Below, one piece after another: positions 1 to 44,239 of a DNA stretch of 44,239 nt. Origin of the DNA: Prosthecobacter sp. (GTDB lineage Bacteria > Verrucomicrobiota > Verrucomicrobiia > Verrucomicrobiales > Verrucomicrobiaceae); assembly GCF_029946185.1 (NCBI RefSeq), contig NZ_JAQSEA010000126.1, forward strand, positions 2,881-47,119, read 5' to 3'. Both the position numbers and the translations under genes were made by a program. The notes below the pieces were generated by a model. That model was not told the origin of the DNA, did not search any database, and was given only the letters and a program-made list of their open reading frames with translations. The first letter of the stretch is position 1; the number at the start of each line of letters is the position of its first letter.

Positions 1-153
1 CAAAAAGATGCCAACAAAAAGATGCCAACAAAAAGATGCCAACAAAAAGATGCCAACAAAAAGATGCCAACAAAAAGATGCCAACAAAAAGATGCCAACA
101 AAAAGATGCCAACAAAAAGATGCCAACAAAAAGATGCCAACAAAAAGATGCCA
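1..153. repeat. 14-bp tandem repeat array, at least 10.9 copies
   Basis: The unit CAAAAAGATGCCAA is repeated head to tail without variation: ten full copies (1-140) and 13 bases of an eleventh (141-153). The array starts at the window edge and may extend upstream. Fourteen is not a multiple of three, so all three forward frames read the same 14-residue peptide cycle over 42 bases and none has a stop. Stops in all three frames follow at once (TAG at 160, TAG at 164, TGA at 168), so an upstream gene reading into the array in any frame would end here. The last unit runs into a short imperfect palindrome, ATGCC-A-GGCAT (148-158). There are no spacers, so this is not a CRISPR array. Confidence 0.97.
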
Positions 154-201
154 GGCATTTAGTTAGTTGACTTTACTTATTTTTTGTCCACCGTTGACCC
201 C

Positions 202-1338
202 ATGAACCCCGCTCAAAGCTCTGAACCCCAGGCGATTTCTCTCGAAGAACAGCTCGTCGGTGTGAATGCGAAAACCGGCCTCTATCCCGGCGCGCGTTCG
301 TGGTCCGGCGGCAGGTTTCGGGTTCTGGGCAAGGGGCCGCTGGAGTCCTACTGCTACCACGTCATGTCCCGCACCTGCGGTGGGGAGGTGTTCTTGGATG
401 ACGTCGAAAAAGAGGCGCTGCGCCGGGTGATCTGGCGCATGGCGGAGTTCTCTGGCATCAAGGTGCTGACCTACTGCCTGATGGGGAATCATTTTCATCT
501 GCTGACCGAGGTGCCGCAGCGGCAGACTTGGCTGCAACGCTTTGAGGGGCCAGACGGTGAGGCGAAACTGCTGTCGCACCTGAGCATTCTTTACAGCCGC
601 ACCTACGTGGGGCTGCTGCGTGATGAACTGGCCGATTTGCGCTCACGCGGCATGGCGGTGCTGGCGGGTCAGAGACTGGACGCGATGAAGAAGCGTTTCT
701 GCGATCTCTCCCTGTTCGTCAAAGAGATCAAAGAACGCTTCAGCCGCTGGTTCAACAAACGACGTGGCCGCAGGGGGACACTGTGGATGGACCGCTTCAA
801 GAGCGTGCTGGTCGAAGGCAAAGGCGAACCCCTGCGCACGATGGCTGCCTACATTGATCTGAACCCCGTGCGCGCCGGTCTGGTCAAAGATCCCAAGGAC
901 TACCGCTGGTGCGGGTATGCGGAGGCGCTGGGCGGCAGCCGCAGAGCGCAACGTGGGTTGTGCAAGGCACTGAGCAAGCCGGTGGACAGCTGGAAGAGAG
1001 AGGGAGCGGCCGCCGCATATCGCTGCCTGCTGCACGCCGAGGGGCGGGAGGTAAAAGACGCGCAGAATGAGAACGTGGTGACGCGCGGCGTGACTGCCGA
1101 GTCAGCACGCGCCGTGCTGGCCGAGAAAGGCAAGCTCAGCTCAGCGGAATTGGTGCAACTGCGTGTGCGCTACTTCACCGACGGGTTGGTGCTGGGTAGC
1201 AAGGAGTTTGTGGAAGGCATCTTCGAGGCGCAGCGGGAGCTGTTCGGCCCGAAGCGCAAAAAAGGAGCGCGGCGCATGACGGAATCGGATGCGCCCTTTT
1301 ACACGCTGAGGCAGCTGCGGCTCAAGCCACTGGGATGA
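202..1338 (+). CDS. REP-associated-type tyrosine transposase (Y1/HUH family)
   Basis: A 378-residue protein of the IS200-like Y1 transposase superfamily, closest in layout to the RAYT (TnpA-REP) branch. These single-strand endonucleases nick DNA through a tyrosine and are tied to short palindromic repeats rather than to classical insertion-sequence ends. The HUH motif is in MGNHFHLL (His97, His99). The candidate nucleophile is Tyr217 in the conserved stretch AYIDLNPVRAGLV. The basic stretch near residues 175-200 (KEIKERF, NKRRGR) is also typical. The frame is open from a TTG at 184; I chose the ATG at 202 because nothing upstream looks conserved. No ribosome-binding site is visible. It follows a 14-bp tandem array and is followed 41 bases after the stop by an inverted, slightly altered copy of that repeat. 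The C-terminal 100 residues are lineage-specific. Family is well supported; activity is unknown. Confidence 0.9.
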   Translation: MNPAQSSEPQAISLEEQLVGVNAKTGLYPGARSWSGGRFRVLGKGPLESYCYHVMSRTCGGEVFLDDVEKEALRRVIWRMAEFSGIKVLTYCLMGNHFHLLTEVPQRQTWLQRFEGPDGEAKLLSHLSILYSRTYVGLLRDELADLRSRGMAVLAGQRLDAMKKRFCDLSLFVKEIKERFSRWFNKRRGRRGTLWMDRFKSVLVEGKGEPLRTMAAYIDLNPVRAGLVKDPKDYRWCGYAEALGGSRRAQRGLCKALSKPVDSWKREGAAAAYRCLLHAEGREVKDAQNENVVTRGVTAESARAVLAEKGKLSSAELVQLRVRYFTDGLVLGSKEFVEGIFEAQRELFGPKRKKGARRMTESDAPFYTLRQLRLKPLG

Positions 1339-1373
1339 TGGAACTTTGAAGACATTGCACCGCTCATGGGCCG

Positions 1374-1379
1374 TATAAT
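1374..1379 (+). promoter_or_regulatory. Candidate -10 box upstream of the permease gene
   Basis: A perfect TATAAT lies 48 bases before the permease ATG in otherwise GC-rich DNA. No good -35 box is seen: the hexamer 17 bases upstream is GACATT, a poor match. The last T of the box is also the first base of the inverted repeat copy, so a promoter may sit exactly at the transposase element's edge. Confidence 0.35.
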
Positions 1380-1393
1380 GGCATCTATTTTTG
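1379..1393. repeat. Inverted variant copy of the upstream 14-bp repeat
   Basis: TGGCATCTATTTTTG is the reverse complement of CAAAAATAGATGCCA, which equals the core of the array unit (CAAAAAGATGCCA) with TA inserted. It lies 40 bases past the transposase stop, so the transposase gene is bracketed by inverted copies of one motif. Confidence 0.6.
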
Positions 1394-1427
1394 CAAAGCA
1401 CGCGGATGAACGTATCCATACTGCCGC

Positions 1428-3794
1428 ATGCTCACCCCCCTCGATTTAAAACTCTTCCGCGATCTCGGTCGCATGAAGGGCCAGATCGTCGCGGTGAGTC
1501 TCGTGATGGCCTGCGGGCTGGCGATGATGATCATGACGCGCAGCATCGTGCTGACTCTGGAAAGCACGCGGGATGCCTACTACCAGCGCTACCGTCTGGC
1601 GGATGTCTTTGCCTCATTAAAACGAGCACCGCTCTCGCTGGCCGAACGCGTGGCGGAGATTCCCGGCGTGGCTGCGGTGGATGCGCGTGTCGTAGTCGAT
1701 GCCACGCTCGATCTCGTGGGCATGACGGAGCCAGCGACCGCGCATCTGGTTTCGATCCCGAAAGGTCGGCCACAAACACTCAACCAAGTCTTCATACGCC
1801 AAGGCCGGCTGCCGTTGCCCGATGAACGACGGCAGGCCGTGGTGAGTGAATCTTTCGCGCTGGCGAACAAACTGCAAATTGGCGACAGCCTGATCGCCAT
1901 CATCAACGGGCACCGCGACATCATCATCATCTGCGGCCTCGGCCTCTCGCCTGAGTTTGTCTTCGAGGCGCGGCCCGGTCAGACCCTGCCGGACAACAAA
2001 CGTTACGGCGTCTTCTGGATGAATTACGAATCCATCGCCGTCCCCTACGATCTCGACGGTGCGTTCAATGACCTCTGCGTCGACCTTTCGCCCGGGGCGC
2101 AGTCTGGACCGGTGATGGCGGAGATTGACCGCCTGCTGCTTGGCTACGGTGCGCAGGGAGCCTACACCCGGCGCGAGCACAACAGCGCGCAACGGCTGGA
2201 TGACGAACTGCGCGTCGTGCGTGCGCTGTCCGTGGCCTATCCCGTGGTCTTTCTCAGTGTGGCGGCCTTCATGGTGAATGCAGTGCTGGCGCGGCTGGTG
2301 CGCCTGCAGCGGGAACAGATCGCGCAACTTAAGGCCCTGGGCTATTCCTCGTGGCAGGTGGGCCGACACTACCTGAACTATGCGCTGGTCATTGTCGTGC
2401 TGGGCACCCTGATCGGCGGTGTCGTGGGTCGATGGATGGGCGGCGGACTGGTCAGCATTTACGATCTTTTTTTCCGCTTTCCCGCACTGAACTTCCGCAT
2501 GGATTACAGCGCCTTGGGCATCGCTTTGGTCGTCAGCACCGTGGCCTCATTTTTTGGCGTCATCAGTGTCGTCTGGATGGCCGTCAAACTGCCGCCCGCC
2601 GAGGCCATGCGGCCTGAACCACCAGCGGACTTCAAGCCTTCGATGCTTGAGCGCATGGGCCTCACCCGTGGCAGCAGTCCCGCGCTGCGCATGGCCTTGA
2701 GAAACATCGAGCGTCGTCCCGTGCAGGCTCTGTTCACGGTGTTCGGTCTCTCCTTGGCCACGGGGCTGATGGTGCTGCCCGGCTCCATGGCGGACAGCAT
2801 CGACTACATGCTGACCTATCAATGGAACGATGTGCAGCGGCAGGATGTGGTCGCGTTTTTCGCCGAGCCCAGTTCTGGCGATGCGCTGCACAATCTGGAG
2901 CAGTTGCCTGGTGTGCAGCGCGCCGAGCCCGTGCGTGCCGTTCAAGCGCGCCTCCACTACGGCCACCACTCGCGCAAGATCGCTGTGACAGGTCTGCCGC
3001 GTGATGCCGACCTGAACCGCCTGCTGGATGCGCAACGCCGCCTCATCGTGCTGCCTGAGGAAGGCATCGTCATGTCCGCGCAGCTCGGCAAAATACTCGG
3101 CGCGAGCATCGGTGATGTCGTTCAGGTGGAGGCGCTCGAAGGCAGGCGCGAAACCGTGGGTGTTCCCATCCGCGGTTTCATGGAGGACTTCGCCGGCATC
3201 TCCGCCTTCATGGACATCAACGCGCTGCACCGCCTCATGCGTGAAGGTGACACCGTCAGCGGAGCCTACATGACCGTGGATCAAGCCCGCTGGAGTGATT
3301 TCATGCGCGCAGTGAAGGACACGCCGCGCATCGCCATCACACTGGTGAAGCAGGACCAGCTCGATTCCTTCCGCAGCACCACCGGCCAGAGCATCGGCAT
3401 CCTGCGCAAGCTCTACCTCGTGCTCGCCGTCGTCGTGGCCTTTGGCGTCGTCTATAACAGCGCCCGCATCGCGCTCTCCGAACGCAGCCGTGACCTTGCC
3501 ACCCTCCGCGTCGTCGGCTTCACCCAACGCGAAGTCGCCGGCGTGCTGCTCGGAGAGCTGCTGCTGCTCATCTGCACCGCCATCCCCGCAGGTCTCTTAT
3601 TTGGCAAAGGCCTGGCCACCTTCATCATTGCCAAAGTCAGTACCGAAACCATCCGCATGCCCCTGGTCATCAGCCTGCACACCTACACCATGGCCGTCCT
3701 CGTCGTCGCAGCCGCCTCCTGCGCCTCCTTCCTCGTCGTCAGCCGCATGCTGCGGAAGCTGGACATGGTCGGCGTGCTGAAGGCGAGGGATTGA
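1428..3794 (+). CDS. ABC transporter permease with two FtsX-like domains
   Basis: A 788-residue inner-membrane protein with the duplicated MacB/FtsX-type permease layout. There is an N-terminal transmembrane segment (about 18-42), a large periplasmic region (about 43-265) and three membrane segments (about 268-395). A second set follows: a segment near 433-452, a periplasmic region, and three segments in about 660-780. Proteins of this build work with a LolD/MacB/DevA-type ATPase, usually encoded next door with an HlyD-type adaptor, in export of or mechanical work on envelope substrates. No ATPase domain is present in the protein and none is encoded adjacent. The nearest candidate is the orphan ATPase at 28059-28811, 24 kb away on the other strand. 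The ATG has no clear ribosome-binding site; a TATAAT lies 48 bases upstream. Substrate unknown. Confidence 0.88.
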   Translation: MLTPLDLKLFRDLGRMKGQIVAVSLVMACGLAMMIMTRSIVLTLESTRDAYYQRYRLADVFASLKRAPLSLAERVAEIPGVAAVDARVVVDATLDLVGMTEPATAHLVSIPKGRPQTLNQVFIRQGRLPLPDERRQAVVSESFALANKLQIGDSLIAIINGHRDIIIICGLGLSPEFVFEARPGQTLPDNKRYGVFWMNYESIAVPYDLDGAFNDLCVDLSPGAQSGPVMAEIDRLLLGYGAQGAYTRREHNSAQRLDDELRVVRALSVAYPVVFLSVAAFMVNAVLARLVRLQREQIAQLKALGYSSWQVGRHYLNYALVIVVLGTLIGGVVGRWMGGGLVSIYDLFFRFPALNFRMDYSALGIALVVSTVASFFGVISVVWMAVKLPPAEAMRPEPPADFKPSMLERMGLTRGSSPALRMALRNIERRPVQALFTVFGLSLATGLMVLPGSMADSIDYMLTYQWNDVQRQDVVAFFAEPSSGDALHNLEQLPGVQRAEPVRAVQARLHYGHHSRKIAVTGLPRDADLNRLLDAQRRLIVLPEEGIVMSAQLGKILGASIGDVVQVEALEGRRETVGVPIRGFMEDFAGISAFMDINALHRLMREGDTVSGAYMTVDQARWSDFMRAVKDTPRIAITLVKQDQLDSFRSTTGQSIGILRKLYLVLAVVVAFGVVYNSARIALSERSRDLATLRVVGFTQREVAGVLLGELLLLICTAIPAGLLFGKGLATFIIAKVSTETIRMPLVISLHTYTMAVLVVAAASCASFLVVSRMLRKLDMVGVLKARD

Positions 3795-3940
3795 GCGCCA
3801 ATTCGGTTGATTTGAAAGATGGGGATGCAAAGCGATTGCTGCGACTGCAGGGAGTGACGGTCTGGACGTCTGCGGCAGCTGCTGCGGAATTCAACCGGGT
3901 GCCGTCAAAATGCTTGGCCTCGTCTGCGTTTTGAGGTGTA

Positions 3941-5815
3941 ATGCGGGGCATGATCGAGACTGCCTCTCAGAACCCGGCCTTTGCCCTCGTGGCACAGCGT
4001 GTCCAGGTGTGGGTGGCACTGCGCCGCTGGCTCACGGTGCTGCGCATGACGCTGATTCCGGCCTCGCTGGTGCTGGTGCTCCTGATGCTGGCTGCGCTGC
4101 GTGGTTCAAGCGTGGTGTTTTCGCCATGGCTGGGGCTGATGACGTGGCTGGGTGGCTGTCTCGGCTATGTGTGGTGGCAGCGTCCCGGAGAGTTCAGCGC
4201 GCTGGCGTTGTGGGATCAGGCGGCAGGACGACGCGAGGCTTTCGCCTCTGCGTGGTGGTTTGAGAAGAACGCGGAAGAAGGCGAGACTGCGCGTGCGCAC
4301 ATCGACGCACAGCGTGAGGTTTTGGCACAGGCATGGCCCGCTTCGTTGAAACAAGATCTGCCATTGCGGCCGGACCGTTGGCTCGCGGTGCCGCTGCTCA
4401 TTGCGATTCTCGGCAGCTTTATTAGCATTGTTCTGGCCCCGCCTTCTGAAGTGGTGGTGATGGATCAGGACATGACGCGCAAGGCCGCCGAAGAGGCGAA
4501 GAAACTGGCGCAGACCGATTGGGAAAAGAAGAAACTCGCGGGTCTCAAAGATGAGGAATCCAAGCAGGTGGAGGACTTGAAGCAGAAGCTGGAAAAAACC
4601 GCCTCAGCTCTCGCCAACGCAGGAGGGAAGGATGCACGCGATGTGCTGGCCGAACTGGAAAAGCGCGCGCGTGAAGCGGAGAAGCTGGCGGAGGAACTGG
4701 GCAACGGCAAGGAACCCTGGGCATCGGAAAAACTCATCGATGCCCTGCGCCAGCACGCCGACACGGCGGATCTCGGAGATGCTGTGGCCGCAAAGAATGC
4801 GCAGACTGCATCGCAGGCCGCTGAGGCGCTCGCCACCCAGCTCAAAGCACCCCAGCTCAGTGCTGAAGCAAAAGAGCGGATGAATGAAACGCTCAAGGAT
4901 GCGCAGCAGCAGGCGGATCAGGAGGACCGCAAACGCGCCGTGGGCCAAAATGTCCTCGCAGCGGGCGATCAGATGCAGCAGGGCAAGCCAGCGGGTGCTG
5001 GTGAAGAATTTCAAAAGCTCGCCGACAAGCTGCGCGACCTCGCGCTGCGTGAGCAGTCGCGCAAGGAACTGCAGCAGCTTGCACAGCAGTTGCGTGACTC
5101 TGGCAGCAACATCGCGGGGCAGCAGGACAGCAGCAATGCGGCGATGCAGCAGATGAGCCAGGCGGGGCAGGGGGAGTCATCTCAGCAGCAGGGGCAGCAG
5201 AGTGCACCGCAGACAGGACAGTCGCAGAATGGCCAGCAGATGCTCAATCCTCCCGGCGCGGGCCAGTCCGGGCAGCAGAATCAAATGCAGCAGCCTCAGG
5301 ACGGACAAGGGCAGGGCCAGCAACAGCAGCCCATGATGAGCATGGGGCAAGGGCAGCCTGGACAAGCTGGAAAGCAGGGCCAGCCCGGAGATGGTCAGCC
5401 AATGCTGCTCGCCCCCATTCCCGGTGGAGCCAAGCCGGATGACAAAGCCTCCACGATCATTATCAGGGGTGATGGCGCGCCGCCTGATCCCAATGGTCCG
5501 ATGCTCTCCGTGCCCGGCTCCGGTTTGCCCCCCGGCAACAGCAAAGCCGATCTCAACAACACGCCCACGCAAAAGCAGAACACCGACAATCAAAACGTCG
5601 TCCGTGCCCAGCAGGGCAACGAAGGGCAGAGCACCGTGCGCAGCGTCGAAGGCGGTGCGCGCAATGAACAATCCACCCGCACCTCCACGCAGACCGCCCT
5701 TGAGGCGATCCAAGTTGAAGAAGCCGCGCTGGATGAGGCCGCCCTGCCACCCGCACGTCGCGAACAGGTGCGGCGCTACTTCAACGAATTGCGGAAGAGG
5801 TTTGAGGGGAAGTGA
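3941..5815 (+). CDS. Large membrane protein with coiled coil and Gln/Gly-rich tail (DUF4175-like)
   Basis: A 624-residue protein of unknown function. It has three hydrophobic segments (about 36-53, 62-79 and 147-165), then a long charged Ala/Glu/Lys-rich stretch (about 172-395) that should form coiled coil. A low-complexity Gln/Gly/Met/Pro-rich region follows (about 396-480), and a more ordered C-terminus ends in a charged helix. The membrane pair near the N-terminus followed by a long helical, Q-rich tail resembles DUF4175-type proteins of Bacteroidota, Planctomycetes and Verrucomicrobiota. That match is by layout only. A second ATG lies at 3950. It begins 146 bases after the permease gene and ends 18 bases before the lipoprotein gene, so the last two may be co-transcribed. 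The Q-rich region is compositionally biased but in frame, with no sign of a frameshift. Confidence 0.8.
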   Translation: MRGMIETASQNPAFALVAQRVQVWVALRRWLTVLRMTLIPASLVLVLLMLAALRGSSVVFSPWLGLMTWLGGCLGYVWWQRPGEFSALALWDQAAGRREAFASAWWFEKNAEEGETARAHIDAQREVLAQAWPASLKQDLPLRPDRWLAVPLLIAILGSFISIVLAPPSEVVVMDQDMTRKAAEEAKKLAQTDWEKKKLAGLKDEESKQVEDLKQKLEKTASALANAGGKDARDVLAELEKRAREAEKLAEELGNGKEPWASEKLIDALRQHADTADLGDAVAAKNAQTASQAAEALATQLKAPQLSAEAKERMNETLKDAQQQADQEDRKRAVGQNVLAAGDQMQQGKPAGAGEEFQKLADKLRDLALREQSRKELQQLAQQLRDSGSNIAGQQDSSNAAMQQMSQAGQGESSQQQGQQSAPQTGQSQNGQQMLNPPGAGQSGQQNQMQQPQDGQGQGQQQQPMMSMGQGQPGQAGKQGQPGDGQPMLLAPIPGGAKPDDKASTIIIRGDGAPPDPNGPMLSVPGSGLPPGNSKADLNNTPTQKQNTDNQNVVRAQQGNEGQSTVRSVEGGARNEQSTRTSTQTALEAIQVEEAALDEAALPPARREQVRRYFNELRKRFEGK

Positions 5816-5833
5816 AACGGAAGGCAATGTACT

Positions 5834-6337
5834 ATGACAAGACACAAAACACTTGTCATGATCATGCTTGCTTCTCTCATGTTGTCCTCATGCGTCACCC
5901 GTGTCTTCTGCTCATCAGACGCTCCCAGACTTCCGCGTGCGAGAACGTCAAATCTGCATGACACAAGTGCTTCTGACCGGCTTTCCCGATATGTCGTGAG
6001 CCAGCAGGCCAAAGACGGATTTGTTGTCGAGTCTGTCACTGCGGTCGCTTGCCTGCCGGTGTGCGGCATGGGCTTGATGGCTCCGCTGTTCACCTTGGGA
6101 TTGCTGCCAGCGAAGCTGCCTCAGCCAGTGGAGGTCACGGTTTCTGGCCGAATCAGAGGAAAGCCGGAGAGCAGAGCCTATCATGTGTATCTCTACAGTT
6201 TGACCTCCACATGGATCGCAGTTGTTCCCCGCTTCTTTGATGATCGTGCGCTCGCACGTGGATTTTTGGATGCGATAGCATCCAGCGATCCCTTGCCCCC
6301 GAGGAAACGTTGGGTGGGAGAAGCGCCAACAAGGTAA
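5834..6337 (+). CDS. Small predicted lipoprotein, unknown function
   Basis: A 167-residue protein. It has a short basic N-terminus, a hydrophobic stretch and a lipobox LMLSSC with the lipidated Cys at residue 20, so it should be a lipoprotein exported and anchored in the envelope. The middle contains a second hydrophobic Gly/Leu/Pro-rich stretch (about 70-95), followed by a beta-rich segment. I recognise no family. GGAAGG lies nine bases before the ATG, one of the few good Shine-Dalgarno matches in this window, and supports the start. It is 18 bases downstream of the Q-rich membrane protein gene and converges with the sulfatase gene, leaving only 11 bases between stops. Confidence 0.75.
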   Translation: MTRHKTLVMIMLASLMLSSCVTRVFCSSDAPRLPRARTSNLHDTSASDRLSRYVVSQQAKDGFVVESVTAVACLPVCGMGLMAPLFTLGLLPAKLPQPVEVTVSGRIRGKPESRAYHVYLYSLTSTWIAVVPRFFDDRALARGFLDAIASSDPLPPRKRWVGEAPTR

Positions 6338-6348
6338 CAATTGAGCGT

Positions 6349-7773
6349 TTACTGCACGTGCCGCTTCGCCTTCGATCCGCCACCTTTCCAGATGTCATAT
6401 TTCGGATCGGCATAGCGATTGAAGAACACATCGAGTTGCTTGGCCAGATCCGCCTTGATCTCTTGCGTGCCGGGCTGGCCGTATTGATTGAAGCGTTCCT
6501 GCGGATCGGTCTGCATGTCGTAGAGTTCGTAGGGGCCGGAGGGAAAGCGGGCGACGTATTTCCAGCGGTCAGTACGGATGGCGCGGGTGGTTTCCATTTC
6601 GTAGAAGACGGTGCTGTCCCAGTTTGCGAGGGGCTGGCCGCGCAGGGCAGGGGAGAAGTCGCGGCCCGGGGACTTCGGCTGCTGCGGCATTTTGTCGCTG
6701 AGGCTGAGCTGAGCGAGGACGCTGGGCATGAAGTCGTAGTTGCTCACGAAGGCGTCGCAGGTCTGCGCGGGCGGGATGGTGCCGGGCTGGCGGAAGATAA
6801 GCGGGATCTGCATCATCAGCTCATGCGCGCCGATGGGACGGAAGTGATCGCCCATGCCCCACATGCCGTTCTGGCCGCCCATCCAGCCCTGATCGCTGGA
6901 ATACACGACGAGGGTGTTGTCATTGAGCCCGTTGGCTTTGAGTGCGGCCATGATCTCGCCTACGCCATCATCCACGCCGCTGACTTCGCTGGCCATGCGG
7001 CGGCGGGCGGCGTCGGTGTTGTGAAAGGCTTTGTTGTCATGCTGCCAGGGGTGCATGGCATCGCGCGGGAAGGAGTGCAGCGGCTTGTCCGCGTAGTAGG
7101 CCGCGTGGCGGTTTTTGGACTCATTCGACATCAGTTTTCCGAGTGAGTAGGGGCCGTTGTAGGCGAGGTAGAGGAAGAAGGGCTGGTCCTTGTTCGCGGC
7201 GATGAACTCCACGCCCTTGCGCGTCCAGAAGTCTGTGGTGTAGCCGGGTTCCACGCGGAGCTGGCCGTTTTCGATGACCTGCTGGTCGTAGAACTCCTGC
7301 GTGCTGCCGTCGGGCTTGGTGGTCCAAGTGGTGAAGCCTTCGCTCGGTGTCATGTTTGCGCCCAGGTGCCATTTCCCACTGAGACCGCAGGTGTAGCCGG
7401 ACTTTTGTAGCACCTCGCCCAAGGAGGTGAACTCCTGCAGTGTGTTGCAGGCCTCCGGCCCCATCATGAACTTGGGATCGAGGAAGGAATGCAGGCCGTG
7501 CTGGGATGGGAGCAGCCCCGTCAGAAACGTCGCCCGCGTGGGCGAACACACGGGGTTGCTGCTCAGCGCATGCGTGAAGCGGACGCCCTCCGCCGCGAGC
7601 CGGTCGATGTGCGGCGTGCGGATGTCCGGGTTCCCGTAGCAGCCCAGCGTCCAGGCACCTTGGTTGTCGGTGAGGATGAAGACGAGATTGCGTGAGCGCG
7701 GTGCGGCGGTTGCTGAGGCTAGGCTGGCAAGCCAGAGGGCGAGAAAACAGAGATGCTTCAGGGCGGGAAACAT
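6349..7773 (-). CDS. Secreted type I (formylglycine) sulfatase
   Basis: A 474-residue arylsulfatase-type enzyme that hydrolyses sulfate esters, probably on carbohydrates. Residues 1-23 are a signal peptide ending TATA. The metal-site motif near the start is LTDNQG (Asp36-Asn37), where many family members have two Asp. The sulfatase signature CSPTR has its formylglycine-precursor Cys at residue 76 and Arg at 80, followed by TGLLPSQHG. Later blocks SGKWHLG and YSSDQGWMGGQNGMWG carry the usual Lys/His and Asp ligands. The enzyme needs a maturase (FGE or anSME), not encoded here. The gene stands alone: convergent with a lipoprotein gene and separated by 376 bases from the M48-like gene. Length fits the family. 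The exact substrate cannot be told from the sequence. Confidence 0.95.
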   Translation of the reverse strand: MFPALKHLCFLALWLASLASATAAPRSRNLVFILTDNQGAWTLGCYGNPDIRTPHIDRLAAEGVRFTHALSSNPVCSPTRATFLTGLLPSQHGLHSFLDPKFMMGPEACNTLQEFTSLGEVLQKSGYTCGLSGKWHLGANMTPSEGFTTWTTKPDGSTQEFYDQQVIENGQLRVEPGYTTDFWTRKGVEFIAANKDQPFFLYLAYNGPYSLGKLMSNESKNRHAAYYADKPLHSFPRDAMHPWQHDNKAFHNTDAARRRMASEVSGVDDGVGEIMAALKANGLNDNTLVVYSSDQGWMGGQNGMWGMGDHFRPIGAHELMMQIPLIFRQPGTIPPAQTCDAFVSNYDFMPSVLAQLSLSDKMPQQPKSPGRDFSPALRGQPLANWDSTVFYEMETTRAIRTDRWKYVARFPSGPYELYDMQTDPQERFNQYGQPGTQEIKADLAKQLDVFFNRYADPKYDIWKGGGSKAKRHVQ

Positions 7774-8149
7774 GGCAGGAAAACGGGCCGATATGGGCGA
7801 ACTTGCCCGACTGGGTCAAATGCCGGATCAAACGCCGAAATAAAATGAGAGGCAAAATTTGAGAGTGAGCGACCTATGCCACAGATTATCAAATCATTAC
7901 GATCATGGATTTATCGACCCATAGGCGCGTGATGTTTCGTGTCCGCCCCTCTTCCACCCGTGATCGGGATACAATCCGCCCGGAGATGCAAGTGTTGCAC
8001 CTTGCCACGGGCGAGCAAACAGGCGGGTCTGCATTGCATGATGCCTAGAGGGAAACGGCTCAGGGAAGTGAATTAATATTCAGAATTCGGCTAAAGCACC
8101 CTTAAACATCAATAATTAACTAGAATTACCATATCAAACAGGGTTAATT
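7774..8149. other. Divergent intergenic region, no gene seen
   Basis: These 376 bases separate the sulfatase gene and the M48-like gene, which point away from each other, so promoters for both should lie here. The last 80 bases (about 8070-8149) are strikingly AT-rich for this genome, with TTAATATT, AATAATTAAC and GGTTAATT. I found no convincing -35/-10 pair and no ribosome-binding site. No open frame of note. Confidence 0.6.
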
Positions 8150-10492
8150 ATGGCTCTCGGTGCCGCTTTCGGGCTCTTTAGATCTTTCATGCCTGCCCCC
8201 CCAGTCTCCCAGCAATTGCCCGACACGCCAGTGCGCATCGCACCGTGGCGCTGGCCGTTGCAGTTTGGGCTTCTGATTTTGTCCGGCGCTTGCACGCTGG
8301 TTCTGTTGCTCTGCTACCTCCTGCTGGTGCTGGGTTTGCTGCTGTGGATGGGCTGGGAGGTCTGGCGGCTCACCGGTCACAAGGTTTGGAGCGACTTGCT
8401 GCATTGGAGCATGGCTGCTGAGTTGCTAAAGTTCCTCTTCATGGGCGTGACCTGGGTGTTCATGCTCCGGCCTCTGCTTCCCCGGCCAAAGCGCGCTCAG
8501 GTGGCGGTGCAGGTCAGTGTGGCTACGCAGCCGCAGCTCTTTGAGATCATCGACCTGCTCTGCTGGCATCTTCGTGCGCAGCCGCCGGTGCAGGTCTGGC
8601 TGGACTGCACGACCAGTGTGCGCAGCTCCATGCTGGGCGGTTTGAGCGGCATCCTCAGCGGGCAGACGGTGCTGCATCTTGGCCTGCCGGTGGTGTCCGT
8701 CATCACCTCGCGCGAGCTCGGGGGCCTGCTGGCTCAGGAGCTCAGCCACAATGCTGGCTGGATCGGCACTCCCTTGGTGCATGTGGTGAGGGAGATGAAT
8801 GCCTGGTTTTTCCGCGCAGCACTGGATCGCGACCCGTGGGAGGTGTATACGGATGTGAAGCCGCAGCGCAAGCCCGAGTGGCACCACCTGAGTCGCAGGC
8901 TCATGCGCGGCTGGATGTGGGCGGCCAAATTTCCCTTCATGGTCTTTGCGCTTGCCGCCAGGCTGGTCAGCGTGGTCACGCTGTGGTTCATCCGGCGCTC
9001 GGCAGCACGCTGTGGTGTCAATGTCATCGGCAAAGACATGTACCGGCGCATGCAGCACAAGCTAGACCTGCTCACCGGGGCATGGGAGGCGGCACAGCAG
9101 GAGATTCAACAAGGCATCATCCAGCATCACCTGCCGGAAAATCTCTCGCTGCTCATGGCGCGCCATGTCGCTACGGAGGCAAAGGACCGCGCCTCAGCAC
9201 GTGCGGAAGCGGCTGCGGCCAGTACCGAGCCGAAAAGCACTGGCGAAAGCAGGACGGGCGCAGGCGAAACCGCCAAGGGGGCAGCCATTGTTGCCCATCT
9301 GTCCCACTTGCAGCCTTCGGCCGCGCTGTTGCGGCAGTTTGTCGATCTCTCGCGGCAGGTCAGTTATTTCTACTATCAGCACGGGCTGGGATTGAACCTG
9401 CACGAGCACAGCATGGTGGCGGATGAGGAGGTCATTCATCAAAACCGGAGCGAGGAAGAGGCTCTGCTCGTCATTCGCCGTTACTTCGGCGGGCTCGCGC
9501 ACCCGGAGCGCGCGATGTGCGGACTGGGCAGCACGCCGACCACCTCCGTGGCGCTGCCGGAACTACAGCGCGAAATCCTGCGCGTGAGGGTGGAGATCAT
9601 CGCCTGGGGGCCGCAGTTCAAGGTGGCCCTGCAGGAGTGGAACCTCGCATGGCAGCGCCGACGCGATCTTGAAGCCGCCACCACGCTGAGCATTGCGGGT
9701 TTCACCGTCTCGCGCATGCAGTTTGGCACCCAAGACTCCACCCCCGGCTCCCTTCGTGAAGAGGCCTCCTGCCAACGCAGGGTCATGGAGCACATGGAGG
9801 GCCCGCTACAGGAGCGTGAGCGCGTGCTGGAGCGCCGCTTTGCCGCAGCACTCGGCCTGCTCTGGTGGAGCGAGTCCGCAGACCTCAGCGAGTGGCTGCG
9901 CGTGCGCCGCCGTGATCTCCCCGCCTGGGTCACGATCTATGAAGCGATGAGCGGCGCACTGCCCTGCTTTCGCGAGCTGCTCACTACTTTTTTTGCCTTT
10001 CAGACCCTCAATGCAAAGTTTGCGAATGTGGATGATCCCAGTGCTTTCCTCACTGCGCTGCAGTCCGTCGTTCCGAAGATGCTCAATCTCCTGCGCCAGA
10101 TTATGGCTACCATGGATGGAGCGCCGTTTCCCTTCACGGATGGTCGGAGGACCGTCACCCTGAACCATCATCTCATGCCTGGTCCGATTCCGGAGATGCC
10201 GGGTGTTTCGATGACACTGGTGGATGCCGCCAGCATGCGGGGCATCGGCATGCAGATGGCTTCGCGGGCCTCCGAATGCATCTCGCCGTACGTGGAAACC
10301 TTTCTGAGCCATTACCACCGCTCCTTTGCCTGGCTGGCAGAATCTGCCGAACGCACGGAGACGCACTTTTTGGGCTCGCTCAATTACGGTTCCACCACAG
10401 AGATCCTCCTGCCCGATGAGTTCACCACCCAGCGCCTCGGCATGAAGTCCCGTTCGCCCGATACCATCGCCGCATGGAAGCCTCCGGCCTAA
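8150..10492 (+). CDS. M48-like membrane protein with degenerate active site (predicted pseudoprotease)
   Basis: A 780-residue protein. The N-terminal 300 residues follow the plan of M48 (HtpX/Ste24-type) membrane metallopeptidases. There are hydrophobic segments at about 37-70 and 88-108, then a helix-strand block ending in the segment where HExxH is expected, then another hydrophobic segment (about 257-281). The zinc motif reads QELSH (residues 196-200), so the first His is Gln. The downstream ExxxD region that supplies the third ligand is also absent: the aligned stretch is RRSAARCGVN. Hydrolysis is therefore unlikely. The remaining 480 residues are mostly helical and soluble, with no recognised domain. 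The start ATG follows an AT-rich leader. It is followed after 98 bases by a gene for a double pseudokinase on the same strand, and the two probably form a unit. Confidence 0.8.
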   Translation: MALGAAFGLFRSFMPAPPVSQQLPDTPVRIAPWRWPLQFGLLILSGACTLVLLLCYLLLVLGLLLWMGWEVWRLTGHKVWSDLLHWSMAAELLKFLFMGVTWVFMLRPLLPRPKRAQVAVQVSVATQPQLFEIIDLLCWHLRAQPPVQVWLDCTTSVRSSMLGGLSGILSGQTVLHLGLPVVSVITSRELGGLLAQELSHNAGWIGTPLVHVVREMNAWFFRAALDRDPWEVYTDVKPQRKPEWHHLSRRLMRGWMWAAKFPFMVFALAARLVSVVTLWFIRRSAARCGVNVIGKDMYRRMQHKLDLLTGAWEAAQQEIQQGIIQHHLPENLSLLMARHVATEAKDRASARAEAAAASTEPKSTGESRTGAGETAKGAAIVAHLSHLQPSAALLRQFVDLSRQVSYFYYQHGLGLNLHEHSMVADEEVIHQNRSEEEALLVIRRYFGGLAHPERAMCGLGSTPTTSVALPELQREILRVRVEIIAWGPQFKVALQEWNLAWQRRRDLEAATTLSIAGFTVSRMQFGTQDSTPGSLREEASCQRRVMEHMEGPLQERERVLERRFAAALGLLWWSESADLSEWLRVRRRDLPAWVTIYEAMSGALPCFRELLTTFFAFQTLNAKFANVDDPSAFLTALQSVVPKMLNLLRQIMATMDGAPFPFTDGRRTVTLNHHLMPGPIPEMPGVSMTLVDAASMRGIGMQMASRASECISPYVETFLSHYHRSFAWLAESAERTETHFLGSLNYGSTTEILLPDEFTTQRLGMKSRSPDTIAAWKPPA

Positions 10493-10590
10493 GGCTGAGA
10501 CGAAAACACTTTATCTTCCGAGGAAACGCTGGCTTGAACATCTGTCGCATGGCAGGATAGTCCAGCATCCCTCCCCCCACAGCGCCCCCC

Positions 10591-12888
10591 ATGTCGGAGC
10601 CGAGTTTATTCAGGCATTATCAAATCGTTCAAGACGCCGACGGCAACAACGTCGAGCTGGTTCGTAATTCCGAGCAGGTGGCGGTCTTGGCGTTTGATCT
10701 GCAGCGGTTGGAATACGTGCACTGCCACGTGCTGCTGGAACCTCTGGAGAACCGCGCTGAATTTGAAGAGTCCTGCCAAACGCTGCAAAAGCGCGGCCAC
10801 CCGGCGCTGGTGCGCATGATCGAGTTTGGCGAGGATGAGGGAAATCCTTTCTACATCACCAGCAACGTGGATGGCGAGGCCCTGCGGCCCTACCTCGCCC
10901 GGCTGCAGGACATTCCCGGATGGCTCGCCATCATGATCGCCACCCGTGCGCTGGAGACCGCCGTGGCGCTGTGTGAGCGCGGCGAGTTCCTTTCAGAGAC
11001 TCCTCTCGACAGCCTGCGCATTGTGCAGACAGCGCCGCAGGCCGTGCAGGTGCTGGCGGCTGATTTTCGCGTGATCGACACCAGCGCTGGCAAAAAGCGC
11101 GCGCTGAAGGCCAGCTTTGAAAAACAGGCCAAATTCCTGCGCACCTTTCTCGTGGAGCAGGGTGGCACGCTGCCGGACCATGCCGTCGCGGTAGCGGATT
11201 TCGCCGAGCTCCTCGGTGCCTGCCTCTCCAGCGCGGGTGTCGGTGTCATTGCCGCCATGCGCGAGCTGCGCACCAGCCTGCAAAAGCTCGCGCCTCAGCA
11301 GCTCTCTGGGGAGATCCCCACAGCGCAGAAGCCTCGCGCCCTGCTCGCCCCGCTGCTGGCTGGTTATCAGGATGTGGCACGCGGCCTGGTCAATCTCGTG
11401 CGAATTCAGAGCCAGCGCCTCGACATGGCCAATCCCTACAGCATGCGCGGCACGCTCACCAAGACGGGACGTTCTGTGCTCATCGAGCAGGTGCCGCCCG
11501 CACGGATCTCTCATGTGAGTGTGAAGGAGGCCGATGACTCCGCCTTCAAGATCACCAAACAGCGCGACAATCCCAGCCTCATCACCCTCGCGCTCGTCAA
11601 TGAGTCCGACGACATCACCTGCCTCGCGGAGGAAGTTGCCGAGGGCATCAGCCTTGCTGAACTCATGCGTGAGCGCCACTGCCTGGAAGTGCAGGAGGCC
11701 TACCTCGTGCTTGCCGGGCTCGACACCGCGCTTACACAGCTGGATAAATCCACGCTGCCCGCCTGCAAACTGCGGTTGGAGGACATTTTTCTGCTCACCG
11801 GATTCGCCCGGGAGGACTCGCGCAGCACCAAGCTGCTCGTCTCCAAGCTCAATGAGTGGCCCGCCTTTAACATCATCGTGCGTGCGCATCCCACGCTCGC
11901 CTCCATGTCCGGGAGAGGCACAGACCCGGGTGTGCTGCTGCCACCTGAGCACGGCACCAGAGCCACTGCATGGCATGGCGGCTGGCTCGCCGCGTTATGC
12001 AAGTTTCTACTTGGCTTTGAGCCTCCTCTTGGCATTCACACTGAACCCATGGGCGGCGCGCGTGAACGTGAAACCGTCGCGCGACTTCTGGATGAGGAGA
12101 TCGCCAAGGTGGCCGATGCCAAGCCTGCGCAACGCAGCGACTTTCTTGCCCGCTATGCGCGAATCATCCAGCATTACGACCACGTCAAACCGAACGAGCC
12201 CGCCCGCGCAGGAGGCGCGGAATCTGCGATGGAGCACAAATTGAAGCCACGTCTCCAACCCATTCCTGCCAGCAAAGCCCCCTTAAAGAGTGGAATGTCA
12301 GCATCGTTGGGCGTCGATTCTCCCCGCTCACCTGGGGCCCCCCTCACCTCCGGTGGTGCGGCCAAGGGCGGAGAAAAGCCGACCATTGGCTTCGCGGAAC
12401 TGCTCTTCCGCAATGGCGGCAGCGAACCTTCACCGCCAGACGCCCCCGACTGGGCAGTTGCCGCCGCCAGTGCAACCACCGCGCTGCCTGCGCATCTCAT
12501 GGTGCGCGAGGACGTCCCAATTTGGCTCAAGGCCGCCGTGTTTCTCAGCGGTTCCATGGTCATCGGTGCCATGTGCGCCCACCTCTCAGGCTCCGCCCTC
12601 TGGCAGAAAAAGAATGTACCCGCTCCTGTGGAAGCCGTGGCCCCACCTCAGTCCGCCGCCATTGTGGCACCTTCTTCCAAACCCACGCCTGCAGCAGTGC
12701 CTAAAGCTATTGCCGTGGAACCGGCCGTGCCCAAGGCCATCCCCGTGCCGCCACCCCCAGTGGAGGTCACCGCTCCGCCGGAAAGCAGTGACACACGTGG
12801 CAGCGGTCTCCCCCTCACACTGCCGCCTGGAGCCATGAACTTGCGCGACCAGCTTTCCAATCCTCCCGCGCCACCGCCACGGCCATGA
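10591..12888 (+). CDS. Tandem pseudokinase with C-terminal membrane anchor
   Basis: A 765-residue protein in which I see two degenerate Ser/Thr-kinase-like modules. Module 1 (about 8-235) has a readable N-lobe: a helix like alpha-C (RAEFEESCQTL), then GHPALVRMIEFGED and a hinge-like strand (FYITSNVDGEAL). It lacks VAIK Lys, HRD and DFG. Module 2 (about 283-485) has the hinge-like CLAEEVAEGISLAELM, an alpha-E-like helix, a PPE where APE is expected (451-453) and GGWLAALCKFLLGFEPP, matching the helix-F stretch DVYALG..LYELLTG.PP. Again there is no catalytic Asp or Lys. A Pro/Ala-rich linker, a transmembrane segment (about 646-666) and a Pro/Val-rich tail follow, so the kinase-like part should be cytoplasmic and the tail periplasmic. 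It is co-directional with the M48-like gene. No phosphotransfer activity expected; a scaffold or sensor role is inference. Confidence 0.72.
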   Translation: MSEPSLFRHYQIVQDADGNNVELVRNSEQVAVLAFDLQRLEYVHCHVLLEPLENRAEFEESCQTLQKRGHPALVRMIEFGEDEGNPFYITSNVDGEALRPYLARLQDIPGWLAIMIATRALETAVALCERGEFLSETPLDSLRIVQTAPQAVQVLAADFRVIDTSAGKKRALKASFEKQAKFLRTFLVEQGGTLPDHAVAVADFAELLGACLSSAGVGVIAAMRELRTSLQKLAPQQLSGEIPTAQKPRALLAPLLAGYQDVARGLVNLVRIQSQRLDMANPYSMRGTLTKTGRSVLIEQVPPARISHVSVKEADDSAFKITKQRDNPSLITLALVNESDDITCLAEEVAEGISLAELMRERHCLEVQEAYLVLAGLDTALTQLDKSTLPACKLRLEDIFLLTGFAREDSRSTKLLVSKLNEWPAFNIIVRAHPTLASMSGRGTDPGVLLPPEHGTRATAWHGGWLAALCKFLLGFEPPLGIHTEPMGGARERETVARLLDEEIAKVADAKPAQRSDFLARYARIIQHYDHVKPNEPARAGGAESAMEHKLKPRLQPIPASKAPLKSGMSASLGVDSPRSPGAPLTSGGAAKGGEKPTIGFAELLFRNGGSEPSPPDAPDWAVAAASATTALPAHLMVREDVPIWLKAAVFLSGSMVIGAMCAHLSGSALWQKKNVPAPVEAVAPPQSAAIVAPSSKPTPAAVPKAIAVEPAVPKAIPVPPPPVEVTAPPESSDTRGSGLPLTLPPGAMNLRDQLSNPPAPPPRP

Positions 12889-12967
12889 AAACACTGCTTC
12901 GTCGCTGCTCGGGTCGCCAGCCCTGAACCCACCGTCAACGGCGCCATCGCCCAGGAACGATCTTTGA

Positions 12968-14074
12968 TCAGTCTCGCAAGGAGATCACTCGCGAACCCTC
13001 TCTGGCGGAAGTCAGGCATGCATCCAGCACTCGCTGCGTCAGCAGGCTGATCTTGGGCCAGTGAGCATCCAATTTCTCATCAATCACTAGTTGGGAAAAT
13101 GTGTGAAACAGGCGTGACTCCTGCGAGCCGGGCGCGTTGCTGCTGGGTTCATCGAGGGCTTCGATCTGCCGGCTTTCGAGCATGTGGGACTGGCAGCGAT
13201 CAAGCGCGAACTCCGAACGCGTGAGGCTGAATTTTGTTTGCGGGCCGGAGAAGGGCAGCACAAAGTCGGAAACCTGCAGCAGTCCTTTGTCACCGTTCAC
13301 GATGGCCCACTGCGCATTCGCTGTGGTGAAGGAGCAGTAGAAGGATGCGCTGGCGCTATCGGCAAAGCTCAGCGTGCCGGAGAATTCCAGAGGGACAGGC
13401 GGTGAATCCGACGTTTGCTGCGTTTGCGTGTGGATGCGGCCCGTTGCATGCGTGGGCGTGGCTTCGTTCATGGCCCAGAGTGTGAAGCGCAGGCAGTACC
13501 ATCCCAGATCTCCGAGGCAGCCCAGCGGTTCGAGTTTGCCATGCGCACGGATGTTACTGCGTTGGAATTCGTCATCGCTCATGAAGCTGAACTGCGTGGC
13601 GATGTTTCGCACCTGGCCGACATCATGATCCACCACCTCGCGCAGGCGTTTCAGCCGTCGCCCGTGCATGAACATCACTCCGTCCATGAACTGCACGCCG
13701 TGCTGCTCACAGGTGGCGATGATCTCCGCCACATCTGCCGCATTCACGCCCACCGGCTTCTCCACCAGTACATGTTTGCCGGCCTGCGCCGCGCTGATCA
13801 CCCACTCCTTGCGCAGTCCTGTGGGGAGCGGGATGTACACCGCGTCGATGTCCGTGCGGGCCAGCAGTGCTGTGTAGTCATCCATCGCATCCGGGACGGT
13901 CTCATGCGGTGCGCTGCTCTGGCATTCGTCAATAAAAGCCTGTGCGCGTGAGAGATCACGGCTGGCTACGGCGATGAGCGTGGCGTTGTCCGCATCACGA
14001 ATGGCCTGCCAGTTTTTGCGAGCGATGAAAGCGGCACCCAGGATGCCCCAGCGGCAGTGCTTGTGATTGGTCAT
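12968..14074 (-). CDS. Gfo/Idh/MocA-family NAD(P)-dependent oxidoreductase
   Basis: A 368-residue enzyme with the N-terminal Rossmann fold of the glucose-fructose oxidoreductase family. It has the dinucleotide motif WGILGAAFIA (residues 9-18), an acidic or polar strand end AVASRD, and the family hallmark EKPVG (105-109), whose Lys is catalytic. The C-terminal half is the usual beta-sheet substrate domain. These enzymes oxidise or reduce sugars, inositols or related polyols; trans-dihydrodiol dehydrogenase-type members look alike, and the substrate is not readable here. The frame is open from a GTG at 14098, but the ATG at 14074 sits just before the Rossmann strand and gives the usual length. 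It is convergent with the pseudokinase gene and downstream of the DUF3147-like gene (36 bases), probably in one transcript with it. Confidence 0.93.
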   Translation of the reverse strand: MTNHKHCRWGILGAAFIARKNWQAIRDADNATLIAVASRDLSRAQAFIDECQSSAPHETVPDAMDDYTALLARTDIDAVYIPLPTGLRKEWVISAAQAGKHVLVEKPVGVNAADVAEIIATCEQHGVQFMDGVMFMHGRRLKRLREVVDHDVGQVRNIATQFSFMSDDEFQRSNIRAHGKLEPLGCLGDLGWYCLRFTLWAMNEATPTHATGRIHTQTQQTSDSPPVPLEFSGTLSFADSASASFYCSFTTANAQWAIVNGDKGLLQVSDFVLPFSGPQTKFSLTRSEFALDRCQSHMLESRQIEALDEPSSNAPGSQESRLFHTFSQLVIDEKLDAHWPKISLLTQRVLDACLTSAREGSRVISLRD

Positions 14075-14110
14075 GCCGGATGAAGCATGCGCCTTCACTT
14101 GCCGTCAAGT

Positions 14111-14470
14111 TCACAGCATCAAACCAAAGCGTGCTGTGATGGCGCGCAGCAGTGCAAACAGCAGCAAAGTCAGCACGGCGCTGCCGCCCAGAGCGCCGTA
14201 AAAGCCCCACCAGCGCTGGAACGCTGGGAACAGTAGAAACATGGGCAGCGTGGGCAACACATACCAGAAGATGTAGTACATGTGGTCTGCCGTCTTCTGT
14301 GACCGAACCTCCGGCGCGCTTTCGAAGTGCACCCAGAAGAGAGTGATGACGCTGACAAACGGCAGAGCCGCCAGCAGCGCGCCTAGTTTGTCGCTGCGTT
14401 TCACCATCTCGCTCACGAGCGTGATGATGCCTGCGCTGAGCAGGTACTTGAGGATGAGATTCAGAGTCAT
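14111..14470 (-). CDS. DUF3147-like four-helix membrane protein
   Basis: A 119-residue, almost wholly hydrophobic protein with about four membrane helices. It carries a conserved-looking pattern early on (VSEMVKRSDKLGALLAALPF) that I associate with DUF3147 proteins. Their function is not known. The frame extends upstream to 14503, but those 11 residues are poor in hydrophobic content and the ATG at 14470 starts directly at the first helix. The gene is on the same strand as, and 36 bases before, the Gfo/Idh oxidoreductase gene, and downstream of the single-module pseudokinase gene by about 100 bases. Inner-membrane location is inferred from composition. Confidence 0.75.
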   Translation of the reverse strand: MTLNLILKYLLSAGIITLVSEMVKRSDKLGALLAALPFVSVITLFWVHFESAPEVRSQKTADHMYYIFWYVLPTLPMFLLFPAFQRWWGFYGALGGSAVLTLLLFALLRAITARFGLML

Positions 14471-14571
14471 GGTCGGAGTGGGGATAATGAAATGTAGCAG
14501 CAACTCATTGAATTTCTGACGTCCATTGGATCAACTCTGGACAACTTCAAACCTCTAGGCACAGCGCCAGC

Positions 14572-15762
14572 TTAATGCTTCTTTTGCGCCGTGCCGCCTT
14601 TTGCTGGCGCAGGTTTCTCGCTGCAACGTGGCACGATGAACACGACAAGCATGAGAATGATAGCCACTGCGGCGACCACCATGGGCTTGATGTTTTTCGC
14701 TGCAGGAGTTGGCGGTTTGCGCTGCAGAGGTGTGGAATTTTTGCGCTGTGCGGGCATCAGGGCCGCTGTGGGGCGCTTGGGCCTGTTGGCGGCCAAATGG
14801 GGGCCGGGCGAAATGGGAATGGTGCTTGAAGTAGCATTTCGTGCGCCTTGCTGCCGATGGGGAAGAACAACGGGAGAAGAAAGCGGCTGCTGGAGAAAGG
14901 GGACTGTCGGCGTGGCTTGGGCGGTTTCAGGCGAGGGCTCCTGGCGTGGCGGCAGTTCCGGCAGGTTGGGGGCTTCACGGCGCTCGAACAACTCCCGGGC
15001 CGCCGCCGCCTTGCGTGGACGTTGTTCAGGGTCCGCCGCCATCAGGTGCATCACCCAGGAGCACATCCAAGCCGGGACATGCGAGGCGATTTTCTGCAAC
15101 GGGGCCAAGTCATGGCCGAGGTGCTTTAGCTTCAGTTCCTTGAGTGTGCGACTGCCAAAGGGAGGTCTTGTGGTGAGTGATTCATAGAGGATGCAGCCCA
15201 GCGCATAAACGTCAGTGCGACGACGGGTGGTGCCGTCCTGCCACTGCTCTGGGGCGGTGCAGCGGTAGGCGCGGATCTGCTCCTCCTTGCTGTCTGTCCG
15301 ACCTGCGAAGCCCTGGCCAAAGCCATGCAGCGTCACCTGCCAGTCAGCGGCGGATTTGCCGGAGATACGTACAAAATCAGGCCGCAGGCTGCCATGGACG
15401 ATGGCGTCCTCGTGGAGGATTGAAACCACCTCAAGGAGCTGCGAGGCCACGGTTTCAAATTCCTTTTGCGTGAGCGGTCCGCGTTCCAGCACTTCGCTCA
15501 AGGTTTCTCCCGGCAGCGGACCTGCAACAATGGTGTAGAAGCCGTCCTTGTCGGTGCCGAAATCGATCAGCCGATCGAGATGCGGATTTTCCAAGGTGGC
15601 AAGCTGGCGGAACAATTCCTGCAGGCCCTCGATTTCCTCGGGCTTGGTGGTTTTGAAACGCCGCAGCCGGAGTTCGTCGCCGCGTTTGTTGTCGCGGACG
15701 AGCAATAGCTTGCTGGCGGTGTCCTCTTCCAAGGGACGCAGAATTTCAAAACGGGATGACAT
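14572..15762 (-). CDS. Membrane-anchored pseudokinase (Ser/Thr-kinase fold)
   Basis: A 396-residue protein with one kinase-like domain (about 4-262), a Pro/Gln-rich linker and a transmembrane segment (about 360-377) near the C-terminus. The fold is clear. It has an alpha-C/beta-4 stretch ending NPHLDRLIDFG, an APE motif as APEQW (170-174), and TDVYALGCILYESLTTRPPF with the structural Asp184. The catalytic parts are lost. The beta-3 Lys position reads LRLRRF, HRDxKxxN reads HGSLRPDF (123-130), removing the catalytic Asp, and DFG reads HGFG (146-149). Kinase activity is therefore very unlikely. It shares the N-lobe pattern HP-x-L-x-R-x-I-(D/E)-F-G with the tandem pseudokinase at 10591-12888, suggesting a common origin. 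It is divergent from potA over an 88-base gap. Role unknown; probably binds partners or nucleotide. Confidence 0.87.
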   Translation of the reverse strand: MSSRFEILRPLEEDTASKLLLVRDNKRGDELRLRRFKTTKPEEIEGLQELFRQLATLENPHLDRLIDFGTDKDGFYTIVAGPLPGETLSEVLERGPLTQKEFETVASQLLEVVSILHEDAIVHGSLRPDFVRISGKSAADWQVTLHGFGQGFAGRTDSKEEQIRAYRCTAPEQWQDGTTRRRTDVYALGCILYESLTTRPPFGSRTLKELKLKHLGHDLAPLQKIASHVPAWMCSWVMHLMAADPEQRPRKAAAARELFERREAPNLPELPPRQEPSPETAQATPTVPFLQQPLSSPVVLPHRQQGARNATSSTIPISPGPHLAANRPKRPTAALMPAQRKNSTPLQRKPPTPAAKNIKPMVVAAVAIILMLVVFIVPRCSEKPAPAKGGTAQKKH

Positions 15763-15850
15763 TCAGTAAAGCTGGCCCGTTCCAGTGAATCCCGCAAGCT
15801 TCTTGCCACATCCATTATTTGCAGGCTAATGTGCCGCCCCCATCTCCTGC

Positions 15851-16957
15851 ATGGATGATTTTCTCGTCATCGACCACGTTTCCAAAATCTTCGGCGCGCA
15901 GCGTGCCGTGGATGATGTGTCGTTGACCGTGGCTCAGGGGGAGGCGTTTTCGCTTCTCGGTCCCAGCGGTTGCGGGAAAACCACCTTGCTGCGCATGATC
16001 GCGGGCTTTGAACGGCCTGACAGCGGGCGGATTCTGGTCGGGGGGCAGGACATCACTGCTCTGCCGCCGGAACTGCGTCCAGTGAACACGGTGTTTCAAA
16101 ACTACGCCCTCTTTCCGCATTTAAGCGTCTGGGATAACATTGCTTTTGGCCTGCGCATGAGCCGCCGCCCGCGTGAAGAAATCCGCAGCGGTGTGGACCG
16201 TATGCTGGAGCTTGTGCGTCTCAGCGAGCACGCGCGCAAGCGCCCCGCGCAGCTCAGTGGCGGGCAGCGGCAGCGTGTGGCCATTGCGCGGGCTTTGGTG
16301 AACCGCCCCCAGGTGCTGCTGCTCGACGAACCGCTGGCTGCGCTGGATCTCAAGCTGCGCCAGCACATGCTCATGGAGTTGAATGCCATCCATGAGAAGG
16401 TCGGTACCACCTTCATCTATGTCACCCATGATCAGGGTGAGGCCATGAGCCTGAGTGACCGAATTGCCGTGATGAACGCGGGCAAGGTTGAGCAGGTGGA
16501 TTCGCCCGAGCATCTGTATGAAACACCGAATACGAGCTTTGTGGCCTCCTTCATTGGCGATGCCAATTTCTTCACGGGGGTCGCGTTGGAAGTGCTGCAC
16601 GAAGGCTATGTTCGCGTACTGGTGGAAGGGCTTGGCAGTCCGCTCGTTCTGAGCAACGGAGCGGTCACTGTGAATGAGGTGCTGCGGCTCATGGTGCGGC
16701 CGGAAAAAATCATTCTCACGCTCGCCCGCCCCCTCAGCGGTGAAAGTGTGAACGCCTTCCGTGGGGTCGTGGAAGACATGGCTTATTTTGGATCACATAC
16801 GCGCTACCGCATTCGTGCCGGGGAGCACAGAATCCTGGCTCAGATGCAGCGCAGCCGTTTCAGTGGCGGGGAGATCAACCCCGCGCGAGGTGCGGAAGTG
16901 TGGATGAGTTTTCACCCGGATGAAGGGCGTGTCGTGCGGCTGGAGGGGGAGGTATGA
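15851..16957 (+). CDS. potA: Spermidine/putrescine-type ABC transporter ATPase
   Basis: A 368-residue cytoplasmic ATPase that powers an importer of the PotA/CysA class. Walker A is GPSGCGKT (37-44), the Q-loop is VFQNYALFPH, the ABC signature LSGGQ is at 135-139, Walker B LLLDEP is at 156-161, and the H-loop reads YVTHD. The C-terminal third is a TOBE-type regulatory domain with the typical MVRPEKI stretch. Length and order match PotA. The stop overlaps the potB start by four bases (ATGA), so the two are translationally coupled. The organisation potA-potB-potC is standard, but no potD follows. Other PotA-like importers (for thiamine, iron or molybdate) look similar; the permease sequences favour polyamine or a similar small cation. 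The 88-base gap to the divergent pseudokinase gene should hold the promoter. Confidence 0.92.
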   Translation: MDDFLVIDHVSKIFGAQRAVDDVSLTVAQGEAFSLLGPSGCGKTTLLRMIAGFERPDSGRILVGGQDITALPPELRPVNTVFQNYALFPHLSVWDNIAFGLRMSRRPREEIRSGVDRMLELVRLSEHARKRPAQLSGGQRQRVAIARALVNRPQVLLLDEPLAALDLKLRQHMLMELNAIHEKVGTTFIYVTHDQGEAMSLSDRIAVMNAGKVEQVDSPEHLYETPNTSFVASFIGDANFFTGVALEVLHEGYVRVLVEGLGSPLVLSNGAVTVNEVLRLMVRPEKIILTLARPLSGESVNAFRGVVEDMAYFGSHTRYRIRAGEHRILAQMQRSRFSGGEINPARGAEVWMSFHPDEGRVVRLEGEV

Positions 16958-17811
16958 GCAAAGAATCTCGGACTGTCGGGCAGTGGCTGCTCACATTTCC
17001 CTCACTTGCATGGCTGTCCTTGTTTTTTGTGATCCCGGCCCTCTTGGTCATCATCACCGCCTTTCGGCCTGCGGATTTGCAGGGCGGTGTCGGTCCGGGT
17101 TGGACGCTGGCGACACTGCGTGAAGTGCAGGATCCGGTCTACCTGCCCATCCTCTGGCGCACTCTCTGGCTCAGCGGAGCGACGACTTTGGTCTGTCTGG
17201 CTCTGGCGCTGCCGGTGGCCTTTCAAATGGCACGTGTGGGGCAGCGCATGCGGCAGGTGCTTCTGTTGCTCATTGTCATTCCGTTTCTGTCTAATTTCCT
17301 GATTCGTATCTTTGCGTGGAAATCTCTGCTGCATCCCGAAGGGCCGCTGACCAAGCTGCTCATCTGGCTGCATCTCATTCCAGAAAATGCCGTGCTGCTA
17401 AACCATGTGGGCACGGTGCTGCTGGTGCTCGTTTACACGCAACTGCCGTTCGCCATCCTGCCGCTCTACGCTGCGGCTGAGAAGTTTGATTTTGGCCTGC
17501 TGGATGCCGCACGTGATCTTGGGGCAGGGCCCTGGCGGGCATTTTCCAAAGTGTTCGTTCCCGGCGTGCGTCGCGGCCTCATCTCTTCATCGGTCATGGT
17601 GTTTGTCTGCTGCCTCGGGCAGTACGTCATTCCGCAGATGGTGGGCGGCACCTCGGATGAAATGCTGGGAAGCAAGATCGCCCAGCGGGTGTTTTCAGAT
17701 CGCAATCTGCCACATGCCAGCGCATTGGCCGGTGGCCTGATGCTGGCGGTGCTGGTGCCCATGCTGATCGTCGTGCTCTGGCAGCAGTTTGGCCGAAAGG
17801 AGTCTGAATGA
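16954..17811 (+). CDS. potB: Polyamine-type ABC transporter permease, PotB-like
   Basis: A 285-residue inner-membrane permease with six predicted helices. The binding-protein-dependent transport signature (EAA loop) is in DAARDLGAGPWRAFSKVFVPG, where the coupling helix contacts the ATPase. The first periplasmic loop is about 40 residues long and is followed by a TLWLSG segment, as in PotB. The start overlaps the potA stop by four bases and the stop overlaps the potC start by four bases. Together with PotC it forms the translocation pore. Substrate specificity normally comes from PotD, which is missing from this operon. Confidence 0.9.
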   Translation: MSKESRTVGQWLLTFPSLAWLSLFFVIPALLVIITAFRPADLQGGVGPGWTLATLREVQDPVYLPILWRTLWLSGATTLVCLALALPVAFQMARVGQRMRQVLLLLIVIPFLSNFLIRIFAWKSLLHPEGPLTKLLIWLHLIPENAVLLNHVGTVLLVLVYTQLPFAILPLYAAAEKFDFGLLDAARDLGAGPWRAFSKVFVPGVRRGLISSSVMVFVCCLGQYVIPQMVGGTSDEMLGSKIAQRVFSDRNLPHASALAGGLMLAVLVPMLIVVLWQQFGRKESE

Positions 17812-18578
17812 AGCGCTCCAGGCTGCCGGCGTTCATCACGTTGGGCGTGATCCTGTTTCTGTTCGCACCGCTGGTGGTTCTCGTGGTGAATTCTTTCAAC
17901 GCCTCGCGCTTTGGCGGCGAGTGGGAGGGCTTTACCTGGAACTGGTACGTAAAACTCTGGGCTGCGGGAGAGGTCTGGGAATCGCTGTGGATCACTCTCA
18001 AGATTGCCCTCTCCGCCTCTCTGGCGGCCATGGTGTTCGGTACACTGGCGGCCTATGCGCTGCACCGGTTCCGTTCCTGGCTGCAAAACGTGCATCACAT
18101 GCTCATCACGCTGCCGCTGGTGATGCCGGACATTCTCATGGGCATGTCACTGCTGGCTTTGTTTGTCCTCACAGGTGTGGAAACCGGGCTGCTCACCATC
18201 TGGATCGCGCATGTCTCCTTCTGTCTGAGTTTTGTGACGATGGTCGTGCTGGGCCGTCTGCAGGATTTTGACTTCACCCTGCTCGATGCCGCGCGTGATC
18301 TGGGTGCAAGCCAAGCCACGGCCGTAAAAATGGTGCTGCTGCCGCTGCTGCTGCCCGGTGTGCTGGCTGGAGGGCTGCTGGCCTTTACGCTTTCGATTGA
18401 CGACTATGTCATCACCTTCTTTGTCTCCGGGCCGGGAACCACCACGCTGCCGCTGCGAGTCGCGAGCATGATGAAAACCAGCCGCAGCCTTCCCATGATC
18501 AACGCACTCAGCACCCTGCTCATTGCCAGTACCTTCCTCTTTGCCGCCCTCAGCTCCCGCCTCCAACGCCACGTATGA
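17808..18578 (+). CDS. potC: Polyamine-type ABC transporter permease, PotC-like
   Basis: A 256-residue inner-membrane permease with six predicted helices. Its N-terminus (LGVILFLFAPLVVLVVNSFN) is typical of PotC. The EAA loop is in DAARDLGASQATAVKMVLLP, and the later block FTLSIDDYVITFFVSGPG is highly characteristic of PotC-type permeases. It overlaps potB by four bases at the start and the YdcF-like gene by four bases at the end, so all four genes are likely made from one message. In most genomes the next gene would be potD; here that place is taken by an unrelated gene. Confidence 0.92.
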   Translation: MKRSRLPAFITLGVILFLFAPLVVLVVNSFNASRFGGEWEGFTWNWYVKLWAAGEVWESLWITLKIALSASLAAMVFGTLAAYALHRFRSWLQNVHHMLITLPLVMPDILMGMSLLALFVLTGVETGLLTIWIAHVSFCLSFVTMVVLGRLQDFDFTLLDAARDLGASQATAVKMVLLPLLLPGVLAGGLLAFTLSIDDYVITFFVSGPGTTTLPLRVASMMKTSRSLPMINALSTLLIASTFLFAALSSRLQRHV

Positions 18579-19351
18579 CATCCATTCTCAGATCATTGGC
18601 AGATTTCATCGAGCCCACCGGAATGGTCTGGCTGCTGCTTTCGGCATGGTTGATCATCAACCTTCGGCGTCGTCAATGGCGGGCGCTGCTTCTGCCGGGC
18701 ACTGCATGGCTGTTGCTTACGATCACCTCTGCCACAGGCTTGCCGCACAGGTTGCTGGCCTCCTTGGAGTCTCACTGGCCGCCCGTGGATCTGGCGGCAT
18801 TGCCCGAATGCGACGCGGTCGTCGTGCTTGGTGGTGGCATGGAGCCGTCCCGTAGCGAGCCTTCAGGCATTCATTTTAAGGGGGGCGCAGACCGGTTGTT
18901 TGCTGGCTTGACGCTAGCGAAAAAGGGCCGGGGTAAGCTGCTGGTCGTTGGCGGTGGCAGTGTCAAGACGACCTCCGGAATCGAGTCCGAGGCGGATGCC
19001 ACCAAACTCTGGGTAGAGGAATGGCAGCTCTCACCGGTGCCGGTGGAAAGCCTGGGTAACTGCCTGGATACACATGACGAGGCCGTCAAGGTCGCCGCTC
19101 TGGCACTCAAACACGGCTGGAAGAGGGTGGCGCTGGTGACATCCGCCTACCACATGACCCGTGCCAGAGCTGTCTTTGAAACTGCGGGAACGTCTGTCGT
19201 GCCCGTTCCGTGCAATTATCTCAGTGTGGCTTTGCGTGAGCACAGCGTCAAATGGCTCGACGTTCCGAATGCCACCAACCTAGGTCATTTCGAGGCATGG
19301 ATGCATGAAATGGTTGGTTGGTGGGCTTATCGCCTATGTGGTTGGGTTTAG
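18575..19351 (+). CDS. YdcF/ElyC-like DUF218 protein
   Basis: A 258-residue protein with two hydrophobic N-terminal segments (about 13-30 and 38-56) and a DUF218 domain (about 78-250). The domain opens with DAVVVLGGG and continues with KLLVVGGGS and VALVTSAYHMTRARAVF, the three strand-loop blocks of the YdcF/SanA/ElyC family. Family members sit at the inner membrane and have been tied to envelope and peptidoglycan or lipid-carrier metabolism (ElyC, SanA), but the reaction is not settled. The start overlaps the potC stop by four bases, so it is co-translated with the importer. There is no known functional link between the two; downstream genes (desaturase, lpxD) are envelope lipid genes, which fits an envelope role better. 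Confidence 0.88.
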   Translation: MTSILRSLADFIEPTGMVWLLLSAWLIINLRRRQWRALLLPGTAWLLLTITSATGLPHRLLASLESHWPPVDLAALPECDAVVVLGGGMEPSRSEPSGIHFKGGADRLFAGLTLAKKGRGKLLVVGGGSVKTTSGIESEADATKLWVEEWQLSPVPVESLGNCLDTHDEAVKVAALALKHGWKRVALVTSAYHMTRARAVFETAGTSVVPVPCNYLSVALREHSVKWLDVPNATNLGHFEAWMHEMVGWWAYRLCGWV

Positions 19352-19436
19352 GTGTTTTATATTGGCCCGCAATCTGCTCAGAAACGAAGGAAAGAAGGCT
19401 TGCTTTTTTGCCGTAGCAGAGTTGTGTGTCCTTCAC

Positions 19437-20465
19437 ATGACTAGTGGCCTGGCTTTAGCCGATTCCATCACTCTTGGGGGCAGAAACAGGACAGGCACTG
19501 AGCTTATCCTGGCCACCAAGCCCTTTGCCGTGGACAACACCGCGAAAAGCTGGTGGTGCATCCTTTCCACATTCTCACTTTGGCTGGCGGTCATCGCCGG
19601 AACGTTGTGGATACCGTATCTCCCAGTGAAGATAGCTCTGAGCATTCTTTCCGGGCTGCTGCTGCTGCGTCTGTTTGTCATTTATCATGACCAGCAGCAC
19701 AATGCCATTCTGCCCACCTCCAAGGTCGCGGAATGGCTTATGCGTGGTTTTGGCATACTCGCGCTGAGTCCCAGCAGCATCTGGAGGAGCTCGCACAACC
19801 ACCATCATAATCACAACTCGAAGATCAAGGGGTCGCACATCGGTTCGTTCCCGATCATGACGAAGGAGCATTACCTGAAGGCATCCAAATCGGCCCGGTT
19901 CATCTACCTCTTCATGCGTCATCCGCTGACCATTCTCTTTGGTTATTTCTTCGTTTTCCTGCACGGCATGTGCCTGCGCCCGTTTGTCATGAAGCCCCGT
20001 CAGCACCTGGACTGCCTGCTGGCCCTGCTGGTGCATGCGGGCATCGCTGTGGCGCTGGTTCATTTCTTCGGCTGGCAGATCTGGCTGCTGACACAGGTCA
20101 TCCCGCATTTCATCACCTATGCCATTGGGTCTTACCTGTTTTATGCGCAGCACAATTTTCCTGACGTGGCCTTTTATGAAAAGGCGGGCTGGACCTATGA
20201 GCGTGCTGCTTTGGATTCTTCCAGCTACATGAAGACCAGCAAGCTCATGGCCTGGTTTTCCGCCAACATCGGCTACCATCACATTCACCATCTGAACGCG
20301 CGCATCCCATTCTACCGCCTGCCAGAGGTGCTCAAGGCCATGCCTGAACTGCAAAAGCCGAAGATCACCACGCTGAGTCCGCGTGACATCTTCCGCTGCC
20401 TGCGGCTGAAGGTCTGGGACACGGAGCTGCAGCGGATGGTGCCGCTACCTTCAACAACCCGGTAA
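19437..20465 (+). CDS. Membrane fatty acid desaturase
   Basis: A 342-residue di-iron membrane desaturase. Three histidine boxes are visible: HDQQH (84-88), HNHHH (120-124) and HHIHH (281-285). Hydrophobic segments lie at about 40-80, 155-180 and 195-235, as in acyl-lipid or acyl-CoA desaturases that put double bonds into membrane fatty acids using O2. The frame is open from within the YdcF-like gene (19305). I chose the ATG at 19437 because upstream residues overlap that gene and do not resemble the family. It lies 85 bases after the YdcF-like gene and 26 bases before lpxD. Desaturation would adjust membrane fluidity; position specificity cannot be read. Confidence 0.9.
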   Translation: MTSGLALADSITLGGRNRTGTELILATKPFAVDNTAKSWWCILSTFSLWLAVIAGTLWIPYLPVKIALSILSGLLLLRLFVIYHDQQHNAILPTSKVAEWLMRGFGILALSPSSIWRSSHNHHHNHNSKIKGSHIGSFPIMTKEHYLKASKSARFIYLFMRHPLTILFGYFFVFLHGMCLRPFVMKPRQHLDCLLALLVHAGIAVALVHFFGWQIWLLTQVIPHFITYAIGSYLFYAQHNFPDVAFYEKAGWTYERAALDSSSYMKTSKLMAWFSANIGYHHIHHLNARIPFYRLPEVLKAMPELQKPKITTLSPRDIFRCLRLKVWDTELQRMVPLPSTTR

Positions 20466-20491
20466 GCGCCATTCGGCACACCGATTTTCCT

Positions 20492-21511
20492 ATGTTCACC
20501 GTATCTAATCTTGCAGAGCTGATCGGTGGCGAAGTGGTGGGGGATGGCTCGGTGATCCTCACGGGTATCGCTCCAGCGGATGTCGCCGCTGCCGGGGATC
20601 TCACCTTTGCGGAGAAACCCAGCTACCTCGCCGCTGCCGAGGCAAGTCAGGCCAGTGCCGTCCTAGTGCCTCAGGGGTTCGAATCTGCAACGAAAGTTTT
20701 GATCCGGGTGAAGGATGCGCGTGTCGCCATTGCCAAAGTGCTGCCGCTATTCTTTCCGCCCGAAAAGCATGCCGTGGGTGTCCATGCCAGCGCGGTGATT
20801 GATCCCTCCGCACAGATTGACGCCACCGCCAGCGTCGGCCCTCACTGCGTCGTGGGTGCCGGTGTTTCACTGGGAAAAAACTCGGTGCTCATGGGTGGAA
20901 ACCACATCGGCCGTGACAGTCATGTGGGAGATGATGTTTGTCTGTATCCGAATGTGGTGCTGTATGCCAGGACGCAGATCGGCAACCGTGTCAGCATCCA
21001 TGCGGGCACCACCATCGGCTCGGACGGATACGGCTATGTTTTTGACCAGGGCCGCCACCGCAAAATGCTGCAGGTGGGGAACGTCGTGATTCATGACGAT
21101 GTCGAAATTGGTTCCAACACCTCAATTGATCGCGGCGCGCTGGGTTCCACGGTGATCGGGCAGGGGACCAAGATCGACAATCTAGTTCATGTGGCGCACA
21201 ATGTGGTCATGGGCCGCCATTGCCTGATCATGGGCCAAGTAGGCTTTGCGGGCAGCACGCATCTTTCCGACTACGTCGTTATTGCCTCGCAATCGGGCAT
21301 CGGAGGTCATCTCAAACTGGGTGCCCAGTCCACCATCGGTGCCAAATCCGGCGTGATGCGCGACATTGCTGCGGGTGAAACCGTGCTGGGTTATCCATCG
21401 GCACCGGACAAGCAGGCGAAGCGCCAGTGGATTGCCCTGTCGAAAATGCCGGAAGCTTTGCGCCGTTTGAAAATTTTGGAAAAGCGGTTGAACGGCACCA
21501 AAGAAGACTGA
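20492..21511 (+). CDS. lpxD: UDP-3-O-acylglucosamine N-acyltransferase
   Basis: A 339-residue LpxD, which adds the second 3-hydroxyacyl chain to UDP-3-O-acylglucosamine in lipid A synthesis. Residues 1-95 form the uridine-binding N-terminal domain (LTGIAPADVAAAGDLTF is typical). Residues about 96-310 are left-handed beta-helix made of hexapeptide repeats. The catalytic base is in LVHVAHN (His236). A short C-terminal helix follows. This shows that the organism makes lipid A and has an outer membrane. The gene stands alone from lpxA, lpxB and fabZ, with a desaturase gene 26 bases upstream and a PolX gene 48 bases downstream, both on the same strand. Confidence 0.96.
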   Translation: MFTVSNLAELIGGEVVGDGSVILTGIAPADVAAAGDLTFAEKPSYLAAAEASQASAVLVPQGFESATKVLIRVKDARVAIAKVLPLFFPPEKHAVGVHASAVIDPSAQIDATASVGPHCVVGAGVSLGKNSVLMGGNHIGRDSHVGDDVCLYPNVVLYARTQIGNRVSIHAGTTIGSDGYGYVFDQGRHRKMLQVGNVVIHDDVEIGSNTSIDRGALGSTVIGQGTKIDNLVHVAHNVVMGRHCLIMGQVGFAGSTHLSDYVVIASQSGIGGHLKLGAQSTIGAKSGVMRDIAAGETVLGYPSAPDKQAKRQWIALSKMPEALRRLKILEKRLNGTKED

Positions 21512-21559
21512 CGGTTGATTTCGCGCTTCACCTCACGGCAACTCACGCCATGATGCGGC

Positions 21560-23302
21560 ATGACCCGTGAAGACGCCGCCACCCTCTTTGAACGCATCGC
21601 CCTGCTGCTCGAACTGAAGGGGGAAAATACCTTTAAAATACGCGCCTACCGCACCGGCGCGGAGATCGTGGAAAGCTACAGTGGCGACATCATGAAGCTG
21701 GCGGCTGAGAACCAACTCGCGGGCATCAAAGGCTTGGGGGAAGCGCTGCGTGACAAGCTCCATGAAATGGCCACAACCGGGAAGCTGGAGTTTTACGAGA
21801 AGCTCAAGGCGGAATTTCCTGACACGCTGTTTGAGCTGTTCGAGGTGCAGGGTCTCGGGCCCAAGAAAGTTGCCGCATTGCATGCGGAACTGGGCGTATC
21901 CTCCATCGCAGATCTGAAGCGTGCCTGCGAAAGCGGCGAGGCGGCGAAGCTCTCAGGCTTTGGGGGGAAAACGGTGGAGAAGATTCTCGAAAGCATCGCA
22001 TTCCGTGAGCTGCATGCCTCTGAATTTCGTCTGGATCTGGTGCATCCGCTGGTGCAGGACATTTTGGAGGCGCTGCGGCAGCACCCGAATGTTTCGCATG
22101 CGGAGGTGTGTGGCAGCTACCGCCGTGGCAAGGAAACGGTGCATGATCTCGATTTTCTAGTGGCTACGAGGAAGCCAGAACTAGTGATCGAGGACTTTGT
22201 GCAATTGCCGCTGGTTGTAGATGTTATCGCCAAGGGGCCGACGAAAGCCAGCGTGCATGTGACCCATGGTGTGCAGTGCGATCTGAGGGCGGTGTCGAGC
22301 AAGGAGTTCCCTTTTGCACTGGCGTATTTTACCGGCAGTAAAGAGCATAATGTGGCCATCCGCCAGCGTGCGCTGGCGCGTGGCTGGTCGCTCAATGAGT
22401 ATGCTTTCACCCAGGTGCCAGATCACGCGGATGCGCCGGTGATTCCGCCGATTCATGACGAAGCGGAATTGTACCGCGCGCTGGATCTGGACTTCATCGA
22501 CCCTGAGCTGCGTGAGAATAAAGGAGAGATCGATGCTGCCGAGCATGGCGGTCTGCCGCGGCTGATCCAACTGGAGAATCTGCGCGGTGTCTTCCACAAC
22601 CACACCACGGCGAGTGACGGCGGCGCGACGCTTCGCGAAATGGCCGATGCGGCGCACGATCTGGGGCTGCAGTACCTGGGCATCGCTGATCACAGCAAGT
22701 CGTCCTTCCAAGCGAACGGGCTGAATGAAGAGAGGCTGCTGGCGCAGATTCAGGAGATCAAGGCGCTGAATGAAGAGATGAAGGCGGAAGGTTTCCGTGT
22801 CTTTGCCGGCAGCGAGGTGGATATCCTCAAAGACGGCAGCCTTGACTTCAGCGACGAGATCATGGCGCAGCTCGACTACGTGGTGGCGTCTGTGCACAAC
22901 GTCTTCAATCTGCCCGAGGCGGAGATGACGAAGCGCATCATCCGAGCTATTGAAAATCCGCATGTGACGATGCTGGGTCACCTGACAGGCCGGCTGCTGC
23001 TGCAACGCCCGGCTTACAACGTAAACATCGCAGCCGTGATTGATGCGGCGGCGGAGACAGGGACGATCATCGAACTGAATGCGTGCGCGTGGCGTCTCGA
23101 CATGGACTGGCGCTGGTGGAAGCTCGCGAAGGAGAAAGGGGTGAAATGCAGCATCAATCCAGACGCCCACAGCACTCAGGGGCTGCAGGCGGTGATTTAC
23201 GGCATAAAGGCCGCCCGCAAAGGCTGGCTGACGCGGAAGGATGTCATTAATTGCCTGCCGCTGGGGGAGGTGGAGGAGGTGCTGCGGACGAAAAGAAGGT
23301 GA
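21560..23302 (+). CDS. polX: DNA polymerase X family protein with PHP domain
   Basis: A 580-residue bacterial PolX, involved in gap-filling and base-excision-type repair. The N-terminal helix-hairpin-helix region (about 1-150) contains IKGLGEALRDKL and VQGLGPKKV. The nucleotidyltransferase site is GSYRRGKETVHDLDF (185-199), with Asp196 and Asp198, and the third Asp is in VQCDLRAV (Asp241). From about 340 the PHP metallo-esterase domain starts with FHNHTTASDG (His346, His348) and continues with IADHSKS, AGSEVDIL, VASVHN and LGHLTGR, so the metal ligands are kept and 3'-5' exonuclease or phosphatase activity is plausible. Length and domain order match the family. The ATG follows the lpxD stop by 48 bases. 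Confidence 0.95.
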   Translation: MTREDAATLFERIALLLELKGENTFKIRAYRTGAEIVESYSGDIMKLAAENQLAGIKGLGEALRDKLHEMATTGKLEFYEKLKAEFPDTLFELFEVQGLGPKKVAALHAELGVSSIADLKRACESGEAAKLSGFGGKTVEKILESIAFRELHASEFRLDLVHPLVQDILEALRQHPNVSHAEVCGSYRRGKETVHDLDFLVATRKPELVIEDFVQLPLVVDVIAKGPTKASVHVTHGVQCDLRAVSSKEFPFALAYFTGSKEHNVAIRQRALARGWSLNEYAFTQVPDHADAPVIPPIHDEAELYRALDLDFIDPELRENKGEIDAAEHGGLPRLIQLENLRGVFHNHTTASDGGATLREMADAAHDLGLQYLGIADHSKSSFQANGLNEERLLAQIQEIKALNEEMKAEGFRVFAGSEVDILKDGSLDFSDEIMAQLDYVVASVHNVFNLPEAEMTKRIIRAIENPHVTMLGHLTGRLLLQRPAYNVNIAAVIDAAAETGTIIELNACAWRLDMDWRWWKLAKEKGVKCSINPDAHSTQGLQAVIYGIKAARKGWLTRKDVINCLPLGEVEEVLRTKRR

Positions 23303-23332
23303 ATGCCTGGCAGTGGGCATCAGGCTCATCCT

Positions 23333-23914
23333 TTATCTAATCTCGATCCCCAGGCAGGAGAGCAGGCTCATGGCCTCTGGAAGTTCGAAAATGGCGCCTT
23401 TGACCTTGTTCTGGGTCACGTCGATCACGTAGTTCTGTGCCCCGGTGAATAGCGCTCGTTCTAGGTCTGTGTGATTGAAGACAGCGCCAGCAAGATTACA
23501 CCCGTCAAACTTGGCTTCACGAGCTAACGCATTGGTGAAGACCACTTCCTTCATACGGGTGCCTGAGAACCTGGTCTTGTTAAGCTTCATTCCAAAGAAG
23601 CTGGAGTAGTCCAGCAGCGAGTCTAAAAAAGTCGCATTGAATGCAAATCCGGTCTGGTACCAGTTGATGCCTCGTAGCTTACAGTTTCGGAAAATGACTG
23701 AACTGTAAGAAGATCCTGTGACATTGGCCAAAGAGAGGTCAGATGATTCGAATTCACAACTCTGAAAAGTGCAAGTATTGAAGACGGTTCTCTCGAAAGT
23801 GCAGTTGGAGAACTTGCAACGGGAGAAATCAACCCCTTCCAGCACTTGATCGCTCCAGTTGGCGGTGATCTCTTCAGAAGCGTAGGCGGAGTCAGCTGTC
23901 GGAATATGATCCAT
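23333..23914 (-). CDS. Pentapeptide-repeat protein (Qnr-like fold)
   Basis: A 193-residue protein made of A(D/N)LXX-type pentapeptides, for example VDFSR CKFSN CTFER TVFNT CTFQS CEFES SDLSL. It should fold into a right-handed four-sided beta-helix. The architecture is that of Qnr/YjbI-type proteins: two coil stacks with a short break near residues 70-90 and a C-terminal helix (PEAMSLLSCLGIEI) that resembles the dimerisation end of Qnr. Such folds mimic DNA in Qnr and MfpA and can protect gyrase, but many chromosomal relatives have no tested function. It converges with polX, leaving 30 bases between stops. Base composition is visibly less GC-rich than the flanking genes, which may mean recent transfer. 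Confidence 0.88.
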   Translation of the reverse strand: MDHIPTADSAYASEEITANWSDQVLEGVDFSRCKFSNCTFERTVFNTCTFQSCEFESSDLSLANVTGSSYSSVIFRNCKLRGINWYQTGFAFNATFLDSLLDYSSFFGMKLNKTRFSGTRMKEVVFTNALAREAKFDGCNLAGAVFNHTDLERALFTGAQNYVIDVTQNKVKGAIFELPEAMSLLSCLGIEIR

Positions 23915-24012
23915 CGGAATTGGGTGGTTGGGGTAGTGTGAATCTTGCTCTTCGAAGCGGCGATGAGTTTATTCCATGTGAGATGCTGGTGCAAAGGCCA
24001 CCTGCCATTCAT

Positions 24013-24046
24013 AAAAAAGGAGGCATTGCCTTTCAGCAATGCCTCC
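24013..24046 (-). terminator. Rho-independent terminator of the autotransporter gene
   Basis: Read on the minus strand, an 11-bp perfect stem (GGAGGCATTGC/GCAATGCCTCC, 24046-24036 with 24029-24019) with a six-base loop is followed by six T residues (24018-24013). It lies 27 bases after the stop codon of the autotransporter gene. This is the best intrinsic terminator in the window. Confidence 0.92.
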
Positions 24047-24073
24047 CGGGATTTAGCAACGAACGTTGATGAA

Positions 24074-26536
24074 TCAGAACTTATAGCTGAGGCGCAGGCC
24101 GACGTAATGAGCCTCTACGGACTGACGGAAGTACTGACCCTGGTAGTTGAGCAGCAAGCCGAGGGCTGGAGTGAACTGGAAGTTCAGGCCAGCTCCTGCG
24201 ACCATGTAATCCTGGCCATAATTCTGACCTCCAGCGCTCACCACGAAGGGTTGGTTGATGAGGCCAACGGTGGTGCCGTTGTTGTTGTTCAAGTTCTGGC
24301 GCTCGTAGCTCAGACGGGCCTGTGCAGTGATGACTGCAAAGTCTGTTTTGATATACTTGCTCACCGACCAGCCAATGCGTGAGATCAGGGACTCGGTGGT
24401 ATTTTTGTTGTAGGCCAGGGCAGCAAGGCCACCGCTGGACTCTCCAAAGGCGTCGATGGAGACGTGGGTGTAGTCGAGGCCAATGAACGGACCGGTCACC
24501 AGACTGTTGTTCTGGAAGCGGAAGTTCCAGCCCGAGTTAAACTGCACAGAGTGGGTGAAGGCGTCTGTGTCACCGCGAGCATTGCCGAACCCGATCGTGT
24601 TGCGGTTCGTTTCGAGGTCATAGCTGCCGAAGTTGTAAAGCAGATCAGCCCAAAAGGCCTTCTTCACATAAGAAGTGTAGGCGCTCAGCGCGTAACCATT
24701 CATGTCCATGTTGCCTACGCCGTTCGCGAATGTCTGTTTGGAATCCAGCCAGTTGAGGGCGAACCCGATGGCCACATTAGGGGTGACATGAATTTCAGCG
24801 CCGACTCCTGGGCTCCAACTGTCAGACTGGACTCCCGCCTGATTGCCGAAAGCACCGAGATTGGCATTGTTGTAATTCACCGAGGCAAAAACTTCCCATT
24901 CGCTGGTGCGAGTGCGGCGCTGAGCGATTGGGCCCGGCGTCGGGTTTTTCCCATAACCGTCGCCCTGGCCATTGACCACGCCTTCGTTGAACTCGTTTTC
25001 ATCGGAAAGGTCGCCCTGACCCGCGCGGAGGAAGAACAGGCGGCCATTCACATCGGTGAGGACACTCTGAGCACTTGCGAGCACGGCCTGCCCCATGGCG
25101 TTGCCCATTTGGAGACCGGTGATGGTGTCGATGACCGTAAAGACACCGGAAGTCTGGCTGAAGTTGCCTACCTGTGTCGCCGTGAGATTCAGAGCGGTGG
25201 TATCGAGATTGCCGGTGAGACCCAGATTGCCCGTAATGGTGGCACCTGGAAGGAGAGTCACCACCTGCCAGCTGTCGCCGCCAGTGAAGCCAGTCAGTGC
25301 CGTAGGGTTGCCAATGACCAAAGTGCCGCCTGCGACAGAATTCAGATTGCCGCCGAGGATGAGCGAGTCGGAAGAGCCCAGCACGAGGGTGTTGTTGCCA
25401 AGACCAGCTCCAGTGAAGAGATCGACCGCCAGAGTGCTGCCGAGGCCCATGTTGAGCGCGCCTGCCCCTGAGGTAATCAGCGTGAGCGTAGAAGCGACGG
25501 GAAGCACGGTGGCATTGCCAACAACGATTGCACCATTGTTGTTGATGGAAGCACCTGGATTCTCAGTGATGACGCCAGTGCCTGCAAGCGTAGCACCTGC
25601 GGCAATCGTGTAATCTGCACCACCGATGTGGGTGCCCAGCACGTTGAGAGTGCCAGCATTGACTGCGGTGGTGCCCGTGTAGGTGTTGGCACCGGAGGTC
25701 GTGAATATGCCTGTGCCATTTTTGACCAGCGAACCGCCGAGGCCACTCAGACTCCCACTGTAGGTGGTCGAAGTGTTGTCACCTCCTGTTGTCAGTGTGT
25801 TGGCATTGAGAGTGGTGTTGCCATCTCCCGCAAGACTGCCGATGGTTTCACTTGTGAGCAGGTCGAGTGAACCCGGTGCCGTCACGATTACTGCAGAAGT
25901 ATCTGCAATCGCTGCTCCGTTTTGAAGCTGAAGGATGCCCTGAGTGACGGTGGTTGGGCCATTGAAAGTGTTCGGGCCACTCAAAAGCAGTGTTCCAAGA
26001 CCCGTCTTATTCAACTGGCCGGTGCCCGAGATCGCGCCCGAGATGTTCGTGTTGGCGGTCCCATTGACCTCCAGTGCGAAACCTGCCAAATCGATCGGAG
26101 CAGTCACATTCAGCCCACCTAGACCTGCATTGAACGTTTGTGCTGCGCCTAAAGTGATGCCTGCAAAGCTAATCGTCTGCAGGCTGGCGGAATTGTTGGT
26201 GATTCCGCCTGTGAGAGTAATCGCACTGCCATCGAGAGTGAAAGCGCCCGCAAGCAGATTGAAGGTAATCCCAGCAGAGGTGGCTGTGGCTGCATCATTC
26301 GTCGAGGCAAGGTTCAAGAGCCCATCAAATTGAAGGCCGAGCGCATAATTGGGAGCTGTATCCAGGTCCCAATTTAAGTTAGTTGACCAATTTCCATTCC
26401 CGCCACCACCATCCCATATTTGGCCCGCTTTGACCTCTTGAAACGGACTGCTGAGAGCCAGCAGCGCCACGGCGAAAAGACCTTTACGAGAGCCTCTGTT
26501 TCGCTGTTTATTTTTGTCCGATGTGAGTTGGTTCAT
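24074..26536 (-). CDS. Autotransporter with beta-strand repeats and outer membrane barrel
   Basis: An 820-residue type V secretion protein. A long signal peptide (about 1-38, ending EVKA) is followed by WDGGGGNGNWSTNLNWD, the typical start of the autotransporter-associated repeat family. The passenger (about 40-500) is Gly/Asn/Thr-rich beta-helix with PATR-type repeats, such as LNKTGLGTLLLSGPNTFNG, LVKNGTGIFTTSGANTYTG and GTLNVLGT. The last 270 or so residues (from about SEWEVFASVNY) form a beta-barrel domain that ends in YKF, the aromatic C-terminus recognised by the Bam machinery. The barrel inserts in the outer membrane and the passenger is displayed outside. The gene is monocistronic: a strong terminator follows and 416 bases precede it. 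Adhesion or surface coating is a general guess; no binding domain is visible. Confidence 0.94.
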   Translation of the reverse strand: MNQLTSDKNKQRNRGSRKGLFAVALLALSSPFQEVKAGQIWDGGGGNGNWSTNLNWDLDTAPNYALGLQFDGLLNLASTNDAATATSAGITFNLLAGAFTLDGSAITLTGGITNNSASLQTISFAGITLGAAQTFNAGLGGLNVTAPIDLAGFALEVNGTANTNISGAISGTGQLNKTGLGTLLLSGPNTFNGPTTVTQGILQLQNGAAIADTSAVIVTAPGSLDLLTSETIGSLAGDGNTTLNANTLTTGGDNTSTTYSGSLSGLGGSLVKNGTGIFTTSGANTYTGTTAVNAGTLNVLGTHIGGADYTIAAGATLAGTGVITENPGASINNNGAIVVGNATVLPVASTLTLITSGAGALNMGLGSTLAVDLFTGAGLGNNTLVLGSSDSLILGGNLNSVAGGTLVIGNPTALTGFTGGDSWQVVTLLPGATITGNLGLTGNLDTTALNLTATQVGNFSQTSGVFTVIDTITGLQMGNAMGQAVLASAQSVLTDVNGRLFFLRAGQGDLSDENEFNEGVVNGQGDGYGKNPTPGPIAQRRTRTSEWEVFASVNYNNANLGAFGNQAGVQSDSWSPGVGAEIHVTPNVAIGFALNWLDSKQTFANGVGNMDMNGYALSAYTSYVKKAFWADLLYNFGSYDLETNRNTIGFGNARGDTDAFTHSVQFNSGWNFRFQNNSLVTGPFIGLDYTHVSIDAFGESSGGLAALAYNKNTTESLISRIGWSVSKYIKTDFAVITAQARLSYERQNLNNNNGTTVGLINQPFVVSAGGQNYGQDYMVAGAGLNFQFTPALGLLLNYQGQYFRQSVEAHYVGLRLSYKF

Positions 26537-26952
26537 GATTATTTTATGCAGTTTGGTTGGTTTACTTTGCGTAGAACGTCCGGGTTTTTGTCCGCACGTT
26601 CACCCTGCATAGGTGAGTCTTGACCGCGCCGCTATGGGGTGAAACCCTACCTTGTTTTTGTTTTGCCACTGCTCATGCCCGCTCATGAGATTGGATGATA
26701 TGCGGATATTTACTCGGTTATAATAAGAAATATACATATTCAGTAGCAGGTCAAAAAACATCATATCAGAACGAGCTTGAGGGACTCACTTTGGTCAAGC
26801 ACCACCGATCCTCTTGTTGATGATCAAGTCTTCAGCTTCACTTTCGCGTTAAGATCAACCTCCGCTTCTTGATCTCCCATCAAGATCAGGAGATCGAAAT
26901 AACAGAAGGCAAACCATGGACACGCCGGTGCCTTTAGCTAATCTGACGATAC
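26537..26952. other. Divergent intergenic region with GATC cluster
   Basis: These 416 bases lie between the divergent autotransporter and LprI-like genes, and I see no gene. The half nearer the LprI-like gene has six GATC sites in 90 bases (26806, 26822, 26853, 26871, 26884 and 26892), several inside ATCAAG/CTTGATC words. A 7-bp inverted repeat GATCTCC/GGAGATC (26871-26877 and 26889-26895) has an 11-base loop. A TATAAT occurs at 26719-26724 without a good -35 box, in an AT-rich stretch (26697-26750). The region could hold operators for the downstream gene; no regulator is known. Confidence 0.5.
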
Positions 26953-27696
26953 ATGCGAAATGCGATTTCATTCTTCACCCTGCTGCTACTGGTGGCCTGT
27001 ATCAGCACACTCAGTGCACAGGAAAAACCGATGAGCGCGAAGGAGGCGAAAGCTGCGTTCGACAAGGCAGATCATGCTTTGAATGAAGCGTGGGCCGCTG
27101 CGAAGCGGGCGCTGCCGGAAGGCGAATTTAACAAGCTCAAGGAGGAGCAACGCGCGTGGGTGGAGTATCGCGACTATCTCGCACGCTCGCCGATTTACAC
27201 TGGTGCGAATGGATCGGACGCTCTGGCAATTGATGCACCTGCGTATTTGGAAGCCGCTGCTGGCATTGAGGATATGCGCACTGAGTGGCTCAAAGCGTTG
27301 ATTCACGACTGGAAAGATGAAACAGTGACCGGCTACTGGACGGACAGCTACGGTGGCAGCTTTGAGGTCGTGGAGCGCGATGGGCATCTGCATTTCGTGG
27401 TCCAGTGCGCGCGCGGCCCCACCTCGCACGTGGGTGGCCTGGCAGGCATGGCCGTATGGAACCCGAACATCGGCTGGTTCAGTGACAAGGGTCTGGACAA
27501 GGATAAGACTGACGAGACCAATCTCAGTTTCATCCTCCGCGACAAGAGGCTTGAAATCACCGGTGCGAACACCGGCTATTATCACGGTGCACGTGCCTAT
27601 TTTGATGGTAGCTACGTCAAAGTGAAACCCTTGGACGCGAAAGCGCAGGTGAAGATTGTCAAAGCCGCGAAATCGGGCGAAGTGCCGGAAGAATAA
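26953..27696 (+). CDS. Exported protein with LprI-like (DUF1311) domain
   Basis: A 247-residue envelope protein. The N-terminus is a signal sequence. It could be cut by signal peptidase I after LSA (residue 22) or be a lipoprotein with the lipobox LLVAC (Cys16); the Ala-Gln at 22-23 favours the first. Residues about 30-105 show the lysozyme-inhibitor LprI N-terminal pattern, with [17 protein letters not shown] and the hallmark [14 protein letters not shown]. Many DUF1311 proteins keep Cys pairs here; this one has none in that block. The second half (about 115-240) is a beta-rich domain with [18 protein letters not shown], resembling small secreted beta-barrel domains of unknown role. A GATC-rich region lies upstream. 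The VF530 gene starts 19 bases after its stop. Confidence 0.8.
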
Positions 27697-27715
27697 AACC
27701 CAACACGAACTCATC

Positions 27716-28045
27716 ATGCACGCCGCAGGCCCCAAAAACCCGCTTCATGGCATCACGCTTCAGGTGATGGTCACAAAGCTCGTCGAACACTACGGCTGGG
27801 AGATGCTCGGCCGCATGATTCCAATCAACTGCTTCAACTGGCAGCCCAGCATCAAGTCCAGCCTCGTCTTCCTCCGCCGCACCCCTTGGGCACGTGAAAA
27901 GGTTGAGGCTCTGTACATCGATTCTTTGCCGGATATGCAGCCGCAGCCGGAAGGGGAGGCTCCTCAAGAAGAGGCTGGAGCTGCCCCCCTCAATCCAAAC
28001 CGGGATCAGGCTTCGGAGCTGATAAGCGAACCCCCGTTTCCTTAA
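27716..28045 (+). CDS. VF530 (DUF2132) family protein
   Basis: A 109-residue protein with a clear VF530 domain in its first 75 residues. [19 protein letters not shown], then [20 protein letters not shown] and [12 protein letters not shown] are all family signatures. VF530 members are small helical proteins with DNA-binding-like folds and no established function. The C-terminal tail (about 76-109) is Pro/Gln/Glu-rich and disordered, and is not part of the usual domain. The frame runs back to 27656 inside the upstream gene, but the ATG at 27716 is the natural start. It is 19 bases after the LprI-like gene and converges with the ABC ATPase gene over 13 bases. Confidence 0.9.
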
Positions 28046-28058
28046 ATACCCGGCGGCA

Positions 28059-28811
28059 TTACAGCCGCTCCACATGCTGCAAATGCTCGGGCGGTGGATT
28101 GTCCGCATCCACGTCATGGATCTCCACCACGCGGCCGTCGTCCATGTTGGCGATGCGGTTGGCGTGGTGAAAGATGCGGTTGTCATGCGTGACGATCAGC
28201 ACCGCGCGGTCTTTGCCTCGCGCCACGTTTTCGAAGAGTTCCATCACCACATGGCCGTTCTTCGCATCCAGCGCCGCTGTGGGTTCATCGCAGATGATGA
28301 GCTGCGGCTCATGCACCAGCGCACGGGCGATGGCCACGCGCTGCTGCTGCCCTCCTGAGAGCTGTGAGGGGCGGTGCTTAAAGCGATCGCCCAGCCCCAC
28401 CTGCTCCAGCACTTCCTTCGCTCGCTTTTCCGCCTTTGAGGCTCCCACGCCTTGGATCAGCAGCGGCACGCTCACGTTTTCTGCGCAGGTCAGTGTCGGG
28501 ATGAGATTGAAGGACTGGAAGATGAAGCCGATGTGTTTTGAGCGGAAGCGTGTGATCGCCGCCGTGGACATCTGGCGCAAATCATGGCCGAACACCTGCA
28601 ACTCGCCCGCATCCGCTTTCAGGGTCCCGGCGATGATGCTGATCAGTGTTGTCTTGCCACAGCCTGACGGCCCTACCAGCATGGTGATGTCTCCACGCCG
28701 CACTTCCAGGTCGATTTCCTTCAGCACTTGCAGTCGCGAGCCGCCATCGCCAAAGCTTTTTGAAATGCCCTTCACATGCGCCGCGAGCTGGGTTGTTTCA
28801 GGGGAGGTCAT
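28059..28811 (-). CDS. ABC transporter ATPase, LolD/MacB/DevA class, orphan
   Basis: A 250-residue cytoplasmic ATPase. Walker A is GPSGCGKTT (47-55), the Q-loop is FIFQSFNLIPTLT, the signature LSGGQQQRVAIARAL starts at 151, Walker B is LIICDEPTAALD (171-182), and the H-loop reads IVTHD. The sequence around the Q-loop and signature is that of type VII ABC (LolD/MacB/DevA) ATPases, which work with FtsX-type permeases. No permease or adaptor gene is next to it: it converges with the VF530 gene and is divergent from the phosphatase gene. The FtsX-type permease at 1428-3794 lacks an ATPase and is a possible partner, but nothing in the sequence proves this. A C-terminal extension of about 20 residues (DADNPPPEHLQHVERL) is unusual for the family. 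Confidence 0.93.
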   Translation of the reverse strand: MTSPETTQLAAHVKGISKSFGDGGSRLQVLKEIDLEVRRGDITMLVGPSGCGKTTLISIIAGTLKADAGELQVFGHDLRQMSTAAITRFRSKHIGFIFQSFNLIPTLTCAENVSVPLLIQGVGASKAEKRAKEVLEQVGLGDRFKHRPSQLSGGQQQRVAIARALVHEPQLIICDEPTAALDAKNGHVVMELFENVARGKDRAVLIVTHDNRIFHHANRIANMDDGRVVEIHDVDADNPPPEHLQHVERL

Positions 28812-28875
28812 TTCGTGTTGATTCTACGCAGTCTCGATGGCTGCGGTTGCCAGTCAGTTCAAGTCAGGAATGAAT

Positions 28876-28909
28876 CAAGGTGACGGGGGCTCCCGACCAC
28901 GTCACCTTG
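28876..28909. repeat. Intergenic inverted repeat with a related half-copy at the uvrA end
   Basis: CAAGGTGAC (28876-28884) and GTCACCTTG (28901-28909) form a perfect 9-bp inverted repeat with a 16-base loop, between the divergent ATPase and phosphatase genes. An 18-base stretch from its left arm matches the minus strand at 31283-31266 at 17 positions, overlapping the uvrA stop codon. It could be an operator or a dispersed palindromic element. Confidence 0.5.
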
Positions 28910-28969
28910 GGACTCAAGCGGTTGAAACTATCGCAACAATCCGGGCGTTTACTGCGCCCCATTCCATTT

Positions 28970-30622
28970 ATGAAGTATCGCACACTGATCTCACTCCTCG
29001 CCCTCGCCGCATGCTCTGCTGGTGCACAGGCCGCGCCGCCCAAGGCACCGAAGCTCGTCGTGGCGATCCTCGTAGATCAGTTGCGCTACGACTACCTGGA
29101 CCGCTTTCACCACCAGTTTGTTGAGGGTGGACTCCGCGAGCTGACGGACAAGGGGGCCTTCATGACCTTCGCCCAGTACAATTACTATCCCACCGTCACC
29201 GCGCCGGGGCATGCCAGTTTTTTCAGCGGCAGTCCGCCCATGATGCACGGCGTGATCGGTAATGACTGGTTCGACAAGCGCAGCGGCCAAATGATGTACT
29301 GCGTGGAGGATCCGGATGTGACGGGCGTGGGCACCAAGCCAGACGCCAAGGCTGGCAAGATGTCGCCGCGCAATTTCATCGGCGGAACGGTGGCGGATCA
29401 GATGCGGCTGCACTGGGGCTCCAAGGTGGTCAGCATGTCGGTTAAGGATCGCGGGGCGATTTTGCCGGCGGGGAAAAAGCCCACGGGTGCGTATTGGTTT
29501 GAGTCGGCCACGGGCAATTTCATCACCAGCAGCTACTATCAGACTGAACTGCCTGCCTGGGTGAAGGCCTTCAATGACAGCAAGCGGCCGGACGCCTTTG
29601 TCGGTCAGACTTGGGACCGCCTGCTGGATGAGAAGCAGTATCCCATGCCAGATGAGGCTGTGGGAGAGAGCCGCCTGGCCGGTGAAAAAACCAGCACATT
29701 TCCCCACAAGGTCATCAAGGAAGAGGCGGAAGGTTATGAGCCGATCCTCTCCACCCCATTTGGCAATCAGCTTCTGGCTGAGTTCGCCAAAGCGGCGATC
29801 GAAGGTGAAGGACTGGGGCAGGGGACCAAGCCCGATTTGCTCTGTGTTTCGTTTTCATCCCTCGACTACTGTGGTCACAAGTTCGGACCCTATTCGCAGG
29901 AAGTGCAGGACATGACCCTGCGGCTGGACCGCCAGTTGAAGGAACTCTTTGCCTATCTCGACAAGAAGGTGGGGCTGGCAAACGTGGTGATGGTGCTGAC
30001 CGCCGATCATGGCGTGGCGCCGACGCCTGAAAATGCGAAGGAGCAGGGGCTGGATGGCGAGCGTCCGAGCGTTGTGGAGAAACTCGTGGAACTGCAGGCC
30101 AAGATGGTGGAGCGTTTTGGTGCAGGCCGGTACTTTCTCTCTTCCAAAGGCAGTTTGAAACCACGCCTAGTGGACGGAAACCTCTACTACGATCACGCCG
30201 TTTTGCAGGAAAAGAACCTGCAGCCCGAGACCCTCACCGCCTTCATCCGCGAATGGGCACTGTCCACCGGAGTGTTTCATGCCGTCTATGGTCGTGACCA
30301 ACTGTTGGAAGGTCGCGCACCCGGTGTGATCGGCCAGCGCATCGCGAACGGTTTCAATGGCGAGCGCAGCGGCGACGTCGTGCTCATCCTCAAGCCTTGG
30401 ATGATTTCTGGTACGGGCAAGCCCGGCACCGGCACCACTCACGGTTCGCCCTTCACGTATGACACGCATATTCCCATCATCTTCTATGGCGCACCCTTCA
30501 AAGCGGGTCGTTATGCGGATGAGTTTAGCATCACCGACTTAGCACCAACCCTATCCGCAGGCTTGGGGATTCAGGAGCCGCCGATGTGCATGGGCAAGCC
30601 GCTGGTCAGGGCGCTGAAGTAG
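28970..30622 (+). CDS. PafA-like secreted alkaline phosphatase
   Basis: A 550-residue member of the alkaline phosphatase superfamily. Residues 1-21 are a signal peptide (LLALAACSAGAQA), so it acts in the periplasm or outside. A first metal Asp is in ILVDQLRYD (Asp36). The nucleophile is predicted as Thr77 in YYPTVTAPGHASFFSG. Asn98 (GNDW) and the Lys-x-Arg pair in VKDRGAI (Lys159, Arg161) are the substrate-contact residues that mark PafA-type phosphomonoesterases rather than the diesterase NPP branch. The later ligand motif is LTADHGVAP. The frame is open from 28880, but the ATG at 28970 starts the signal peptide. A hairpin terminator follows the stop by 16 bases. PafA enzymes release phosphate constitutively from organic esters. 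Monocistronic by context. Confidence 0.92.
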   Translation: MKYRTLISLLALAACSAGAQAAPPKAPKLVVAILVDQLRYDYLDRFHHQFVEGGLRELTDKGAFMTFAQYNYYPTVTAPGHASFFSGSPPMMHGVIGNDWFDKRSGQMMYCVEDPDVTGVGTKPDAKAGKMSPRNFIGGTVADQMRLHWGSKVVSMSVKDRGAILPAGKKPTGAYWFESATGNFITSSYYQTELPAWVKAFNDSKRPDAFVGQTWDRLLDEKQYPMPDEAVGESRLAGEKTSTFPHKVIKEEAEGYEPILSTPFGNQLLAEFAKAAIEGEGLGQGTKPDLLCVSFSSLDYCGHKFGPYSQEVQDMTLRLDRQLKELFAYLDKKVGLANVVMVLTADHGVAPTPENAKEQGLDGERPSVVEKLVELQAKMVERFGAGRYFLSSKGSLKPRLVDGNLYYDHAVLQEKNLQPETLTAFIREWALSTGVFHAVYGRDQLLEGRAPGVIGQRIANGFNGERSGDVVLILKPWMISGTGKPGTGTTHGSPFTYDTHIPIIFYGAPFKAGRYADEFSITDLAPTLSAGLGIQEPPMCMGKPLVRALK

Positions 30623-30638
30623 AAGTGTAATCCAATGC

Positions 30639-30665
30639 GAAGGGGCTTTGCCCCCTTCTTTCCTC
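30639..30665 (+). terminator. Probable terminator of the phosphatase gene
   Basis: A 7-bp perfect stem GAAGGGG/CCCCTTC (30639-30645 and 30652-30658) with a six-base loop is followed by TTTCCTC. It starts 16 bases after the stop. The T tract is weak. It also lies just past the stop of the convergent membrane-protein gene (30668) and might serve both. Confidence 0.6.
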
Positions 30666-30667
30666 AT

Positions 30668-31114
30668 TCACGACAGGTGTTCGAACCCAGCCTGATCACC
30701 AGTTTCATTTCGAAGCTCCTGGCGTATGATGGCCTTTCTCACCAGTAGGATGAGCACCAGCATCAAGCTGGATGCGATGAGTGCCATGCCAAGAGGCCGA
30801 AGAGAATAGTACATTTCATTTTTTAACATTGCATGGCTGACCTGAACACGGCTACTGACCTCCAAGATGCGAAAGATGCAAAGAACGAGATAGGCCGTGG
30901 CACAAAAGACCGGGATGAATGTAAGCACTAATTCCGGCGAAAAGGACCGGTGTGGCTGGGTACGCTTCCTCATGATGACGACGACGAACAAGCCGATGCT
31001 TACTGTTGAAAGGATGTAGAGAAACAAGCCGAGAGAAACAGATCCAAGCGCTCCCTGCGCATAGTATTCGCGTGGCATGGCGGCTATAACTGAAGCTGAG
31101 AGGAACGCTTTCAT
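30668..31114 (-). CDS. Small membrane protein, unknown function
   Basis: A 148-residue protein with about three membrane segments (near 25-47, 62-82 and 103-125), ending in a charged tail. Between the first two is a basic stretch (RKRTQPHR) that should face the cytoplasm. I recognise no family. It is on the same strand as uvrA, 161 bases downstream of the uvrA stop, and converges with the phosphatase gene. Its base composition is lower in GC than its neighbours. Coding is supported by the consistent hydrophobic pattern and by the lack of a competing frame, not by homology. Confidence 0.6.
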   Translation of the reverse strand: MKAFLSASVIAAMPREYYAQGALGSVSLGLFLYILSTVSIGLFVVVIMRKRTQPHRSFSPELVLTFIPVFCATAYLVLCIFRILEVSSRVQVSHAMLKNEMYYSLRPLGMALIASSLMLVLILLVRKAIIRQELRNETGDQAGFEHLS

Positions 31115-31275
31115 CGAGATGATGGTATGCGAGGCGTTGACACATCAACATTGGATCGAAAAAAAACTTGTCTAGTGTAATTGAGGCGACGCATGTCTGC
31201 TAGGATGGGCGGTTTGCGGGACCGTTGCGAGGTGAGTTGGAGTGGGCGCTGAATGAGGCGGGGGCGGAGACCCCG

Positions 31276-34170
31276 TCACCTTGGGCGCAAAAAACGCCCC
31301 GTCACGCTTTTGTCATTGGCTGCGATTTGTTGGGGCGTTCCTGTGGCTAAAATGTCCCCCCCTTCGGTGCCGCCGCCGGGGCCGAGGTCGATGATCCAGT
31401 CGGCGCAGCGAATGACGTCGATGTGGTGCTCGATGACGATGAGGGTGTTGCCCGCATCCCGCAGGCGGAGGAGGACTCCGAGCAGGGTTTGGATGTCGGC
31501 GCTGTGGAGGCCGGTGGTGGGTTCGTCGAGGACGTAGAGGGTGCGGCCCGTGCTGCGTTTGGCGAGTTCGGCGCTGAGCTTGATGCGCTGCGCCTCACCG
31601 CCGGAAAGCGAGGCTCCGCTTTGGCCGAGGCGGATGTAGCCGAGACCCGTCTCCTCCAGCGTACGCAGCTTCGGGCCGATGGTGGTGCTGCGGTCAAAGA
31701 AGCGCACGGCTTCGCTGACGGTCATGTCGAGCACGTCGGCGATGTTCTTGCCTTTGAAGGTGACTTCGAGGGTCTCCGCGCCGTAGCGACGGCCTTTGCA
31801 GGATTCGCAGGTGACATAAACATCGGCGAGGAAATGCATGTCGATCTTAATGACGCCATCGCCTTCGCATTTTTCACAGCGACCGCCCGGTGTGTTGAAG
31901 CTGAAGCGCCCGGCATCGTAGCCGCGCATGCGGGCGAGCGGGAGCTGAGCGAAGAGCTCGCGGATGGGGCCGAAGGCTCCGGTGTAGGTGGCGGGATTGG
32001 AGCGGGGGCTGCGACCGATGGGTGACTGGTCAATGACGACGACTTTGTCGAGATGCTCCAAGCCGGTGATTTTTTCGTGCGCGCCGGGGATGTCTTTGGC
32101 GTCGTAGAAATGGCGGCGTAGCGCGCGCATGAGGATATCATCGACGAGGGTCGATTTGCCGCTGCCGGAGGGACCTGTGACGCAGGTGAAGCTGCCGAGC
32201 GGAAAGGCGGCGGTGACGTTCCGCAGATTGTGCTCCGTTGCGCCGTGAATGGTGAGTGCGTGCTTGGAGCGTGGTCCCACGGGCTCTGTGAGCAGCGTTT
32301 GAGGCAGGGCTTTCGCTTCGATCCGAACTCTGCCGCTCAGAAATCCGCCGGTGATGGAGTTTGGATTCGCGGCGATCTCTGCGGGCGTGCCCTGCGCGGT
32401 GATCCTGCCGCCGAGCTGTCCGGCTCCGGGGCCAAGCTCGATGATGTGATCCGCTGCACGCATCGTGGCCTCGTCATGCTCGACGACTAGAACGGTGTTG
32501 CCCAGATCGCGCAGGCGCAGCAGCGTTTGAATCAGACGCTCGTTGTCGCTGGGATGCAGGCCGATGCTGGGCTCGTCCAGAACATAGAGTACGCCAGCCA
32601 GACCGGCACCGATTTGTGAGGCGAGGCGGATGCGCTGCATCTCGCCGCCGGAGAGCGTGCCGCTCTCACGGTTCAGGGCGAGGTAGCCCAGTCCCACTTG
32701 CTCCAGAAACTCAATGCGTTTGGCGATCTCGCGCTGCAATTCGCCCACATACGCCTTCTGCTGCTCCGTCACCTCCAGCTCACGCATCCACTTCAAAGCG
32801 TCGCGTGTTTGAAGCGCGGTGAAATCGTGAATGTTTAAACCTAGGCCGGGTTGCAAGTTTAAAGTTTTAAGTTTAAAGTTGGAACTCAGCCGTACCGCCA
32901 ACGATTCCGGTTTCAGTCTTTTTCCCCCACACGCGGCACACGCTTGCGGATTCATCAGACGGGTGAGGGCGGCGCGGAGCACGTCGCTCTCGGCGCTTTG
33001 ATATAGGCGGGCGATTTCAGGCAGCAGGCCTTCGAAGGGCTTGGCGACGCTGCGTTTGTTGTCAGTCTTTTTCCAGCCGGTGCTGATGGCGGCTGCGCCG
33101 GTGCCGTGAAACAGTGCGTGTTTGAAGGCCTTAGGCAGATCCTGAAACGGTGCGTCCATCGGCGCATCGAAGTGCTTGGCCAGAGCTTCGATGCTCTGAT
33201 TGAAAATCACCTTCACTTTCGGATGCCGCGCCCACCAGGCTTTGATCGCGCCATCGGCGAGCGATTTGGACTCGTCAGGTACCAGCAGCGTCGGATCGGG
33301 CGTGGGCGTTGTGCCGGTGCCTTCGCAGACGGGGCAGGCACCGAGGTGGGTATTGAAAGAGAAGTGCTGGGGCGTGAGTCGCTCGATGGCATAGCCGGTG
33401 CGCGGATTCGCAAAGGCGGTGGTGTAGCTGAGGATTTCGTCGCTGCCGTCGAGGTTTACGAGAAACTGCACCTCGCGCTCGTTCCAGTGCAGGGAGCTTT
33501 CGATGGCCTCCATGAGCCGCTGGCGTGAGTCCGCACGCACTACCAGACGGTCGATGACGATCTGCACCTGCTGCGTTTCATCCTCCTCCAGCTTGAGTTT
33601 GTCCTCCAGTTCTACCACGGTGCCGTTCAGCCGAACGCGCACAAAGCCCTGGCGCTTCAGCTTTTCAAACAGAGTGCGGGTGTCCACGCTGCTTCCCGGT
33701 GGCTGGGGGGAGAGTACCATGACGCGCGTGCCTTCACCCAGAGCCAGCACCTTGTCGGCTATCTCCGGCGGCGTGCTGCGGTGGAGCTTTTCACCGGTTT
33801 GCGGATCGTAGGGCTGGCCCGCCACGGCGTAGAGCACGCGAAGGTAGTCGTAGATTTCCGTCACCGTGGCGATGGTGCTGCGCGGGTTCGGGTTTGAATG
33901 CACCTGCTCAATGGCCACCGCAGGTGACAGCCCCTCGATAAAATCCACGTCTGGCTTCTGCATCTGGCCCAGGAACTGCCGAGCGTAGGCGGACAGACTC
34001 TGCACGTAGCGGCGCTGGCCCTCGGCAAAGAGCGTGTCGAACGCCAGCGAAGACTTCCCGCTGCCGCTGACGCCGGTCAGGACCACGAGCTGGTGCCGTG
34101 GGATGTCCACGTCGATATTTTGGAGGTTGTGCTGCCGTGCACCCCGCACGCGAATCACGTCTTCAGGCAT
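31276..34170 (-). CDS. uvrA: UvrA excinuclease subunit, atypical zinc-binding regions
   Basis: A 964-residue UvrA, the damage-recognition ATPase of nucleotide excision repair. Both ATPase halves are intact: Walker A GVSGSGKSS and GPSGSGKST, signatures LSGGEMQRI and LSGGEAQRI, and Walker B VLDEPSIGLH and VLDEPTTGLH. The UvrB-contact and insertion regions are present, so this is not the short UvrA2 type. The C-terminal zinc finger is complete (CEKCEGDG and CESCKGRRYG). Two N-terminal Cys pairs are lost: the usual HCPxCG after LYAxxG reads YDPQTG, and the usual ACPVCG reads ANPRTG, while the matching second half CPVCEGTG remains. A 14-16-residue insertion (SSNFKLKTLNLQPGLG region) interrupts the stretch before LNIHDFT. 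The ATG at 34170 is chosen over an in-frame codon at 34248 because MPEDVIRVRGARQHN is where UvrA normally begins. Confidence 0.95.
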   Translation of the reverse strand: MPEDVIRVRGARQHNLQNIDVDIPRHQLVVLTGVSGSGKSSLAFDTLFAEGQRRYVQSLSAYARQFLGQMQKPDVDFIEGLSPAVAIEQVHSNPNPRSTIATVTEIYDYLRVLYAVAGQPYDPQTGEKLHRSTPPEIADKVLALGEGTRVMVLSPQPPGSSVDTRTLFEKLKRQGFVRVRLNGTVVELEDKLKLEEDETQQVQIVIDRLVVRADSRQRLMEAIESSLHWNEREVQFLVNLDGSDEILSYTTAFANPRTGYAIERLTPQHFSFNTHLGACPVCEGTGTTPTPDPTLLVPDESKSLADGAIKAWWARHPKVKVIFNQSIEALAKHFDAPMDAPFQDLPKAFKHALFHGTGAAAISTGWKKTDNKRSVAKPFEGLLPEIARLYQSAESDVLRAALTRLMNPQACAACGGKRLKPESLAVRLSSNFKLKTLNLQPGLGLNIHDFTALQTRDALKWMRELEVTEQQKAYVGELQREIAKRIEFLEQVGLGYLALNRESGTLSGGEMQRIRLASQIGAGLAGVLYVLDEPSIGLHPSDNERLIQTLLRLRDLGNTVLVVEHDEATMRAADHIIELGPGAGQLGGRITAQGTPAEIAANPNSITGGFLSGRVRIEAKALPQTLLTEPVGPRSKHALTIHGATEHNLRNVTAAFPLGSFTCVTGPSGSGKSTLVDDILMRALRRHFYDAKDIPGAHEKITGLEHLDKVVVIDQSPIGRSPRSNPATYTGAFGPIRELFAQLPLARMRGYDAGRFSFNTPGGRCEKCEGDGVIKIDMHFLADVYVTCESCKGRRYGAETLEVTFKGKNIADVLDMTVSEAVRFFDRSTTIGPKLRTLEETGLGYIRLGQSGASLSGGEAQRIKLSAELAKRSTGRTLYVLDEPTTGLHSADIQTLLGVLLRLRDAGNTLIVIEHHIDVIRCADWIIDLGPGGGTEGGDILATGTPQQIAANDKSVTGRFLRPR
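32855..32880. repeat. AT-rich duplicated 12-mer inside uvrA
   Basis: AAGTTTAAAGTT occurs twice (32855-32866 and 32869-32880), separated by TT, inside GC-rich uvrA. It encodes the NFKLKTLNL part of an insertion not found in typical UvrA. A further GTTTAAAC palindrome lies nearby at 32833-32840. It looks like a small coding-compatible insertion. Confidence 0.7.
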
Positions 34171-34296
34171 GGGTACACACAAGCCGCGTGGGGCAGGGGA
34201 GATCAAGCCCAAGAAAAGCCCGGCTGGCCCGTTTCCAGAATGGTGCATGAGGGCGGTTGATTATCTCCGCCCTCTCTCCTAGACTCCCCCACTGCC

Positions 34297-35247
34297 ATGA
34301 AACCTCTCCTTGTCATCGCCCTGGCCCTCGCCGTCGGTTACGTCTCCTACGAGTATGTGTATCCGCCTTTTGCTGATGCCATGAAGTTCACCAAACACGT
34401 TCCCAAAAAGGAGGAGCCGAAGGAGATCGTCGTCGCCCCCGCGCCGAAGCCGGTTAAAAAAGTGCCGAAGATCGTCATGGAGGCGCCCGCGCCGAAGCCG
34501 GAGATGAAGCCCGAGGAGCCAAAGCCGGAGATGCCCAAAGCTCCTGAACCACCGCCGGTGGATCCAAATGCCTTCGTCGCTCCCGTATTCCCACCGGTGG
34601 ACGAACTCACCCAGAACTGGGCTGTGGTGCCGAAAGGGTTCTTTAATACGCCCAAGCAGGTGACCATGAAGAAAGACCTCGAACTCAAGATGCAGATGGG
34701 CAAGGCCACCGCTGCCACCACCTTCAAGTCGGGTGCTAAAATCTTCGTCATGGGCCAGGACGGGTCCAACCTTGTGGTGGGAGCCTCAGCAGGTTCTCCC
34801 ATGCGCGGCCTCGTCGCCATGGACGACACGGACTTTAAGGACGTGTTCACCGCTGCTTATGAGCAGGTGAAGGTCGTCCAGACAGACAATGCCCGCAAAG
34901 CCCACGAATACCGTCTGGCTGCCGCTGAACGCGCCCAAAACGCGCCGGCCGCCTCCTCCGGTGGTGGCAGCAGCAATGACAAGCCCGCCAAAGATGCCGA
35001 TGGCTCCTACCCGCTCCTTCTTGCCAGCATGAAGTCTGGCGAAGTCACCGAGATCAAGCCCGACAGTATCAAGTCCTGGAGCGACGTGACGAAGGAAAAA
35101 ATCGACGGCACCGAATACTGGACCGTGAACGTGAAGTACGAAACCCAGACCATGTTCGGCAAATTCGAAACCGAAGCCCAGGCTCGCATCAAAAACGGCC
35201 GCGTCGAGAAGTGGGTGTACACCGGCTCGGGTGAGGTTGTGCCGTAA
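34297..35247 (+). CDS. Anchored Pro/Lys-rich envelope protein, unknown function
   Basis: A 316-residue protein. A short hydrophobic N-terminus (about 3-22, uncleaved anchor or signal) is followed by a TonB-like Pro/Lys/Glu-rich spacer (about 36-95) with repeats of the type PAPKPEMKPEEPKPEMPKAP. Such spacers let a domain reach across the periplasm. Residues about 100-190 form a first folded region (WAVVPKGFFNTPKQVTMKKDLELKMQMG, then an SH3-like strand pattern AKIFVMGQDGSNLVV). A low-complexity linker (AASSGGGSSNDKP) leads to a C-terminal beta-rich domain ending in WVYTGSGEVVP. I recognise no named family. It is divergent from uvrA over 126 bases. Confidence 0.75.
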   Translation: MKPLLVIALALAVGYVSYEYVYPPFADAMKFTKHVPKKEEPKEIVVAPAPKPVKKVPKIVMEAPAPKPEMKPEEPKPEMPKAPEPPPVDPNAFVAPVFPPVDELTQNWAVVPKGFFNTPKQVTMKKDLELKMQMGKATAATTFKSGAKIFVMGQDGSNLVVGASAGSPMRGLVAMDDTDFKDVFTAAYEQVKVVQTDNARKAHEYRLAAAERAQNAPAASSGGGSSNDKPAKDADGSYPLLLASMKSGEVTEIKPDSIKSWSDVTKEKIDGTEYWTVNVKYETQTMFGKFETEAQARIKNGRVEKWVYTGSGEVVP

Positions 35248-35588
35248 CTTTACTTTGTAACGAATTGATGATGCTCTTGATCGTCATCATCGTTCTTATG
35301 ATGGGCATTGCTCTCGCAGCGTATCTCTTTGGGCGACGGTATCGGACTTCGCGGGTCAGTCGTGGCAGTGCCCCATGCCGTGAGCCGAATGAATTGTATG
35401 GCGATGGGCGGTCTGAGGAGTTTCATGGCTTGGAGAGCGGTGATTTCGATGATGCGGGCAATGCGGACTGACTGTCTCCGAACCGGACGCGTTGAGGCGG
35501 GACCCAGTGCGATTTGGCTTTGGCGCAGGTCTTGATTCCTTGACCACCTCTTGACTCTTTCCCCTGTCTTGCCACGTAACTCCTTCCG
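35248..35588. other. Intergenic region before hisD with one possible small gene
   Basis: These 341 bases separate the Pro-rich protein gene from hisD. The only thing of note is a possible small membrane protein frame described at 35268-35471. I see no terminator after the upstream gene and no clear promoter for hisD. Confidence 0.5.
35268..35471 (+). CDS. Possible small single-span membrane protein
   Basis: A 67-residue frame. Its start (ATG at 35268 or 35271) leads directly into one strong hydrophobic helix (LLIVIIVLMMGIALAAYLF), followed by a basic stop-transfer stretch (GRRYRTSR) and an acidic tail. That order, inside the positive-inside rule, is what a genuine small membrane protein looks like, but there is no ribosome-binding site and no family match. 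It could equally be a chance frame. It lies 20 bases after the stop of the Pro-rich protein gene on the same strand. Confidence 0.3.
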   Translation: MMLLIVIIVLMMGIALAAYLFGRRYRTSRVSRGSAPCREPNELYGDGRSEEFHGLESGDFDDAGNAD

Positions 35589-36875
35589 ATGAAGATCATC
35601 CGCCACACCGACTCCGACTATGCCGCCGCTGCTGCCACTCTCAACCGCCGTGCCGAGGCCAGCGATGCCGTGCGTGAAGTCGTGGCGGGCGTCATCAAGG
35701 CCGTGCGTGAGCGGGGCGATGCCGCCGTGCTCGAACTCACCGAGAAATTCGACGGGGCCAAACTCACCGATGAGCTGATGCGCATCCCGCAGGCCGAGCT
35801 CGACGCTGCATGGGACGCCGCAGATGCCCCGCTTAAGAGCGCCCTCGAATCTTCCCACCGCAATGTAACGGCCTTTGCGCAACGCAGCATGCGTCAGGGC
35901 TGGGAGTTCACCAATGAGCAGGGGGCCACGGTCGGCGAAGTCTTCCACCCCTTCCAGCGCGTCGGCTGCTACGTGCCGGGAGGAACCGCGCCGCTCGTCT
36001 CCACCTCGCTCATGACCGTTGCCATCGCCGCCGCTGCGGGGGTGCCGGAGATCGTCGTTTGTACCCCCTGCGGGCGCGACGGCACGGTCAATCCGGGGCT
36101 GCTTGCTGCGCTGAAGCTCGCCGGTGCCACCGAGGTGTACAAAATCGGCGGCTCGCAGGCCATCGCCGCACTCGCCTTTGGCACAGAGACAATTCGTCCC
36201 GTCGTTAAAATTTTCGGTCCTGGGAACAGCTACGTCGTCGAAGCCAAGCGCCAGTCCTTCGGCGTTGTCTCCATCGATCTGCTGCCCGGCCCCAGCGAAG
36301 TACTCATTCTTGCCGACAAGTCCGGCAACCCCGCCTTCATCGCTGCGGACATCCTCGCGCAGGCCGAACACGGCAAAGACAGCATGGCGGGATTCCTCAC
36401 TGATGATGAAGCGCTGCTCGCTGCGGTGGTCGTACAGGTAGAGGAACAGTCCAAAACGCTCAGTCGTCAGGCCCAGCTAACACCGGTACTGGAAAAAGGC
36501 GTCTTCCTCATGTTGGTCCCCAGTTTGGAAGAAGGCGCACGCCTCGCCAACGATTTCGCGCCCGAGCATCTCACGCTCATCACCACGCGTGAAGACGCCA
36601 TCCTGCCGCTCATTCGCACGGCAGGCGCGATCTTCCTTGGCAATCACTCGCCTGTCGCGGTGGGCGATTTCCTCGCGGGCCCCAGCCACACGCTGCCCAC
36701 CGGCGGTTCCGGCAAATCGTTCCCGGGCATTACGGCAGACATGTTCCAGCGCCGCACCAGCATCATTCGTTTGGATCGCGAAAGCTGCGCGAAGTCGGAC
36801 CCCATCGTCAGCGCCATCAGTGCCGTTGAGGGGCTTGATGCGCACGCCCGTTCGGTATCCATTCGCTGCTCATGA
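35589..36875 (+). CDS. hisD: Histidinol dehydrogenase
   Basis: A 428-residue HisD, which oxidises L-histidinol to L-histidine with NAD and zinc in the last two steps of histidine synthesis. Typical blocks are CYVPGGTAPLVSTSLMT, KIGGSQAIAALAFGTETI, IFGPGNSYVVEAKR, DLLPGPSEVLILAD, the zinc pair QAEH, the catalytic NDFAPEHL, SPVAVGDFLAGPSHTLPTGG and, at the end, EGLDAHARSV. Length fits. No other his genes are nearby, so histidine genes are scattered in this genome. The stop overlaps the start of a small lipoprotein gene by four bases, so the two are coupled, for no obvious metabolic reason. Confidence 0.97.
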   Translation: MKIIRHTDSDYAAAAATLNRRAEASDAVREVVAGVIKAVRERGDAAVLELTEKFDGAKLTDELMRIPQAELDAAWDAADAPLKSALESSHRNVTAFAQRSMRQGWEFTNEQGATVGEVFHPFQRVGCYVPGGTAPLVSTSLMTVAIAAAAGVPEIVVCTPCGRDGTVNPGLLAALKLAGATEVYKIGGSQAIAALAFGTETIRPVVKIFGPGNSYVVEAKRQSFGVVSIDLLPGPSEVLILADKSGNPAFIAADILAQAEHGKDSMAGFLTDDEALLAAVVVQVEEQSKTLSRQAQLTPVLEKGVFLMLVPSLEEGARLANDFAPEHLTLITTREDAILPLIRTAGAIFLGNHSPVAVGDFLAGPSHTLPTGGSGKSFPGITADMFQRRTSIIRLDRESCAKSDPIVSAISAVEGLDAHARSVSIRCS

Positions 36876-37231
36876 AACACTGTCTCTGTCTCATCGCCCT
36901 GCTGCTTGTTGCCTGTGGCAAAGAGGAGGCCAAGCCCCAGCCCAAAGCCCAAGCTACTGCTGCGGCTCCCAAGCCTGCTCCGGAGAAGAAGCTGCCTCCC
37001 GTCCCTCAAGGCAAGCTGCCCAAGATGGAACCCGAGAAAGCCAAGTTCATCGCTGTGCCCAGCACCCCGAAAGATCCCGAGATTAAGCTGGTGGACAAGC
37101 CCTTGACGGAGATCAAGAGGGTTGAGACACCAGTCACTGAGACTAAGAAAGTGGCAGTTCCTGCGGTCGAAACGAAGCCTGCCGAGCCGCCCGCTACTGA
37201 GGACGAGAAGGCCGCACCTGCGCAGCATTAG
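36872..37231 (+). CDS. Small Pro/Lys-rich lipoprotein
   Basis: A 119-residue predicted lipoprotein with lipobox LLVAC (Cys15). The mature part is almost entirely Pro/Lys/Ala/Glu-rich and should be extended and disordered, with loosely repeated segments such as KRVETPVTETKKVAVPAVETK. No domain is recognised. It resembles the spacer parts of other anchored proteins in this window (12.6 kb and 34.4 kb) in composition only. The start overlaps the hisD stop by four bases. An inverted-repeat region follows, then manA on the other strand. Confidence 0.7.
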   Translation: MKHCLCLIALLLVACGKEEAKPQPKAQATAAAPKPAPEKKLPPVPQGKLPKMEPEKAKFIAVPSTPKDPEIKLVDKPLTEIKRVETPVTETKKVAVPAVETKPAEPPATEDEKAAPAQH

Positions 37232-37240
37232 GCTACGCGG

Positions 37241-37299
37241 TAGCTCGTTCCAGGTTTTGAGAGTTGCGGGGCCTTTTCCAGAGCGAGCTAAAGCTCTGG
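37241..37299. repeat. Inverted repeats between convergent genes
   Basis: TAGCTCGTTCCAGG (37241-37254) is mirrored by CCAGAGCGAGCTA (37278-37290) with small mismatches. The right arm also forms a second perfect hairpin CCAGAGC/GCTCTGG (37278-37284 and 37293-37299, eight-base loop). The left arm is preceded by G, giving GTAG, the tetranucleotide often found beside REP hairpins. Lying between the lipoprotein gene and manA, it may be a two-way terminator or a REP-type element. It has no T tract. Confidence 0.55.
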
Positions 37300-37324
37300 A
37301 GTACTTTGTGCCAAGCGCGATGCC

Positions 37325-38269
37325 TCACACCGGCACCCGAATCTCCAGCCACTGGCTTTTCGCATCCGCAGGCGTCACTTCCCGCGCAGCAGCCTCCATT
37401 GCGACCGGCATCAGCGCAAAGTCGCCAGCCTTCAGCACTGTGCCGCCAACGCTGATCTCACCACTCACCACGGCCAGCGTCATACTTTCCCCCACCGCTC
37501 CGGCCTGCTTGGAGCCGCTGCACAATTTGACGTCAAAGTACTCACAGGTCACCAGCGTGCCATCCGCCGCGATCTGCTGCATGCTCGGCTCGAAATCGGT
37601 GAAGTCGATGCTCTGCATGGACTCCTGCAAATGAAGTGCGCGCGGCTTGCCATCCAGCCCGACACGGTTCCAATCAAAAACGCGATACGTCGTGTCGCTG
37701 TTCTGCTGGATCTCATAGATCAGCAGCCCCGCGCCGATGGCATGCACGCGACCGCTCGGAATGAACAGGCAGTCGCCCGTGTGTGCCTGGATCACATGTA
37801 CCACCTCGGCTACGGTGCCGTTTTGCAGTGAGGCTTCAAAATTCGCCCGCGTGGTCCCCAGTTTTAGGCCAGCATAAATTTTTGCGCCCGGATCGGCATG
37901 GGCGATGAACCACATCTCGGTCTTGGGCTCGCCTTTCAATTCGGTGGCCATGCTCGCTGGCGGATGTACCTGGATGGAGAGATCATCGCAGGCATCGAGA
38001 ATCTTCATCAGCAGCGGGAAGGTGGGGCTGGTGGAAGCCAGCAGCGCTGTGCCAAACACCTCTTCGCGGTGGTTCGTCCATAGCTCATGCAGAGACACGC
38101 CTTCCGCCGTCGCACTCGGGGCCTCTGGACGGTCTGACACCGCCCAAGCTTCGCCAAAGGGCGTCGTTGTATCCGGCAGCGTGGCACCCAGCAGAGTCTC
38201 CATGCGTCGGCCACCCCAAACGCGGCTTTGATAAATAGGCGTGAAACGAATGAGGCGATTGAATTTCAT
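37325..38269 (-). CDS. manA: Mannose-6-phosphate isomerase, type I
   Basis: A 314-residue zinc enzyme of the cupin fold that interconverts mannose-6-phosphate and fructose-6-phosphate, feeding GDP-sugar synthesis or mannose use. It begins with FTPIYQSRVWGGRRM, the usual start. Zinc ligands are in LSIQVHPP (Gln, His), KTEMWFI (Glu) and PSGRVHAIGAG (His). The stretch YEIQQNSDTTYRVFDW is a strong signature. It is short, as in the bacterial ManA/Pmi class of about 310-320 residues. The frame is open upstream to 38341, but the ATG at 38269 starts the conserved region. It is divergent from glcD over a 53-base gap that must hold both promoters. Confidence 0.95.
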   Translation of the reverse strand: MKFNRLIRFTPIYQSRVWGGRRMETLLGATLPDTTTPFGEAWAVSDRPEAPSATAEGVSLHELWTNHREEVFGTALLASTSPTFPLLMKILDACDDLSIQVHPPASMATELKGEPKTEMWFIAHADPGAKIYAGLKLGTTRANFEASLQNGTVAEVVHVIQAHTGDCLFIPSGRVHAIGAGLLIYEIQQNSDTTYRVFDWNRVGLDGKPRALHLQESMQSIDFTDFEPSMQQIAADGTLVTCEYFDVKLCSGSKQAGAVGESMTLAVVSGEISVGGTVLKAGDFALMPVAMEAAAREVTPADAKSQWLEIRVPV

Positions 38270-38322
38270 GTGATGAGAATCAACCACAGCCTGCGTTGAC
38301 GCTCTACCACGATCTCGCCAGA

Positions 38323-39726
38323 ATGCCCTCCGTGAACCCAATTGACGCCAGCTTTATCCAGTCTCTGAAGGAAATATTACCTCCTGACAGAGTTCTCACC
38401 TCAGCCGAGGACATCGTGCCCTACAGTTTTGATGGCACCGCCGCCCTCAAGCAGCGTCCCGGCGCAGTCGTTTTCCCGCTGACCGCCGAAGAAGTGTCCG
38501 AATGCGTCAAACTCGCCCGCAAAAACAACGTCGCCGTCGTCACCCGTGGCTCAGGCACCGGTCTGAGTGGTGGTAGCGTTCCTCTATCAGGCTGCCTTGT
38601 TATCTGCCTCGTGAAGATGGACAAGCTCATCGAAGTGGATGAAAAAAACCTCACGCTGCGTGCGCAAAGCGGCGTCATCACCAAGGAGATCGACGATGCC
38701 GCAGCGAAGGTGGGGCTGTTTTACCCGCCGGACCCCGGTTCGATGAAAATCTCCACCATCGGTGGCAACGTGGCCGAAAACTCCGGCGGCCTGCGTGGAC
38801 TCAAGTACGGTGTCACGCGCGATTACGTCATGGGCATCGAAGTGGTGCTGCCAGACGGCACGCTGACCTTCCTCGGCAACAAGTGCGTCAAAGACGTGGC
38901 GGGTTACTCCATGAAGGACCTCTTCATCGGCAGCGAAGGCACGCTCGGCATCATCACCGAAGTCATCTTGAAAGTACTGCCGCGCCCCACAGCACGCAAG
39001 ACGATGCTCGCGCTCTACGATTCCATGGACGCCGCCGCGAAAACGATCTCCGCCATCATCGCCGCGAAGATCATCCCCTGTACTCTGGAGTTCCTCGACC
39101 GCGTCACGGTGCAATGCGTCGAAGATTACGCCAAGATCGGCCTGCCTACCGATGTGGAGGCCCTCGTGCTTATGGAGACAGACGGTCATCCCGTCGTCGT
39201 CGAAGAAGAAGCCGCGCAAATGATGGCGCTCGCCACAGCCAACGGCGCACGCGCTGTCGTCGCCGCTGCGGATGAAGCTGAAGGAGCCAGACTCGCCGCT
39301 GCGCGGCGCAATGCCTTCTCCGCGCTCGCCCGCGTGCGCCCTACCACGATTCTCGAAGACGTGACCGTGCCACGCAGCGAACTTGCCACCATGGTCGCCT
39401 TCATCGACAGCGTCGCGAAGAAGCACAAGCTGCAGATCGGCACCTTCGGTCATCTTGGCGATGGCAACCTGCACCCGACCTTCCTCACCAACGAACGTGA
39501 TCTCGAAGAGATGCACCGCATCGAAATCGCGCTCGAAGAAATTGTCGATGAAACCATCCGACTTGGCGGTACCGTCACCGGCGAGCACGGCGTCGGCCTG
39601 GCCAAAAAAGCCTTCCTCAAACGCCAGCTCGGCGAAGGCAGCTACGAACTCATGCGCAGCATTAAACAAGCCCTTGATCCCCAGGGCCTGCTGAACCCCG
39701 GGAAGATTTTTGATCCGAGGAACTAA
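38323..39726 (+). CDS. glcD: FAD-linked glycolate/lactate oxidase subunit
   Basis: A 467-residue flavoprotein of the GlcD/D-lactate dehydrogenase (VAO) family. The FAD-binding half holds VVTRGSGTGLSGGSVPL, YPPDPGSMKISTIGGNVAENSGG and FIGSEGTLGIITE. The C-terminal cap holds HLGDGNLHPTF, then GTVTGEHGVG and ALDPQGLLNPGKIFDP. It oxidises a 2-hydroxy acid (glycolate or D-lactate) and passes electrons to the FeS partner encoded next. A TTG at 38296 is also in frame; the ATG at 38323 is preferred. The stop is one base before the glcF ATG, so translation is tightly linked. GlcE is absent; two-subunit D+F versions exist in many bacteria. Confidence 0.92.
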   Translation: MPSVNPIDASFIQSLKEILPPDRVLTSAEDIVPYSFDGTAALKQRPGAVVFPLTAEEVSECVKLARKNNVAVVTRGSGTGLSGGSVPLSGCLVICLVKMDKLIEVDEKNLTLRAQSGVITKEIDDAAAKVGLFYPPDPGSMKISTIGGNVAENSGGLRGLKYGVTRDYVMGIEVVLPDGTLTFLGNKCVKDVAGYSMKDLFIGSEGTLGIITEVILKVLPRPTARKTMLALYDSMDAAAKTISAIIAAKIIPCTLEFLDRVTVQCVEDYAKIGLPTDVEALVLMETDGHPVVVEEEAAQMMALATANGARAVVAAADEAEGARLAAARRNAFSALARVRPTTILEDVTVPRSELATMVAFIDSVAKKHKLQIGTFGHLGDGNLHPTFLTNERDLEEMHRIEIALEEIVDETIRLGGTVTGEHGVGLAKKAFLKRQLGEGSYELMRSIKQALDPQGLLNPGKIFDPRN

Positions 39727-39727
39727 C

Positions 39728-41050
39728 ATGCCATCTGCCAATCTCCTCAAATCCCTCGATTACTCCGTTTTGCAGCAGTGCATGCACTGCGGCATGTGCC
39801 TGCCCACTTGTCCCACTTACGTGGAGACGAAGATGGAGCGAAACAGCCCACGTGGCCGCATCTCGCTCATGCGGGCGGTGGCCGATGGCGAACTCGAAGT
39901 CACCAAGGCACTCTCCGATGAAATGTACTACTGCCTCGGCTGCCTCGCCTGCCAGACGGCTTGTCCGGCGGGTGTGAACTACGCCGAGCTGTTTGAAACG
40001 GCGCGTGCCGAAGTCGAGCAGGCGCAGGTGAATGACGGCATGCAGCGAGGCTTCTGGCGCTGGCTCTCGTTGAACGTCATCTTCATGCGCCCATGGCTGC
40101 TACGTTTGATCGGTCGTGGGCTGCGCGTGTATCAAAGCACCGGACTCGAAAAGCTGATGCGCAAGGTGCACTTCTTCGGCCTCATGCCGCGCTCGCTGGC
40201 GGCCTTGGAGCCGCAGACACCGCAGATTTCGCCGCAGTTCTCTGATGACATTATCTGGCCGGAGGAGTCGCCCCAAGCGGGCCGGAAATACCGCGTCGGT
40301 TTGCTCACCGGTTGCATCCAGGATCTCGCTTTCTCCAACATCAATCGCGACACCGCCGACGTCCTGCTCGCCAACGGCTGCGAGGTCATCACGCCGCGCT
40401 CCCAGAGCTGCTGCGGCTCGCTGCACGCGCACAATGGCGAACTCGAACTCGCGCGTGAACTTGCTCGCAGGCAGATCGACAGCTTTGATCTCGACGAACT
40501 CGATGCCATCATCACCAACGCTGGTGGCTGCGGCTCGCATTTGAAGACCTACGGCCACCTGCTGCACGAGGATCCGTTCTACGCGGCCAAGGCGCAGATG
40601 TGGGACAAAAAGGTGAAGGACATCCACGAATGGCTGGTGCAAATCCGCTTCCGCAAACCCACCGCAGGTGCCGGAGTGAGTGAAGTCACCTACCACGAAA
40701 GCTGCCATCTTTGCCACGGCCAGAAAGTCGTCTCGCAGCCACGCCAAATCCTCAACAGCATTCCCGGACTCGTGTTCAAGGAACTCCCCGAGTCAAACTG
40801 GTGCTGCGGCAGTGCCGGTATCTACAACATCACGCAGCCTGAGCAGAGCCAGAAGCTTCTGGACCGCAAAGTCGCCAACCTGCGTCAGGCCGGAGCACCC
40901 GTCGTCGCCACCAGCAATCCCGGCTGCCATCTTCAAATTGCCAACGGTTTGCGAGCATGTGGTGATCATCCTTGTCACGAAGTTACGCAGCCCGTGACCT
41001 TGCTGGCGCAGGCGTACCGCGCCGAGTCGCCCGCCTTGACCCACTCTTGA
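39728..41050 (+). CDS. glcF: Glycolate/lactate oxidase iron-sulfur subunit
   Basis: A 440-residue electron-transfer subunit. Two ferredoxin-type 4Fe-4S clusters are marked by CMHCGMCLPTCP (Cys18, 21, 24, 28) and CLGCLACQTACP (Cys69, 72, 75, 79). They are followed by two CCG (DUF3483-type) domains with SCCGSLHAHNGE and NWCCGSAGIYN, together with YHESCHLCHGQ. It takes electrons from GlcD to quinone or another carrier at the membrane. The in-frame TTG at 39710 would overlap glcD; the ATG at 39728 is the natural start. A flavin reductase-like gene follows after 26 bases. Confidence 0.94.
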   Translation: MPSANLLKSLDYSVLQQCMHCGMCLPTCPTYVETKMERNSPRGRISLMRAVADGELEVTKALSDEMYYCLGCLACQTACPAGVNYAELFETARAEVEQAQVNDGMQRGFWRWLSLNVIFMRPWLLRLIGRGLRVYQSTGLEKLMRKVHFFGLMPRSLAALEPQTPQISPQFSDDIIWPEESPQAGRKYRVGLLTGCIQDLAFSNINRDTADVLLANGCEVITPRSQSCCGSLHAHNGELELARELARRQIDSFDLDELDAIITNAGGCGSHLKTYGHLLHEDPFYAAKAQMWDKKVKDIHEWLVQIRFRKPTAGAGVSEVTYHESCHLCHGQKVVSQPRQILNSIPGLVFKELPESNWCCGSAGIYNITQPEQSQKLLDRKVANLRQAGAPVVATSNPGCHLQIANGLRACGDHPCHEVTQPVTLLAQAYRAESPALTHS

Positions 41051-41076
41051 CGATTCTTTGACCCTTTGCCCCTCTC

Positions 41077-41679
41077 ATGGAACTCGACCTCACCGGCCCG
41101 CTTCGCGAAGACGCCTACATGATCCTCGCCGGACTCGTCACCCCGCGCCCGATTGCACTCACCACCACTGTCGATCTCGAAGGCCGCGTGAATGCAGCCC
41201 CGTTCAGCTTCTTCAACGTACTGGGAGATTCCCCACCCATCGTCGGCCTTTGTCCTGGAGATCGCTCAGCGGGTGTGCCGAAGGATACTGCGCGCAACAT
41301 CCGCCTCACGCATGAGTTTGTGGTGAATCTCGTTGATGAAGCGCTCGCTGAAAAAATGAATCTCTGCGCCGCCACACTATCACCCGGTGAAGACGAACTG
41401 CTCCATGCTGGGCTCACCGCCGTGCCAAGCACAGTCGTCAAACCACCACGCATCGCCGAATCTCCTGTCAGCTTCGAATGCCGCAGCCACAGCATCATCG
41501 AGATCGGCGACAACCGCCTCATCATCGGCGAAGTCCTGCGCGTGCATGTGCGTGATGGCATTCTGGATCCCGAAACCTGGCTCGTAAACCCCGGCAACTA
41601 CCACCCCATCGGCCGCATGCAGAGCCCGAGCTGGTACTGTCGCACGCAGGACATGTTTGAAATGAAGCGGCCGAAGTGA
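41077..41679 (+). CDS. Flavin reductase-like (FMN-binding split barrel) protein
   Basis: A 200-residue protein of the DIM6/NTAB flavin reductase-like family. Blocks are ILAGLVTPRPIALTTTVD, GRVNAAPFSFFNVLGDSPPIVGL, KDTARNIRLTHEFVVNLVDE and GEVLRVHV, with a C-terminal GNYHPIGRM. The fold binds FMN; members reduce flavin or act as small flavoproteins with unknown partners. It follows glcD-glcF by 26 bases, so it is probably co-transcribed, and may serve the same redox pathway, though no direct link is known. A run of six T follows the stop without a convincing stem. Confidence 0.9.
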   Translation: MELDLTGPLREDAYMILAGLVTPRPIALTTTVDLEGRVNAAPFSFFNVLGDSPPIVGLCPGDRSAGVPKDTARNIRLTHEFVVNLVDEALAEKMNLCAATLSPGEDELLHAGLTAVPSTVVKPPRIAESPVSFECRSHSIIEIGDNRLIIGEVLRVHVRDGILDPETWLVNPGNYHPIGRMQSPSWYCRTQDMFEMKRPK

Positions 41680-41969
41680 CTTTTTTCGCACGCAGGCGTC
41701 AGTGAAAGGTGATTTTAGGGACTGAATTTGGAAGGGGAATTTAATCGTCCTTAGCGTGCAATGAGAGGAAGGTGGTTCATTCAGCCACAATCAAAACAGC
41801 AGGAGCATAAAGTGGTACTATTGTGCCGAGGTGTTGCCGGATGAACGTGATGGGCATGGCGGATGCTAAGTAGTTAGGTCCCCCCCCGAAACTTGAGTCA
41901 AAGAACAGCCCCATGCTGGTCATGGAAGTCCACGGTCATGTGGCGGGGAGGGCAAACACATCCTCTCAT
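41680..41969. other. Leader region of the second autotransporter gene, no gene seen
   Basis: These 290 bases carry no credible gene. They contain an eight-C run (41880-41887). A purine-rich GGGGAGGG at 41944-41951 is too far (about 18 bases) from the ATG to be a normal ribosome-binding site. No clear promoter hexamers were found. Confidence 0.5.
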
Positions 41970-44239
41970 ATGAAACGACCTCCAGTACTCCTGAGCCTGT
42001 TGTTAATGACGTCTTGGGCCGGAGCGCAAACCTATCAATGGGATGGCGATCTCACCACGACAGGTCTTCAAAATGGCAACGGTGTCTGGAGCACGGATGC
42101 CGGTGTCAGTACCAATTTGAGGTGGTATAAAGAGGGTGCGTACAGCGCCTGGGACAACAGCGGGCTGGGCGTGGCCGAGTTTGGCTACACCAACAGTACC
42201 TCGGGCGGCACGATCACCCTGAATGGTGAGATCAAACTGGCCGGAATGATCTTCGACTCGCTGGGGACACCGCTCGGAACCACCGCTCACGCGTTTACCG
42301 GCGGCACGCTCAATTTCGGTTCCGGGGGGCTCGTGAGCATTGCCAATGCGGCATCGGGTGGCAGCACGGGTGGCCAGTGGATCACCTTTACGTCCTTGCT
42401 TAAAGGCAGCGATCTCACCTTTCAAAAGTCGGGTGGCTCCACTACGGCCTTTGTGCGCATCAGTTCGGTGAATCCGGATCTCACCGGCACGCTGACACTC
42501 AGCAGCGCAACGGGGGCCACCAGTGGCATTTACCTCAGCGTTGGCCTCCCCACCTACATCAGCAGTCTCGGCAGCATTGATGTGAAGGCCCTCTCCATTT
42601 TTAATCCCACGGGCGCAGGTGTTTACACCACGGCTCTCACCATTGCCGGCGTAGGAGCCGCCAATTACGGTGCCGTCCGCGTGGACCCCTCCAACACCAC
42701 GTTCAGCGGGGCCATCACTCTAAGTGGTGACGCCCGCTTCCATACGCATATCAACACGGTCAACACCACCATCAGCGGCGGCATTGGCGAGACCGGGGGC
42801 AGTTGGAGCTTCAGCCGTACCGCCTACGCCCCCGTCAACACACTTCTTCCGCTGACCCTTACGTACGCGGCTCCCAGCACCTACACCGGCGCCACCATCC
42901 TGGGGCGTGTGCTCAGCTATGTCAGCACCACCGAAAACGCGGGCACCGAAGGCGGGGTGAACATTCTCGATTTTACCGCTGCGACGGCGGCAGACCATGA
43001 CATGCTGTATCATGGCACAACGGCGGGTGAGCTGCAATTGCTGGGCGGCCTCACCACCCGCACGGAGCTGCAGCTCATCGGTGCCGCAGGCAAGGCCAAC
43101 AGCCAGACGTTTGGCAGCCTGCGCGTGCAGCAGAGCGCGACTGCGATCAAGCTTGTGTCGGGCTTTGGCGGCAGCATGAGCATGGACCTGGGAGACATCT
43201 CCCGCACGGGCAGCGGGGTGGTGGCCATCACCGCGCCCGTGACTGGCCAGATCACCGGCAGCGTCGGCGGTGCCGTCCAGGGCTTGGTGGGAACCTGGGC
43301 CACCTACCGCAGTGCGAACGGTCTTGTCGGCGGCTGGGCCGGCATGACCGGTGGAGTTGTCGGCGTTTACACCGGGGATCTCGCCTATCAGGCAGGCGCT
43401 GAAGTCACCGCGCTGCTGGGTTACACGGCTGCTGCCAATCTGCAAATTTCAGACGAGTCCAGCGGAGATGTACTGTTCGCCGCCGGAGTCACGGATCTGG
43501 CCACGCTCTCGATGACTGGCACCGCCAGCGCACGCCAGCTTGATCTGGCAGGCAAAACCCTGCGGCTTGCCGACAGCGGCGGCGTGCAGGTCATTCAGGG
43601 CGCGCAGGCGCTGGCAGTTGGTTCGTCCGGAGACGGTAGCTACCTGACGGCTGGCGGTGCGGACAATGCCGTCGGGCAGTTGATGCTGACCAACATGTCC
43701 ACCACAAACGCACTCACGATCAACTCCGCCATCATCGACAACGGGAACGGAAGTGTCAGCCTCAACATCAATGGTGTCGGGCGTACGGTGCTGACGGCTG
43801 CAAACTTTTTCAGCGGCACGGTCACGGTGGATAGCGGCGTGCTGGAAGTGAGCAACAGCAGCGCGCTCGGCACATCAGGCTCGACCGGCATCACCAAAAT
43901 CATGGCAGGTGCGTCTTTGAACCTTTCCGGCGGTATTGCCTTGAACGAAATGATCCAGGCTAACGGCCACGGCATCGCCCTCGACGGGGCCATCCGCAAT
44001 CTCAGTGGCATCAACACCATCACGCCCACGGTACGCTTTCAGTCCACCACGCGGTTTAGCTCCGACAGCGGCACGCTCATTTTTGCGGGTGGCATTGCCG
44101 CTCAGATCAGTGCCACCAGCTACACCTTTTCCGGCAGCGGCGACTTTGAAGTGCATGGTGCCATCACTGCTACCTCCGGCATTCTCACCAAGGAAGGCAG
44201 TGGCATACTGACATTAATGGCCACGAGTACGGGCACGGG
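41970..44239 (+). CDS. Autotransporter-associated repeat protein, 3' end outside window
   Basis: An open frame of 756 codons and two bases runs from the ATG at 41970 to the window end without a stop. A signal peptide (residues 1-19, ending WAGA before QTYQWDGD) is followed by a WDG start and a Gly/Thr/Ser/Ala-rich beta-helical passenger. PATR-type repeats are visible near the end, for example NGVGRTVLTAANFFSGTVTVDSGVLEVSNSSAL (in two parts) and LTKEGSGILTLMATS. No barrel is seen because the gene is cut. The protein would be exported and either displayed through a C-terminal barrel or anchored otherwise. It shares family and build, not close sequence, with the autotransporter at 24074-26536. 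Confidence 0.9.
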   Translation, partial: MKRPPVLLSLLLMTSWAGAQTYQWDGDLTTTGLQNGNGVWSTDAGVSTNLRWYKEGAYSAWDNSGLGVAEFGYTNSTSGGTITLNGEIKLAGMIFDSLGTPLGTTAHAFTGGTLNFGSGGLVSIANAASGGSTGGQWITFTSLLKGSDLTFQKSGGSTTAFVRISSVNPDLTGTLTLSSATGATSGIYLSVGLPTYISSLGSIDVKALSIFNPTGAGVYTTALTIAGVGAANYGAVRVDPSNTTFSGAITLSGDARFHTHINTVNTTISGGIGETGGSWSFSRTAYAPVNTLLPLTLTYAAPSTYTGATILGRVLSYVSTTENAGTEGGVNILDFTAATAADHDMLYHGTTAGELQLLGGLTTRTELQLIGAAGKANSQTFGSLRVQQSATAIKLVSGFGGSMSMDLGDISRTGSGVVAITAPVTGQITGSVGGAVQGLVGTWATYRSANGLVGGWAGMTGGVVGVYTGDLAYQAGAEVTALLGYTAAANLQISDESSGDVLFAAGVTDLATLSMTGTASARQLDLAGKTLRLADSGGVQVIQGAQALAVGSSGDGSYLTAGGADNAVGQLMLTNMSTTNALTINSAIIDNGNGSVSLNINGVGRTVLTAANFFSGTVTVDSGVLEVSNSSALGTSGSTGITKIMAGASLNLSGGIALNEMIQANGHGIALDGAIRNLSGINTITPTVRFQSTTRFSSDSGTLIFAGGIAAQISATSYTFSGSGDFEVHGAITATSGILTKEGSGILTLMATSTGT

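Follow-up and report, generated by a model that had tools for sequence, protein, structure and literature searches.

Two neighboring genes of a Prosthecobacter sp. each appear to encode an enzyme that has lost its catalytic residues, which raises the question of whether their products make up one non-catalytic machine or are conserved independently of one another. The genes lie in a 44,239-nucleotide stretch of contig NZ_JAQSEA010000126.1, hereafter the window, and a sequence-only reading of this DNA had proposed that the pair forms a membrane signaling or assembly unit. The two genes are:

8150 to 10492, plus strand: gene A, 780 amino acids, a predicted inactive M48-derived membrane protein
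10591 to 12888, plus strand: gene B, 765 amino acids, a predicted tandem pseudokinase with a C-terminal membrane anchor and a proline-rich tail

We asked what gene A encodes. Translation probably starts at Met14, at about position 8189, because the residues before Met14 are poorly conserved and two relatives (L006 and L061) carry a stop codon just ahead of the conserved start. A hydropathy scan found hydrophobic segments at residues 35-72, 88-106 and 258-276. At E values up to 1 the protein matched nothing in Pfam or NCBIfam, searches of PDB sequences with the protein and with its profile returned chance-level matches only, and its AlphaFold model, made from an alignment of nine close rows only, had a pLDDT of 39.6. 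Its ancestry was read from six active-type relatives (L105-L110) that are 25-29% identical to A, all six of which carry HEFGH or HELGH together with the third-ligand Glu. Both of the relatives that were scanned match Peptidase_M48 (PF01435; E 2.3e-11 and 2.2e-13), a family of metallopeptidases of the HtpX/Ste24 type. Descent of A from M48 metallopeptidases is well supported at the level of profiles, because a profile-profile alignment of A with these six relatives in hhalign gave a probability of 100 and an E value of 1.9e-46 over 638 columns.

The zinc site of this lineage can be followed at two places in gene A:

8735 to 8749, plus strand: QELSH, a degraded HExxH zinc motif (residues 196-200)
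8993 to 8995, plus strand: Arg282, in the third zinc ligand column, which holds Glu in active-type relatives

Across 28 A orthologs the first His column holds Arg in 12, Gln in eight, His in six, Gly in one and Tyr in one, and the second His of HExxH is present in half (14/28), while the Glu of the motif is found in every one. In the third-ligand column Glu occurs in two orthologs, neither of which has any His of the motif, and Asp in three, none of which has both His residues; all six orthologs with HELSH are without the third ligand. A complete zinc site was found in none of the 28 orthologs and in none of nine further A-family proteins, taken from other genera or from second copies (37 proteins examined). 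The sequence-only reading had reported QELSH in place of HExxH and loss of the third ligand, and both were seen, with Arg in the Glu column. It had also held that homologs with an intact HExxH would speak against it; such homologs exist, as the six with HELSH, but not one of the 28 has the full site. These six orthologs suggest that the third ligand may have been lost first, and since such intermediates are still extant the steps by which a metallopeptidase lineage came to be without its zinc site are traceable.

Gene B was examined for the two kinase-like modules, membrane anchor and tail that had been attributed to it. The parts are as follows:

10612 to 11310, plus strand: predicted pseudokinase domain 1, about residues 8-240, with His46 in place of the beta3 Lys, no HRD and Asp158 at the DFG position
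11362 to 12186, plus strand: predicted pseudokinase domain 2, residues 258-532, with Glu299 in place of the beta3 Lys and neither HRD nor DFG
12514 to 12570, plus strand: predicted transmembrane segment, residues 642-660, from hydropathy and conserved in orthologs

Against Pfam and NCBIfam the full protein matched kinase models below threshold only (PF00069, E 0.098; NF033483, E 0.011). The predicted structure of residues 1-545, made with 32 alignment rows, had a pLDDT of 85.2 and a pTM of 0.87, and the fold comparison, which covers domain 2 and not domain 1, returned Staphylococcus aureus PknB (4eqm_D) as the best match to domain 2 (Z 15.9, rmsd 3.8, 231 residues). Domain 2 is thus, as modeled, a kinase fold. 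Domain 1 is kinase-like on the strength of its model, in which strands and helices follow one another as in kinases, with a pLDDT of at least 87 in 20 of 24 ten-residue blocks, and of its profile matches. Searched against the PDB, the domain 1 profile found 20 sequences at E values up to 10, every one a protein kinase, with StkP as the best sequence match (E 7.4e-4, residues 55-233), and it matched a kinase-like family with E 1.2e-5 and probability 81. NF033483, the NCBIfam PknB model, was matched weakly by eight of 12 domain 1 rows at E values up to 1, and the Pfam kinase family by none of the 12 members. The confident double kinase fold that had been put forward as a check was largely obtained, and the anchor and tail also stand, the former at residues 642-660 by hydropathy and the latter a proline-rich stretch after it. 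The same scan also marks residues 204-223, which the model places in a helix of domain 1. Of three B orthologs from other genera that were scanned, two have five Sel1 repeats, and none were found in the third or in the window protein. No PASTA match was found in the window B at E values up to 1 or in the three orthologs at E values up to 0.5. If B is oriented as PknB-type kinases are, its kinase domains would be cytoplasmic and its tail periplasmic.

The catalytic motifs of B, with positions assigned by eye in the alignment, were compared in 14 sequences of the protein, which represent 10 genera. In place of the beta3 Lys, domain 1 has His (Arg in one sequence) and domain 2 has Glu, HRD is absent from both domains and a complete DFG is absent throughout, with domain 1 keeping its Asp; this residue, Asp158, is invariant across 32 aligned rows. 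The claim of two modules without Lys, HRD or DFG is thereby borne out apart from the Asp retained at the DFG position of domain 1. As judged from the alignments, the pseudoenzyme families of A and B are real and conserved, and their catalytic residues have been lost. We consider it unlikely that one or both proteins retain a non-canonical activity, be it nucleotide binding or transfer by B or, in the HELSH orthologs of A, peptidase activity with a substitute ligand. The Glu kept by all A orthologs, the six HELSH motifs and the Asp in the third-ligand column of three others would fit such an activity, as would the invariant Asp158 of B and a DLHPSN loop found in domain 2 of two of three aligned members of c7, a second tandem group with mostly 22-30% identity to B. 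Polyglutamylation by a bacterial pseudokinase is also in print, going by a title among the references of PMC11266112. However, not one of the 37 A-family proteins has all three ligands, and across 10 genera both domains of B have lost the beta3 Lys and HRD, and the complete DFG as well.

We next considered whether the two genes are in use. Against relatives of the clade in which A and B are neighbors, dN/dS was 0.12-0.21 for A (eight relatives) and 0.11-0.15 for B (seven relatives), and against more distant relatives it was 0.23-0.30 for A (three usable pairs) and 0.25-0.29 for B (three pairs). Within A, constraint is strongest at residues 386-660 (0.08) and not in the former zinc region (0.19 for residues 111-300); within B, it acts on both kinase domains and on the anchor (0.04-0.09). 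Because these ratios are low, as under purifying selection, both proteins are probably in use. That A and B are decaying pseudogenes is a reading to which we give hardly any credence, and as a candidate it was ruled out by dN/dS: A is indeed broken or missing in several genomes, but long open frames persist in most, dN/dS stays at 0.11-0.21 against close relatives and B is present in 63 of the 68 family genomes.

If both proteins are in use, are they used together? B lies on the same strand as A and begins 98 bases on, counted from the stop codon of A to the ATG of B, exactly as first described. Of 48 Prosthecobacter genomes, 14 have A and B as neighbors on the same contig and strand. The genes are separated by 81-104 bases (counting the stop codon) in 12 of these and by about 1.5 kb in G021 and G012; adjacency was undecided in G011, G013 and G015, where contigs end. 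Two loci carry an opposite-strand gene between A and B, which encodes a protein of about 440 residues (L140, 8594-9922; L137, 1383-2699). A tree of 42 B proteins, which left out G058 and G040 and included 13 of the 14 adjacent genomes, placed all 13 in one clade of 17 with support of 100/97. The same clade holds the three undecided genomes and G045, in which A and B are on different contigs. The recurrent adjacency that had been named as support was found in part: it does recur in 14 of 48 genomes, but the 13 of these placed in the tree all belong to this one clade of Prosthecobacter. Conservation of the pair in other genera was considered and rejected, as the B profile hits no called gene at A-family loci there.

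Within the genus, A and B are both present yet apart in G018, G019, G037, G016 and G041, and the B profile had no match among the called genes of the A loci of these five genomes (L111-L115). Conversely, the A profile had no match among the called genes of eleven B loci (L116-L126), seven of which come from genomes that bear A. B is present and A unmatched in six genomes (G003, G007, G009, G010, G014 and G055), and A is fragmentary in G006 and G059. In G060 and G013 the frame of A is interrupted where that of B is open, with assembly errors possible for both.

The gap between A and B also contains a sequence, TTGAACAT...GGATAGT, which begins 57 bases upstream of B:

10534 to 10561, plus strand: promoter-like element TTGAAC-16-GATAGT, recognized by conservation and position

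The pattern of this element was found upstream of B in 17 of 42 B loci, one of which (L172) is outside the clade and may be a chance match; L153 and L162 were omitted from the scan, as their upstream DNA is lacking. G021 and G012 have the element before B despite the opposite-strand gene between A and B, and G040 has it with no A-profile hit in the 10 kb before B. In other clades the sequences upstream of B are, by eye, similar to one another and different from this one. A strict sigma-70 scan of the A-B gap found no promoter and no terminator, and the element is thus promoter-like by conservation and position only. We conclude that the conserved upstream element belongs to B and is retained where A is not adjacent.

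Since A and B are neighbors in one branch of the genus only, they probably do not form a fixed two-part machine. The single unit proposed by the sequence-only reading is weakened by the distribution of the genes, by gene order and by the upstream element, which moves with B, and an obligate A-B pair was ruled out on the same grounds together with the broken copies of A and the tree. Also rather improbable is a single non-catalytic membrane complex of A and B that either persists where the genes are apart or is replaced there by B with another partner. Such a complex would agree with the shared strand and the 81-104 base gap kept in 12 genomes, which would also fit co-expression, with the lack of a promoter between the genes by the strict scan and with the fact that both are membrane proteins of inactive enzyme ancestry. 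It sits poorly with the genomes that have B and no A match or a fragmented or interrupted A, with the five in which both genes are present and separated and with an upstream element of B's own. Nothing that we found requires A and B to act jointly.

The two genes also differ in how widely they occur. B matches were found in 47 of 48 Prosthecobacter genomes, of which 45 read as B itself; G017 has a paralog-type match only and G053 a weak partial one. Matches to the B profile above 500 bits occur in 63 of 68 Verrucomicrobiaceae genomes, the exceptions being G017, G022, G053, G061 and G079, and the other families of the order gave only weaker, partial matches. The B genes of L148, L153 and L177 are 67-85% identical to the window B, and the Akkermansia muciniphila labels of these metagenome bins look wrong. 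A matches were found in 37 of 48 genomes in the genus search, some of them fragments or distant paralogs. With a profile of 19 orthologs, A-family proteins were found in 46 of the 68 family genomes and in six of 11 Verrucomicrobiaceae genera. Of 239 genomes sampled from the order, 52 had matches, and the few of these that came from other families were weaker or partial. In the window a sulfatase gene (6349-7773, minus strand) is divergent from A. G041 keeps A divergent from a sulfatase gene of the same cluster with B elsewhere, and the link between A and the sulfatase gene is therefore independent of B.

A double pseudokinase with a membrane anchor that is present family-wide, small genomes included, would be expected to do an important non-catalytic job, and B is the more interesting of the two. 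We therefore looked at its other neighbors. In 16 Prosthecobacter genomes B is followed by a gene for a putative lipoprotein, which is about 185 residues long and begins, as judged by eye, with a lipobox-like sequence. In the 14 of these genomes whose junctions were compared, the ATG of this gene overlaps the B stop codon as ATGA; the coordinates of L127 and L129 agree. The window retains a trace of it:

12886 to 12902, plus strand: remnant of the lipoprotein gene at the B stop codon, 17 bases identical to the start of the gene in L136

The remnant stretch has also been given as 12886-12968 of the window. A tblastn search of the window genome found no copy of the lipoprotein gene, and since the gene has been lost there it is not indispensable.

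In other genera, genes of one family lie 3' of B on the same strand at a distance of 152-292 bases in seven of 14 loci and five of nine genera sampled. Trypsin_2 and PDZ domains were found in the one member scanned, which is thus HtrA-like. Three of these seven loci have a guaA-type gene before B (one scanned). No HtrA-type gene adjoins B in the other seven of the 14 loci. HtrA-like genes are found in all 48 Prosthecobacter genomes, and in each of the 45 that bear B the best hit is off B's contig. Given its absence beside B in half of the loci and its place on other contigs in Prosthecobacter, the association is possibly an old chance neighborhood. Taken together, the lipoprotein and HtrA links favor an envelope role for B, which we infer from gene neighborhood.

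Other genes were observed near B. A secretin gene is found in L121, L122, L128 and L130 (two of the four scanned), and the corresponding stretch of the window holds an FtsX-type gene (1428-3791) and an IS200-type transposase gene (184-1335). The window has a third kinase-like gene (14572-15762, minus strand; kinase match E 3.3e-17) with a hydrophobic C-terminal segment, in which HGS replaces HRD and HGFG replaces DFG, as is also the case in three relatives.

From these observations we suggest, as the better supported reading and with some confidence, that A and B are pseudoenzymes conserved independently of each other, which have come to be neighbors in one Prosthecobacter clade: A is an inactive M48 protein apart from B, and B serves the envelope as a non-catalytic membrane adaptor. 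In this role B would span the inner membrane: on the cytoplasmic side its two kinase folds may bind partner proteins, and its periplasmic tail may hold or report on envelope proteins such as an HtrA protease or the adjacent lipoprotein. A would be a separate non-catalytic membrane protein, for example a scaffold or substrate binder.

Of three members of the tandem group c7 that were scanned, one falls just short of the Pkinase cut-off of 31.7 bits in domain 2, with 31.2 bits, and the others scored 22.1 and 10.9 bits. A hydrophobic segment was seen by eye in the c7 genes at 8613-11108 of L131 and 8110-10713 of L133, each directly before two tubulin-type genes, and the window genome has a copy at 2-2179 of L135, minus strand. 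The tubulin-type genes of L131 match PF00091 and PF03953 and are followed by a TPR gene, an arrangement that fits the published btubA-btubB-bklc operon (PMC5372463); the text of that article does not contain the word kinase. Across 34 tubulin-bearing genomes, c7 adjoins the tubulin genes in 19 (by position) and is apart or on another contig in 13, counted without regard to contig ends, with no match in G005 and an undecided case in G056. Four genomes (G000, G003, G006 and G043) have c7 without a Tubulin_C match, and in G000, the window genome, c7 lies at a contig end. A broader proposal, which we put forward as speculative and doubtful, is that the double pseudokinases of the Verrucomicrobiaceae are a family of membrane-anchored, non-catalytic adaptors, of which B would serve envelope quality control, through HtrA and the lipoprotein, and c7 would anchor or position bacterial microtubules at the membrane. 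In Prosthecobacter, c7 could be tested as a candidate partner of bacterial microtubules at the membrane.

How do A and B compare with known systems? A literature search on Verrucomicrobia or tandem pseudokinases, M48 pseudoproteases and Prosthecobacter tubulin did not find these genes named among the matches listed, with subscription journals mostly outside its scope. A resembles M48 metallopeptidases in its homology to Prosthecobacter proteins that carry the zinc site, in its membrane segments and in the Glu of HExxH, and differs from them in that its family has no full zinc site and the window protein no Pfam match. For B, the PASTA kinases PknB, StkP and Stk1 are close in fold and sequence, with PknB the best fold match and StkP the best sequence match, and they share a membrane helix, whereas B has no PASTA domain, has lost the catalytic motifs and carries its domains in tandem. 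Bacterial pseudokinases are, according to PMC12599244, largely unexplored by experiment, and seven families are described there, which include ActPs1, ActPs2, ActPs3, GLW and CP1; its main text has no words beginning with Verrucomicrob, Planctomyc or tandem. Going by their descriptions, these families share the lost motifs with B, and ActPs2 proteins commonly have a C-terminal membrane helix, as do many of ActPs3. ActPs1-3 differ in being mainly actinobacterial. EssB/YukC, the transmembrane pseudokinase of type VII secretion, is also like B in its kinase fold, three degraded motifs and membrane helix, as the same text describes it (PMC12599244), and the secretin gene near B in some relatives belongs to a kind of secretion system other than type VII. 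Unlike EssB/YukC, B combines two pseudokinase domains with a proline-rich or Sel1 tail.
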